Shown here: positions 1 through 50,288 of the stretch, one piece after another | Layout of the letters: each line of letters begins with the position of its first letter | How positions within the stretch are numbered: the stretch's first letter is position 1 | Assembly (NCBI GenBank): GCA_022561875.1 | Contig: JADFQJ010000017.1 | Span: forward strand, 1 to 50,288 | Length of the DNA stretch: 50,288 nucleotides | Reading direction: 5' to 3' | Origin: Bacteroidota bacterium | GTDB taxonomy: Bacteria > Bacteroidota > Bacteroidia > Bacteroidales > VadinHA17 | Translations under genes and position numbers: made by a program | Notes under the pieces: generated by a model | Database searches by the model: none | Told to the model about the DNA's origin: nothing | Seen by the model: the letters and a program-made list of their open reading frames with translations, nothing else

Positions 1-54
1 TAAAATTACTGTATAAATAACGTTATCTAATCTCATACCAACTTCAAAAATTAC

Positions 55-192
55 ATGCTTGAGAAAACATTAAATCGAGTTAGATTAAGCTATCACAAAC
101 ATTATATTGGTCCTAAAACTATAACTGAGGTATCTCCTATTTGGCAAGAAACTGAGCCCGATGGACACGACCAAATAACTTTAAAAATATGA
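55..192 (+). CDS. Possible small ORF overlapping the OstA-like fragment
   Basis: This is an open frame of 45 codons starting ATG, whose TGA overlaps the ATG of the next frame by 4 bp (ATGA). I do not recognise the protein. It is hydrophilic, with no signal peptide or membrane segment. It may be chance, or a frame-shifted remnant of the upstream part of the OstA-like gene that follows. The reading frame of that next gene has several stops in the first 155 bases. Low confidence that it is a real gene. Confidence 0.2.
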   Translation: MLEKTLNRVRLSYHKHYIGPKTITEVSPIWQETEPDGHDQITLKI

Positions 193-485
193 TTGCCTTT
201 TTCAGGGAAAGTAATCTTTACAAAATAGAAGTAACCGGTAACGGTGAAACTATTTATTATATACTGGATGAGGGAGAGATAATGGGAGTAAACAAGGTTC
301 TTTGCAGTGATATTATTATTTATCTTGAGAACGGAGAAATTAATAAAATCAGTTTTCTTGACAAACCTGATGGTATTATGACCCCACCTGATGATGAAGA
401 TCCTGAAAATCTCAAACTTGATGGGTTTAATTGGCTGGAGCTATCCCGGCCATTAAATAAATGGGATATCTTTAAGTGGAAATAA
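189..485 (+). pseudogene. C-terminal fragment of an OstA/LptA-like (OstA_2) protein
   Basis: The 98 residues resemble only the last part of the large periplasmic OstA-like proteins of Bacteroidota, which are relatives of the lipopolysaccharide-transport protein LptA. Recognisable pieces are MIAFFRESNLYKIEVTGNG near the start, then ETIYY, GVNKVLCSDIIIYL, ISFLDKPDG and the closing GFNWLELSRP. Family members are several hundred residues long, with a signal peptide and repeated beta strands ahead of this region. Here there is no signal peptide, and the same frame has stops at 153 and earlier. The ATG used is simply an internal methionine of the family. The simplest reading is a gene broken by an earlier rearrangement or frameshift, or an assembly edge. 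The family call is from memory of conserved motifs, not from a search. Confidence 0.5.
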
Positions 486-548
486 ACTTTAGTATCACAT
501 TCCACTTATCTAAGTTAGAGACATGGGGAATTCTGCGAATTTTCCTGG

Positions 549-770
549 CTAATACTCGTCCTCATTAAAAAAGAAATCATCTTTACTGGGATAGTCAGGC
601 CATATATCTTCAATACTTTCATATATATCACCCTCATCTTCAATTTCCTGAAGATTCTCAATTACTTCTAACGGCGCCCCGGAACGAATTGCAAAATCGA
701 TTAATTCATCCTTTGACGCAGGCCATGGGGCATCTTCTAATTTTGAAGCTAACTCAAGTGTCCAATACAT
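549..770 (-). CDS. DUF2795 domain protein
   Basis: This is a small acidic protein of 73 residues. MYWTLELASKLEDAPWPAS, the segment DELIDFAIRSGAPLEVIENL and EDIWPDYP match a short, highly conserved Bacteroidota family annotated as DUF2795-containing. Its length is that of the family. It has no signal peptide or membrane segment, so it is probably cytoplasmic. No biochemical role is established to my knowledge. It lies just downstream of the cobalamin adenosyltransferase gene on the same strand, with a 92-bp AT-rich gap that could hold its own promoter. Confidence 0.8.
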   Translation of the reverse strand: MYWTLELASKLEDAPWPASKDELIDFAIRSGAPLEVIENLQEIEDEGDIYESIEDIWPDYPSKDDFFFNEDEY

Positions 771-862
771 TTCCGCTCAATTTCAGATCCTTTTATTTGT
801 GAACCTCCTCTAAAATTGTGCAAATATATAAAAATATATATCAAATAATCTTTAGGGAAAAC

Positions 863-1417
863 TTATTTTTTTTTATCAGGATACCAATGAATTTCTTTTA
901 TCCTAAAATCATCGGTGAGCTTACGGGATAGAACAAAAAGATAGTCAGACAACCGGTTAAGGTATCTGGCAAATATCTTGCTTTGCTTACGGGGGATATT
1001 TATTGCTAAAACTTTTCTTTCAACCCTGCGGCAAACACTTCTTGCTATATGGCAATATGAAATAACTGTGTTCCCTCCTGGTATAATAAATGAAGATAAG
1101 GTTTTCAGGTTTTTATCCATAGCGTCTATCTTGTCTTCAATCTTCTTAATATCTTTTACTTCAAGACCGGTAACAATAACTTTACTGTTCTGGTAATCTG
1201 AAGCTAAAACTGAAGCGCCGGTCATAAGGCATTTTTGAACCCACTCAAGAAAATCCTTATCACTATCATTAATCTTCTGAACTCTTAGCAGGCCAATATA
1301 TGAATTCAGTTCATCAACCGAGCCGTATGCTTCAATTCTTACATGATATTTCGGTACCCTTGCACCACCGGCTAATGAGGTTTCTCCCTGATCTCCTGTT
1401 CCGGTATATATCTTCAC
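863..1417 (-). CDS. PduO-type cob(I)yrinic acid a,c-diamide adenosyltransferase
   Basis: This enzyme transfers the 5'-deoxyadenosyl group of ATP to cob(I)alamin or its precursor, giving adenosylcobalamin. It acts in the cytoplasm as a trimer. The N-terminal ATP-binding motif is clear (YTGTGDQGETSLAGG, then the RV.K segment and YGSVDELNSYIG, residues 4-42). So is the C-terminal signature PGG followed by HIARSVCRRVER near residues 115-135. The length of 184 residues is normal for the PduO/MMAB family. Adenosylcobalamin-dependent enzymes are not in the window. The start codon lies 17 nt downstream of a CTGAATAGTTAC box shared with other loci here. I see no cobalamin riboswitch in the upstream gap. 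Confidence 0.9.
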   Translation of the reverse strand: MKIYTGTGDQGETSLAGGARVPKYHVRIEAYGSVDELNSYIGLLRVQKINDSDKDFLEWVQKCLMTGASVLASDYQNSKVIVTGLEVKDIKKIEDKIDAMDKNLKTLSSFIIPGGNTVISYCHIARSVCRRVERKVLAINIPRKQSKIFARYLNRLSDYLFVLSRKLTDDFRIKEIHWYPDKKK

Positions 1418-1434
1418 TTTTGACTATATTTAAG

Positions 1435-1512
1435 GTAACTATTCAGCGCCTTAAGTTTGGAATACCCGAAATGACTAAAATTCAAAATAACTAAAATGTT
1501 ACGAATTACGAG
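1435..1512 (-). repeat. Intergenic repeat module ending in CTGAATAGTTAC (copy A)
   Basis: Read on the minus strand, this stretch runs TACTCGTAATTCGTAAC, then several ATTTTAG words, then AAGGCG, and ends in CTGAATAGTTAC (1435-1446). It sits 17 nt before the adenosyltransferase start codon. The same order of words is found at 48207-48290 ahead of the SelD fusion gene. Between this module and 1654 the minus strand is a purine-rich low-complexity stretch with GAGGAAG-like words. Confidence 0.6.
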
Positions 1513-1653
1513 TATGCCTCTTCTCTTCATCTCCCAGTCACTCCCTCGCCACCTCGCTTCGTTCCTCTTCCCTCTTCTACCCTTTGACTCTTGACTACCT
1601 TTTGTATTCTTCCTTCCTCCTTACTCACCTTACTCAACTTACTCAACTCATTC

Positions 1654-1685
1654 ACTCATTTACTCATTTACTCATTTACTCATTT
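1654..1685. repeat. 8-bp tandem repeat (ACTCATTT x4) overlapping a stop codon
   Basis: Four uninterrupted copies of ACTCATTT (minus strand AAATGAGT) span the TGA stop of the ABC ATPase gene at 1672-1674. Imperfect related words (ACTCAACTT) extend left to about 1625. The array therefore encodes the last residues of the protein and begins its 3' trailer. Confidence 0.85.
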
Positions 1686-2379
1686 CTTCAACTTTCTTAT
1701 TAATTGTGTCCGAATCAACCTCGCCGTCAAACAGCCTGATAATCCTGCCAGCACGCCGGGCAATACTCTCTTCGTGAGTAACAAGGATTATAGTATTTCC
1801 ACGTTGATGTATCTCGCCGATTACATTCATAATGTCATTTGAGGTTTTAGAATCAAGGTTACCGGTAGGTTCGTCAGCCAAAATAATTGAAGGATAATTT
1901 ACAAGTGCCCTTGCCATCGCAACTCTCTGACGTTGTCCGCCTGAAAGTTCGTTAGGTTTATGGGTCATCCTGTCTGCCAGACCTACACTGTCAAGAACTT
2001 CCTTAGCCCTGATAATCCTTTCCGGCTTTGCTATCCCGGAGTAAACCATAGGAAGCATGACATTTTCAAGTGCGGAATATCGTGGCAGCAGATTATACGT
2101 CTGGAAAATAAAACCAATCTCCTGATTTCGTATTTCCGCAAGCATATTGTCTTCCATTTTGCTGACATCGGTACCATTGAGGATATATTGCCCGCTTGTA
2201 GCTGTATCAAGACAGCCCACCAGGTTCATCAAGGTTGATTTCCCTGAGCCAGAAGGACCCATAATAGCTACATATTCATTCTTATCAATTGAGATTGTAA
2301 CCGAACGAAGCGCTTTCACAACAACTGTTCCCACATAATAATTTTTAACAATTTCCCTTAGAGATATTATATTTTCCAT
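1672..2379 (-). CDS. ABC transporter ATP-binding protein, LolD/MacB type
   Basis: This is the ATPase subunit of an ABC transporter of the MacB/LolD/FtsE group, which usually works with FtsX-like permeases on lipoprotein release or efflux. Walker A is GPSGSGKST (residues 41-49), the Q-loop lies in [10 protein letters not shown] (90-99), the signature LSGGQRQR is at 145-152, and Walker B with D-loop is [11 protein letters not shown] (about 166-176). A switch histidine is in LVTHEE. The length of 235 residues is typical. No permease gene is adjacent. The upstream neighbour on the same strand is a methyltransferase. The last residues, EEMSK, and the stop codon lie inside an 8-bp tandem repeat, so the C-terminus may have been altered by repeat growth. 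The substrate cannot be told from the sequence. Confidence 0.9.
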
Positions 2380-2407
2380 CGCTGTTTACGGGTTATTAAA
2401 TGAACTA

Positions 2408-2437
2408 CGAAAATAATTTATTTTGTTGATAAACCAA
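2408..2437 (-). promoter_or_regulatory. Candidate promoter for the ABC ATPase gene
   Basis: On the minus strand TTG (2435-2437) is followed after exactly 19 bp by TATTTTCG (2408-2415), one base off the Bacteroidota -7 consensus TAnnTTTG. A start about 7 nt further would leave a leader of roughly 20 nt before the ATG at 2379. The TTG lies in an inverted repeat, TGTTG-GTTTAT-CAACA. It is found by eye only. Confidence 0.4.
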
Positions 2438-2445
2438 CAATACTT

Positions 2446-3264
2446 CTAATATCTTATCCTGAAATGTTGTTTTGAATGCAGCTCTTTACGGAAAAAAACC
2501 AAACCAAACCTGAAAATGTCAATCGTAGCCTTTACACCAGGATATTTCTTTATTCTTTCCCATGCTTTCTCCATTCCATTACTCCAGTGAATATCATCAA
2601 GAATGATAATACTCTCAGAATTCACAGCCCCGAGGCATAACTCAAAATACTCAATGGTTGCCTCTTCACTGTGATCGCCATCAATAAAGACCAGGTCAAG
2701 TACAGGTAATTGCTCCAGAAGCACAGGTAAAACATCGCTGAATTCACCAGTGTATTGCTTTATATTACTGAGCTTTAACCTGTTGAAGTTTTTCCTGGCT
2801 AATGCAGACAATATTTCCGAACCTTCAATGGTATGAATTTTGGTATTTTGATCAGGTAAAGCCAGGTATGAAGAACCTATTCCTAAAGATGTGCCTAATT
2901 CCAGAATAACCTGCGGTTTGCAGAACATAACCATGCGATACAAAAGTCTTCCATATTTTTTATGCGTGGAAGATATGCGGACAATATTCCCGATACTGAC
3001 ATTTTTCTTTTTCCCAAAATGCGAACCTGCACCAAAACTCTTTGCATTCACTACCTCTTTATCCGACCTCAACTCTGAATAAAGATCGTTGATCTTCTTC
3101 ATATTCCAGTCAACTTTCCTGTCTCTTAAAACACTTATAACAAACCGGTAAATAAAAGGGGAATGAATTCCATGTCCTTTTCCGTGACCCGAAAACAGGA
3201 AATAAACCATATATTTCAGGATGTATTTCAGATTTTCCCACATATTTCGGAATACTTGCTTCAT
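2446..3264 (-). CDS. Class I SAM-dependent methyltransferase
   Basis: This is a Rossmann-fold methyltransferase of the O-methyltransferase type. The SAM-binding motif I is VILELGTSLGIGSSYLAL (about residues 119-136), the acidic end of strand 2 is in HTIEGSE, and LDLVFIDGDHSEE (about 189-201) is the motif I see in catechol/caffeoyl-CoA O-methyltransferase relatives. The first 90 residues are a basic N-terminal extension with GHGIHSPFIYRFV, which I associate with a Bacteroidota-specific group. There is no signal peptide. The acceptor is unknown. The gene is divergent from recG with a 46-bp gap and lies upstream of the ABC ATPase on the same strand. Confidence 0.75.
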   Translation of the reverse strand: MKQVFRNMWENLKYILKYMVYFLFSGHGKGHGIHSPFIYRFVISVLRDRKVDWNMKKINDLYSELRSDKEVVNAKSFGAGSHFGKKKNVSIGNIVRISSTHKKYGRLLYRMVMFCKPQVILELGTSLGIGSSYLALPDQNTKIHTIEGSEILSALARKNFNRLKLSNIKQYTGEFSDVLPVLLEQLPVLDLVFIDGDHSEEATIEYFELCLGAVNSESIIILDDIHWSNGMEKAWERIKKYPGVKATIDIFRFGLVFFRKELHSKQHFRIRY

Positions 3265-3310
3265 TTTTGTTCAAAATTAGTTATTTTCATCAGTAATAAA
3301 TATTCTTCCT

Positions 3311-5416
3311 ATGCCTGATATCCTGAAAACCGACATACAATTTCTAAACGGGGTTGGACCAAAAAGAGCTGAGTTATTAAGGAAAGAACTACAAATCAAT
3401 TATTTTGAAGATCTTTTGTATTACTTCCCGTATAAATATATCGACCGGACAAAGTTCTATACGATCAGGGAAATAAACAGCAATCTTCCTTACATCCAGA
3501 TCAAAGGCCGTATAACAGGATTCAAAACTGCCGGACATCGAAGGAATAAAAGACTTGTTGCAGAATTTTCAGATAATACAGGTATTATTGAATTGGTATG
3601 GTTCCGTGGTGTTCAATGGATCAAAGACAGTCTTAAGACCGGAAAAGAATATGTTATTTTCGGCAAACCAACTGTTTTCAATAATAAAATAAACTTAATC
3701 CACCCCGAAGTTGAAGACCAGGAAAAATTAAACAGCAAAATCAATGCTTCTTTACAATCCTTTTACAATACGTCCGAAATACTAAAAAAGAGCTGGCTCA
3801 CTTCAAAAGCTATCCAGAAACTGCAAAACAACCTTCTTCAGCATGTTAAAGATAAAATTCCGGAGACAATACCATCTTACCTGCTAAAGGAACTAAATCT
3901 GATATCATTGGAAGAGGCACTTCTCAACATTCATTTTCCACAAAATCCCGGCATTCTCAAAAAAGCAGAATACAGACTGAAATTTGAAGAACTTTTCTAT
4001 ATCCAGATAAATTTACTAAAGCAAAAAAAAACAAGAAATAAAGAATTCAGGGGACATGTTTTTTCAACCGTTGATGATTACTTTAATACTTTTTACCATA
4101 AAAATCTTCCGTTTGAATTAACTTCAGCACAAAAAAAAGTACTTAAGGAAATCAGAAAGGATACCGGTTCCGGCAAGCAGATGAACAGGCTTCTTCAGGG
4201 TGATGTCGGCAGCGGAAAAACACTTGTGGCATTGATGAGCATGCTTATTGGGCTTGATAATGGTTTCCAGGCCTGTATGATGGCTCCCACCGAAATACTT
4301 GCCAAACAGCATTTCCAAACCCTGACAAAAATGCTGGAGAATATGGATATTTATGTAGCCCTGCTTACAGGATCTACAAAACAATCAGAAAGAAAAACAT
4401 TATTTAAAGATCTGAAAGACGGAACACTTCAAATCCTGGTCGGAACACATGCATTAATTGAAGAAACAGTGAAATTCCATAATCTTGGCATTGTAGTTAT
4501 TGATGAACAACATCGTTTTGGTGTTGCCCAGAGAGCAAAACTTTGGAAAAAAAACAAACAACCTCCTCATATTCTTGTAATGACCGCAACACCCATTCCA
4601 CGAACACTTGCAATGACCCTCTACGGTGATCTCGATGTTTCGGTTATCGATGAACTGCCACCGGGAAGAAAACCTGTAATAACAGCCCATTACTATGACT
4701 CGAAAAGATTGAGACTTTTCGGTTTTCTACGTAAACAAATTAAAAAGGGACAACAAATATATATTGTATACCCGCTTATCACGGAATCGGAAAAAATGGA
4801 CTATAAAGATCTGGAAGATGGTTACGAAAGCATTGTAAGAGAATTTCCACCACCTGAATATGCAGTGAGTATAGTGCATGGAAGAATGAAATCCCAGGAA
4901 AAGGACATCGCTATGAAGTATTTTATTAAAGGCCAGACACATATAATGGTGGCTACAACTGTAATCGAAATTGGAGTCGATATATCTAATGCATCGGTGA
5001 TGGTTATTGAAAGTGCTGAAAGATTTGGTTTGTCACAACTTCACCAGTTGCGGGGCAGGGTTGGCAGAGGAGCAGACCAATCTTATTGCATACTTATGAG
5101 TTCAGTGAAACTCACTCACGAAGCAAGAAAAAGGATTGAAATAATGGTAAGGACAAACGATGGTTTTGAAATTGCTGAAGTTGACCTGAAGCTTCGTGGT
5201 CCGGGAGACCTGGAAGGTACACAGCAAAGTGGGATTGCATTCAGCCTGAAAATTGCCAACCTGGCAAAAGACGGACAAATTCTTCAGTATGCAAGAGAAA
5301 AAGCCCAGGAGATAATTAATAAGGATCCTGAACTCGCCAAACCTCATAATTCAGTCCTTATGAAACAACTAAGGAAGCTGAGAAAAGAAAATGTCGACTG
5401 GAGCTCGATAAGTTAG
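3311..5416 (+). CDS. recG: ATP-dependent DNA helicase RecG
   Basis: RecG is a monomeric helicase that remodels stalled replication forks and Holliday junctions. The N-terminal wedge region contains the FLNGVGPKRAELL motif (residues 11-23) and the OB-fold that grips the fork (about 60-135). The helicase core has Walker A GDVGSGKT (297-304), motif II DEQH (398-401), motif III MTATPIPRTLA and the RecG-typical LHQLRGRVGRG with QxxGRxGR geometry. The C-terminus carries the KLRGPGDLEGTQQSG segment typical of RecG/Mfd translocation modules. The length of 701 residues is normal. It stands alone, divergent from the methyltransferase. The rnf cluster follows 95 bp later. Confidence 0.97.
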   Translation: MPDILKTDIQFLNGVGPKRAELLRKELQINYFEDLLYYFPYKYIDRTKFYTIREINSNLPYIQIKGRITGFKTAGHRRNKRLVAEFSDNTGIIELVWFRGVQWIKDSLKTGKEYVIFGKPTVFNNKINLIHPEVEDQEKLNSKINASLQSFYNTSEILKKSWLTSKAIQKLQNNLLQHVKDKIPETIPSYLLKELNLISLEEALLNIHFPQNPGILKKAEYRLKFEELFYIQINLLKQKKTRNKEFRGHVFSTVDDYFNTFYHKNLPFELTSAQKKVLKEIRKDTGSGKQMNRLLQGDVGSGKTLVALMSMLIGLDNGFQACMMAPTEILAKQHFQTLTKMLENMDIYVALLTGSTKQSERKTLFKDLKDGTLQILVGTHALIEETVKFHNLGIVVIDEQHRFGVAQRAKLWKKNKQPPHILVMTATPIPRTLAMTLYGDLDVSVIDELPPGRKPVITAHYYDSKRLRLFGFLRKQIKKGQQIYIVYPLITESEKMDYKDLEDGYESIVREFPPPEYAVSIVHGRMKSQEKDIAMKYFIKGQTHIMVATTVIEIGVDISNASVMVIESAERFGLSQLHQLRGRVGRGADQSYCILMSSVKLTHEARKRIEIMVRTNDGFEIAEVDLKLRGPGDLEGTQQSGIAFSLKIANLAKDGQILQYAREKAQEIINKDPELAKPHNSVLMKQLRKLRKENVDWSSIS

Positions 5417-5531
5417 TCTTCTTTAGAAATATTATTATGGTTATACAAGTTTTTGCCCATAGCAACACTCATTTTTCTTATAATCTTAGTATTTTCGCCA
5501 ATTATATTTTGTGAGGGTGAAAAGAATACAA

Positions 5532-5954
5532 ATGGGAACATCGAAGGAAATTGAACATCCCGGAGTAATTACAAGCATTGACTCTTCCGGAATAAAAGTC
5601 GATATCACAACCTATTCAGCATGTTCATCATGCAATGCAAAAGGTGTTTGTTCCATATCTGACGTTAAGGATAAGATTGTTGAGGTTCCAAACACCGGTG
5701 ATTTTTCGGTTGGACAGGAAGTTCAGGTCATTCTGCATCAAAACCTGGGTTTTAAAGCCATGTACCTGGGATATGTTCAACCTTTTATTATTGTATTAAT
5801 CTCTTTGATTATCACCAGTTCCCTCACCGGTAATGAGTTATTGGCCGGACTCATTTCCCTGGGCACTCTGGCACCTTACTTTCTGATCCTACTTTACTTC
5901 AAAGAAAAAATCAGGAATAAATTTACCTTTGCAATCAAAAAACAGGAACAATGA
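5532..5954 (+). CDS. rseC: RseC/SoxR-reducing system family protein
   Basis: This is a small inner-membrane protein with an N-terminal cytoplasmic cysteine cluster (SACSSCNAKGVCS, spacing CxxCxxxxxC) and two membrane segments (about residues 70-90 and 97-117). RseC-like proteins are linked to reduction of SoxR in E. coli, and in Bacteroidota they head the rnf operon. I chose the ATG at 5532. An upstream GTG at 5511 would add seven basic residues that family members lack. The end overlaps the rnfB start by 4 bp, so translation is probably coupled and the gene opens the operon. The cluster may pass electrons to, or sense, the Rnf complex, which is inference. Confidence 0.85.
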   Translation: MGTSKEIEHPGVITSIDSSGIKVDITTYSACSSCNAKGVCSISDVKDKIVEVPNTGDFSVGQEVQVILHQNLGFKAMYLGYVQPFIIVLISLIITSSLTGNELLAGLISLGTLAPYFLILLYFKEKIRNKFTFAIKKQEQ

Positions 5955-6847
5955 GCAGCGTATTGATCACCATTTTATCTCTCAGTTCAATGGGTATCGT
6001 AGCTGCAATAATACTTTACCTGGTTGCACAAAAATTCAAGGTTCTTGAAAATCCGAAAATAGATGATGTTGAGGATGCACTGCCGGCTACCAATTGTGGA
6101 GGATGCGGGTATCCCGGCTGCAGGAATTTCGCAGAGGTATGTGTAAATTCAGATACTCTTGATGATCTGTATTGCCCGGTAGGCGGACAGGAAACCATGG
6201 ACATTGTAGCAAATCTCCTGGGCAAGGTAGCATTACAAACTGATCCAAGGGTTGCCGTTATACGATGCTCAGGATCATTTGAGAACAGACCGAGAACAAA
6301 CCATTACGATGGTGCTTCATCGTGTGCTGTAGCATCTGCTTTATATGTTGGTGATACTGACTGCCCGGTTGGATGCCTTGGTATGGCTGATTGTGTGGTA
6401 GTGTGTGATTTTGAGGCCATATATATGGATGATAAAACAGACCTGCCGGTTGTAATAGATGATAAATGTACTGCTTGCGGTGCTTGTGTTAAAGCCTGCC
6501 CGAGAGATATTATTGAACTGAGAAAACGGAATAAGAAAGACCGGCAAATATTTGTATCATGTATTAATGAAGAGAAAGGCGGAATTGCTAAAAAATATTG
6601 CTCTGTCGCCTGCACCGGATGTACAAAATGTTTCAAAGTTTGTGAGTTTGATGCAATCACAATGGGCAATAACCTTGCATTTATCGACTCAGATAAATGT
6701 GTACTGTGCAGGAAATGTGTTCCTGAATGCCCAACTGATGCAATACTCGAGATCAATTTCCTGCCCAGAAAAACAAAGCCGGATAAAGAAAAAATAATAC
6801 CCTTAAATAAAATTCCGGAAAAGGTAAAAACCGATATAAAAGAGTAA
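5951..6847 (+). CDS. rnfB: Rnf complex subunit RnfB (electron transport, iron-sulfur)
   Basis: RnfB is the ferredoxin-accepting iron-sulfur subunit of the Rnf complex (ferredoxin:NAD+ oxidoreductase coupled to Na+ or H+ transport). A single N-terminal membrane anchor (residues 3-25) is followed by the 4Fe-4S domain C49GGCGYPGC57 with C75. A second cysteine group, C138-x3-C-x5-C-x3-C152, comes next. Three ferredoxin-type clusters then follow: C173TACGACVKAC183, C221TGCTKCFKVC231 and C250VLCRKCVPEC260. The extra clusters beyond the short proteobacterial RnfB fit the longer version found in Bacteroidota and other anaerobes. The length is 298 residues. It overlaps rseC by 4 bp, and rnfC follows after 39 bp. 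Confidence 0.95.
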   Translation: MSSVLITILSLSSMGIVAAIILYLVAQKFKVLENPKIDDVEDALPATNCGGCGYPGCRNFAEVCVNSDTLDDLYCPVGGQETMDIVANLLGKVALQTDPRVAVIRCSGSFENRPRTNHYDGASSCAVASALYVGDTDCPVGCLGMADCVVVCDFEAIYMDDKTDLPVVIDDKCTACGACVKACPRDIIELRKRNKKDRQIFVSCINEEKGGIAKKYCSVACTGCTKCFKVCEFDAITMGNNLAFIDSDKCVLCRKCVPECPTDAILEINFLPRKTKPDKEKIIPLNKIPEKVKTDIKE

Positions 6848-6886
6848 GTTTATTATGAGATACCTTTATGAAACAGGAGGAACAAG

Positions 6887-8215
6887 GTGTTAAGAACATT
6901 TAGAAAGGGAGGAATTCATCCGGCTGATAATAAACTCACGGAAAAAAACCCTGTTCAAATATTACCCCTTCCTGAGAAAGTGACTATTCCACTTTCACAA
7001 CATGTTGGTACACCTGCAATACCGGTTGTTAACCGAGGTGATAAAGTAAAAGTCGGACAGTTAGTTGCAAAAAGTAAAGGATTTGTGTCAGCCAATATTC
7101 ACTCATCAGTGTCGGGGAAAGTTGTTAAAATCGATTCATTACCTGATCTTACCGGTTATAAAAAACCTGCAGTAGTTATTGAGGTGGAGGGAGATGAGTG
7201 GGAAGATAGCATTATTCAATCAACTGATCTTCAAAAAGATATCACACTTTCAAAAGATGAGATATTAGAAAAGATCCGTGAATCAGGTATTGTAGGATTA
7301 GGAGGTGCAGCATTCCCGACACATGTTAAACTTATACTACCCCACGGTAAAAAAGCAGATGTGCTCATTATTAACGGTGTTGAGTGTGAGCCCTACTTAA
7401 CATCCGATCACAGGCTGATGATTGAATATGGTAGAGAAATGCTGGTTGGCACCCATATCCTTATGAAAGTCTTGAATGTCAGGAAAGCTATGATCGGGAT
7501 CGAAAATAACAAAGCAGATGCTATTAATTATTTGAAAGGAATTAGCTCATACCTGCCGGGGATTAAAGTATATCCTTTAGAAGTAAAGTACCCGCAGGGA
7601 AGTGAAAAACAACTTATTAAAGCTCTTACAGGCAGAGAAGTCCCTTCCCGGAAATTACCTGTTGATGTAGGCGTTATTGTTCATAATGTATCGACAGCAT
7701 ATGCAGTTTACGAAGCTGTTCAAAAAAACAAACCACTGATCAACAGGATAGTAACAGTTTCCGGCAAATCGTTGAAAAACCCATCCAATTTTGTTGTCAG
7801 GTTCGGTACCTCTGTCCAGTTCCTCATTGAAGCAGCCGGCGGTCTTCCGGAAAATACAGGTAAGGTAATAAGCGGCGGGCTGATGATGGGCAAAGCCCTC
7901 AATTCACTGGATGTACCGGTAATAAAAGGAATGACAGGAATACTCATCGTCCCCGGGAATGAAACGAAAAGAAAAGCAATCGAACCCTGCATCCGGTGTT
8001 CAAAATGTGTAACCGTTTGCCCTATGGGACTTGAACCGTATTTATTAATGCCTTTGGCTCAAAATGAGAATTTTTACAGACTGGAAAATGAAATGGTATT
8101 GGATTGTATTGAGTGTGGTTCATGCAGTTATATCTGCCCGGCTAACAGACCTTTACTCGACTATATAAAACTTGGAAAAGTGGAAGTGAATAAGATAATA
8201 AGAGAAAGGAAATAA
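6887..8215 (+). CDS. rnfC: Rnf complex subunit RnfC
   Basis: RnfC is the peripheral NADH/FMN-binding iron-sulfur subunit, related to NuoF. The protein opens with the family-typical TFRKGGIHPADNK. The glycine-rich nucleotide loop lies at GIVGLGGAAFPTH (about residues 135-147), with NGVECEPYL after it. Two 4Fe-4S motifs close the protein: CIRCSKCVTVCPMGLEP and CIECGSCSYICPANRP (roughly residues 367-425). The start is GTG at 6887, supported by a strong AGGAGG 6-11 nt upstream, which is unusual in this AT-rich, SD-poor genome. The length of 442 residues is normal. Confidence 0.96.
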   Translation: MLRTFRKGGIHPADNKLTEKNPVQILPLPEKVTIPLSQHVGTPAIPVVNRGDKVKVGQLVAKSKGFVSANIHSSVSGKVVKIDSLPDLTGYKKPAVVIEVEGDEWEDSIIQSTDLQKDITLSKDEILEKIRESGIVGLGGAAFPTHVKLILPHGKKADVLIINGVECEPYLTSDHRLMIEYGREMLVGTHILMKVLNVRKAMIGIENNKADAINYLKGISSYLPGIKVYPLEVKYPQGSEKQLIKALTGREVPSRKLPVDVGVIVHNVSTAYAVYEAVQKNKPLINRIVTVSGKSLKNPSNFVVRFGTSVQFLIEAAGGLPENTGKVISGGLMMGKALNSLDVPVIKGMTGILIVPGNETKRKAIEPCIRCSKCVTVCPMGLEPYLLMPLAQNENFYRLENEMVLDCIECGSCSYICPANRPLLDYIKLGKVEVNKIIRERK

Positions 8216-8241
8216 GTGTGAAAAAAATAATTTGATTTCAT

Positions 8242-9243
8242 ATGAGTAAATTACTAACGGTTTCTCCTTCGCCACATATTTACGGAAAAGATACAACTCC
8301 GAATCTTATGTATGGTGTCATCATAGCCCTAATACCTGCAATACTGGCTTCAATCTTCTATTTTGGGTGGGGTGCTGTAATCGTAATATCAGTCGCGGTA
8401 ATTTCATCAGTTTTATTTGAATTCCTGATCCAGCGGTTCCTTTTGCAGAAGAAAACTACCATACAGGACGGGTCGGCAGTTATCACAGGTTTATTACTCG
8501 CCTTATGCCTTCCTTCCAATTTTCCTGTTTTGCTTATTATATCAGGGAGCTTGTTTGCAATTGGAGTAGGTAAGTTATCATTCGGGGGGTTGGGCAATAA
8601 TCCCTTCAATCCGGCTCTCGTAGGAAGAGTTTTCCTTTTTATTTCTTTTCCTGCAAAAATGACAAGCTGGCCTCAAGCACAAGGGTTTCAAACTCAATAT
8701 GTTGATGCAAGCACAGGGGCAACTCCACTAAGTATTATTAAAGAAGGATTGGACAAGGGAGATTCCATTTCACAACTGATGGATAAAATTCCAACTTATC
8801 CGCAATTATTCATTGGCGATACTGGCGGATCAATTGGTGAGATTGCTGCAGTTGCACTGATTCTTGGTCTGGTGTACTTGCTGTTAAGAAAGATAATAAC
8901 CTGGCACATACCTGTGTCGATAATCCTTACTGTTGTAATTTTTACAGGTATTCTCTGGCTGGTCGACCCGTCACAAAATGCCGATCCCCTGTTCCATATC
9001 CTGTCAGGAGGAATACTGCTGGGAGCTATTTTTATGGCAACTGATTACGTTACCTCACCCATGACAACAAAAGGAATGATCGCATACGGAATCAGTATCG
9101 GAATATTAACAGTAGTAATAAGACGATTCGGATCCTTCCCTGAAGGTGTTCAATTTGCAATTCTAATCATGAATGGATTTGTTCCGCTGATCAATTATTA
9201 TATCAAACCAAAGCGATTTGGAGAGGAGGTGAAAAATGGCTAA
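8242..9243 (+). CDS. rnfD: Rnf complex subunit RnfD (membrane, covalent FMN)
   Basis: RnfD is an integral membrane subunit homologous to NqrB that carries FMN bound covalently to a threonine. The flavinylation motif STGATPLS is present, with Thr161 as the likely attachment site. SPSPHIYGKDTTPNLMYGV at the N-terminus and GGLGNNPFNPALVGRVFL (113-131) are family signatures. About eight to ten hydrophobic segments are visible. The gene overlaps rnfG by 8 bp. The FMN transferase needed (apbE) lies 1.1 kb after rnfA in the same direction. Confidence 0.96.
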   Translation: MSKLLTVSPSPHIYGKDTTPNLMYGVIIALIPAILASIFYFGWGAVIVISVAVISSVLFEFLIQRFLLQKKTTIQDGSAVITGLLLALCLPSNFPVLLIISGSLFAIGVGKLSFGGLGNNPFNPALVGRVFLFISFPAKMTSWPQAQGFQTQYVDASTGATPLSIIKEGLDKGDSISQLMDKIPTYPQLFIGDTGGSIGEIAAVALILGLVYLLLRKIITWHIPVSIILTVVIFTGILWLVDPSQNADPLFHILSGGILLGAIFMATDYVTSPMTTKGMIAYGISIGILTVVIRRFGSFPEGVQFAILIMNGFVPLINYYIKPKRFGEEVKNG

Positions 9244-9814
9244 GAAAGAATCTACTTTTTCGAATATGGTCATCTCCCTGTCTGTAATAACATTAACAGC
9301 ATCAATTGCCCTGGGATTCGTGTATGAGCTTACCAAAGCACCCATTGCCGCTGCTAAATATGCTGCAAAAATGAAGGCAATCAATGAGGTTCTTCCTGCA
9401 TACAATAATTTACCAAATGAGGAAGTATACAAAATTGCCGTTGATAATGATACTTTATATTTTTACCCGGCCCGTGAAGATAATAAGCTGGTTGGAACAG
9501 CAATCGAAACATTTACAAAAAAAGGTTTTAGCGGAAATATTAAGTTAATGGTTGGAATTTTACCTGACGGCACCATCAATGATATTGTTGTTCTCGAGCA
9601 TAAAGAAACACCGGGTCTGGGGGATAAAATGTCAAAGGGTAAATCTGATTTTAGTTTGCAGTTTCATGGAAAGAACCCGGAAAACTTTAATCTGAGCATA
9701 AGAAAAGATGGAGGTGATGTTGATGCCATCACAGCTACGACAATAAGTTCACGTGCATACTGCGATGCTGTAAAGCGAGCTTATAATGCTTATATGAAAG
9801 GAGGTAATAAATGA
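9236..9814 (+). CDS. rnfG: Rnf complex subunit RnfG (FMN-binding)
   Basis: RnfG is a single-pass membrane protein with an extracytoplasmic FMN-binding domain, related to NqrC. The membrane anchor is at about residues 8-30. ETPGLGDKM (124-132) is the conserved family motif. The flavinylation region reads DVDAITATTISSRA, with Thr168 the probable FMN-threonine. The usual motif is SGAT followed by small hydroxyl residues, so ITAT is a variant, although TAT in place of GAT occurs in anaerobe homologues as far as I recall. It overlaps rnfD by 8 bp and rnfE by 4 bp, so the three are translationally coupled. Confidence 0.94.
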   Translation: MAKKESTFSNMVISLSVITLTASIALGFVYELTKAPIAAAKYAAKMKAINEVLPAYNNLPNEEVYKIAVDNDTLYFYPAREDNKLVGTAIETFTKKGFSGNIKLMVGILPDGTINDIVVLEHKETPGLGDKMSKGKSDFSLQFHGKNPENFNLSIRKDGGDVDAITATTISSRAYCDAVKRAYNAYMKGGNK

Positions 9815-10398
9815 ACCAGTGGAAAAATTTTAACAAAGGTTTCTTCAGGGAAAATGCAGTATTCGTTCTGTTCCTGGGATTATGCCCTACCCTGGGTGTA
9901 ACAACTTCGGTAATTAACGGAATTGGAATGGGACTGGCAACAACATTTGTGTTGCTTATGTCAAATATTGTAGTCACCCTTGCCAAAAGCTTTATTCCTG
10001 ACAAGGTCAGAATCCCCTCATTCATTGTTATCATTGCATCGTTTGTTACCGTAGTTGAGTTATTAATGCAGGCATATCTGCCCGGTCTGTTTAATGAACT
10101 CGGTTTGTTTATCCCATTGATAGTAGTTAACTGCCTTGTTTTGGGGCGTGCAGAAGCTTTTGCTTCAAAGAACACCTTTACATCTTCAGTTTTTGATGCC
10201 CTGGGTATGGGTTTCGGTTTTACAATGGCGCTCTTTTTTCTGGGTGGTGTCAGGGAGATACTTGGCAGCGGATCGTTTCTGGGTTTTAAATTTATCTCTG
10301 GTGACGGAATACTTCTTTTTATCCTCGCTCCCGGAGCTTTTATTGCCCTTGGATACCTTATCATGATAATGAATAAAATCAATAAGAAAACTGCTTAA
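9811..10398 (+). CDS. rnfE: Rnf complex subunit RnfE
   Basis: RnfE is one of the two small integral membrane subunits (NqrD homologue) that, with RnfA, hold an intramembrane iron-sulfur centre and form part of the ion path. The conserved [11 protein letters not shown] (residues 26-36) contains the N-terminal cluster cysteine, and [14 protein letters not shown] (108-121) the second. Six membrane segments are evident over 195 residues, the family length. It overlaps rnfG by 4 bp and is followed by rnfA after 13 bp. Confidence 0.95.
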
Positions 10399-10411
10399 AG
10401 AAACAACCACT

Positions 10412-10984
10412 ATGAATTATGTCATTATCATTATATCAGCAATTTTTGTCAACAATATTGTTTTGGCAAAGTTTCTGGGCATATGTCCGTTTATTGGCGT
10501 TTCAAATAAAGTAGAAACTGCTATCGGCATGACCGGTGCAGTTACCTTTGTAATGGTAATAGCTACAATTGTCACCTATCTTCTGCAGTATTATATTCTT
10601 ATTCCTTTCGGGATCGCATTTATGCAGACAATAACTTTCATTCTTGTAATCGCCGCTCTGGTCCAAATGGTCGAGCTTATACTAAAAAAGGTTAGCCCGG
10701 CGCTTTACCAGGCACTTGGTATTTTCCTTCCCCTTATCACAACAAACTGTGCTATTCTGGGTGTCGCTATTCTTACAATCCAGAACGATTATAACCTGAT
10801 TGAAAGCGTAGTTTTTTCAGTAGCAAATGCCATTGGATTCGGCATGGCACTATTAATTTTTTCCGGTATCAGGGAACAACTTGAATTAGTGGATGTTCCG
10901 GAATCGATGAGAGGCGTTCCTATTGCTTTTATAATCGCCGGTCTGCTTGCCATGGCCTTTATGGGATTTACAGGAGTAGTTTAG
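10412..10984 (+). CDS. rnfA: Rnf complex subunit RnfA
   Basis: RnfA is the NqrE-like membrane subunit that pairs with RnfE in inverted topology. [19 protein letters not shown] (residues 14-32) carries the first cluster cysteine and [13 protein letters not shown] (about 107-119) the second. Six membrane segments fit the family, and 190 residues is the normal length. It is the last gene of the rseC-rnfBCDGEA operon, and a rho-independent terminator follows at once. Confidence 0.96.
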
Positions 10985-10991
10985 AATCGTC

Positions 10992-11013
10992 ACCGGTCTG
11001 ACCGGTTTCTTAT
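10992..11013 (+). terminator. Terminator of the rnf operon
   Basis: The hairpin ACCGGT-CTG-ACCGGT (10992-11006), 7 bp after the rnfA stop, runs into TTTCTTATTATTTTG. The stem is short but GC-rich, and the position at the operon end is right. Confidence 0.65.
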
Positions 11014-11108
11014 TATTTTGTAAAGTAAAGCATTTTTACCGCTATTAAAGGACGGAATATTTTACTAATTTCGCCTTAAGACAAATCCAGTTCTAAAAAA
11101 GCACGGAA

Positions 11109-11477
11109 ATGATAAGTACAAAACATTTTTACCAGAATCGTAAATTGCCAACATTCCTGATCCTTATAGTTTTCATATCTTCTTTGATTATCCCAGCTTC
11201 CTGCCGGAATAACCGGAAGAAAAAAACTACTTCACCTGTCGGACAATGGAACAGAGTGCAGATAATCTCCGGAGGAACCCATATCGAACACTGGCTTAAC
11301 GGAAAAAAGGTACTGGAATATGAACGTGGCAGTGAACAATTTCGAAAATTGGTTGAGGAAAGTAAATACAAAAATATCCCCGGTTTCGGAGAAGCATCCG
11401 AAGGCCATATACTCCTGCAGGATCATGATAACCGGGTGTCCTTCAGGAATATAAAGATCAGGGTTCTTAAACCGTAA
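11109..11477 (+). pseudogene. Shortened DUF1080 (3-keto-disaccharide hydrolase-like) lipoprotein
   Basis: The first 32 residues look like a lipoprotein signal ending in PASC. From residue 43 the sequence is the C-terminal half of the DUF1080 family: PVGQWNRVQIISGG, THIEHWLNGKKVLEYERGS, NIPGFGEASEGHILLQDH, FRNIKIR. Full-length members have about 250 residues and a beta-jelly-roll whose first half (ending about where PVGEWN starts) is missing here. The export signal is thus joined directly to the second half by a short basic stretch. This looks like an in-frame internal deletion. The product of 122 residues could still be made but is unlikely to fold as the enzyme. A Gfo/Idh/MocA oxidoreductase, a frequent partner of DUF1080 in keto-sugar metabolism, lies 1.1 kb downstream. 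Confidence 0.6.
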
Positions 11478-11530
11478 TAAAATGTAAACTCCTAATTAAC
11501 TTTAGTCACTTCTTTATTTAGTCACTTCAA

Positions 11531-12406
11531 ATGATAAAAGAACCTCCGTATCATAACCATTTTGCCGGAATGGGTACCAGGTTCGACCTTGTCTTGCCTG
11601 ATACGTATAGGTCAAATGGCGATGAAGTTTTCAGGCAGATTAAAGTTGAAATTGATCGTCTGGAGAAAAAGCTGAGCCGTTTTCTACCGGATAGTGAACT
11701 TACCTATATCAACCAATTCGGGGCTTTAAGTCCCGTGAAAGTGGATCAGGAATGGATCACAATACTTGAAACATGCAGGAAATATTATATAAGCACTTAT
11801 TCTTGTTTTGATGTTACCCTACAACCGGACTTTGGAAAAGATCAGAATAAATTGTCAGGAGCAGATAATATTATTATCGACAAAAACGATGAGACCGTAC
11901 ATTTTGCTGATCCCGGTATTAAAATCGACCTGGGGGGATTCGGCAAAGGTTACGCGATGGAAAGGGTAAGTGATATTTTGCGATTGCATGATATTAAAAA
12001 TGCTCTGGTCAGTTTTGGCGAAAGTTCAATATTGGCACTGGGAAAACATCCCTGCGGCAACCACTGGAAAATTGGAGTTCAGCATTTATTCAGGCCCGGG
12101 GAGAACATTTTTGTTTTTGACCTGAAAGATGAAAATATGTCAACATCCGGCATGCCTGGCAAGAATGGAAAACTGCGTTACAGGAATCACGCCCTCATCA
12201 ATCCTGTTAACGGACATCCGGTTAATATGCTCCGGACAATTTCGGTAAAGTCCCGAAAAGCTCTGGACACAGAAGTCCTTTCCACGGCGCTCTATGTTTC
12301 ACCGCCGGATAAGAGAAAAAAGATACTCTCAGGTTTTCCCGGCTCGGAAGTCATTGAAGCTGTCTATACCGATGAGGGAAAAGTTAGTATATTAGCAATA
12401 AAATAA
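11531..12406 (+). CDS. apbE: FAD:protein FMN transferase (ApbE family)
   Basis: ApbE cleaves FAD and attaches FMN by a phosphoester bond to threonine in RnfD, RnfG and similar proteins. MGTRFDLVL near the N-terminus, EKKLSRFLPDSELTYIN (about 45-61), the key GGFGKGYAMERV (residues 136-147) and SSILALGKHPCGNHW are family motifs. The C-terminal ALDTEVLSTALYV holds the metal-binding D-T region. At 291 residues it is slightly short, and I see no signal peptide or lipobox at the chosen start, whereas many ApbE proteins are exported lipoproteins. An upstream in-frame start may have been missed, or the enzyme may act in another compartment. Its position just after the rnf operon fits its role. Confidence 0.88.
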   Translation: MIKEPPYHNHFAGMGTRFDLVLPDTYRSNGDEVFRQIKVEIDRLEKKLSRFLPDSELTYINQFGALSPVKVDQEWITILETCRKYYISTYSCFDVTLQPDFGKDQNKLSGADNIIIDKNDETVHFADPGIKIDLGGFGKGYAMERVSDILRLHDIKNALVSFGESSILALGKHPCGNHWKIGVQHLFRPGENIFVFDLKDENMSTSGMPGKNGKLRYRNHALINPVNGHPVNMLRTISVKSRKALDTEVLSTALYVSPPDKRKKILSGFPGSEVIEAVYTDEGKVSILAIK

Positions 12407-12443
12407 ACGTAAGTAATAAGAAGTTTTGAGTGCCTAAAGTTAT

Positions 12444-12484
12444 AAGTGCCTAAAGTTGAGAAGAAGTTTTAACTTTAGGCACTT
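12444..12484 (+). terminator. Long hairpin downstream of apbE
   Basis: AAGTGCCTAAAGTT (12444-12457) pairs perfectly with AACTTTAGGCACTT (12471-12484) around a 13-nt loop. The 14-bp stem is built from the same word as the adjacent 9-bp array. There is no clean U-run after it, so it may stabilise the apbE mRNA end or stop transcription only weakly. Confidence 0.5.
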
Positions 12485-12526
12485 TAGGCACTTTAGGCAC
12501 TTTAGGCACTTTAGGCACTTTAGGCA
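12473..12526. repeat. 9-bp tandem array (CTTTAGGCA x6)
   Basis: Six exact copies of CTTTAGGCA are followed by CTTC, then TTTTATTAGGCACTGAATAGTTAC up to 12554. Two inverted single copies (GTGCCTAAAGTT) lie just upstream. The array is non-coding in the gap between apbE and the oxidoreductase. The same word recurs at 48219-48250 in opposite orientation. Confidence 0.95.
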
Positions 12527-12579
12527 CTTCTTTTATTAGGCACTGAATAGTTACAAATAAACAATTAGGAACGAACAAT

Positions 12580-13857
12580 ATGAATAAATCCGAAAAACAA
12601 TCAAGAAGAGAATTTATCAGAAATGCTTCTCTGATCACCGGCACCTCGGTTATAGCCTCGTCATTACCCTGGATGAATGCTCTGGCAAATGAGAACCCTG
12701 ATAAAAAATTATCACCATCCGATAAGGTTAGGATTGGAATAATAGGTGTCGGCTCACGGGGCAGTTTGCTGCTTCTTCACATGAAAAATATCCCGGCTAT
12801 TGAGGTCACGGCAGTTTGCGATAATTATCCAACCCATTTCGCCCGGGCAAAGCAGATTACAGACAACCGGGCCAAAGCATTTGTGGATTACCGGAAATTA
12901 CTGGAGATGAATGATATGGACGCGGTGATCATTGCAACCCCGTTGCACGAACATGCACATATTACTATAGATGCGCTGCAATCAGGAAAGCATGTACTTT
13001 GTGAAAAAAGCATGGCGCGAATACCTGAAGACTGCCTGGCAATGGTAAATATGCACCGGGAAACCGGTAATATCCTTCAAATCGGTCACCAACGAATGTT
13101 CAACCCGAAGTATATTAAAGCAATGGAATTTATCAAGGCAGGAAAACTGGGAAATATTACGCAGATGAGGGCATTCTGGCACAGAAACAACGACTGGAGG
13201 CGTGCGGTACCAGCCCCTGAACTTGAGAAAAAGATCAATTGGCGGCTGTATAAGGAATTTTCATGCGGACTGATGACCGAACTGGCATCACATCAGATCC
13301 AGGTAGCCAACTGGGCGTTGGGTGAATTCCCGGATAAAGTAATGGGTGCAGGCAGTATTAATTACTGGAAAGATGGACGAGAAGTGCATGATAATGTCAA
13401 TCTTGTATACACTTACCCGGGAGGAACGCAGCTGATCTATGATTCCTGTATCAGCAATAAGCACTACGGATTTGAAGAGCAAATAATGGGTCCAAAAGGT
13501 ACCATGGAACTCGAAGCCGGAAAAATCTATTCCGAAACACCTCCTCCTGCACCCGGAATACTCCACCTGATCAATAATATCGAACATAAAATATTTGATG
13601 CAATACCACTTGGTGGAGCAAGCTGGATACCCGATACACCAAGTAAAAACAAAGGAGAATATATCCTGGCTGAAGATCTTGAAGACGATGGTACACAACT
13701 CGAACTGGAAGCTTTCGTCTATTCGGTTAAGAACAATAAAATTGATCCTGATCATATTATTCAGGCATATTATGCCAGTATTGCTGCTTTGCTTGGTTTT
13801 ATGGCTATTGAAGAAGAACGGGTGATAACCATCCCTGAAGAATTAAAAATTGTCTGA
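12580..13857 (+). CDS. Gfo/Idh/MocA family oxidoreductase with TAT signal
   Basis: This is an NAD(P)-dependent sugar or cyclitol dehydrogenase-like protein. A twin-arginine signal is present at the start (QSRREFIRNAS, then a hydrophobic stretch to about residue 36), so it is likely exported. The Rossmann motif is RIGIIGVGSRGSLL (about 50-63). The conserved EKSMAR (about 143-148) is the usual catalytic EKP-lysine segment, here EKS. Further family features are QIGHQRMFNPKY and the C-terminal domain with MTELASHQIQVANW. The length of 425 residues is normal for the exported subgroup. The start lies 25 nt after a CTGAATAGTTAC box. A small membrane-protein gene follows at once. The substrate is unknown; a keto-sugar route is possible given the DUF1080 remnant nearby. 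Confidence 0.9.
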   Translation: MNKSEKQSRREFIRNASLITGTSVIASSLPWMNALANENPDKKLSPSDKVRIGIIGVGSRGSLLLLHMKNIPAIEVTAVCDNYPTHFARAKQITDNRAKAFVDYRKLLEMNDMDAVIIATPLHEHAHITIDALQSGKHVLCEKSMARIPEDCLAMVNMHRETGNILQIGHQRMFNPKYIKAMEFIKAGKLGNITQMRAFWHRNNDWRRAVPAPELEKKINWRLYKEFSCGLMTELASHQIQVANWALGEFPDKVMGAGSINYWKDGREVHDNVNLVYTYPGGTQLIYDSCISNKHYGFEEQIMGPKGTMELEAGKIYSETPPPAPGILHLINNIEHKIFDAIPLGGASWIPDTPSKNKGEYILAEDLEDDGTQLELEAFVYSVKNNKIDPDHIIQAYYASIAALLGFMAIEEERVITIPEELKIV

Positions 13858-13867
13858 TTTTATACTA

Positions 13868-14107
13868 ATGAAAGATACTATCATTACTGGTAAACAAAAG
13901 AAGAGAGAATTATTATTTTTATTGGTAAGTTTTATAATAGCCTTTGCATTGAACGTTTATTCAATAATATTTTATAACTCCCAATGGAAAGAACTAATTA
14001 CCACTTTGCACATTATACTCCTGGTAACTATCGTTATATATTTCCTCATGGTTATTATCAGGTTGATAATCACGGGTGTTGTATACCTGTTCAACAAAAA
14101 CCGGTAA
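13868..14107 (+). CDS. Small two-helix membrane protein of unknown function
   Basis: A protein of about 79 residues with a charged start (MKDTIITGKQKKREL) and two hydrophobic segments (about residues 16-37 and 46-73), ending in basic residues. I chose the ATG at 13868; a TTG at 13850 would overlap the upstream gene by 8 bp. It follows the Gfo/Idh/MocA gene by 10 bp, so the two are probably co-transcribed. I recall similar tiny proteins next to such oxidoreductases in Bacteroidota, but I cannot name a family or function. Confidence 0.65.
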   Translation: MKDTIITGKQKKRELLFLLVSFIIAFALNVYSIIFYNSQWKELITTLHIILLVTIVIYFLMVIIRLIITGVVYLFNKNR

Positions 14108-14132
14108 CTGAATTCGGAATTCAATTACTATA

Positions 14133-14885
14133 ATGGATAATTTATTTACAATTTCAAGTTTTTTAAATTATGCAATTCGTCCATATCTTGAACTGGGACT
14201 TTTTATTCTTCTTATTGTAATTATAGGATATCTCTATTATCAATTGAATAAAAGAAACAGTTTTATTCAATTAATTTATGATAAACTACATATCCGGGAC
14301 ACGGGATTGGGAAAGGAGGAATTGACGAAGATACTGTCAAAGCTACAGATAGTTGAACTGACAAAGATAATTACAAGGGGTAAGTTTTTTGATGATGAGA
14401 TACTTAACTATATCTTTGAAGATGACAAAGAAAAAAAGTTATTTTTACATTATACCAGGGAGAAGACTATTGCGGATAAAGTTCTTAAAGAAGGATTTCA
14501 ATTCAGATATTCTTTTCATAAAACCGCATCTAAAATCACCCAGGATAGATTGGCTCTGATATATAAACATAACAGGAGCAAATATTTTGGTAATTATGTA
14601 TTGATCCTGTCAATTTCAACTAAGATACACAATTACTATAGCGAAGAATTAAGAAAGATCTCACCCCCGGAAGCTTTTGTAGAACAAATATTAACTGAAG
14701 TTCTTCCATTCCATGATGAAAATAATGATGTAGTTTATGCTTTGTCAAACAAGTTTATTAAGGGATACTTTAATCATGAAACCGGAGAAATAACCAGCAA
14801 TCCTGAATTCAATCCGAATTTTGATTGTGATATTTTCAGAAGAAATCTTGACCGGTTAAGAGATGCATATAGCAAAGAAAAATAG
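14133..14885 (+). CDS. Membrane-anchored protein with a possible ADP-ribosyltransferase-like domain
   Basis: The 250 residues start with one membrane helix (about residues 17-38) and a short helical region. A soluble domain follows from about residue 105. It opens with LFLHYTREKTIADKVLKEGF, which resembles the first strand and helix of ART-fold proteins (HYT...ILKEGF, as in DarT or RNA 2'-phosphotransferase relatives). Later conserved-looking stretches are KHNRSKYFGNYVLILSIS and PEAFVEQILTEVLPFHDENND, with NKFIKGYFN. In an ART reading, the His of HYT would bind NAD and the Glu of EQILTE could be catalytic; this is inference from motif shape only. It sits 25 bp after the small membrane protein and just before the transposase island. 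Confidence 0.6.
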   Translation: MDNLFTISSFLNYAIRPYLELGLFILLIVIIGYLYYQLNKRNSFIQLIYDKLHIRDTGLGKEELTKILSKLQIVELTKIITRGKFFDDEILNYIFEDDKEKKLFLHYTREKTIADKVLKEGFQFRYSFHKTASKITQDRLALIYKHNRSKYFGNYVLILSISTKIHNYYSEELRKISPPEAFVEQILTEVLPFHDENNDVVYALSNKFIKGYFNHETGEITSNPEFNPNFDCDIFRRNLDRLRDAYSKEK

Positions 14886-14906
14886 GTATTTAAATAGGTA
14901 TTTTTT
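14880..14906. repeat. 12-bp-period repeat, copy 1
   Basis: Two TAGGTATTT words with a 12-bp period sit in an A/T-rich frame, starting inside the stop region of the preceding gene. A 27-bp identical inverse copy lies at 50115-50141. It marks the left side of the transposase island. Confidence 0.85.
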
Positions 14907-15107
14907 TAGTTCGAAAAACAATAAATATTAAAGCAAGACCACTACTGTCCGGTTATAAGTTGAACATTTTCAATTGGTTATAATTATTGTTTTCAATATT
15001 TCTATAAACATTCTTGTTAAACATCTGATTTAAAGGAATTTCCTTAAATATGCTGATGCTAAGAATATGTAGAATTGTGTAAAGTTCTTTTTCCAATTTC
15101 TTCCGTC

Positions 15108-15189
15108 AGTCTCGTAGAGACTTATTGATAATAGGCAGCCACTTCAGTGGCTGTTTTTTATATGTACATGCCAGACAGCCCGGAGGGCT
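15108..15189. repeat. Left cluster of three REP-like palindromes
   Basis: AGTCTC-GTA-GAGACT (15108-15122), CAGCCACT-TC-AGTGGCTG followed by six T (15136-15159) and AGCCC-GGA-GGGCT (15177-15189) lie within 82 bp downstream of the transposase. The middle one has the shape of a terminator on the plus strand. Confidence 0.8.
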
Positions 15190-15198
15190 AGAATGGCG

Positions 15199-15648
15199 CT
15201 ATAACAAATATTTTTCTTCGAATTCAATTCCATGATAATTTAAAATATCAATAAATTCTTCACGAAAAGTTTTTTTCCTGTGATGCTCTTCCTGATTTGT
15301 AATATATTTTATTGTTCCGTCAACTTGCGAAACACCTATTGTAAATGCTCCATATCCTTCCTGCCATACAAAATTCTTCATGTTTCCAAACGTTCCATGA
15401 ATCCACCTGGAAGATCCTCCTTTTAAATATTGTATTGCCTTAGCGATTGTAATTGTTGAGGAAAGTGATACCAGTAGATGCAGGTGATCATCTACACCTC
15501 CAGCCTTTATTAACTTAAAACTATTTTCTTTGCAAATTCCACCTATATAGGGATAAAGCTTCTCCCTGATATCAGATTTCAACCATTTTTTTTGGTTTTT
15601 CGTTGAAAAAACGTAGTGAACGTAACAACTAATGTATGAATTTCCCAT
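15199..15648 (-). CDS. Y1 (HUH) transposase, IS200/RAYT type
   Basis: This single-domain transposase of 149 residues belongs to the Y1_Tnp superfamily, which cuts and joins single-stranded DNA at hairpins. YVHYVFSTKNQKKWL near the start, the metal-binding DDHLHLLVSL (HUH motif, residues about 53-62) and the region TIKYITNQEEHHRK with the catalytic tyrosine (about residue 115) are clear. The sequence KGGSSRWIHG is typical. No TnpB/IscB partner is present. Flanking palindromes suggest a REP-associated tyrosine transposase (RAYT) or a solo IS200 relative. The frame is intact, so it may be active. Confidence 0.88.
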   Translation of the reverse strand: MGNSYISCYVHYVFSTKNQKKWLKSDIREKLYPYIGGICKENSFKLIKAGGVDDHLHLLVSLSSTITIAKAIQYLKGGSSRWIHGTFGNMKNFVWQEGYGAFTIGVSQVDGTIKYITNQEEHHRKKTFREEFIDILNYHGIEFEEKYLL

Positions 15649-15724
15649 TTATAAATGCTTTAATAATAAAATATCGGAGATGCTGTTGAATATAATTGTA
15701 AAGCAAAGACATTTTTTTCATTCT

Positions 15725-15809
15725 ATCCCTCCGGGATGTTTAATATTTGTTAATTTCCTGTATCAGGCATTGAAATGCCTGTCTATTATCTTTCTGTCCC
15801 TACCGGGAC
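15725..15809. repeat. Right cluster of three REP-like palindromes
   Basis: ATCCC-TCC-GGGAT (15725-15737), CAGGCATT-GA-AATGCCTG (15764-15781) and GTCCC-TACC-GGGAC (15796-15809) lie within 85 bp upstream of the transposase start. Stems differ from each other and from the left cluster, but the size and tight loops are alike. Confidence 0.8.
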
Positions 15810-16010
15810 GAAGAGAGATTGCGTTTTATATGAGGATTTTGATTTCAAATCGAAAAATATTTCAAAGAACTTCTATCGCTTATATATTCAGTCTTCCAGA
15901 ACTTTTATATCTTTGTTAACCGGACAGTAGTGATTTTTTTTCACTGTTAAATACTAAATGTTCGGGTATGTCGTTTTGTTGATGTATGTTCAAACAATAA
16001 TAGTCTGCCT

Positions 16011-16196
16011 ATGAAACAAAGTTATACCCCGCCTTCTTTATTTATTGAAAATACGGATAACAACAGAGATTTGTACTCCCTTGAATGGCAGGTGGAACAT
16101 TCTTTTAATGACGTTTTATCTCTTCTTTGTCTTCTTCAATTTGATGTTAGAGAGGAAGTGACTGAGAAATTGTTTCAACAAGTTGAACAATTATGA
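16011..16196 (+). CDS. Possible small protein of 61 residues, unknown
   Basis: An isolated ATG frame in the otherwise empty 600-bp gap between the transposase and rsmE. The product is acidic and looks helical, with no membrane segment and no recognised motif. It may be a real small gene or a remnant of a larger one displaced by the mobile element. From 15933 to 16010 and 16197 to 16248 I see nothing else. Confidence 0.35.
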   Translation: MKQSYTPPSLFIENTDNNRDLYSLEWQVEHSFNDVLSLLCLLQFDVREEVTEKLFQQVEQL

Positions 16197-16248
16197 GTAT
16201 TTATCAGATTGAAGAACCATGCTGGATATGAGAAATTATTAATACAGA

Positions 16249-16950
16249 TTATTGATTCAGCAAATTGACCGTATGACATGCAATAATGCCGGCTGTTTCA
16301 GTACGTAACCTGCCCGGTCCCAGCAATACGGCTGAGAATCCGTTTTTACAAGCCAGATGAACCTCTTCGGAAGAAAAATCTCCCTCAGGACCAATAAGGA
16401 TAAGGATATCTTGTTCTCTTTTAACCAATACCTTCAAACTGGTTCTGGTATCTTTATCGCGATGTGCAATAAATCTGTAAGTGGGATGATTTTTGGAGAT
16501 AAATTCCATGAAACCGGTTACCTCATTCAGTTCCGGCTTGTATGCTTTAACCGATTGTTTCATAGCAGATATTATCACCTTGTTAAGCCGTTCCTTTCGG
16601 ATTGTTTTCCTTTCAGACCTTTCACAAAGCAGGGGAGTGATCTCATCAATGCCAATTTCAGTGGCTTTTTCAAGAAACCATTCGAAACGGCTGATGTTTT
16701 TTGTTGGAGCTATTGCAATATGCAACCTGAAACTCCTTTTCCCCCAATCGTATCTGATCTCTGTTGTCTCAATAATACAATTCTTCCGATCGGCAACTTT
16801 TATATTTGCCTTATGATATCCACCTTTTCCGTCAACAAGGATAATTTTGCCACCCTCTTTTAAACGGAGTACATTTATGCAGTGTTGTGATTCTTCCTTA
16901 TTCAACTTATAATGCTTCCCGTGAATGTCAGGAGTATAAAAAATATGCAT
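16249..16950 (-). CDS. rsmE: 16S rRNA (uracil(1498)-N(3))-methyltransferase RsmE
   Basis: RsmE is a SPOUT-class methyltransferase that modifies U1498 of 16S rRNA. The N-terminal PUA-like part opens with MHIFYTPDIHG and HCINVLRLKEGG. The SPOUT part has TKNISRFEWFLEKATEIGIDEITPL in its usual place, with ERSERK after it, and ends with LIGPEGDFSSEE and LLGPGRLRTETAG, the SAM-binding knot. I start at the ATG at 16950. A methionine eight codons upstream (16974) is also possible but precedes the family's usual beginning. It is a single gene with no clear operon partners. Confidence 0.93.
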   Translation of the reverse strand: MHIFYTPDIHGKHYKLNKEESQHCINVLRLKEGGKIILVDGKGGYHKANIKVADRKNCIIETTEIRYDWGKRSFRLHIAIAPTKNISRFEWFLEKATEIGIDEITPLLCERSERKTIRKERLNKVIISAMKQSVKAYKPELNEVTGFMEFISKNHPTYRFIAHRDKDTRTSLKVLVKREQDILILIGPEGDFSSEEVHLACKNGFSAVLLGPGRLRTETAGIIACHTVNLLNQ

Positions 16951-17161
16951 TTTAGTGTTATTATATGAAAGCAAATTTAATAAATTAAGTCAAAAAGCTA
17001 AGACGAAAACTGTGGCCAAAGATTGAATACCTTCAGTAAAATTCAATAATGAGAAGGTTTTGTAGGGTTATGTGGAAAGACTAATTGAAGAAATTACCTG
17101 TAAACTACCTGTAACATGCTGTTATTTGCATTAAATTTACGCTTTTAAAAGAAACCTGCGA

Positions 17162-17668
17162 ATGACAAGAATTGGGTTATTATCTGACACCCATGGATAT
17201 CTTCACCCTGATATATTTGAATATTTCGGGAAATGTGATGAAATCTGGCACTCTGGTGATATAGGTGATATTGAAATTGCACACAGGTTAAAACAATTTA
17301 AACCTTTAAGAGCAGTTTATGGAAATGTTGACGGGCATGAGATCCGTTCCGGTTTCTGTGAAAACCTCCGGTTTATTTGCGAAGATAAATCAGTGTGGAT
17401 AACTCATATTGGTGGTTATCCGGGAAAGTATGACCGGTCGGTCAGGGATGAAATAAACAGGAATCCTCCGGGATTGTTCATTTCCGGGCATTCACATATT
17501 CTTAAGGTTATGTATGACAAGGAACTGGATTTATTGCATATAAACCCGGGAGCTTCCGGGAAGTTTGGAATCCATAAATACCTAACTGTAGTCAGATTTA
17601 ATATTGATTGCAATGAAATAATGAACTTCGAAGTAATCAGGCTCGGGGAAAAGAAAAAAGTTGATTAA
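17162..17668 (+). CDS. YfcE/MJ0936-type metallophosphodiesterase
   Basis: This is a small calcineurin-like phosphodiesterase of the YfcE/MJ0936 class. Metal ligands are visible in order: LLSDTHGYL (D-x-H, residues 6-14), HSGDIGD (about 31-37), GNVDGHE (N, about 56-62), ITHIGGYPG (H), and SGHSHI with NPGASGKFG at the end. At 168 residues it is a typical single-domain member. The physiological substrate of the family is uncertain. Two TACCTGTAA words with an 11-bp period lie about 55 nt upstream (17096-17116). The gene converges on the 1500-residue gene with only 3 bp between stops. Confidence 0.88.
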   Translation: MTRIGLLSDTHGYLHPDIFEYFGKCDEIWHSGDIGDIEIAHRLKQFKPLRAVYGNVDGHEIRSGFCENLRFICEDKSVWITHIGGYPGKYDRSVRDEINRNPPGLFISGHSHILKVMYDKELDLLHINPGASGKFGIHKYLTVVRFNIDCNEIMNFEVIRLGEKKKVD

Positions 17669-17671
17669 GAG

Positions 17672-20600
17672 CTACATTTCATCCCCTTCACTTTTTTCAT
17701 GATATAATCTGAACCTTCTCAGGAACATCTGCAGTTTCCTGTCGACTGAAAGCATATAAATATACGATGTATCACCACTTTTAACATTCAGCTTTCTTTG
17801 TCCGGGCTTAAGTGCTTGAATCGGATCTATGAAATTCTGGTTGCGTGAAAGAGCCTGCATCACGCCTCTTGTATATCCGAAATAGTACCAGGTTTCATCA
17901 TCAATCTTAAGATACAGATCAAACATATCACCGCTTCTCTTTTTCTGCATCTCCAGGTATCCTTCAGTTTTTACATTTAATTGTTTATTCATGATGTTCC
18001 CAATCCCTATCTTTCCCACCGAGTGGTATGAACTGGTTTCCTGGTTCCATTTTAGCTTTACGTCTGTTAACAGTATTTTATATTTTCTAATGCCTTCCGG
18101 GAGCTCAGCCATAATCCCGAAAAGACTGGATTCCTGTGTTAATATATTAGCCTGATCAACTCCGAGCAGTTCACGCATCCCTTTTTTATATTGCTCAGTG
18201 GTCAGATCAACCGGTTCAAGTGTTGGTTTTACAAATATATCGTTGGCCATTGCCATCATGGCTTCATCAGAAAAGTAGAAATCTAATCCCAGCATAATGT
18301 TCATTGTTGTTTGTCCTGATTCCTCTTCATAAAGTGTATTTCCAACAACAGTCATCTTAACTTGTCCATAATCCACTGCCAGATCAAGTGACCCTTCACC
18401 ATAAAGATTGCAATAATTTTTGTCAAAGCTTAGTAGATTACCTGGTAAACTTTCATCAGTTAATTTTTCCAAACTACCTATTTTGTAATTATCCGAACCT
18501 TCATCATAATACAAATAACCCTCGGCTTGAGTTATAAGGTTATCGCTATAGTCTTTTCGCCTACCCATAAATGTCTGATATATATGAGTGGAGTCTTCAG
18601 TGATATAAAGACCACTGAAAATTCTTCTGCCATCGATATTCCTTAGGTTAGCTGAAACAGGAATCAATACATTCTCAGGATCGATCTCAGATGTAAATTG
18701 CAAATAATTCTGAGCTGTGCCGGCACACTGGTGTTCAATTTGTACTCCTCCGGTAAAAGTCAGTAGCTCTTTTCCGGCATCCAGTACTACCTGTCCGACA
18801 AACGTGAAATACGGATTAAGTTTGAATTCATCATTTTCTTCAATGGTTCCTGACCCGGTGGTTACTTTTTCTTCGTTTACGCTGATATCGTCAAACCTGA
18901 TTGGTTGAGAATCTCCTTTTTGGTCAACATAATTATACAGTCCTGAAGCGGTATAACTGTTTTTATCCTGGATATTCACACTGGCCGGATTAATGGTAAA
19001 CCGGTTATTTGCAAGGATTTTTGCATCTTCAAGAGTTCTTATTCTCGATTTGTTTTCAATTTTAACAATTCCTCCATGAGGAAAGATCAGTGCATCGGCT
19101 ATTTCAATGAAATTTACTTCATAAGCAGTAATAAGGTTTTCTTCCAGGTTGTAAACCGCTGAGTCAGTAACAAATCCTAATGAATCCTTTTTAGGATTGA
19201 TTGATATCAATGTTGGTATTTCAATTCTGGCATCAGCAAAATAGGGGGAGTCAGAAGATTCAGGAAGGGGTTTTTTCCTTCTCTCTTTTTTGCCCATGGC
19301 CAGTTCTTTAACATTCATATCCCATACAAAATAGTTCAGACTGCTGGTGATCTGGTTATCAGGTAATCTTACATAGGTCGTGTCAGAATTTGAAGCGACT
19401 ATGCTTTTACCTTTACTGAAATCAACATGTGTGCTTACATTGTCAGCAATGAAAGCATATCCGTCTGTTTTGCGCGATTTGAGACGGAAAGAAGCAGTAT
19501 CGGCATCAAAAGCTTGTTCTGTAAAAAGCAAATTATCCGACCTGATAATGGCATCAGGCATATCAATCTTTCCTGACCCGGTAAGGCCGTCCGGTTTTAG
19601 CCTGACTGATCCTTTAAGCTTTATTTTGTCATTAAACAATGCAAAATCATTTTCACTGCTCCGGGCAGTTAACTCATTTTTAATTGGGTACCAACCTATC
19701 TGAACATTATTCGCATTCAATTCAGGAAATTTCACACCGGTTTCCTGCTGCATGATATTAAAAGTTTGAGCTTCAGCAAACATTGAATCGGGGAAGAAAA
19801 TAAAATCATCAGATTCAACAATGGAAGAAAGATATTCCAGTCTTCCCTTACCCTCAAGTCCCTTGTTACTTAGCTTGATGTTATTGTAATAGGTTCCTTT
19901 TCCTCCATATACAGGAAGCCCTTCATCGGGTGTAGTATACGAAAATCCGAGTGAATGATCTTCCTGCACTGTAAGGGTTTGTGAGATTTCCGGAAATATG
20001 CCACTACTGAATTTACCTTTAAACTGGACATCCTCTTTATTGAATTTGTCCAGGTTCTTGATTGTGTAGGGTTCCAGTTCAAAATAAAATTCATCGCGGG
20101 AGTATGTACTATCCAAACCGGGAATATTTTCGTAATAGACATAAGAATTAGCCTTACTGCGGAGTATTGGATATTCAGGGAATTGATAATACCCTGATTT
20201 ATTGGATGGATGATCTATGAGTAGTTCACCGGTTATCATCTCTATGTTGTTCTTGATATCTGAATGAAAAGCACGTCCATAAATATCGGATGTGTCTTTC
20301 TGTATTGCAAGGTGTAATGAATCAATATTATGGAGGTCAATCTTGAAAGAATCGTACCGGAATTCAAAATTTTCGCCAAAAAAAGTAAAAAGACCGGCCT
20401 TTACATTCCCGTCAAAACTAAAATTTCTGTTCTTTTTCAGAATAATCTGTTCTCTTTTTGGCCATATGATAACATTTTGAGAATCACTAAGAAATATTTG
20501 TGATACACCATTTATAGTCAGGTCCTTAGTAGTCAGGTCCAGCGTGGCATTCTCAAGTGGAGCCCTGGTAGTAGAAACAAAATCAATCACATCAAAATCA

Positions 20601-22174
20601 ATCTCCCCGGTAAATGCATCAATAAAATCGTATAACCGTTTTTTAATTGAAACTTCACCTGTATTCTGATCATAATAAATAAAACCATCTATTGATAATC
20701 TTACACAGAGTTGTTTTATCTGGTAGGGTGGTTTATTCATCCATTTTGCCAGTTCATCAACAGGAAAAGTTTCGGAGTAATACCATTTGGCAAATTTCTT
20801 TAGTGTAAAAAGAGGATGATATTCATCAATTCCCTGCATTCTGTGGAATTCAATTTCGTTATAATAACTGATTGATTCAAATCGTGCGTGCCCAAGACTT
20901 GCCCCTCTTGACATTGTCATTTTTATTTTGGGATCCTCAATCTTCCAGGAGAGCATTTCAAATTCCATATCAAGATTGTGGTAGGAATTAAAATACGGGC
21001 TGTGAGTAAGTTTGTCATTCGTGCGGTACAACGTTATTTCTTTATTTGAAACTTGATAATTGAAAGCAATTCCGGGATGGAAAATAGAATCTTCTTCAAG
21101 GTAAATTGTTGCTATGGCTTTTCTGCTGGCAATGCGTTCTTTTGAAAACACAATATATTCTGACTTAATATTCATCAGCAATGTGTCGTTCTTATAAATT
21201 GAAAGACTGGCATTTTTGTATTTCTCACCTGTTCCGTTTAGCTTGCTGCCATGCATTGAAACACCACCCTCAAAGTTGATATTCTCAAACATATTCTCAA
21301 TCAGAATACGTTTGGCATAAGAGTTGAACTTTGGAAATGTAGCCATGTTGGGTGAGGAAATTGCTCTAACCCTCTCTTCAAGGTTCCCTGTAAGCGGTTT
21401 GTCCAGATAAATATGGTGATAAAAAAGCACCGAATCAGCTGAGTAATATGAATGGCTTAGATCAATCTGGTAATCTTTAAGCTCAGCATAAACCCGGGTT
21501 CTGTCAAATCCAGCCCTTTCCCAGCTAACAATTCCTCCTTTCCCAATCCAGATTGCCCGGTCAGGATATAGTGTTCCCTGTGTTTTGTAAATGATACCAC
21601 TGTCTCTCTGTGCATAACAGACCAGATCCGATTTGTTGAAAATTATTTTCAGAGTGCTGTCAAAAAGAAATTGGTATTTCCCTGAACGTATTTTCCATTC
21701 GTTGGCTGATGAGGTGTATAACACCCTGGCTTCCATAACTCCTTTCGTAATATTAAAATAGCGACCAATATTTTTCAAAATGAAATTTTTGTTATTCAGG
21801 AGTTCGACAAGTCCGTTATACCAGGGAGTAAAGTTTTCCTGGTTTCCTTCAGTTAGCTTGAACGCGGATAGAGAAGCCAAAAATTCAAGAAAATTTGGAT
21901 TTGCCCGTGCTCTTCGTTTAAGTAAAAGATTAGATAAGCTTATAATTTTGTTTTTTTCTTCAAGATTATAAGCGCCTGATAGCCAAAGAGAACCAAAGCT
22001 TGTTAAGATAGCCTGTTGACTTTCATTCAGGTTTGGCCCCATGAATTTATTTAGTTCAGGAAGAAACGTATCCTGTTCGGATGGAAATTCTTTTATTGAC
22101 TGCCCTGATACGGGGAAAGATGCACTTAACAAACAAAGTAAGAAAAGAAGTACTACTTCGATACGTTTTTTCAT
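17672..22174 (-). CDS. Very large secreted protein of unknown function (1500 residues)
   Basis: The protein starts with a signal peptide (KKRIEVVLLFLLCLLSASF, cleaved near residue 25 before QSIKEF). The rest has no membrane segment and is dominated by alternating polar/hydrophobic beta-strand patterns, with repeated statements of the type NxxLxGxGxxxxxDAxIxSDNLxF around residues 700-900, like the beta-solenoid of OstA/AsmA/TamB-like proteins. A compact helical piece (about residues 475-530) reads PPYQIKQLCVRLSIDGFI and resembles a winged helix. I do not recognise a named domain. It belongs, as far as I recall, to a conserved uncharacterised Bacteroidota group. A role at the outer membrane or in lipid/LPS transport is possible but unproven. 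It lies 65 bp downstream of tpiA on the same strand. Confidence 0.75.
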   Translation of the reverse strand: MKKRIEVVLLFLLCLLSASFPVSGQSIKEFPSEQDTFLPELNKFMGPNLNESQQAILTSFGSLWLSGAYNLEEKNKIISLSNLLLKRRARANPNFLEFLASLSAFKLTEGNQENFTPWYNGLVELLNNKNFILKNIGRYFNITKGVMEARVLYTSSANEWKIRSGKYQFLFDSTLKIIFNKSDLVCYAQRDSGIIYKTQGTLYPDRAIWIGKGGIVSWERAGFDRTRVYAELKDYQIDLSHSYYSADSVLFYHHIYLDKPLTGNLEERVRAISSPNMATFPKFNSYAKRILIENMFENINFEGGVSMHGSKLNGTGEKYKNASLSIYKNDTLLMNIKSEYIVFSKERIASRKAIATIYLEEDSIFHPGIAFNYQVSNKEITLYRTNDKLTHSPYFNSYHNLDMEFEMLSWKIEDPKIKMTMSRGASLGHARFESISYYNEIEFHRMQGIDEYHPLFTLKKFAKWYYSETFPVDELAKWMNKPPYQIKQLCVRLSIDGFIYYDQNTGEVSIKKRLYDFIDAFTGEIDFDVIDFVSTTRAPLENATLDLTTKDLTINGVSQIFLSDSQNVIIWPKREQIILKKNRNFSFDGNVKAGLFTFFGENFEFRYDSFKIDLHNIDSLHLAIQKDTSDIYGRAFHSDIKNNIEMITGELLIDHPSNKSGYYQFPEYPILRSKANSYVYYENIPGLDSTYSRDEFYFELEPYTIKNLDKFNKEDVQFKGKFSSGIFPEISQTLTVQEDHSLGFSYTTPDEGLPVYGGKGTYYNNIKLSNKGLEGKGRLEYLSSIVESDDFIFFPDSMFAEAQTFNIMQQETGVKFPELNANNVQIGWYPIKNELTARSSENDFALFNDKIKLKGSVRLKPDGLTGSGKIDMPDAIIRSDNLLFTEQAFDADTASFRLKSRKTDGYAFIADNVSTHVDFSKGKSIVASNSDTTYVRLPDNQITSSLNYFVWDMNVKELAMGKKERRKKPLPESSDSPYFADARIEIPTLISINPKKDSLGFVTDSAVYNLEENLITAYEVNFIEIADALIFPHGGIVKIENKSRIRTLEDAKILANNRFTINPASVNIQDKNSYTASGLYNYVDQKGDSQPIRFDDISVNEEKVTTGSGTIEENDEFKLNPYFTFVGQVVLDAGKELLTFTGGVQIEHQCAGTAQNYLQFTSEIDPENVLIPVSANLRNIDGRRIFSGLYITEDSTHIYQTFMGRRKDYSDNLITQAEGYLYYDEGSDNYKIGSLEKLTDESLPGNLLSFDKNYCNLYGEGSLDLAVDYGQVKMTVVGNTLYEEESGQTTMNIMLGLDFYFSDEAMMAMANDIFVKPTLEPVDLTTEQYKKGMRELLGVDQANILTQESSLFGIMAELPEGIRKYKILLTDVKLKWNQETSSYHSVGKIGIGNIMNKQLNVKTEGYLEMQKKRSGDMFDLYLKIDDETWYYFGYTRGVMQALSRNQNFIDPIQALKPGQRKLNVKSGDTSYIYMLSVDRKLQMFLRRFRLYHEKSEGDEM

Positions 22175-22239
22175 AAGACATATTTTTATAAAGATATAAA
22201 CCTATGCCTGACGTACAAAATATTTTTATTCACAGAACA

Positions 22240-22998
22240 CTAGAATGAGTTTATTATCTCAAAAAAATCATCTGCTTTGAGTGATGCCCCTCCAATAAGC
22301 CCGCCGTCAACGTCCGGATTTGAAAATAATTCTTTCGCATTGGTTGGTTTGCAACTGCCTCCATAAAGAATTGTAGTATTATCAGCAATTTCCTGATTGT
22401 AAGTTTCAGTTACCAGTTTTCGTATATATTTATGCATTTCCTGAGCTTGCTGTGGAGTAGCAGTTTCTCCTGTGCCGATTGCCCAAACCGGCTCGTATGC
22501 AATTATTATTTTGCTAAACTCTTCATCATCCAGATCGAACAGGCCTTCACGAAGCTGCTTGTTCACAGCCTCAAATTGTTTTTCCTGCTTCCTCTCCTCA
22601 AGTTGCTCACCAATACAGAAAATTGGTTTCAGAGAGTTTTCCAGTGCAAGTTTTACCTTTTTGTTCAGGGTTTCATTATCTTCATTAAAATATGACCTCC
22701 TTTCAGAATGTCCTATGATTACATATTCAATACCTGTGGATTTGATCATTTCAGCTGATACTTCACCGGTAAATGCCCCCCTGGGTTCTGAAGAACAATT
22801 TTGTGCTGCAATGGAAATAAGCTTATGGTTCACGATCTTAGATACTTCTGACAGATGAATAAAAGGTAACCCGATTATAACCCCGGCACTTTTGTCTTCT
22901 TGCTTTTCAACCTGTAGTTCAATCTCTCTGGCAAGCTCAATGCCTTCTTTTAATGTTTTGTTCATTTTCCAGTTACCTGCAACAATTCGTTTTCTCAT
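22240..22998 (-). CDS. tpiA: Triose-phosphate isomerase
   Basis: TpiA interconverts dihydroxyacetone phosphate and glyceraldehyde 3-phosphate in glycolysis and gluconeogenesis. The opening [12 protein letters not shown] holds the catalytic lysine and asparagine. [10 protein letters not shown] (about residues 91-100) has the electrophilic histidine. [17 protein letters not shown] (about 169-185) has the catalytic glutamate and the mobile loop, and LYGGSCKP with GGLIGGASL binds phosphate. The length of 252 residues is normal. A perfect TAnnTTTG element lies 42 nt upstream. Confidence 0.98.
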
Positions 22999-23040
22999 GG
23001 TATTATTATTTTATATTTTTTTTATGAATAACAGGAATTG

Positions 23041-23048
23041 CAAAAGTA
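23041..23048 (-). promoter_or_regulatory. Candidate -7 element for tpiA
   Basis: The minus strand reads TACTTTTG, an exact match to TAnnTTTG, 42 nt before the tpiA ATG. The -33 element is weak (CTG at slightly short spacing). Confidence 0.45.
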
Positions 23049-23078
23049 AGAAATATTCATTTAATCAGACTTTTACAT

Positions 23079-24161
23079 TCAGGTTAACCGAACCCTGGGA
23101 TCGAGAAGAGTATAAATTATGTCTACCAGGATATTTACTACAATAAAAATCAATGATATTGTTAAAATGCATCCAAGGACTACAGGCATATCATATTTAT
23201 TCAATGCATCTACAATTACATATCCCAAACCTTTCCATCCAAATATATATTCAACAAAAACCACACCGGCCATAAGCGATGCGAACCACCCGGATACCGC
23301 TGTAATCACAGGATTAAGTGAGTTTTGTAATGCATGTTTGAAAATAATGCGGCTGAAACTTAATCCTTTAGCTTTTGCCGTCCTGATGTAATCCTGTGAC
23401 AATACTTCGAGCATCGAATTGCGTGTCAACTGCGTGACAATGGCAAGGGGTCTTATACCAAGAGTAAATGCAGGAAGGATCAGGTTTTTTAACTCCAGAT
23501 ACCTTCCCTCACCAAAATCATCAATTTCATATAAATTCCCGGTCAGGTTAAGTCCTGTAAAATCCCCGAGAACAAATGCAAATAACCACCCGATAATTAT
23601 TGCAGCAAAGAAAGATGGCACAGACATACCTGTTGCTGAAAGGAATATAAGTACTCTGTCTATTAACTTATCCTTTTTAATAGCAGCAAGTATTCCAAGA
23701 GATAATCCCAGAATTGTCGCGAAAACAATGGATACCAAAGCAAGTATAAAGGTATTAGGCAGAGTCTCTGAAATGATGGCTGATACATTTTTTTTGCTCT
23801 GATACGACCTGCGTAAATATGGTCGCTTGAAAACCAGAATTCTTTTGTCAGAAATATTAACAATCTTCAGGTAGGTGGAATATCTTATGGAATCGATGAA
23901 AAAATAATCTGAGGGGTCGTTAGTGACATGAACGGAAACAGGGGAGAGGTCATTCAGATATTTAATATACTGCATACTTATCGACTTGTCAAGTCCCAGA
24001 TCCTTCCGGATCACTTCGATCGATTTCTCGTCAGCTCTCTGGCCAAGCATCATCCTGGCCGGGTCCCCTGGCAAAACTGTGAAAAGAAAGAATACAAGTG
24101 ATACAACCCCCCATAATATGAGTATGCTGTATAGAAGCCGTTTTATTATATAGTGAAACAA
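23079..24161 (-). CDS. DppB/OppB-type ABC transporter permease (orphan)
   Basis: This is an integral membrane permease of the peptide/nickel (DppB) family. TM1 is at about residues 9-30, followed by VLPGDPARMMLGQRADEKSIE, the family N-terminal signature, in its usual place. An enlarged extracytoplasmic loop of about 80 residues follows (70-135), then five further helices. The coupling motif that touches the ATPase is DYIRTAKAKGLSFSRII (about 260-276), and the end GWKGLGYVIVDALNKYD with LDPRVRL is typical. At 360 residues it is longer than E. coli DppB because of the loop. No DppC, ATPase or binding protein is adjacent, so the rest of the transporter must be elsewhere. Confidence 0.88.
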   Translation of the reverse strand: MFHYIIKRLLYSILILWGVVSLVFFLFTVLPGDPARMMLGQRADEKSIEVIRKDLGLDKSISMQYIKYLNDLSPVSVHVTNDPSDYFFIDSIRYSTYLKIVNISDKRILVFKRPYLRRSYQSKKNVSAIISETLPNTFILALVSIVFATILGLSLGILAAIKKDKLIDRVLIFLSATGMSVPSFFAAIIIGWLFAFVLGDFTGLNLTGNLYEIDDFGEGRYLELKNLILPAFTLGIRPLAIVTQLTRNSMLEVLSQDYIRTAKAKGLSFSRIIFKHALQNSLNPVITAVSGWFASLMAGVVFVEYIFGWKGLGYVIVDALNKYDMPVVLGCILTISLIFIVVNILVDIIYTLLDPRVRLT

Positions 24162-24224
24162 AATATGTTGTTGTATTAATCTTTTTAATTACTTTGCGAA
24201 GCTATGTTCTATTCAACTACTCAA

Positions 24225-25508
24225 CTATTCAACCACTCCACCACTCCATTTCACTGATAAATTCCTGGTTATCTCAAATACTGAAACTCCAAGTAATAAA
24301 ACAATAATTAAAATTATTACCAATGCACGTTCATGTTCTTGTCGTGCTGTGTTGATAACCATTGAAAGAACAGGTTTTCCGAGCTCTTCAATACCGGGCA
24401 GATCATTATAATGCCATTTAGCCAGGATAGTTCCTTCCTTTAAAAGTAACAATCCCGGATTTGAACGGATAATTGTTTTCAGGGTTGTTTCATCAGTATA
24501 AAAAACATTGAAAGATAATTGCTGAGAGGTCTTAATCTGTTCTGTCTCAGAGTGTATCGAGGATGTAAGGCAATAGAATTTTATACCTCTCTGGTCACAA
24601 TACAAAGATATTTTATCAAGTTTTTGAAGCGCTTTCTTGTTGGCTTTGGCCAGGTTTGATGAGACCAGAATAAAAGAATATCCATTATCTGAAAGTACAA
24701 TATCTGTTATTTCATTACCATCCGGAGTTGTAATGGAAAAATCATGTATTGGTGGTTGATAACCCTCTTTTATTAATATGGACTTTTGTTCCACGAAGGT
24801 CCAGGTTGAATCCTGCCAAGGGAAGTTTTCCAAACTAAACTCTTTTCTAACCCCGTTTTTCTCATAGATTAGAATTGTTTTATATTCATCTACAGGTGCA
24901 TTTTCAGGCAGATACATTTTCTCAGGGATATTGGTTCCGGCATTATAAGGCCTGAAATCGAGCATTGGCAGGTGGCGGTAATTATGAATTGAAAAACCAA
25001 CGAAAAGAATAAAAATAACAGCCAGAATAAACCATTCCGTTCTGACCGGATATGCCGGTATAAATTTCTTTCTGTTTAAAAAGATAATCAATACCATAAC
25101 TGTCAGGATGACATTTTTCCAGAAAGTTTGCCAGTTAGTAAGTACAATTGCATCACCAAAACAACCACAATCAGATACAGGGTTAAACAGGGCAAGTCCA
25201 AGAGTAATGGGGGTGAAAGCAGCCATGAAAATTAATATCCCCAAAATGCCATAATAGGTTCTGAACCCAAAAAGCAGAGAAATTCCTATAATAAATTCGG
25301 TTGATACAAGAAAGATAGCCAGGGGCAGGGAGACCGGCAACAGAAAATCCAACCCGAAAGCTATAAAATAATCATCAAATTTTATGGCTGAACCCATCAG
25401 GTCGATCCCTTTTACAAAGCCTGAGAAAATAAAAACAATTCCAAGTAAGATCCGGAATGAAATGATTAGAATCTTTACACTTACACTGAGTTTTTGATTA
25501 TATGTCAT
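24225..25508 (-). CDS. DoxX family membrane protein (BT_3928-like) with C-terminal thioredoxin-like region
   Basis: The N-terminal 180 residues hold five membrane helices of the DoxX/MauE type, with FSGFVKGIDLMGSAIKF near the start and the cysteine motif SDCGCFGD (about residues 122-129). A further hydrophobic helix ends at about residue 170. The remaining soluble part (about 190-395) looks like a degenerate thioredoxin fold, with FILVSSNLAKAN and a YCDQRGIKFYCLTS strand in place of a CxxC active site. A last hydrophobic helix closes the protein (about 395-415). It belongs to a Bacteroidota family whose members sit near tpiA and folP, as here. A redox role for the CxC is plausible but not shown. 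The last residues, KWSGGVVE, and the stop are encoded by a low-complexity repeat. Confidence 0.82.
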   Translation of the reverse strand: MTYNQKLSVSVKILIISFRILLGIVFIFSGFVKGIDLMGSAIKFDDYFIAFGLDFLLPVSLPLAIFLVSTEFIIGISLLFGFRTYYGILGILIFMAAFTPITLGLALFNPVSDCGCFGDAIVLTNWQTFWKNVILTVMVLIIFLNRKKFIPAYPVRTEWFILAVIFILFVGFSIHNYRHLPMLDFRPYNAGTNIPEKMYLPENAPVDEYKTILIYEKNGVRKEFSLENFPWQDSTWTFVEQKSILIKEGYQPPIHDFSITTPDGNEITDIVLSDNGYSFILVSSNLAKANKKALQKLDKISLYCDQRGIKFYCLTSSIHSETEQIKTSQQLSFNVFYTDETTLKTIIRSNPGLLLLKEGTILAKWHYNDLPGIEELGKPVLSMVINTARQEHERALVIILIIVLLLGVSVFEITRNLSVKWSGGVVE

Positions 25509-25516
25509 AGAAAATA

Positions 25517-26206
25517 TTATTTTATGATATTATTGCCTTTTAGCGTTTTGAGTATCTTTTCAAAAATTTTTTCAGGAGGAAGGATCCCGTCATTCTTTTT
25601 ACTGCAGTTAATAATTCTGAAACTGTTATCTGTATTAATTTCATGGAGATAGATATCTCTCACCCGGTTTTGAAAATCCAGACTTGCCTCATGAATATCC
25701 TGTTTGCCGTTCAGGTATTTTCGTCCTGAGCCTTCCCTGGTCTGACTAAGTCGTTGAGTGGTAAATTTGAAAGGAACATCGAGGAAAAGATTGATATCCG
25801 GTTTAGGAATCTTGTAATATTCATATTCCAGTTGAATGATCCATTTCCTGAGCCGTTCCCTGTTATCAGGATTCCTGAGTTTGGCGCATTGAAAGGCGAT
25901 ATTTGAAAATACATACCTGTCAACCACAACCAGGTTCCCGCTTTTAATCCAGGTTCTTATCATTGATGTTGCATCCATACGGTCTCCGGCATAAAGCATA
26001 GCAACAATGTATGGATCAACCATATTGATATCACCAAATTCTCCGCGCAGGAACCGGGCGATCATTTCTCCGAAAAATTGCGAATCAGTACGCGGGAAAT
26101 GAAGGTATTTATATGGTATTTTTACCTGTTCCAGATAATCTTGCAGCAGGTTAATCTGTGTTGATTTACCCGCACCGTCTAATCCTTCAATAACAACAAA
26201 ATGCAT
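25517..26206 (-). CDS. tmk: Thymidylate kinase-like P-loop kinase
   Basis: Tmk phosphorylates dTMP to dTDP. The start MHFVVIEGLDGAGKST contains the P-loop (residues 8-16). The segment DRYVFSNIAFQCAK (about 105-118) carries the DR(Y/H) motif, and NLFLDVPFKFTTQRLSQTREG the LID region. At 229 residues it is slightly longer than bacterial Tmk (about 205-213), so it could be a diverged deoxynucleoside monophosphate kinase family member. The gene is divergent from folP, sharing a 61-bp promoter region, and is followed by the DoxX gene after 8 bp, probably one transcript. Confidence 0.87.
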   Translation of the reverse strand: MHFVVIEGLDGAGKSTQINLLQDYLEQVKIPYKYLHFPRTDSQFFGEMIARFLRGEFGDINMVDPYIVAMLYAGDRMDATSMIRTWIKSGNLVVVDRYVFSNIAFQCAKLRNPDNRERLRKWIIQLEYEYYKIPKPDINLFLDVPFKFTTQRLSQTREGSGRKYLNGKQDIHEASLDFQNRVRDIYLHEINTDNSFRIINCSKKNDGILPPEKIFEKILKTLKGNNIIK

Positions 26207-26209
26207 AGA

Positions 26210-26249
26210 TTTGAATGTAAATTAAAATAGTTACTTTTGCTAAGTAACT
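26210..26249 (+). promoter_or_regulatory. folP promoter overlapped by an 8-bp inverted repeat
   Basis: TTTG (26210-26213), 18 bp, then TACTTTTG (26232-26239) is a good Bacteroidota-type promoter. The -7 element lies inside AGTTACTT-TTGCT-AAGTAACT (26229-26249), a perfect inverted repeat placed where a repressor or an RNA-start hairpin could act. The region is shared with the divergent tmk. Confidence 0.55.
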
Positions 26250-26267
26250 ATAGCCCTGTTTTAAAAA

Positions 26268-27140
26268 ATGATTCCTAAAGATACATTATTTTCGAGAAAA
26301 CGAACTATTAATATTAACGGACAATCGATTGATTTTTCAGAACCTAAAGTAATGGGGATCCTGAATGTAACTCCGGATTCTTTTTATGATGGCGGCAGGT
26401 TTCTTGAGGAGAAAAAGATGGTAAGTAAAGTTGAGCAAATGATCTCTGAAGGAGTTGATTTTATTGATGTTGGCGCTTACTCTTCGCGACCGGGAGCGAC
26501 CGATATCTCTTACGGTGAAGAAACCAAACGGTTGTCTGCAACAATGAAAGTGTTGAGATCCAGGTTTCCTGCAATAATAATTTCAATTGATACATTTCGA
26601 TCTGGAATTGCACGGAAAATGGTTGAAGAATATGGTGCCAATATGATCAATGATATTTCTGCAGGTAGTATGGACAGGGAAATGTTCCGCACAATTGCAG
26701 ATCTTCGGGTTCCGTATATAATGATGCATATGCAGGGAATACCCCAAACTATGCAGAAAGACCCGAAATATGAACATGTTGTAAAGGATATCATAACTTT
26801 TTTTTCCAGGAAAGTTGAGAAATTGAAACTTCTCGGAGTGAATGATGTTATTCTCGATCCGGGACTAGGATTTGGTAAAACCCTCGATCATAATTATGAG
26901 ATAATGAATGGATTGAGCTTATTTGCAATTTTTAATAAACCGGTTATGATAGGGGTTTCAAGGAAATCAATGATAGGAAAATTGCTTGGATGTACGCCTG
27001 ACGAGGCGCTAAACGGTACAATCGTGCTAAATACGGTTGCTCTGTTGGAAGGCGTTGATATTCTTAGAGTTCATGATGTAAAAGAAGCTGTTGAAGCAAT
27101 CAGGATTATTGAGAAATTGAATAAGTTTGGAGTTGAATAA
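26268..27140 (+). CDS. folP: Dihydropteroate synthase
   Basis: FolP condenses p-aminobenzoate with the pterin pyrophosphate in folate synthesis. The pterin-site motifs are all present: VMGILNVTPDSFYDGGRF (about residues 28-45), FIDVGAYSSRPGA (about 65-77), MINDISAGSMD (about 125-135), DPGLGFGKTLDHNYEIM (about 197-213) and MIGVSRKSMIGKLLG (about 226-240). The length of 290 residues is normal. The direction and the spacing to cdaA (123 bp) match the folP-cdaA pair widely seen in Bacteroidota. Confidence 0.97.
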   Translation: MIPKDTLFSRKRTININGQSIDFSEPKVMGILNVTPDSFYDGGRFLEEKKMVSKVEQMISEGVDFIDVGAYSSRPGATDISYGEETKRLSATMKVLRSRFPAIIISIDTFRSGIARKMVEEYGANMINDISAGSMDREMFRTIADLRVPYIMMHMQGIPQTMQKDPKYEHVVKDIITFFSRKVEKLKLLGVNDVILDPGLGFGKTLDHNYEIMNGLSLFAIFNKPVMIGVSRKSMIGKLLGCTPDEALNGTIVLNTVALLEGVDILRVHDVKEAVEAIRIIEKLNKFGVE

Positions 27141-27188
27141 ATACTGGCAATTAAGTATTTTTAAATGACAAAAGTGTCGCATTTCACC

Positions 27189-27210
27189 CCGTAGGATTTT
27201 TATCCAACGG
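27189..27210. repeat. REP-like hairpin between folP and cdaA
   Basis: CCGT-A-GGAT-TTTT-ATCC-A-ACGG forms a stem of 4+4 bp with one A-A mismatch and a TTTT loop, 49 bp after folP. It could act as a terminator or attenuator ahead of cdaA, or be a member of the same palindrome class as those near the transposase. Confidence 0.5.
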
Positions 27211-27263
27211 AGTAAACATGTCAAGCACGAAACATGAAACAAATAAAACAACATTAATATTTT

Positions 27264-28043
27264 ATGTACCCACTGTTTATCACAATACGAATTCTTGATA
27301 TTCTTGATATTATCCTGGTAGCTGTCCTGTTGTACCAGTTATACAGACTTATACGGGGAACGGTTGCTATAAATATTTTTACAGGGATATTCATTGTTTA
27401 TCTTTTCTGGCTTGTTGTGAAAGCGCTGAATATGGAGCTTATCAGTACCATATTCGGACAGGTTATTGGTGTTGGAGTGATAGCGCTTATCATTGTTTTT
27501 CAGCAGGAGATTCGCAGATTTCTGTTGATATTAGGCTCAAAATATGTTTCCAACGAACGGTTTTCGTTCGATAATATTTTTTCAACCGTTACACTAACCT
27601 CCAAACCTAAATTGGATACCAATACTTTAGCGAAGGCTTGCCGCCGGATGTCTGTGACAAAAACCGGGGCGCTTATCGTTCTGAAACGCAGGTCGGTTCT
27701 CAGTGCAATAATTGAAAGCGGAGATATTCTAAATGCTGATTGCTCATCCCGGATGCTTGAGTCAATTTTCTTTAAGAATAATCCCCTGCATGATGGAGCA
27801 GTGATTATTGAAGGGAAAAAAATCGTTGCAGCAAGATGTGTTTTGCCAACATCCGAAAATATCTATTTGCCGGCAAGATATGGTATGCGGCATCGTGCTG
27901 CAATAGGTATGACAGAAAGAAACGACTCCCTGGTAATTGTGGTATCAGAAGAAACAGGAGAAATATCCGTGGCTGATGCTGGTGAAATTAAATCGGAAAT
28001 TAAACCTGATGACTTAAAAAAAATACTTGATAGTGAAATTTAA
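27264..28043 (+). CDS. cdaA: Diadenylate cyclase CdaA (c-di-AMP synthase)
   Basis: CdaA makes cyclic di-AMP from two ATP, a messenger for potassium, osmotic and wall control. Three N-terminal membrane helices (about residues 7-75) are followed by the DAC domain. TKTGALIVLKRR (about 131-142), the DGA motif in NPLHDGAVIIEGKKI (about 173-187) and the RHR motif in GMRHRAAIGMTE (about 209-220) are the catalytic signatures. The length of 259 residues is normal. It follows folP, and an MscS channel gene starts 10 bp after it, a fitting partner since c-di-AMP signalling is tied to osmotic balance. Confidence 0.96.
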   Translation: MYPLFITIRILDILDIILVAVLLYQLYRLIRGTVAINIFTGIFIVYLFWLVVKALNMELISTIFGQVIGVGVIALIIVFQQEIRRFLLILGSKYVSNERFSFDNIFSTVTLTSKPKLDTNTLAKACRRMSVTKTGALIVLKRRSVLSAIIESGDILNADCSSRMLESIFFKNNPLHDGAVIIEGKKIVAARCVLPTSENIYLPARYGMRHRAAIGMTERNDSLVIVVSEETGEISVADAGEIKSEIKPDDLKKILDSEI

Positions 28044-28053
28044 TGGTTAAAAG

Positions 28054-28878
28054 ATGAACTTTAAAGAATTTCTGGAATTTCCCATGGTACAAACCGGTAA
28101 GTTGAATCTTACTCCCTATTCCCTTTTTATGGTATTAACTATCATTTCCGTAACATGGTTCTTGTTATGGCTTGTCAAAAAGATTTTTCTCCGAAAAGGA
28201 TTGTCAGAGAAATGGGATAAGGGAGTTGGTTATACGGTGTATTCAATAATAAAATATTTAGCCTGGATTATTGCAATTACTCTTGTCCTCGAATCGGTTG
28301 GTATTAAACTGACTTTACTTCTCGCGGGTTCTGCCGCTTTATTGGTTGGCGTCGGAATTGGTTTGCAACAGTTCTTTAGAGATATACTCTCCGGATTTAT
28401 TATCTTGTTCGAAAGAAGTATTTCAGTATCGGATGTTGTAGAACTTGACGAGATAATTGGTCAGGTTAAAGAGATAGGCATAAGGACATCAAAGATCGTT
28501 ACACGCGACAATATTACTATGACCATTCCAAATTCAAGATTTATTGAGGATAATGTTATTAACTGGACTACCACAGATGTTAAAACCCGGTTTCATGTTA
28601 ATGTGGGCGTTGCTTATGGATCAGATGTTCAGAAGGTTGAACAGGTCTTGATACAATGCGCTGAGAATCATAAGGATATTTCCCCGTATCCCAAGGCATT
28701 TGTGCGGTTTAATGATTTCGGCAATTCTTCCCTTGATTTTCAGCTTTATTTCTGGACTACAAAGTCATTTAGAGTTGAAAACCTGAAAAGTGACCTCAGG
28801 TTTGCAATTGATGCTGAATTTCGAAAAGAAAATATCACTATCCCGTTCCCACAGACAGATGTACATATAAAATCATAA
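28054..28878 (+). CDS. MscS-family mechanosensitive ion channel
   Basis: This is a small-conductance mechanosensitive channel. The membrane part has three helices (about residues 20-42, 62-82, 85-110). The third holds the glycine/alanine-rich pore AGSAALLVGVGIGLQQFF (about 94-111). The beta domain has FERSISVSDVVELDE and VTRDNITMTIPNSRFIEDNV, both hallmarks of MscS. At 274 residues it is close to E. coli MscS (286). It is probably co-transcribed with cdaA, and it converges with plsY with a 16-bp gap. Confidence 0.93.
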   Translation: MNFKEFLEFPMVQTGKLNLTPYSLFMVLTIISVTWFLLWLVKKIFLRKGLSEKWDKGVGYTVYSIIKYLAWIIAITLVLESVGIKLTLLLAGSAALLVGVGIGLQQFFRDILSGFIILFERSISVSDVVELDEIIGQVKEIGIRTSKIVTRDNITMTIPNSRFIEDNVINWTTTDVKTRFHVNVGVAYGSDVQKVEQVLIQCAENHKDISPYPKAFVRFNDFGNSSLDFQLYFWTTKSFRVENLKSDLRFAIDAEFRKENITIPFPQTDVHIKS

Positions 28879-28894
28879 CCCGCCGGGTCTTGGA

Positions 28895-29542
28895 TTAATT
28901 CTTTTTCTCTCTTCTGGCAAAAAGAAAAGTTGCCTTTGATTCTTCCTTTCTCAGTAAACGCCCTATATTCTTCTGGTGAGTGAGAATCAGCAAAACAAAT
29001 ACAGCTATTGAAAATATTACCATAGACGTAATTGATGTATGGAATATTACAATAACAGCAATGGGAAATGTAAATCCGGCAAGAATTGAACTTAACGAAA
29101 CATATTTTGTAAGAAATAATGTTATGAGGAATACACCTGCACAAACCAGTGTAGAATACGGGCTGATAGCAAGTACCATCCCAAACAGAGTCGCAACTCC
29201 TTTCCCTCCCCTGAACCCTGCGAATACAGGGAAAATATGCCCGATAACAGCAGCGCCTCCAAGAATAAGCTGGCAGTTTACAAACTGATCGGTTCCAGGT
29301 GGTGGCGATTGGACAAAACGTATCAGTGCAACGGCTGCAAACCCTTTTAGTACATCAACAATCATAACCGGAAGACCGGCTTTCCATCCTAATACCCTGA
29401 TTGTATTTGTAGCGCCGGCATTTTTACTGCCATGCTCACGAATATCAATTCCGTAGAAACCCTTTCCAACCCAAACGGCTGTAGGTATTGATCCCAGCAG
29501 ATATGCTGATATTATTAAAATAATTAATACAATTAATTGCAT
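28895..29542 (-). CDS. plsY: Glycerol-3-phosphate acyltransferase PlsY
   Basis: PlsY is a membrane enzyme that transfers acyl from acyl-phosphate to glycerol 3-phosphate, the first step of phospholipid synthesis. Signature loops are YLLGSIPTAVWVGK (residues about 14-27), HGSKNAGATNTIRVLG (about 37-52), GHIFPVFAGFRGGKGVATLFG (about 100-120) and the later LSSILAGF. Five to seven membrane segments fit. The length of 215 residues is normal. It is a single gene convergent with the MscS gene; ppdK lies downstream on the same strand. Confidence 0.95.
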   Translation of the reverse strand: MQLIVLIILIISAYLLGSIPTAVWVGKGFYGIDIREHGSKNAGATNTIRVLGWKAGLPVMIVDVLKGFAAVALIRFVQSPPPGTDQFVNCQLILGGAAVIGHIFPVFAGFRGGKGVATLFGMVLAISPYSTLVCAGVFLITLFLTKYVSLSSILAGFTFPIAVIVIFHTSITSMVIFSIAVFVLLILTHQKNIGRLLRKEESKATFLFARREKKN

Positions 29543-29589
29543 CTGTTGCTACTATAATTGAATTGCAAATTATATAATAATTTATCACC

Positions 29590-29609
29590 AAAACAAATTT
29601 ATTTGTTTT
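29590..29609. terminator. AT-rich inverted repeat at the end of ppdK
   Basis: AAAACAAAT-TT-ATTTGTTTT is a perfect 9-bp stem overlapping the ppdK stop codon. It is A/T only, so as a terminator it would be weak, but the symmetric T-tracts could serve either strand. Confidence 0.3.
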
Positions 29610-32313
29610 TTAGCTCAGCTTGTGCAGCGGCAATACGGGCTATTGGCACCCTGTAGGGTGAACAACTCACATAGTCCATGCCCACCTTGTAGCAGAATTC
29701 TATAGAACTGGGTTCACCTCCGTGTTCGCCACAAATTCCTACTTTCAAATCAGGTCTTGTTTCTCTTCCTTTCCTGGTTCCCATTTCAATCAACTGGCCT
29801 ATGCCTTCCTGATCGAGAATCTGGAACGGATCGTTTTTCAGTAAACCCTTCTCAATGTAAATTGGCAGAAATGTTCCTGCATCATCGCGTGAAAAACCAA
29901 ATCCCATTTGCGTCAGGTCATTTGTACCGAAAGAGAAGAATTCTGCTGATTTGGCAATTTCATCAGCGGTCAGCGCTGCTCTTGGGATTTCAATCATAGT
30001 GCCAACCAGGTATTCGATCGTATCATTTCTTTCTGCGAATACTTTTTCAATAGTGTCCCTGATGATTTTTTCCTGCAATTCCATTTCTTGCAAAGTGGCT
30101 GTCAGGGGAACCATAATTTCAGGTATAGCCTTAATACCTTTAGATTTAAGGTTTAATGCAGCTTCAATAATTGCTCTTGCCTGCATTTCGGTTATTTCCG
30201 GATACGTGTTACCCAACCTGCATCCCCTGTGTCCCAGCATGGGATTAAACTCATGCAATGATTCCACCTTGGCTTTTATCTCTTCAACCGTAATTCCCAT
30301 TTCTGCAGCCATTTCCTTCTGGTTTTCTTCTTCGTGGGGAACAAACTCGTGCAGAGGAGGATCAAGTAAACGAATAGTAACAGGAAGGTCATGCATAGCT
30401 TCGAAAATTCCTTCAAAGTCTTCTCTCTGGATTGGTAATAATTTTTTCAGCGCTTTCCGCCTACCGGTTTCATCCTCAGAAAGTATCATTTCACGCATGG
30501 CTTTAATCCGGTTTCCTTCGAAAAACATGTGTTCTGTTCTGGTCAGTCCGATTCCGACAGCGCCGAAATCCCTTGCTATTTTTGCATCTTTTGGTGTGTC
30601 AGCGTTTGTTCTCACTTTCATCGTGGCATACTTGTTAGCCAGATCCATAATTTCACCAAAATCACCGCTAAGTTCAGGATCTACTGTTTTAATCATTCCT
30701 TTGTATACTTTACCGGTTGAACCGTTAAGCGATATCCAGTCACCTTCAGACAGGGTAAAATTACCGACAGTTAAAGTGCGCTTCTTGTAGTTAATTTTAA
30801 TGCTTCCTGCACCTGAAACACAGCATTTACCCATACCGCGAGCTACAACAGCAGCGTGTGAGGTCATTCCCCCTCTTGCAGTGAGGATACCTCTGGCAAT
30901 GTTCATCCCTTCAAGGTCTTCAGGCGAAGTTTCGATCCTGACAAGTATTGTTTTAGAAAATTTATCAGCTTCATCGGCAAAGAATACTATCTGTCCGCTG
31001 GCGGCGCCCGGTGATGCAGCAAGTCCCTTTGTGATTTCTTCACCTTGTTCTAAGGAGTCATTGTCAAATACAGGATGCAGTAACTCATCCAGTCTATTGG
31101 GTTCAATCCGGAGAAGGGCTGTTTTTTCATCAATTAGTCCTTCACGTAGCATATCATTGGCAATTTTAATCATTGCAGCGCCGGTACGTTTCCCGCCACG
31201 TGTTTGCAGTAACCATAGCTTTCCTTCCTGGATTGTGAACTCAAGGTCTTGCATGTTACAATAATGCTTTTCAAGTTTTTCCTGGGTCTCAAACAACTCT
31301 TTATATACTTCAGGAGCCACTTCTTCAAGTGACGGAAAGTTCTTTTTTCTTTCTTCTTCTGATACATCAGCCAGTTTGGCCCAGCGTTGTGCTCCTTCTT
31401 TGGTAATTTGTCCCGGTGTCCTTATACCCGCAACAACATCTTCACCCTGAGCATTCATCAGGTATTCACCATTGAAAATATTTTCTCCGGTTGCTGCATC
31501 CCTTGTGAAAGCCACTCCGGTACCGGAATCTTCACCCATATTGCCGAATACCATTGCCTGGACATTAATTGCAGTGCCCCAGTCACCTGGGATCTGGTTT
31601 ATCTTTCGGTAATAAATTGCCCGCTTGGTGTTCCAACTGTCAAACACAGCCATAACTGAACCCCAGAGCTGTTCCCACGGATCAACAGGAAAATCTTTTC
31701 CGGTATTCTCTTTAACAGCTTTTTTAAATTTTGTCACCAGTTCTTTCAGATCCTCCACTGTAAGTTCCGTGTCATTCTTGAACCCTTTGGCTTCTTTAAT
31801 ACTTTCGAGAATCTCCTCAAATGGGTCTGTATCTTCTTTTGAGGCGGGTTTCATTCCCAGAACCACATTTCCAAACATCTGAACAAAACGGCGATATGAA
31901 TCCCATGCAAACCGGGGATTCCCGGTTTTTTTTGATAATCCCTCAACGGCATCGTCATTCATTCCCAGGTTAAGGACTGTATCCATCATTCCGGGCATGG
32001 AAACCCGGGCGCCTGAACGAACTGAAATAAGACAAGGATTTTCTTTGCTGCCGAATTTTGTGCCCATGATATTTTCAATATTCGCCACTGCCTTTTCTAC
32101 CTCTTCCTTCAGGACTTTTACTACAAAATCAACGCCCTTTTCATTATATTCAGCACATACCTCGGTGGTAATAGTAAATCCCGGAGGTACTGCTACACCA
32201 ATACGGCTCATTTCGGCAAGATTTGAACCTTTCCCGCCTAACAGGTTCTTTAATTCAGTTTTACCTTCAGCCTCTTTATTACCAAATGAATAAACTCTTT
32301 TGATTTCTGACAT
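29599..32313 (-). CDS. ppdK: Pyruvate, phosphate dikinase
   Basis: PpdK interconverts pyruvate, ATP and phosphate with PEP, AMP and pyrophosphate. The N-terminal ATP-grasp domain starts KRVYSFG, with LLGGKGSNLAEMSRIGVAVPPGF broken over residues 24-46. The swivelling phosphohistidine domain has ARGGMTSHAAVVARGMGK (about 449-466) with the catalytic histidine. The TIM-barrel PEP domain has GLTRTEHMFF, LGHRGCRLG, SFGTNDLTQMGFGFSRDD and GICGEHGGEPSS with the catalytic cysteine. At 904 residues it is full length. It is monocistronic. In anaerobic Bacteroidota it works at the PEP/pyruvate node with Pyk, whose gene lies 1.7 kb away. Confidence 0.98.
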   Translation of the reverse strand: MSEIKRVYSFGNKEAEGKTELKNLLGGKGSNLAEMSRIGVAVPPGFTITTEVCAEYNEKGVDFVVKVLKEEVEKAVANIENIMGTKFGSKENPCLISVRSGARVSMPGMMDTVLNLGMNDDAVEGLSKKTGNPRFAWDSYRRFVQMFGNVVLGMKPASKEDTDPFEEILESIKEAKGFKNDTELTVEDLKELVTKFKKAVKENTGKDFPVDPWEQLWGSVMAVFDSWNTKRAIYYRKINQIPGDWGTAINVQAMVFGNMGEDSGTGVAFTRDAATGENIFNGEYLMNAQGEDVVAGIRTPGQITKEGAQRWAKLADVSEEERKKNFPSLEEVAPEVYKELFETQEKLEKHYCNMQDLEFTIQEGKLWLLQTRGGKRTGAAMIKIANDMLREGLIDEKTALLRIEPNRLDELLHPVFDNDSLEQGEEITKGLAASPGAASGQIVFFADEADKFSKTILVRIETSPEDLEGMNIARGILTARGGMTSHAAVVARGMGKCCVSGAGSIKINYKKRTLTVGNFTLSEGDWISLNGSTGKVYKGMIKTVDPELSGDFGEIMDLANKYATMKVRTNADTPKDAKIARDFGAVGIGLTRTEHMFFEGNRIKAMREMILSEDETGRRKALKKLLPIQREDFEGIFEAMHDLPVTIRLLDPPLHEFVPHEEENQKEMAAEMGITVEEIKAKVESLHEFNPMLGHRGCRLGNTYPEITEMQARAIIEAALNLKSKGIKAIPEIMVPLTATLQEMELQEKIIRDTIEKVFAERNDTIEYLVGTMIEIPRAALTADEIAKSAEFFSFGTNDLTQMGFGFSRDDAGTFLPIYIEKGLLKNDPFQILDQEGIGQLIEMGTRKGRETRPDLKVGICGEHGGEPSSIEFCYKVGMDYVSCSPYRVPIARIAAAQAELKNK

Positions 32314-32523
32314 AATTATCTCTATTTTAATGTGTTAGTATATATTTTTTTTCAATTTTTGCAAATTGAGCCAAAATTAATAATAATTTTATTATTTGCA
32401 CTATTTTCAATTGCCATTGTTGTAAAAGTTGCTGGTTTCAAAGTTCAAAGTTCAAGGTTGTCATTTTAAAACAACATCATAACCTTATTTCTCCATCTCC
32501 CCGTCGCCTCTTCGCCTTGAATC

Positions 32524-33429
32524 CTATGACCTCGGATGAAACCGGATAATAGTATCCCGCAGGTATTCACTGTCAAGGTGTGTGTATATCTCGGTGGTAA
32601 GGATTGATTCATGCCCCAGCATTTCCTGAACAGATCTCAGGTCAGCTCCTCCTTCAACCAGGTGTGTTGCAAAAGAGTGGCGAAATGTATGCGGACTGAT
32701 TTTCTTTTTTAACTGGATGTTATTTGCCAGATCTTTGATGATGGTAAACACCATGACTCTTGTCAGCCGCTTGCCGCGTCTGTTTAAAAAAACTACATTT
32801 TCATCTTCTTTATTGATGTTGGATAATCTTCGTCTGTCCTGGTAATAAAGATCTATCTCTTTTAGTGCTTTCGCACTGATGGGTATAAGCCGTTCTTTAT
32901 TTCCTTTTCCCACAACCCGTACAAACCCCAGGTCAGGATACATATTAGAGATTTTAAGGTTAACAAGCTCGGTAACTCTTAACCCGCAACTGTACAATGT
33001 TTCCAGCATGGCTTTGTTTCTCTGCCCTTCAGGTTTACTCAGATCAATTGCAGCAAGTAGCCTGTCGATCTCTACTACCGATAATACTACCGGCAGTTTC
33101 TTCCCGATCTTTGGTGTTTCTAGCAGGGCAGTTGGATCAGTTTCAATGATCTCCTCAAGCAATAAATATGTGAAAAAGGCTTTAATGCCTGAAATAACCC
33201 TGGCCTGAGTACGGGGAGTTATTCCTAATTCGCTGATCCATTGAACAAACTTCTGAAGATCCGATAATTCAATCTCTGAAACCTTTTTCTCAATATTTGC
33301 AGCTTCAAGGTACTGGATCAGCTTGTGGATATCATGAATATAAGCCAAAATGGAATTAGGCGACAAAGACTTTTCCAGTTTAAGAAAGACTTCAAAATCG
33401 TGAATGTTTTTATTCCACATTGAAGACAT
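32524..33429 (-). CDS. xerD: Site-specific tyrosine recombinase XerD
   Basis: XerD resolves chromosome dimers at dif together with XerC. The SAM-like N-terminal domain (about residues 5-90) precedes the catalytic domain with the full active-site set: R151 (SCGLRVTEL), K175, H247 and R250 (HTFRHSF), H273 (LGHESI) and Y282 (TEIYTHLD). The length of 301 residues is normal. It is divergent from aroQ, a pairing common in Bacteroidota. The stop is followed on the minus strand by purine-rich GAAGAGGCGA-type sequence. Confidence 0.95.
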   Translation of the reverse strand: MSSMWNKNIHDFEVFLKLEKSLSPNSILAYIHDIHKLIQYLEAANIEKKVSEIELSDLQKFVQWISELGITPRTQARVISGIKAFFTYLLLEEIIETDPTALLETPKIGKKLPVVLSVVEIDRLLAAIDLSKPEGQRNKAMLETLYSCGLRVTELVNLKISNMYPDLGFVRVVGKGNKERLIPISAKALKEIDLYYQDRRRLSNINKEDENVVFLNRRGKRLTRVMVFTIIKDLANNIQLKKKISPHTFRHSFATHLVEGGADLRSVQEMLGHESILTTEIYTHLDSEYLRDTIIRFHPRS

Positions 33430-33582
33430 TATACAATTTAATTCAATTCTAAGAATAATCCGATTAATTTTGTATCATATTGCTGTAAAATCTGTAAGAA
33501 CATAGTTATGCAAATTAACTAAAAAAGCAATACTTGATTGATAACTTGAGTTAATTAATATAATGTCAAAAAAACAGAACAT

Positions 33583-34017
33583 ATGAAAGTTAAAATTATC
33601 AATGGTCCCAATCTTAACCTGCTTGGAAGAAGACAAACTGATATTTATGGTGTAAGTGATTTTAAATCCTTCCTGAAGAAACTGCAGGAGAAATATCCCG
33701 GGATACAAATTGACCATTACCAATCAAATGTTGAAGGTGAAATTGTAAATAAAATCCAGGAGGTGGGGTTTTCATACGATGGTATCATAATTAATGCCGG
33801 CGGATATACTCACACTTCCGTTTCTATTGCTGATGCACTTGCCGCGGTTGAAACCCCTGCCATTGAGGTACATATTACCAATATCCTTGCACGGGAAGAA
33901 TACCGTCATACCTCTCTCATAGCCCCTGCCTGCCATGGTACCATTATGGGATTCGGACTTGATTCGTACAGGTTAGGCCTGGAAGGATTGATTGAAATTG
34001 TGAGAAGGAAAAAGTAA
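33583..34017 (+). CDS. aroQ: 3-dehydroquinate dehydratase, type II
   Basis: AroQ catalyses the third step of the shikimate pathway as a dodecamer. The start KVKIINGPNLNLLGRRQTD includes the catalytic arginine loop, followed by IYG with the active tyrosine. IINAGGYTHTSVSIADAL (about residues 67-84) binds substrate, and VHITNILAREEYRHTS (about 96-111) contains the catalytic histidine. The length of 144 residues is normal. It sits between xerD (divergent) and pyk, 25 bp downstream, so aroQ-pyk is probably one operon. A perfect TAATTTTG at 33465-33472 could be its -7 element, but no good -33 precedes it. Confidence 0.96.
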   Translation: MKVKIINGPNLNLLGRRQTDIYGVSDFKSFLKKLQEKYPGIQIDHYQSNVEGEIVNKIQEVGFSYDGIIINAGGYTHTSVSIADALAAVETPAIEVHITNILAREEYRHTSLIAPACHGTIMGFGLDSYRLGLEGLIEIVRRKK

Positions 34018-34042
34018 CCGGATAAAATAATAGAAATATCTC

Positions 34043-35476
34043 ATGAACCGTAAGAAGACGAAAATCGTAGCAACTATTTCTGATCGTATGTGTGAAGTTG
34101 AATTGCTCAGGGAACTCTATGAAGCCGGAATGAATGTTGTAAGGATCAATACAGCACATCAGTCACCTGAAGATTCACTCAGGGTGATAAAAAATGTGAG
34201 AGAAGTGTCGGAAAAGATTGCCATTCTCCTGGATACCAAAGGACCTGAGGTGCGAACAAACAAATCTGAACTGGAAATTAAGGTAACGCAGGGTCAGAGA
34301 ATTATGATTAAAGGTAATCCTGCTAAGGAATCGAACAGGGAGTGTTTGTATGTTTCATATGACCGGTTTGTGAATGACGTTCCTGAGGGAAGTAATATAC
34401 TTATTGATGATGGTGATATTGAGTTAAAGGTAGTGGAAAAAAACAAGGATGCTTTATTGTGCGAGGTCTGTTACAGCGGAGTTATTCAAAGCCGGAAAAG
34501 TGTCAATGTCCCGAAAGTATCTATGAACCTCCCGTCTCTTAGCGACAAGGACAGGATATATGTACATTTCGCTGTTGAAAACAACCTGGATTTTATTGCC
34601 CATTCGTTCGTCAGGAGCAAAGAAGATGTCAGGGAGATACAGGAAATTCTTGATAAATACAAAAGCCCGGTCAAGATCATTGCCAAGATCGAAAACAAGG
34701 ATGGGGTGGATAATATTGATGAGATACTTGACAATGTTTACGGAATTATGGTGGCCAGGGGTGACCTGGCTATTGAGATTCCCTATGAGAAGATACCGGG
34801 TATCCAAAACATGATCATCCGGAAATGTATTGCCCTTCGAAAACCGGTGATTATTGCAACCCAAATGCTTCATTCTATGATCCATAATCCCAGGCCTACC
34901 CGCGCTGAGATCAGTGATGTGGCAAATTCTATTTATAGTCAGACAGATGCTGTTATGCTAAGTGGCGAAACAGCCTATGGAAAATATCCTGTCCGGTCAG
35001 TTGAAACCATTACCAGGGTTGCTATTCAGGCTGAGCTGGATAAAGAGGAATTTTATGAAGCGCCAACTATTCCTTTAAGCACTGAAATTACCGGGTATCT
35101 TTCCAAGTCTGCCGTAAAAGCTTCTATCAGACTCAATGCCGGCGCTATTATCGCAGATACTGTAAAAGGGAATACCATAAGAAACCTCTCCGGTTTCAGA
35201 GGCATCAAAACTATATTTGCTCAGTGTTATTTAAAAAAGACCATGCGTGAGCTTGCCTTGTCATATGGTGTGGAGCCTCACTATATGGAGCTGGAAGATA
35301 CTTCACATGAGTTATTCATTTATAATGCACTGGATTCATTGATCAGTAGCGGAATAATCACCGAAAAAGACCTGGTCGTTGTTCTGGCAGGTAACTTTGG
35401 TCCGGGACCGGGTGCTTCCTATATTGAGATCACCACCGCAGAGAATCTGAGATCAGCAGATAGTATAATTCGATAA
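34043..35476 (+). CDS. pyk: Pyruvate kinase
   Basis: Pyk transfers phosphate from PEP to ADP, the last step of glycolysis. KTKIVATISDR with GMNVVRINTAH opens the barrel, LLDTKGPEVRT (about residues 62-72) leads into the B domain, and KIIAKIENKDGVDNIDEIL with GIMVARGDLAIEIPYEKIP gives the catalytic lysine and metal site. IIATQMLHSMI and PTRAEISDVANSIYSQTDAVMLSGETAYGKYP (in two pieces) are the classic signature. The C-terminal regulatory domain follows to residue 477. The length is typical of bacterial enzymes. Confidence 0.97.
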   Translation: MNRKKTKIVATISDRMCEVELLRELYEAGMNVVRINTAHQSPEDSLRVIKNVREVSEKIAILLDTKGPEVRTNKSELEIKVTQGQRIMIKGNPAKESNRECLYVSYDRFVNDVPEGSNILIDDGDIELKVVEKNKDALLCEVCYSGVIQSRKSVNVPKVSMNLPSLSDKDRIYVHFAVENNLDFIAHSFVRSKEDVREIQEILDKYKSPVKIIAKIENKDGVDNIDEILDNVYGIMVARGDLAIEIPYEKIPGIQNMIIRKCIALRKPVIIATQMLHSMIHNPRPTRAEISDVANSIYSQTDAVMLSGETAYGKYPVRSVETITRVAIQAELDKEEFYEAPTIPLSTEITGYLSKSAVKASIRLNAGAIIADTVKGNTIRNLSGFRGIKTIFAQCYLKKTMRELALSYGVEPHYMELEDTSHELFIYNALDSLISSGIITEKDLVVVLAGNFGPGPGASYIEITTAENLRSADSIIR

Positions 35477-35591
35477 AAAATAAGCACAAAACAGGAAAAT
35501 ATGGTGGATCTGCGGCCGCCTCTGCATCATTCAGCAGTTGTTTCCTGACACATAATTGTATAGGGTTGCTGGATTTGCAACCGTTCCTGCC

Positions 35592-36824
35592 TTATTCAGC
35601 CGCTATATCATAACACATCAGGGCATCCCCGTGACGCACATACATCCTCTTATCATTAATGACCGGATGGGCCCAGTGCTGACCGGTTCCCAGGTGCACC
35701 TCGAAACTACTGATCACAGTACAATCAGTTTCATCAGCCTCAACAAGGGCCATAACTCCGTCAGTCCCGTAACAATAAAAGAGTCCCTCGGCAAAAATAA
35801 TTGCTCCCCCAGACACCTGGTCCGAAACATAATTGAGATTACCTGTCTCGGCATCAATACAATACCATTTCTTTTTATTGAAAGTCGAACTATAGATACA
35901 TCCCTCATGCAGGATAATTCCACCCAGCAGGTTGAACCATTTGTTGTTACGCCACCCAACCTCAGCAGTTTTCCCGTCTTCCGAAAGCCTTATCATTATG
36001 TGGCCATCTACTGTAGTATCAGCTTCTGCATTGGCACAAAACACCCTGCCATTATTATATACAGGGCTGTTTGCTTGTATATTATGTTTCTGTCTATGTT
36101 CTATTCTCCAGAGGGTATGGCCATTATCCGCATCAATACCGATGACAGATTCGGCCGTCATTGTAACTATCAGCCGTGTATTGTTATGCTGCACCAGGAT
36201 GGGCGAACAGTAGGCAGATGGTTCGCCGTTTCCTTTACTGGTCCATAATGTCTCCCCGGTAAAACGGTTAAGGGCCACTACATTATGTTCCTTACCCCCG
36301 GGGGTAAGGATGATCCGGTCCCCGTCAAGCAGGGGAGATTCCGCAATGCCCCAGGTTGTTTCCTGGGCGCCGAATCTCTCGAACATATCAACGCTCCAGA
36401 AGACCTCGCCGGTTTCTGTATCCATGCAGAATGCCACTCCCTGTCCGCTTACAAAATAAAGCAGTCCGTCGGCGATGGTAGGGGTTGAGCGCGAGCCAGT
36501 ATAATTGGCATACCACTCCAGTCCGTATTCCTTCTGCCATAAAAGATTACCCTCAATATCGAAGGAGTATATGACACCTATGGTATCCGGCATTCCCAGA
36601 ACAAATAATTGATCCTCAGCGATGCTGACACTTCCGTGTCCGGCACCCAGTCCTTCGAATGACCAGAGCATCCGGGGACCATCATCCGGCCATTGATTCA
36701 ATAAACCTGTTTGAGGGTATTTGCCATCGCGGTCCGGACCGCGCCATTGAGACAGCTCTTTTCTGCCTGAACATGAAACCATAATAAAGATAAGAACTGC
36801 CAGGAGTGATATTTTGAACGACAT
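35592..36824 (-). CDS. PQQ-like beta-propeller repeat lipoprotein
   Basis: A lipoprotein signal ends in MVSCSG (lipobox cysteine at about residue 18). The mature protein starts QWRGPDRDGKYPQTGL, a hallmark of the outer-membrane PQQ-binding-like propeller family. Repeated blades show tryptophan/glycine motifs such as LLWQKEYGLEW, GEVFWSVDMF, GETLWTSKG and GHTLWRIEH, giving about seven or eight blades over 410 residues. These proteins resemble alcohol dehydrogenase-type propellers but usually lack enzyme activity. The base composition is visibly more GC-rich than the neighbouring genes, which hints at acquisition. A 22-bp perfect palindrome lies inside (36289-36310). The 115 bp between pyk and this gene show nothing definite. 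Confidence 0.87.
   Translation of the reverse strand: MSFKISLLAVLIFIMVSCSGRKELSQWRGPDRDGKYPQTGLLNQWPDDGPRMLWSFEGLGAGHGSVSIAEDQLFVLGMPDTIGVIYSFDIEGNLLWQKEYGLEWYANYTGSRSTPTIADGLLYFVSGQGVAFCMDTETGEVFWSVDMFERFGAQETTWGIAESPLLDGDRIILTPGGKEHNVVALNRFTGETLWTSKGNGEPSAYCSPILVQHNNTRLIVTMTAESVIGIDADNGHTLWRIEHRQKHNIQANSPVYNNGRVFCANAEADTTVDGHIMIRLSEDGKTAEVGWRNNKWFNLLGGIILHEGCIYSSTFNKKKWYCIDAETGNLNYVSDQVSGGAIIFAEGLFYCYGTDGVMALVEADETDCTVISSFEVHLGTGQHWAHPVINDKRMYVRHGDALMCYDIAAE
36289..36310. repeat. 22-bp perfect palindrome inside the propeller gene
   Basis: The core CCTTACCCCCGGGGGTAAGG (36290-36309) extends one base pair further on each side. It encodes LTPGGKEH, so it may be fortuitous coding, but its length is far beyond chance for a given site. 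The 241 bp upstream of the gene (36825-37065) hold only weak signals, including a split TCGGGCG/CGCCCGA pair. Confidence 0.8.
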
Positions 36825-37065
36825 AGTACAATTGAGATTTGATTCGGGCGTAAAAATATAAATTTTCCTGAAATGTTCAAGCGCCCGATCGGCTAAATGT
36901 TCTAATTCCTGATAAAGGTATGGATCCCTGTAAGGTGAATTTTAGTAAATCTACCGGATCAACAAACAATCAGCCTGAAAAACCATCTTATGAAAAACAG
37001 TATAGTTTTTTCACTTACTTACTTTTCTTTTTGGACGTCACATTGCACAAAACAGGAAACCTTCT

Positions 37066-37485
37066 TTACCGCCACAAGTTCAGGATTGCAGCCATAATAA
37101 TGAGCATTACAACCCGGTATCCTGCCTGGATCAGGAATAGTTTTTTTGACCAGCCACTGTACAGGTAATCAGACAGCATGTTGGTAGCCAGGAGAAAAAT
37201 TCCCACAAATAGTCCTAAAAAGGCAGCTCCCTGAACCGAGGTAATGTCGAGTCCGATAATCAGCACTTCTAATGAAAATGCGAGGATCAGAGTTACGATA
37301 AAGGTTACGATCAATGGTACTAAAGAACTGGCAGTGTCCTCTTTCTTCAGCCCCAGTTCTTTCATCCATGCACTACCGAATACCGGCGTTGCATACCAGA
37401 GCATTCCCAGGAAAAATCCGGCAAGAGTTGCAACAACTACTGCCAGGTAATGAATTTCATTTAGATAAAATGCAGGGTCTAACAT
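37066..37485 (-). CDS. DUF1761 membrane protein
   Basis: This is a small integral membrane protein with four hydrophobic helices. The N-terminal LNEIHYLAVVVATLAGFF and FLGMLWYATPVFGSAWMKEL are diagnostic of DUF1761. I start at the methionine at 37485. An upstream ATG at 37512 would add nine residues (MLQTNTLFI) unlike the family. The function of the family is unknown. It is monocistronic and divergent from the following DUF6702 remnant and type IX substrate. Confidence 0.82.
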   Translation of the reverse strand: MLDPAFYLNEIHYLAVVVATLAGFFLGMLWYATPVFGSAWMKELGLKKEDTASSLVPLIVTFIVTLILAFSLEVLIIGLDITSVQGAAFLGLFVGIFLLATNMLSDYLYSGWSKKLFLIQAGYRVVMLIIMAAILNLWR

Positions 37486-37631
37486 AATAAATAATGTATT
37501 GGTTTGAAGCAAAGTTCTTAAAAAAATCTTGAAAGATGAAATTTTCCTTAAACTTTGTCTGATTTTTGTAGTAAATTGATCAATTGTTAGTTTTTGGATT
37601 TTTTAAACAAAAATAATTAAAGAAAAACGGA

Positions 37632-37823
37632 ATGATGATAACCTGTCAGATGCTCTTGTTTTTTTTACTGTCATTTCACCCTGTCCATGTTTCTGTAACG
37701 AGCATGGAATATAATAAAGCAGAGCAGGTTTTCCTTGTATCATTTAAGGTTTTTACAGATGATTTTGAGAAAGGTTTCATATTTGACAAAAAAAAGACTA
37801 AAATTCAGATGTTTTTAATATAA
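37632..37823 (+). pseudogene. Truncated DUF6702-like gene (N-terminal part only)
   Basis: The 63 residues start with a signal peptide-like stretch and SFHPVHVSVTSMEYN, then LVSFKVFTDDFEKGF. This is the beginning of the DUF6702 family, small exported Bacteroidota proteins of about 160 residues. After DDFEKGF the family pattern is lost, and a lysine-rich tail ends in TAA at 37821. No continuation is seen in other frames before the next gene starts at 37828. It looks like a deletion that fused the start of the gene to the upstream region of the next one. It could still supply a promoter and leader to the downstream gene. Confidence 0.6.
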
Positions 37824-37827
37824 TAGA

Positions 37828-40464
37828 ATGCTGAAGATGTTAGAATTAAGGAGAATTTCAACAATATTACTGATAGTCTTTCTTGTTTCTGTTAAAGGTT
37901 TTACAACCCACAACAGGGCAGGAGAGATTACCTACAGGCAGATATCTGATTTGACTTTTGAATTTACGATTACTACTTTTACCTATACACTTAGTGCTGC
38001 CGACCGTGATGAACTGACAGTAGATTGGGGAGATAATACGACTTCGGTTGCACCAAGGGTTGAAGAGGTTTTGCTTCCTAATTTTTACAAACGCAATAAG
38101 TACATTAAGGAACATACATTTCCGGGCCCCGGAGTGTATGAAATTATTGTTGAGGACCCAAACAGGAATTTTGGCGTGCTGAATATTCCTAATTCGGTAA
38201 ATGTGATTTTTTGTATGAAGACAACGATGATGATCAACCCTTCAGTCGGATACAATAACACACCTGTATTGTTAAATCCGCCTATAGATAATGCAGCGGT
38301 AGGTAAGGTCTTTATTCATAATCCCGCAGCCTACGATCCTGATGGTGATAGTATCTCATACAGTATTGCAATAAACCTGCAGGAGAATGGCGAACCAATA
38401 GAAGGTTATACTTTTCCGCCGGCAAGTGACACACTTTACGTGGATCCGGTAACCGGTGATTATGTATGGGATGCACCGGTAGATTCAGGTAAGTTCAATA
38501 TTGCCATGAATATTGAAGAATGGAGAAACGGTATTAAAATTGGGAATATTGTACGCGATATCCAGGTGGAAGTATTTAACACAACGAATATACCACCTGA
38601 AAACCAGGAATTAACAGACTATTGTGTTGTGGCAGGAACTGTTGTTGAATTTGATTTTATAAGCATTGATATTGATGGTGACAGTATTATTCAGACAGCC
38701 AACGGTGGACCATTCATTGTTGAAAACAGTCCGGCTGATAAGCTCTTATATATATCTTCTGACACAGGTTTAAGTGTTTCGAGGTTCAGGTGGCAAACCA
38801 GCTGTGACCATGTCAGGGAACGGGCATACCAGATTGTTTTCAAGGCGGAAGATACAGACCGGCAGTTGAGCCTGGTGGATATTGACAACATGAAGATAAG
38901 GATCATTGGTCCTGCTCCTGAGGGTTTGTCAGCTTATCCTTCCAGTAACTCAATCAGTCTGTTTTGGAATAAAAGTGTCTGCACAAATATTACCGGATAC
39001 CGGGTATACAGGAAAAACGGGGTTTCAGGATTTATAGCTGATTCATGCGAGATAGGGATACCTCCGGATATTGGTTATGAAGCTATTGGAGAAACTGAGT
39101 CAGTGGAGGATACTATGTTTCTGGATAATAACAACGGTATAGGATTGATGAAGGGGACCGAATATTGTTATATTGTTGTAGCGTTATTCCCCGACGGGAC
39201 TGAAAGTATTGCATCCGGAGAGTATTGTTCTGTTCTTATCCATGGAACCCCCCTGATCACTAATGTAAGTATCACTGAAACAGATGAGAGTAATGGTTCC
39301 ATTTATATTGCATGGGCCAAACCAAAGAATCTGGATACTATACCGGCGAATGGTCCGTATGAATACAAAATATACAGATCGCCGGGAATCTGGGGTGAGA
39401 ATTATTCGTTGATAGGGATGATCAATACAGTTGATCTGGATGATACTACATTTGTAGATGAACCTGTTAATACAGCTGAAAAAGAATATTCTTACAAAAT
39501 AGAGTTGTATAATGATGAGGGAGGGAACACGTTTCTTATCGGGTCCGGTGAAGCATCTTCTCTCGGCATACATATTGAACCGGCTGATGATAAGCTTATC
39601 CTGCACTTAATAAAGAATGTTCCGTGGATTAACCTGGAGTATGTGGTTTACAGGCAGGATCCGGCAGGTATGAGTTTCGATTCGATTGGGGTTACTACTG
39701 ATTCTCTGTTTGTTGACTATGGGTTGGAAAACGGGACAACCTACTGTTACGTGGTGAAAAGTATCGGGACCTATAATCGTCCCGGTATCCTGGATCCTTT
39801 GATCAATTACTCTTATGAGAGTTGTGGTATCCCTGTTGATAATGAACCTCCCTGTCCGCCTGATTTGACTGTATCTTCCAATTGTGACAGCCTTTATAAC
39901 CGGTTGATCTGGAATTTACCGGTTCCGGGATGCCCGGATGATGTGGCTTATTATAAGATATTTTACAAGCCAAGTCTCGAAACGGATCTGGAACATATTC
40001 ATACGGTTGAATTACCCGGAGATACTCTCTACAGGCACTATCCTGATTTTTCTATGGCAGGTTGTTATGCAGTATCAGCAGTAGATTCAACAGGAAATGA
40101 AAGTGAGCTTTCTTCACCGGTCATATGTGTGGATACTTGTAATTATTATGAGATACCAAATGTTTTTACACCCAATAATGATGGTTATAATGATATTCTG
40201 CGCGCAAGGACCACTGATTTTGTTGTAAGAATTGATATGAAAATTTACAGTCGTTCAGGGACCCTGGTTTACGAGACTGCTGATCCGTATATTAACTGGG
40301 ATGGGATGTATAATGGTAAATATGTTGCTCCCGGTATTTACTATTATCATTGCGATGTATATGAGAACAGGATTACAGGAGTCGAAATAAGGCATTATTC
40401 AGGCTTTATTCATGTAATAACAGAAAAAGGCGCCAGGTTGCCCGGTGAAGGGGGGAAGAAGTAA
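37828..40464 (+). CDS. Secreted multi-domain protein with gliding-motility/T9SS type B C-terminal domain
   Basis: The 878-residue protein is probably a type IX secretion substrate. A signal peptide (about residues 8-26) is followed by TTHNRAGEITYRQ and a PKD-like region (about 30-110) typical of such proteins. Cadherin/Ig-like segments come next (YDPDGDSISYSIA, about 170-182), then several fibronectin type III-like repeats (about 365-760) marked by WxxSxxxxTxGYRVYRK and SYKIELYND. The C-terminus has NVFTPNNDGYND (about 776-787) and GTLVYETADPYINWDG, the type B sorting signal. After the usual end YSGFIHVI come twelve extra residues (TEKGARLPGEGGKK) encoded by the start of a low-complexity repeat. 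Surface display or release is likely. The binding target is unknown. Confidence 0.87.
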   Translation: MLKMLELRRISTILLIVFLVSVKGFTTHNRAGEITYRQISDLTFEFTITTFTYTLSAADRDELTVDWGDNTTSVAPRVEEVLLPNFYKRNKYIKEHTFPGPGVYEIIVEDPNRNFGVLNIPNSVNVIFCMKTTMMINPSVGYNNTPVLLNPPIDNAAVGKVFIHNPAAYDPDGDSISYSIAINLQENGEPIEGYTFPPASDTLYVDPVTGDYVWDAPVDSGKFNIAMNIEEWRNGIKIGNIVRDIQVEVFNTTNIPPENQELTDYCVVAGTVVEFDFISIDIDGDSIIQTANGGPFIVENSPADKLLYISSDTGLSVSRFRWQTSCDHVRERAYQIVFKAEDTDRQLSLVDIDNMKIRIIGPAPEGLSAYPSSNSISLFWNKSVCTNITGYRVYRKNGVSGFIADSCEIGIPPDIGYEAIGETESVEDTMFLDNNNGIGLMKGTEYCYIVVALFPDGTESIASGEYCSVLIHGTPLITNVSITETDESNGSIYIAWAKPKNLDTIPANGPYEYKIYRSPGIWGENYSLIGMINTVDLDDTTFVDEPVNTAEKEYSYKIELYNDEGGNTFLIGSGEASSLGIHIEPADDKLILHLIKNVPWINLEYVVYRQDPAGMSFDSIGVTTDSLFVDYGLENGTTYCYVVKSIGTYNRPGILDPLINYSYESCGIPVDNEPPCPPDLTVSSNCDSLYNRLIWNLPVPGCPDDVAYYKIFYKPSLETDLEHIHTVELPGDTLYRHYPDFSMAGCYAVSAVDSTGNESELSSPVICVDTCNYYEIPNVFTPNNDGYNDILRARTTDFVVRIDMKIYSRSGTLVYETADPYINWDGMYNGKYVAPGIYYYHCDVYENRITGVEIRHYSGFIHVITEKGARLPGEGGKK

Positions 40465-40605
40465 GAAGAAAAAGGGCAAAAGGCAGTTGGCAGTTGGCAA
40501 GAGGAAGAAAATGATAGGGACATAGAACGATGGAACGATGGAACGATGGAACGATGGAACGAAAATGAGAAGATGAGAAGATGAGAAGATGAGAATAGGA
40601 GAATA
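40465..40605 (+). repeat. Purine-rich repeat trailer with two 8-bp arrays
   Basis: After the stop come AAGAAGTAAGAAGAAAAAGG-type sequence and GGCAGTTGGCAGTTGGCAAG. GAACGATG x4 (40525-40556) and ATGAGAAG x4 with a last variant (40565-40596) follow. The sense strand is almost all purine. The TPR gene starts 70 bp later, after ACGTATAACGTTTAAC, part of which recurs near 43378. Confidence 0.9.
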
Positions 40606-40674
40606 GAGCGGTGAGTTGTATGCGAAAGAGAAAGGAGTTAGGTGCTAACATAGTAAACGTATAACGTTTAACCA

Positions 40675-41883
40675 ATGGTTATGAGACAATTTTTAATTAT
40701 CACTTTACTAATTTTGATATACTTTCCGGCTAATGCTCAACTCGAAAATGATCATTACCTGGCAGGCCTTGCCGGTTTGCACAGGAAAGAATTTAAACAG
40801 GCTGTTTCTGAGTTTAATAAGGCAATTGAACTGGAGAGTAACAGATACCATTTTTATCTGAAAAGAGGAGAGGCATATTTCTGGCTCGGGGAATATTTGA
40901 AAGCCAAAAATGATTTCAATGAAGCCTCCCGGCTTGAAAGATATTCCGGTAGTCTGGGACTGGCAATGACTTATGCTAAAATTGGCGATAAAGATCCGGC
41001 TTTAAGACATCTGGAAGATCATCTGGGATCTCCCTTCAGGGTTTCTGAGAAAAAAATTAAGCTGAATAAAGCATTTGAGAGTATCGAGAACTCAAGGAAA
41101 TGGGTGGAGCTATGGAAAAAAAGATGGTACAATTCCTTTGAAGAGCTTGAACAGGAAGTTGATTTCTTGATAAAAACCGGGCAGTATCCGGAAGCCCAGG
41201 ATTTAATTGAGGTTTATATTTCTAAATATCCTGAGAAGGCGGAAGCTTATGCCATAAAAGGCAGAATAAGCTATAACCGCGGCAAAATGCAGGAAGCAAT
41301 TAATAATTTTACTGAAGCGATTTTTTTAGATCCGGGGAATCCGGGTTTTCAGAAAAGCAGGGCAGAGGTTTACATGAAGGCGGGTAATTTGATCATGGCG
41401 GTAAAAGACATTTCAAATGCCCTGGGGTATGATCCATCAATGTTTGATCTTTATATTACAAGAGCCGGATTATATCACCAAATGGATGCAGCAGACAAGG
41501 CGCTTGATGATCTGACCCGTTATCTGGATTATTTTCCTGCTGATGATGAGGCGCTTCGCTTATGTGGTAAAATATACATTGATCAGGAAAAATATTATTC
41601 TGCCCTGGAGTGTTTCTCAATAAATGTTGAGAACCATCCTGAGAACCCGGAGAGTTTCATCGACCGTGCTGACGCATATGTTCTGACAGGTACATATAAA
41701 TATGCCATAAGGGATTATGGTATGGCCCTCGACCTTGAACCGGCAGATCCGGAAACCTGGTTAAATCGCGGGTTAGCCTATATAAAAACAGGAGACCATA
41801 AAAATGCCTGTTATAACTTTATCAGGGCTGCACGCCTGAACAGCCGGGAAGGAGGAAGGTTGTATAAAGAATATTGTGAGTAA
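40675..41883 (+). CDS. Secreted tetratricopeptide repeat protein
   Basis: A signal peptide (FLIITLLILIYFPANA, cleaved about residue 22) precedes at least eight TPR units over the rest of the 402 residues. Good examples are YLAGLAGLHRKEFKQAVSEF, AEAYAIKGRISYNRGKMQEA and AETWLNRGLAY-like units near the end, actually PETWLNRGLAYIKTGDHKNA. The two in-frame start codons at 40675 and 40681 are both possible. TPR proteins act as periplasmic scaffolds, and this one may assist the surface protein encoded just upstream, which is inference from position only. Confidence 0.85.
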   Translation: MVMRQFLIITLLILIYFPANAQLENDHYLAGLAGLHRKEFKQAVSEFNKAIELESNRYHFYLKRGEAYFWLGEYLKAKNDFNEASRLERYSGSLGLAMTYAKIGDKDPALRHLEDHLGSPFRVSEKKIKLNKAFESIENSRKWVELWKKRWYNSFEELEQEVDFLIKTGQYPEAQDLIEVYISKYPEKAEAYAIKGRISYNRGKMQEAINNFTEAIFLDPGNPGFQKSRAEVYMKAGNLIMAVKDISNALGYDPSMFDLYITRAGLYHQMDAADKALDDLTRYLDYFPADDEALRLCGKIYIDQEKYYSALECFSINVENHPENPESFIDRADAYVLTGTYKYAIRDYGMALDLEPADPETWLNRGLAYIKTGDHKNACYNFIRAARLNSREGGRLYKEYCE

Positions 41884-41990
41884 ATATTTCCAGACATTTC
41901 TGGCTTGTGATGGTCTCATCCTGGTAATTCGATAAATTGTAACTTCGTGTATTTCAACTATATATAAGTATTTTGTTTTAGGAGATAAAC

Positions 41991-42761
41991 TCAAAATCCA
42001 TATATTGTAAACCCCCCATCCACACTTATGCATTGTCCTGTAATATACCCGGCAGCGGGCATACACAGGAAAGCAGCGAGTGAAGCAACTTCATCAGGTT
42101 CACCTATCCGTTTCATGGGGGTCCTGCTTATAACTTCATTGTAATATTTCTTGTCCTGAAGCACCTGTTCTGACATGGGAGTACGGATATACCATGGTGC
42201 AATTGCATTAACACGGATGTTAAATTCTGCCCATTCTCCGGCGAGATTACGTGTGAGTTGGATAAGTGCAGCCTTGGTCATTCCGTAAACAGAACCGGTG
42301 CGGATATGAACTTGTCCTGCAGTGGATGCAATATTGATTATATTTCCCTGATCAGATTTTTTTAACATGGGAAACGCCAGCTTACTCAATTCAAAAGTAG
42401 AAACAAGATTGGTATCCATTATCGTATTGAACTCAGCTTCGGTATATTCATCTGTTTTCTTCCTGATATTCATTCCAACATTATTAACAAGGATATCCAG
42501 CTTTGAGCAGTTTTTTTCAATATAATCAATTACCTTTTTACATCCATTTCTTTTGCTCAGATCAGCATCGATCCCTTTAATTTCACCGCTACGGTTATAT
42601 GTTTGTATGAACCGTTCAATATCTCTTTTTGTCCTGGCGACAATAGTCACATGTGCACCCTGGCTGAGGAATTCTTTAACTATGGCTGCACCGATCCCTT
42701 TAGTACCGCCGGTAACCAAACACTGTTTTCCTTTCAGTGTCCATTTCTTAGAATTTTCCAT
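41991..42761 (-). CDS. SDR family oxidoreductase (tropinone reductase-like)
   Basis: This is a classical short-chain dehydrogenase/reductase. The cofactor motif is [13 protein letters not shown] (TGxxxGIG), [13 protein letters not shown] has the NNxG strand, IASTAGQV carries the catalytic serine region and [10 protein letters not shown] the YxxxK active site. The C-terminal [15 protein letters not shown] is typical. I start at the methionine at 42761 ([12 protein letters not shown]), which fits homologues; a start at 42800 would add 13 residues. The substrate is unknown; fabG-like roles are possible. It may be co-transcribed with the secreted peptidase-like gene upstream (gap about 60 bp). 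Confidence 0.9.
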
Positions 42762-42820
42762 TGTATCTGAATTTATTTTTCGTGAGCTTTCAACTATCAA
42801 CCGGCAACTCAGGATAATTA

Positions 42821-43321
42821 TTATTTGTTGCTTTTCGATATTGGACGGTAAATTCTAACAGTCCCTTTTACCACATCTTCCAGGTTCAGATCACTTAGCC
42901 CTACTTTGCGTCCTGAAAATTCAGTGTTCTGGTGAGCTATTGTAAATACTTTTTCACTCTTAACTTTATACACAATAGCGGTATGCTGGTCCATAGACTC
43001 TGTATATGTTGTGTTTCCTATCCGGTACCTGATCATAACATTTTTAAACTGGATAATATCACCGGGAAGCACAGGTACCCGTTTTGGATTAATTAGTTTT
43101 CCATATTGAAATTTTCCGTCCCATTCAGCATTGATCCTGTTCAATGCCTGGTAAGCCAGATCCCAGCATTCTCCTCTATCTACCTTTTTACCAATAACTG
43201 ATTGTACATATTCAATTATCCTCTGGTTTAATTCAGGAATGTTTTCCTGGGCGATTGCCTGAGTAACCGGAAGAGAAAAAATATGAAGGAACAAAGTCCC
43301 GTAGACCAGGTATTTTCTCAT
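42821..43321 (-). CDS. Secreted Cys/His peptidase-like protein (NlpC/P60 or CHAP-like fold)
   Basis: After a signal peptide (about residues 1-25, ending TQAIAQ), a single domain of about 140 residues remains. The arrangement [12 protein letters not shown] (Cys at about residue 52), the central [13 protein letters not shown], and [12 protein letters not shown] (His at about 113) is that of NlpC/P60 and CHAP amidases, in which a helix cysteine and a strand histidine form the active site. A further TIAHQN may supply the third residue. It may trim peptidoglycan or another peptide in the periplasm. I cannot name the exact family. It has no cell-wall binding domain. Confidence 0.6.
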
Positions 43322-43380
43322 ATCAGTGTCTTATTTTACTAAAATGTCTGAAGTGATTAGATTATAAAGTTATACGTTAT

Positions 43381-43456
43381 AAGTAAGTTTCTCTAAAACT
43401 TCTTCTTACTACTTACTATTTACTTCCTACTTCTTTACTCACCTCTCACCTCTCAC
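43381..43456 (-). repeat. Purine-rich trailer of the kinase gene
   Basis: On the minus strand, directly after the kinase stop, GGTGAGA words are repeated, followed by AGTAGGAAGTAAATAGTAAG and AGTAAGAAGAAG. The module ends in TATAACGTATAACTTTATAA about 50 bp before the next gene. Confidence 0.8.
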
Positions 43457-45904
43457 CTACTTATTCACCTGCATAAATATTTTATTATATAATTCCTTGG
43501 GGTTGAAAGGTTTCAGTATATAATCATTTAAACCTGCTTTTTGTATTTCGTTTTGCACATCTGACATCGCGCTAGCAGTCAGGGCGATAATAGGAATGTT
43601 CCTGATCTTAGCGTGATCTGATTTACGTATAATTTTTGTTGCCTCAAAACCATTCATTTCAGGCATGTGCAGGTCCATTAAGATCACATCAAAATCATGT
43701 TTATTTACTTTTTCGATTGCCTCCAGACCGTTTTTTACAATTTCCACATCAATTCCCCACCTGGCAAGAATTTTTTTTACCACAATGGCGCTCATCTCGT
43801 TATCTTCAGCTAAAAGGACTTTCTTTCCTGCAAGCTGATCAAATTCTTTATCTCCGGCATGTTCCTGTATCAATGATTTCTGTTCACTTTTCTTAAATTC
43901 AAGTGTGAAGAAAAATTTTGATCCTTTACCAACTTTACTTTCAAGCTCCAGTTTCCTGCCCTGAAGTTCGATCAACCGTTTACAAATAGCCAATCCCAGT
44001 CCGGTACCACCAAATTTTCTGGTTGTATCTGCACTTGCCTGTTTGAAGCTCTCAAAAATAATTTTTTGTTTATCTTCCGGTATTCCAATGCCGGTATCGG
44101 TAACGGAGAATTTCAAATCCATCTTTTTCTTTCCGGTATTCACAACTATTACTTCAATTGTAATTGATCCCTTTTCAGTAAACTTAACCGCATTTCCAAT
44201 CAGGTTGGTAAGCACCTGGTTCAGGCGGGCGGCATCACCAACGATGATTTCGGGCAATTCAGAATCTGTCAGCACTTTCAATTTGATCCCCTTTTCTTCG
44301 GCACGGAAGCGGAAAGATTGCCTGATACCATGTATTAGATCCTTGAGATTAAAATCAGCCTTTTCAAAGAATATATTACCGCTTTCAATTTTATTGAAGT
44401 CAAGAACATCGTTGATCAGTGTCATTAAATTATCTCCTGAAAATTTCAGGGAATTTAAAAACTCGAGTTGCTCTTTTTTAGGATCTTCCTGGAGCAGGAG
44501 ATACGTCATACCCAATATAGCATTCAGAGGAGTCCGGATCTCATGACTCATTATTGAAAGGAACTGTTGTTTTGCCAGAGTTGCTTCTTCTGCTACCTGC
44601 CTGGCTTTCTTCAGATCTTCTTCATTTTTCAATTTGTTTATAGCCAGTGCTGCCTGACTGGCAATAAATTTAAGTATTCCAAAGTCTTCTTTAGTATAGG
44701 TATCTTCTGATACATAGCTCTGCAGACATATTGCTCCAATAGTTTCACCATCAGTTTTCAAAGGAACACCAAGCCATACTTTCGAGGAGGTTCCAACTAA
44801 TTCAATTTCCCCTTCCTTCTCAAGTTTCTTCATATCTGCCTCTTTCGCAAGTAATGGTTTGTTTGTTCTAATTACAAATCCGGTTAGAGTTTTTCCTGCA
44901 GGAAATTCTTCGAATTTGTCCTTTTCATCTTCAAAAAAGGGCAATGAAAGAGTATCCTTTTCTTTATTATAAAGAGCTATGTAGAAATTCTTTGTATCGA
45001 TCCATGCACCTATTTCATTCCTGATAATAACAAATAATTCCTGTAGATTGTCAGTTGTTAATACGGCATTTGAAATATTTTGTGCCAGTTTCTCAACAGC
45101 TTCAGACTTTTTTCTTTTAGAGATATCACGATAAATTGCGTATAAGCCAAATGGTTTATTATCTAACATGATAGGTGTTGCAAGAAGGGATACATTAATT
45201 TCATGCCCATCTTTATGTCTCCTTTTGGTTTCCAGAGAAGCTGTCTGACCTTTTTGAACTTTATTGGTTATCTCACCGGCTTCTTTTTTTCTTTTTCCCG
45301 GGGCTATCAGATCATCAATTTGTTTTCCTATGCTTTCTTTACTGCTGTAGCCAAACAGTTTGGTAAATTCTTTATTGATAGTCTTTACTTTCCCATCTTT
45401 CTCACAAAGGGCAATAGCTTCGGGTGCTTCTTCAATGAATTGCTCCAAATAAGCAGACTTTAGTTCCAGTTCCTGTTCAGACTTTTTCTGGTCGGTAACA
45501 TCATTATATATGGTTAGAAGAAATATTTCATCTTTGATTTTTATGGTCTCTGCAGAAAAAAGTACATCCCTTGGAGTTCCTGAACTGGTGTTCATCCTGA
45601 CTTCAAAATCCCTTACTTTATTGAGTTTTGCAAGTTTTGAGAGAAATTTATCACTCTGGATTATATCGATAAACAGTTGCAGTTCATTTGAAGTATGATC
45701 AATTACTTCTTCAGGTTTGTATTCAAGGAAATCAAGAAAAGCTTTATTGACATCAATATATTTTGCATCCTCAAACCTGCTGATTGCCATAGGTGTAGGA
45801 TTTGACTGGAATACCTGGTAAAACACTTCATCTCTCCAGGAAATAATTCCTTTTGATCCATTCTTCACTGTTTTAGTCTTTTTATTGTCCTGTTGTTTTC
45901 CCAT
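43457..45904 (-). CDS. Hybrid sensor histidine kinase (PAS-PAS-GAF-HisKA-HATPase-REC)
   Basis: A soluble 815-residue hybrid kinase. Two PAS domains (about residues 27-137 and 150-262), a GAF domain (about 275-425) and a short coiled coil precede the dimerisation domain with phospho-acceptor H454 in SIMSHEIRTPLNA. The ATPase domain has the N box (NLIGNAVKFTEKG), DTGIGIPEDK and GGTGLGLAI. A receiver domain (about 695-812) has AEDNEMS, the phospho-aspartate D744 in ILMDLHMPEMNG, and the switch residues T/K in ALTASAM and YILKPF. There is no membrane segment, so the signal is probably cytoplasmic, perhaps redox or a ligand. The output partner is not in the window. Confidence 0.95.
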   Translation of the reverse strand: MGKQQDNKKTKTVKNGSKGIISWRDEVFYQVFQSNPTPMAISRFEDAKYIDVNKAFLDFLEYKPEEVIDHTSNELQLFIDIIQSDKFLSKLAKLNKVRDFEVRMNTSSGTPRDVLFSAETIKIKDEIFLLTIYNDVTDQKKSEQELELKSAYLEQFIEEAPEAIALCEKDGKVKTINKEFTKLFGYSSKESIGKQIDDLIAPGKRKKEAGEITNKVQKGQTASLETKRRHKDGHEINVSLLATPIMLDNKPFGLYAIYRDISKRKKSEAVEKLAQNISNAVLTTDNLQELFVIIRNEIGAWIDTKNFYIALYNKEKDTLSLPFFEDEKDKFEEFPAGKTLTGFVIRTNKPLLAKEADMKKLEKEGEIELVGTSSKVWLGVPLKTDGETIGAICLQSYVSEDTYTKEDFGILKFIASQAALAINKLKNEEDLKKARQVAEEATLAKQQFLSIMSHEIRTPLNAILGMTYLLLQEDPKKEQLEFLNSLKFSGDNLMTLINDVLDFNKIESGNIFFEKADFNLKDLIHGIRQSFRFRAEEKGIKLKVLTDSELPEIIVGDAARLNQVLTNLIGNAVKFTEKGSITIEVIVVNTGKKKMDLKFSVTDTGIGIPEDKQKIIFESFKQASADTTRKFGGTGLGLAICKRLIELQGRKLELESKVGKGSKFFFTLEFKKSEQKSLIQEHAGDKEFDQLAGKKVLLAEDNEMSAIVVKKILARWGIDVEIVKNGLEAIEKVNKHDFDVILMDLHMPEMNGFEATKIIRKSDHAKIRNIPIIALTASAMSDVQNEIQKAGLNDYILKPFNPKELYNKIFMQVNK

Positions 45905-45970
45905 AAATTATTTATCCATTTTAATAAAATTTAAGATAAATATTTTTTATTAAAAAATCAAGAGTTAACT

Positions 45971-48175
45971 TCAATAAACAAAAATCCTTCCTTTATTTTT
46001 ATTGATCACTTCACCAATAACAGATGCATCATGTACTCCTTTTGCTGTTAATTCATTTACCAGTTTTTCTGCATGTTCACGGGGAACGGATATTAACAGA
46101 CCGCCGGAAGTTTGGGCATCAGCCAGAATTATTTTATCAGTTTCAGGAAAATCCTCGGGCCATTCAACAAATTCCGAAACATAATCCAGGTTATTTACGG
46201 TACCGCCGGGAATGATATTAGCTGTAACAAATTTCTTTACTCCATGAATTACGGGTACTTTTTCCGAAAACAGGTTAATCTCAACTTTGCTTGCCCTCGC
46301 CATTTCAAAAAGATGACCTAATAATCCAAAACCAGAAACATCAGTGCAGGCATTAACATTATAGTTCTTCATGACTTCCGCGGCAGTTTTGTTCAGATAA
46401 GCCATTAATGATATTAATTTTTCCCGGGAATCATCTTCCAGCAGACCCCGTTTAAGTGCCGTTGCCAGTATTCCTGTGCCAATTGATTTGGTGATTATAA
46501 TATGATCACCGGGTTTTGCAGCGGAATTGGTCAATATCCTGTCAGGGTGAACTTTCCCGGTTACCACCATCCCGAATTTTGGTTCGGTATCATCAATTGT
46601 ATGCCCTCCGATTATAGATATACCTGCTTCGGCAGCTTTTTTATTTGCTCCTTCAAATATCTTCCTGAGAACGCTCAGTGGCAGTCTGTTTGATGGAAAA
46701 CCGGCAATATTAAGTGCGAACAAAGGTTCTGCTCCCATAGCGTAGATATCGCTTAAAGCATTGGCTGCTGCAATTTCTCCAAATTGGAATGGATCATCCA
46801 CCACAGGTGTAAAGAAGTCGACTGTTTTTACCAATGCTGTCTCCTTGTTTAGTTTATAAACAGCAGCATCATCAGATGTATCGAGTCCTACAAGAATGTT
46901 AGGGTCGGTTGGTAATTTAAAATCCTTAAGCGCTTCTTCAAGGGCCTGTGGACGGAGTTTACATGCGCAGCCGAGTCCCTGGGTGAAATGTGTGAGCTTG
47001 ATTTCGCCTGATTCTACGTGAGGTCGATCACCTGTTTCCTGATCTCTGCTGAGGTTTTTTACCGTTTGAATGATCTCGTCTGCTGCCCGGTTGATTTCTT
47101 CTTCAGTTGTAAACCTGCCGGTAGAAAAACGAATGGTTCCCATAGCAAATTCAACAGGGACTTTCATTGCCGTTAATACATAAGATATGTCAATATTATC
47201 TGTGTGACAGGCTGCTCCTGCTGATGCTGCTACATGGTCAAGCCCGGATATCAGGGTATTGGCTTCCGTATTATGAAATCCTATACTCAAAGTGTTGGGC
47301 AGACAGTTTTTGAGATCTCCGTTTATTCGGGTTTGTTTTAATTCATTTGTTAATCTATTTGCCAGGATATCCCTCATCTTTTTCATATGCGGGTGGTTCT
47401 TCTCAAGGTCTCTTCCCGCAATTTCACAAGCTTTGCCTAAACCGGCAATCTCAATGACATTTTCAGTTCCCGGACGCATATTTCTTTCATGATCGGCGCC
47501 ATGTATGATCTTTTCCAGTTTTATCCCATGTTTTATATATAACGCACCGATACCTTTTGGGGCATATAGTTTATGTCCTGCAACGGAGAGAAGATCGACC
47601 CCTGTTTTTTTTACGGATACAGGTATTTTTCCCAATGACTGGGCTGCATCAGTATGAAAAGGGATCTTGTTTTTCTTGGCTATTTTTGATATCTCTTCAA
47701 TGGGCTGGATAGTTCCCACCTCATTATTTGCATGCATTACAGTGATCAAAATGGTTTCAGGGGTTATTGCCGAAACAACCTCCTTTAAGCTTATTAACCC
47801 ATTTTCATCCACAGGAACATATGTAATTCTGAAGCCTTTTTTCTCAAGGTATTTACAAACCTCTGTCACAGCAGGGTGCTCGATAGCTGAGGTTATAATA
47901 TGGTTTCCCTTTGATTGATTTGCAAAGGCAATTCCCTGGATGGCAAAATTGTTGGATTCGGTCCCCCCACTGGTAAAGATAATCTCATCCGGCTGGCATT
48001 CCAGCAGGGCTGCAACCTGTTCTCTTGCCTTCGCAATTGCCATTTTTGTCTGCATACCATACCAGTGCAAACTGCTTGGATTCCCAAAATACTCACTGAT
48101 AAATGGTTGCATTGCTTCAATTACCTCTTTATGAAGCGGGGTGGTTGCATTATAATCAAGGTAAATTTTTTCCAT
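45971..48175 (-). CDS. selD: Cysteine desulfurase fused to selenide, water dikinase (NifS-SelD)
   Basis: Residues 1-375 are a class V aminotransferase of the NifS/IscS type: DYNATTPLH, SGGTESNN, the PLP lysine K202 in SVAGHKLYAPKG, and the active cysteine C323 in SAGAACHTD. After a short linker (about 376-392) comes a complete SelD: FTQGLGCACKLRP with catalytic C403 and K406, LDTSDDAAVYKL, GEIAAANALSDIYAMGA, IIGGHTIDDTEPKFG, DVSGFGLLGHLFEMA and DAQTSGGLLISV. SelD makes selenophosphate from selenide and ATP; the desulfurase half can release selenium from selenocysteine or carry it as a perselenide, so the fusion could channel selenium. The order and length (734 residues) have no frameshift. 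selA, selB or a tRNA-selenouridine synthase are not in the window. The start is 31 nt after a CTGAATAGTTAC box. Confidence 0.95.
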   Translation of the reverse strand: MEKIYLDYNATTPLHKEVIEAMQPFISEYFGNPSSLHWYGMQTKMAIAKAREQVAALLECQPDEIIFTSGGTESNNFAIQGIAFANQSKGNHIITSAIEHPAVTEVCKYLEKKGFRITYVPVDENGLISLKEVVSAITPETILITVMHANNEVGTIQPIEEISKIAKKNKIPFHTDAAQSLGKIPVSVKKTGVDLLSVAGHKLYAPKGIGALYIKHGIKLEKIIHGADHERNMRPGTENVIEIAGLGKACEIAGRDLEKNHPHMKKMRDILANRLTNELKQTRINGDLKNCLPNTLSIGFHNTEANTLISGLDHVAASAGAACHTDNIDISYVLTAMKVPVEFAMGTIRFSTGRFTTEEEINRAADEIIQTVKNLSRDQETGDRPHVESGEIKLTHFTQGLGCACKLRPQALEEALKDFKLPTDPNILVGLDTSDDAAVYKLNKETALVKTVDFFTPVVDDPFQFGEIAAANALSDIYAMGAEPLFALNIAGFPSNRLPLSVLRKIFEGANKKAAEAGISIIGGHTIDDTEPKFGMVVTGKVHPDRILTNSAAKPGDHIIITKSIGTGILATALKRGLLEDDSREKLISLMAYLNKTAAEVMKNYNVNACTDVSGFGLLGHLFEMARASKVEINLFSEKVPVIHGVKKFVTANIIPGGTVNNLDYVSEFVEWPEDFPETDKIILADAQTSGGLLISVPREHAEKLVNELTAKGVHDASVIGEVINKNKGRIFVY

Positions 48176-48206
48176 TACTGAAAAAATTGTTAATGATTCT
48201 ATTCTT

Positions 48207-48320
48207 GTAACTATTCAGTGCCTAAAGTTAAAAGCGCCTAAAATGCCTAAAGTGTTACGAGTTACGGGTTACGAGTTACGAGTACGCTTTTGCCTTCTGC
48301 CTTTTGCCTTTTGCCTTCTT
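48207..48320 (-). repeat. Intergenic repeat module ending in CTGAATAGTTAC (copy B)
   Basis: On the minus strand the order is 7-bp GGCAAAA words (48295-48318, still inside nth), TACTCGTAACTCGTAAC and variants, then ACTTTAGGC and TTTTAGGCGC words, ending in CTGAATAGTTAC (48207-48218), 31 nt before the SelD-fusion start. The order matches copy A at 1435-1512. Confidence 0.8.
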
Positions 48321-48944
48321 ATAATACCTGCAATATTCACGGATACCGCATTCCCGGCATTTGGGCGACCGTGCGGTGCATATATAACGACCATGCAGTA
48401 TAAGCCAGTGGTGTGCAAGAGGAATAATATCCTCAGGGATATAATGTACGAGTTGTTTTTCCGTTTCCAGAGGTGTTTTGGCATTTGTCGAGAGCCCGAT
48501 CCTTGCCGATACCCTGAAGACATGAGTATCAACAGGCATAACCGGTTGTTTAAAAACTACTGCTGCAATAACATTAGCTGTTTTTCTTCCTACTCCCGGC
48601 AATTTCCGGAGTTCATCAATATTCTGTGGAACAACCCCGTTAAAATCATCTGTTAACATTTTTGCCATACCATGCAGATGTTTCGCTTTATTATTCGGGT
48701 ATGAACAGCTTTTAATATATTCGAAAATTTTTTCAGGTGATGCTTTAGCCATGGTTTCAGCGGTGGGGTATTTTGCAAGGAGGGGAGGGGTGATAATATT
48801 CACCCTTTTGTCGGTACATTGGGCTGATAAAATAACTGCCACCAGCAATTGAAAAGGATCGGTATAAATAAGTTCAGTTTCAGCAACAGGCATATGCTCC
48901 ATGAAATATTCAATGACTTTCTGATATCTTTCCCTTTTCGTCAT
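48276..48944 (-). CDS. nth: Endonuclease III
   Basis: Nth is a DNA glycosylase/AP lyase that removes oxidised pyrimidines. SAQCTDKRVN (about residues 40-49) and the helix-hairpin-helix LPGVGRKTANVI (about 112-123) lead to the catalytic lysine (in GRKTAN) and aspartate (MPVDTHVFRVS, about 135-145). The 4Fe-4S motif is C-x6-C-x2-C-x5-C (CTARSPKCRECGIREYC, about 192-208). The length of 222 residues exceeds the usual 211 or so because the C-terminal KKAKGKRQKAKAYS and the stop codon are encoded by a low-complexity repeat. The start at 48944 fits the family. The gene precedes the SelD fusion on the same strand. Confidence 0.96.
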   Translation of the reverse strand: MTKRERYQKVIEYFMEHMPVAETELIYTDPFQLLVAVILSAQCTDKRVNIITPPLLAKYPTAETMAKASPEKIFEYIKSCSYPNNKAKHLHGMAKMLTDDFNGVVPQNIDELRKLPGVGRKTANVIAAVVFKQPVMPVDTHVFRVSARIGLSTNAKTPLETEKQLVHYIPEDIIPLAHHWLILHGRYICTARSPKCRECGIREYCRYYKKAKGKRQKAKAYS

Positions 48945-49153
48945 TTTTTATTCATTAACAGGGCAAAGATAGCAGGTTTTTACTGAAGAGATGTGTCGCA
49001 GTGATGCGGTGATGGAGTGTTACAGTGATGAGGTAATGAGTATCACGACCTTCTTTGCAAAATAAAATAATTTGAAGTACTTTTATTTTGCATCAGTAAA
49101 CTACTTATGCCAGTATAAAAGCTGAATAGTATTTATCAATAATCACAAAAACT

Positions 49154-49672
49154 ATGAAACAGATTACTTTTTACTTTCTTATTTTATTGTTCCTGATCAG
49201 TAGTTATCAGGTCACGGCACAGAATGAGTTTTCCAGCGCCACTATCGAGTTTGGTGTTGTTGTGAGTGATATCGAAAAATCACTTGACTTTTACACCAAT
49301 GTTATCGGTATGAGCAAGGTGGGAGAATTCGACGTCAACGAAGAATTCGGGAAAATATCAGGTCTTACGGGTGGTCTCCCGTTCCATGTGGATGTACTGA
49401 AGCTGGAGGATAAACCCGGCGCCACGCAGTGGAAACTGATGAGTTTCGAAAAGGATGCCGCTCATCCCTTCTCAAAATATATCCAGGATGATACCGGTGT
49501 GCAGTATATCACCATCAATGTGAACAGCCTGAAACCCTTCCTGGAGAGGATAAAGAAACATCATATCGAACTTCTGGGAGATACACCTGTTCCCCTGGGG
49601 CCTGACAATCACTTCGTCCTGATCAGCGGTCCGGATGGTACCATTATTGAGCTTATCGGACCACTGGAGTAA
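49154..49672 (+). CDS. Secreted VOC (glyoxalase/bleomycin resistance) family protein
   Basis: A signal peptide (about residues 1-23, ending QVTAQ) precedes a single VOC unit. FGVVVSDIEKSLDFYTNVIGMSKV (in two pieces, about 34-56) and HFVLISGPDGTIIELIGPLE (the C-terminal 20) are typical of this fold. A glutamate in IIELIG would be a metal ligand in glyoxalase-like enzymes, but the first-position histidine or glutamate is not obvious, so metal binding is uncertain. The function is unknown. The gene is more GC-rich than its neighbours, and its flanks are low-complexity sequence. Its start lies 23 nt after a CTGAATAGT box. Confidence 0.85.
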   Translation: MKQITFYFLILLFLISSYQVTAQNEFSSATIEFGVVVSDIEKSLDFYTNVIGMSKVGEFDVNEEFGKISGLTGGLPFHVDVLKLEDKPGATQWKLMSFEKDAAHPFSKYIQDDTGVQYITINVNSLKPFLERIKKHHIELLGDTPVPLGPDNHFVLISGPDGTIIELIGPLE

Positions 49673-49750
49673 AGGTTGGGAAGAGGAGATGAGGTAATGA
49701 GGAGAATAATGAATATCGATTAACGAATATTGAATGATGAAGTTTTTAAG

Positions 49751-49887
49751 CAAAGGTGTGTAAATCATTAGCCCTCCCGATAAGCGGGACAGGCTGTGCG
49801 TAGCGCGCGGTTTAAGATATATCCCAATCTATAAGCGCCAAAGGTGCGCAATCATTAGCCCCGGGTGAAGCGAAGCGAAACCCGGGG
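49751..49887. repeat. Two REP-like units in the terminal non-coding region
   Basis: The words CAAAGGTGTGTAAATCATTA (49751-49770) and CAAAGGTGCGCAATCATTAG (from 49839) are diverged direct copies. Each is followed by a hairpin: CCCG-ATAAG-CGGG (about 49776-49788), and CCCCGGGT with ACCCGGGG around a 13-nt GAAGCGAAGCGAA loop (49859-49887). The second copy also opens with GCGC-CAAAGGT-GCGC (49835-49849). The region 49673-50288 has no credible gene; its first 70 bp are a purine-rich trailer of the VOC gene. Confidence 0.75.
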
Positions 49888-50114
49888 GATCAGTATATAT
49901 GCAGAACGCGCCGGAACTGCCGGTTTCAATCAAAACCACAAACGTTGCATCCGGCGCTATTGCAAACAAAAGAAGTTGTGTTGTGGTGTTGCGGTATTGC
50001 AGTGAGGTAGTGTCCCGGTAAGGCAATGTTGAGCGTAGAACAGTTACGCATGTTAAGCGACTAAGTAACAGTGATGCAGTTCTTTAACTTATTTTCCATT
50101 TCAGATTCCATAAC

Positions 50115-50141
50115 AAAAAATACCTATTTAAATACCTATTT
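50115..50141. repeat. 12-bp-period repeat, copy 2 (inverted)
   Basis: The inverse complement of 14880-14906, identical over 27 bp and continuing with small indels into CTTT. Two TACCTATTT words have a 12-bp period. It may lie ahead of a gene to the right of the window. Confidence 0.85.
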
Positions 50142-50192
50142 CTTTAAACATTATTTACTGAAAAATCCGGTGAAAGAGGCCCGCCTACTAAC

Positions 50193-50213
50193 CGGGTGAC
50201 TCCGAGTCACCCG
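50193..50213. repeat. REP-like hairpin near the window end
   Basis: CGGGTGACT-CCG-AGTCACCCG is a perfect 9-bp stem with a 3-nt loop, of the same build as those beside the transposase. It lies 52 bp after the 12-bp-period repeat. Confidence 0.75.
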
Positions 50214-50288
50214 TTGAGTACAGTTTTCCTTTATTCACCAAATTATTTGTAAATTGTAAAAATCTAAATCTAAAATGATTAACACCAT

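Follow-up and report, generated by a model that had tools for sequence, protein, structure and literature searches.

In Escherichia coli, the activities of IscS, SelD and MnmH together lead to 2-selenouridine in tRNA, all three being encoded by separate genes, and this bacterium also makes selenoproteins. A 2026 review regards the cellular delivery of selenium to SelD as incompletely understood (PMC13188914). In humans, selenocysteine lyase, a PLP enzyme, is thought to pass selenium to the selenophosphate synthetase SEPHS2 by way of a mobile cysteine loop, the two being separate proteins (PMC3266270, PMC3266904), and a SCLY-SEPHS2 complex was reported as demonstrated in Trypanosoma (PMC7595633).

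Fusions of the two activities have also been described. In Geobacter sp. FRC-32, reports of 2008 and 2015 describe an N-terminal NifS-type desulfurase followed by a C-terminal SelD, the latter with a selenocysteine in a CxxU motif and with other Sec genes present (PMC2398784, PMC4561486). NifS-SPS proteins of Acanthamoeba castellanii and Naegleria gruberi, which we liken to the present one by their description, have the same architecture and were ascribed to transfer from bacteria; the part of that report devoted to NifS-SPS gives, besides these two protists, two bacterial instances, of which the second could be a relative of the lineage described here (PMC4561486). In the Ndh-SelD fusion, SelD is likewise joined at its N-terminus to a partner believed to provide or reduce selenium, but this partner is an NADH dehydrogenase-like flavoprotein and its SelD carries CxxC, in place of the C-A-C-K found here (PMC2398784).

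The gene analysed here has the same domain order as that of Geobacter sp. FRC-32, but its SelD is of the Cys type (GCACK), selA was not found in the genome, and mnmH is the only known selenium sink that was found. The architecture is thus already known, as the original prediction had correctly supposed, and what we describe is a Cys-type, selenouridine-linked lineage of the NifS-SelD fusion. A literature search, with most subscription journals outside it, returned nothing on a selenouridine-only, Cys-type fusion lineage in this order. We propose that the fusion is a bifunctional selenium-supply enzyme whose selenophosphate feeds selenouridine synthesis by MnmH, and we put the probability of this reading at roughly 70%.

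The fused gene and its two domains

The features below are numbered along the window, that is, the whole stretch of 50,288 nucleotides that was analysed.

45971..48175, minus strand: whole fused gene (NifS/IscS-type desulfurase, linker, SelD), 734 codons and a stop
47048..48175, minus strand: NifS/IscS-type PLP desulfurase domain, residues 1-376 (Aminotran_5, TIGR03402, Foldseek)
47873..47875, minus strand: P101, equivalent to D146 of human selenocysteine lyase, placed via the E-H-x motif
47579..47581, minus strand: A199, equivalent to V256 of human selenocysteine lyase, placed via the x-G-H-K motif
47570..47572, minus strand: K202, a lysine in 33/33 fusions and in 78/78 stand-alone relatives compared
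47207..47209, minus strand: C323, active-site cysteine of the S-A-G-A-A-C-H loop, a cysteine in 33/33 fusions
47204..47206, minus strand: H324, aligned with H389 of human selenocysteine lyase
47000..47047, minus strand: linker between the domains, residues 377-392, within the stretch 378-410 of pLDDT below 50
45974..46999, minus strand: SelD (selenide, water dikinase) domain of the Cys type, residues 393-734 (TIGR00476, AIRS, AIRS_C)
46967..46969, minus strand: C403, SelD active-site cysteine in G-L-G-C-A-C-K, a cysteine in all 31 aligned rows
46958..46960, minus strand: K406, SelD active-site lysine, a lysine in all 31 aligned rows
48276..48944, minus strand: nth (endonuclease III), upstream neighbour and synteny marker outside the system (TIGR01083, 238.6 bits, cut-off 211.7)
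43457..45904, minus strand: hybrid PAS/histidine kinase, downstream neighbour and synteny marker outside the system, with homologues beside fusions

Translation of the minus strand gave a 734-residue frame with no internal stop, in which a domain search placed Aminotran_5 at residues 4-363 (E 2.7e-80), AIRS at 435-542 and AIRS_C at 554-733. The prediction of a desulfurase and SelD in one intact polypeptide was thus borne out at exactly the stated positions, the strand, which had been left unstated, being the minus one, and the four residues it had named (K202, C323, C403 and K406) were all found in the translation.

The C-terminal half passed the cut-offs of both TIGR00476 (selD; residues 393-701, 389.7 bits against 125) and PRK00943 (378.7 bits against 299), and with both its active-site cysteine and lysine in place, as in all rows of the alignment of fusions and stand-alone SelDs, it is predicted to be an active SelD. 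The N-terminal half has both K202, which by family knowledge we take to be the PLP-binding lysine, and the loop cysteine C323, which place it in the group-I cysteine desulfurase / selenocysteine lyase superfamily. We call it NifS/IscS-type rather than NifS, because its TIGR03402 match (residues 4-375, 486.5 bits) lies under the equivalog cut-off of 530.75, whereas that to the IscS subfamily PRK02948 (NF002806) lies over the cut-off (316.5 bits against 304).

A model of the fusion, predicted from a 17-row alignment, had a mean pLDDT of 78.5 and a pTM of 0.53, a value at which the relative placement of the two domains is not fixed. Its pLDDT fell below 50 at residues 321-328 (the C323 loop) and 378-410 (the linker and the C403 loop). 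Two mobile loops could account for this, and so, just as well, could the shallow alignment. A Foldseek search against the PDB gave nothing on the SelD half among the 50 matches listed, all of them NifS, IscS or SCLY chains; the best of those on the desulfurase half was NFS1 (8rme_A, TM 0.91 by target length).

The selenium sink of the host

The host genome is a 2.77-Mb draft in 104 contigs, estimated as 98% complete. The fusion is its sole SelD over the cut-off, the two weaker matches reaching 69.6 and 35.4 bits, so a stand-alone SelD over the cut-off, which the original prediction had named as part of a refutation, does not appear there. Class-V aminotransferase matches number 13, and four such proteins are annotated besides the fusion: a SufS (over its cut-off), a SerC, a SufS-like protein and a divergent NifS-like one whose 213 bits lie far below the NifS cut-off.

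The earlier remark that no selA, selB or selU is near the fusion is true of the window, and mnmH (selU), the gene of tRNA 2-selenouridine synthase, lies elsewhere in the genome, on contig C61 (355.6 bits against a cut-off of 219.75). Its product contains HCWRGG and GGMTGCGKT, which we take to be functional motifs of the enzyme. The host thus has both selD and mnmH, the combination that defines the SeU trait. Of the other genes by which the sink could be told, selA had no match over the cut-off in any of the 60 genomes that we compared (the host's own and those of 59 relatives), its five weak matches all being outside the host. The tRNA-Sec model gave 17 matches in the host at E <= 10, only one of them over the gathering score (49.1 bits), a score also exceeded in 5 of 14 control genomes; among the five loci scanned with ARAGORN, this candidate was read as tRNA-Ser(tga). 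Selenocysteine as the host's sink was therefore rejected on the absence of selA and on the tRNA-Ser(tga) identity of this match. The selenium-dependent molybdenum hydroxylase trait was rejected as well, since its marker yqeB (TIGR03309) was found in 0/60 genomes at E <= 1e-10. The sink, which had earlier been left open, is by this gene content most likely tRNA 2-selenouridine. One point against this proposal is that, in the host, mnmH lies outside the window and away from the fusion.

The relatives show the same association. A SelD domain is present in 41/60 genomes (25 full-length fusions, 3 cut ones and 13 stand-alone proteins), and mnmH accompanies it in all 41, 40 times over the cut-off and once, in G024, as a partial match, versus 5 of the 19 genomes lacking a SelD domain (Fisher p 7e-10, uncorrected for relatedness). 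Among these five, G002 and G004 miss the nth match together with the SelD domain, which suggests a gap in the draft, and G009 has a scaffold gap within its fusion. In G014 (L054, L214) and G021 (L215), mnmH is kept without any SelD; MnmH was reported to make geranylated tRNA too (PMC4830565), and this role might explain its presence in both. The fusion stands beside mnmH on the same strand in three genomes: in G048 the frames overlap, in G040 mnmH is in two pieces, and in G057 one frame of 151 aa lies between them. A study of more than 2,000 genomes describes Bacteroidetes as lacking the Sec trait and many of them as having SeU (PMC5322559), a pattern that fits the selenouridine reading for the host.

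A different selenium cluster was seen in G046 and G059 (L046, L047), comprising a first protein that is presumably SirA/YedF-like, an EF2568-like aminotransferase, a short frame and selD, with mnmH too in L046; the names of the first and of the short protein are our assumption. These two loci were considered as a second kind of fusion and rejected, the frame of about 800 aa being broken by stops between the aminotransferase-V gene and selD.

The desulfurase half and a proposed route of selenium

In the route that we propose, the N-terminal PLP domain would remove sulfur or selenium from L-cysteine or L-selenocysteine, or else selenium would be loaded onto its cysteine persulfide, and the sulfur or selenium would be carried on C323 in persulfide or perselenide form. 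The SelD at the C-terminus would then convert ATP and reduced selenium near C403 and K406 to selenophosphate, with which MnmH/SelU would turn the wobble 2-thiouridine of tRNA into 2-selenouridine. We infer both enzyme activities and the selenium source from the domains, and a direct transfer from C323 to the SelD site, within one molecule or a dimer, might follow from their union. As the host appears not to make selenoproteins, any free selenocysteine would need an external source or would have to arise by misuse of the cysteine-synthesis route. With the proposed donor and acceptor in one chain, direct selenium delivery becomes testable in a single protein.

Three positions at which the selenium specificity of human selenocysteine lyase (hSCL) was examined are D146, V256 and H389: D146K alone was reported to confer cysteine desulfurase activity, H389T alone to leave cysteine use unchanged (PMC3266270), and the D146K effect was attributed to charge near the active cysteine (PMC3266904). 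In the fusion, only the histidine is matched (H324), P101 and A199 replacing the aspartate and the valine of the mammalian-type Sec-specific enzyme. The equivalent of P101 is a lysine in other group-I enzymes, and that of A199 is mostly a serine elsewhere. This Pro-Ala-His triple is present in 33/33 fusions and in 16 of the 78 stand-alone relatives, and the histidine by itself in 33/33 and 19/78, respectively. The fusion loop S-A-G-A-A-C-H-T-D resembles S-V-G-A-A-C-H-S-D of hSCL, both having G-A-A-C-H, and is unlike that of E. coli IscS (S-S-G-S-A-C-T-S). As a mark of selenium preference the triple is only a hint, because just the histidine matches the lyase and it was H389T that left cysteine use of hSCL unchanged.

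Two controls weakened the triple further as a marker of selenium enzymes. A co-occurrence sample covered 50 of the 80 loci kept in a scan of named genomes (7 fusions, 16 strict Pro-Ala-His enzymes, 3 near ones and 24 others), and SelD was found in 12/16 genomes with a strict stand-alone Pro-Ala-His enzyme versus 11/24 with another stand-alone NifS/IscS, a difference short of significance (Fisher p 0.10). The second control was the Pro-Ala-His enzyme on a plasmid of Rhizobium sullae, within 8 kb of which no selA, selB, selD or mnmH homologue exceeded the threshold, the only match being a chance-like one of 29 residues to MnmH. The nitrogenase NifS proteins from R. etli, Pantoea and Sinorhizobium lack the alanine and the histidine, and 2/3 of them have the proline at 101. 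In Providencia burhodogranariea (L137), mnmH (6799-7887) lies behind a stand-alone NifS-type gene with the triple (5001-6140), both on one strand. We therefore suggest only tentatively, as a rather doubtful extension of the main reading, that the fused desulfurase half is part of a distinct bacterial clade (P101-A199-H324, G-A-A-C-H) preferring selenium to sulfur, a counterpart of mammalian selenocysteine lyase that came to this preference by other residues, and that it would pass selenium from C323 directly to the SelD of its own molecule or dimer, with no free selenide on the way to tRNA 2-selenouridine.

It might also be that the desulfurase half chiefly supplies sulfur, as for the 2-thiouridine that is the substrate of MnmH, that SelD receives free selenide, and that the fusion ties two steps of tRNA modification together. 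We regard this as unlikely. In its favour, NFS1 and IscS outrank selenocysteine lyase in both sequence and Foldseek searches with the desulfurase half, 4/16 genomes with a stand-alone Pro-Ala-His enzyme have no detected SelD, and the R. sullae plasmid copy has none of the selenium genes looked for within 8 kb. On the other hand, neither nitrogenase NifS nor IscS has the active loop of the fusion, which shares its G-A-A-C-H with hSCL, and both the fusion to SelD itself and the linkage of the Providencia enzyme to mnmH point to selenium.

Conservation, spread and locus history of the fusion

Full-length fusions were found in 25/60 genomes, the host included, and three further copies (G026, G031, G040) are cut by a contig end; in G009 the fusion runs into a scaffold gap of 100 N after residue 288. 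By family codes, these 28 genomes span seven families of the order, with 22/36 in the host's own family and 6/24 in others. In a sample of 296 genomes of the phylum, which contains few of the host's order, the fusion occurred only in the host itself among the matches listed (three candidates scored per genome). Compared with four congeners, dN/dS was 0.09-0.12 for the NifS half and 0.10-0.14 for the SelD half, which means that both are under purifying selection, and 0.21-0.40 for the linker over 13 codons. The linker, aligned to residues 377-392, has 10-20 residues in 26 fusions and 16 or 17 in 19 of them.

Phylogenetic trees of the two halves tend to keep the fusions together. In the NifS tree, 27 fusions and one stand-alone row share a starred fork (95) with a poorly resolved interior, five stand-alone rows being mixed among the fusions in a faster version; in the SelD tree, 25 fusions and 3 stand-alone rows form a fork at 89, which is unstarred. 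A single origin of the fusion is compatible with these trees, though unproven.

No family exceeded its cut-off among the 25 matches listed for the downstream kinase, and both nth upstream and a kinase homologue downstream were found at 9 of 15 further fusion loci, the remaining 6 having neither. Between these two markers the relatives form a natural series of three states: nth-fusion-kinase, nth-SelD-kinase and nth-kinase. The second is seen in the three genomes of genus g13 (G018, G027, G033; L059, L060, L061), where SelD stands alone and is nested in the fusion clade of the SelD tree, beside the G010 fusion with a starred support of 99; the simplest account, judging from the tree and the gene order, would be a loss of the NifS half in place. 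In the third state (G014 and G021), nth and the kinase are adjacent, and neither half is there. As the SelD half persists alone at the same locus in g13, the fusion is not required for the persistence of SelD.

These observations also bear on the idea that both domains are active but independent, two genes of one operon having been fused and fixed with no functional coupling. The variable and faster evolving linker, the lone SelD half of g13 and a model that fixes no domain arrangement would all suit such a history. Against it, the fusion is retained in 28/60 genomes of seven family codes, as well as in six or more other named lineages, and the trees of both halves group the fusions, which fits one old, retained event. 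We find this explanation improbable. An assembly artefact, which a 104-contig draft could in principle produce and which the original prediction had listed as a danger, or a decaying gene is effectively ruled out by the same junction in independent drafts (the 25 full-length and 3 cut copies, as well as 7 named genomes) and by the low dN/dS.

The fusions outside the order came from the scan of named genomes, in which the best 80 of at least 595 relatives were kept. Seven of these 80 are fusions, in MAGs labelled Zixiibacteriota, Calditrichaceae, Caldisericaceae, Anaerolineae, Deltaproteobacteria, KSB1 and a Bacteroidetes bacterium. Taken with the 28/60 relatives, they show the architecture to be far more frequent than the published accounts cited above, with one or two bacterial instances, would indicate. 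As selA was found in 6/7 of these carriers and mnmH in 1/7, the fusion is not tied to selenouridine generally, and outside the host's order it seems from gene content mostly to accompany selenocysteine use.

Four of the seven named carriers (L221-L224; G060, G061, G062, G064) carry, beside the fused SelD, a stand-alone one whose gene has an in-frame TGA where the fusion has C403, and the fused Cys-type SelD might conceivably get synthesis started for this selenocysteine copy. In G066 (L097, Bacteroidetes bacterium ADurb.Bin008), the fusion and mnmH occur together with a selA over the cut-off; this selA contrasts with the published statement that Bacteroidetes lack the Sec trait, and the genome is a MAG in which contamination is possible.

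As to the rest of the window, an Rfam scan returned no matches, and a promoter and terminator scan gave 7 promoter-like sites versus 10.0 expected and no terminator-like ones. Intergenic tandem repeats with units of 7-8 bases were seen at 48254-48317, where GTTACGA stands beside the end of nth, and at 40525-40603, and the sequence GTAACTCGTAAC had five matches with at most one mismatch versus 0.12 expected.
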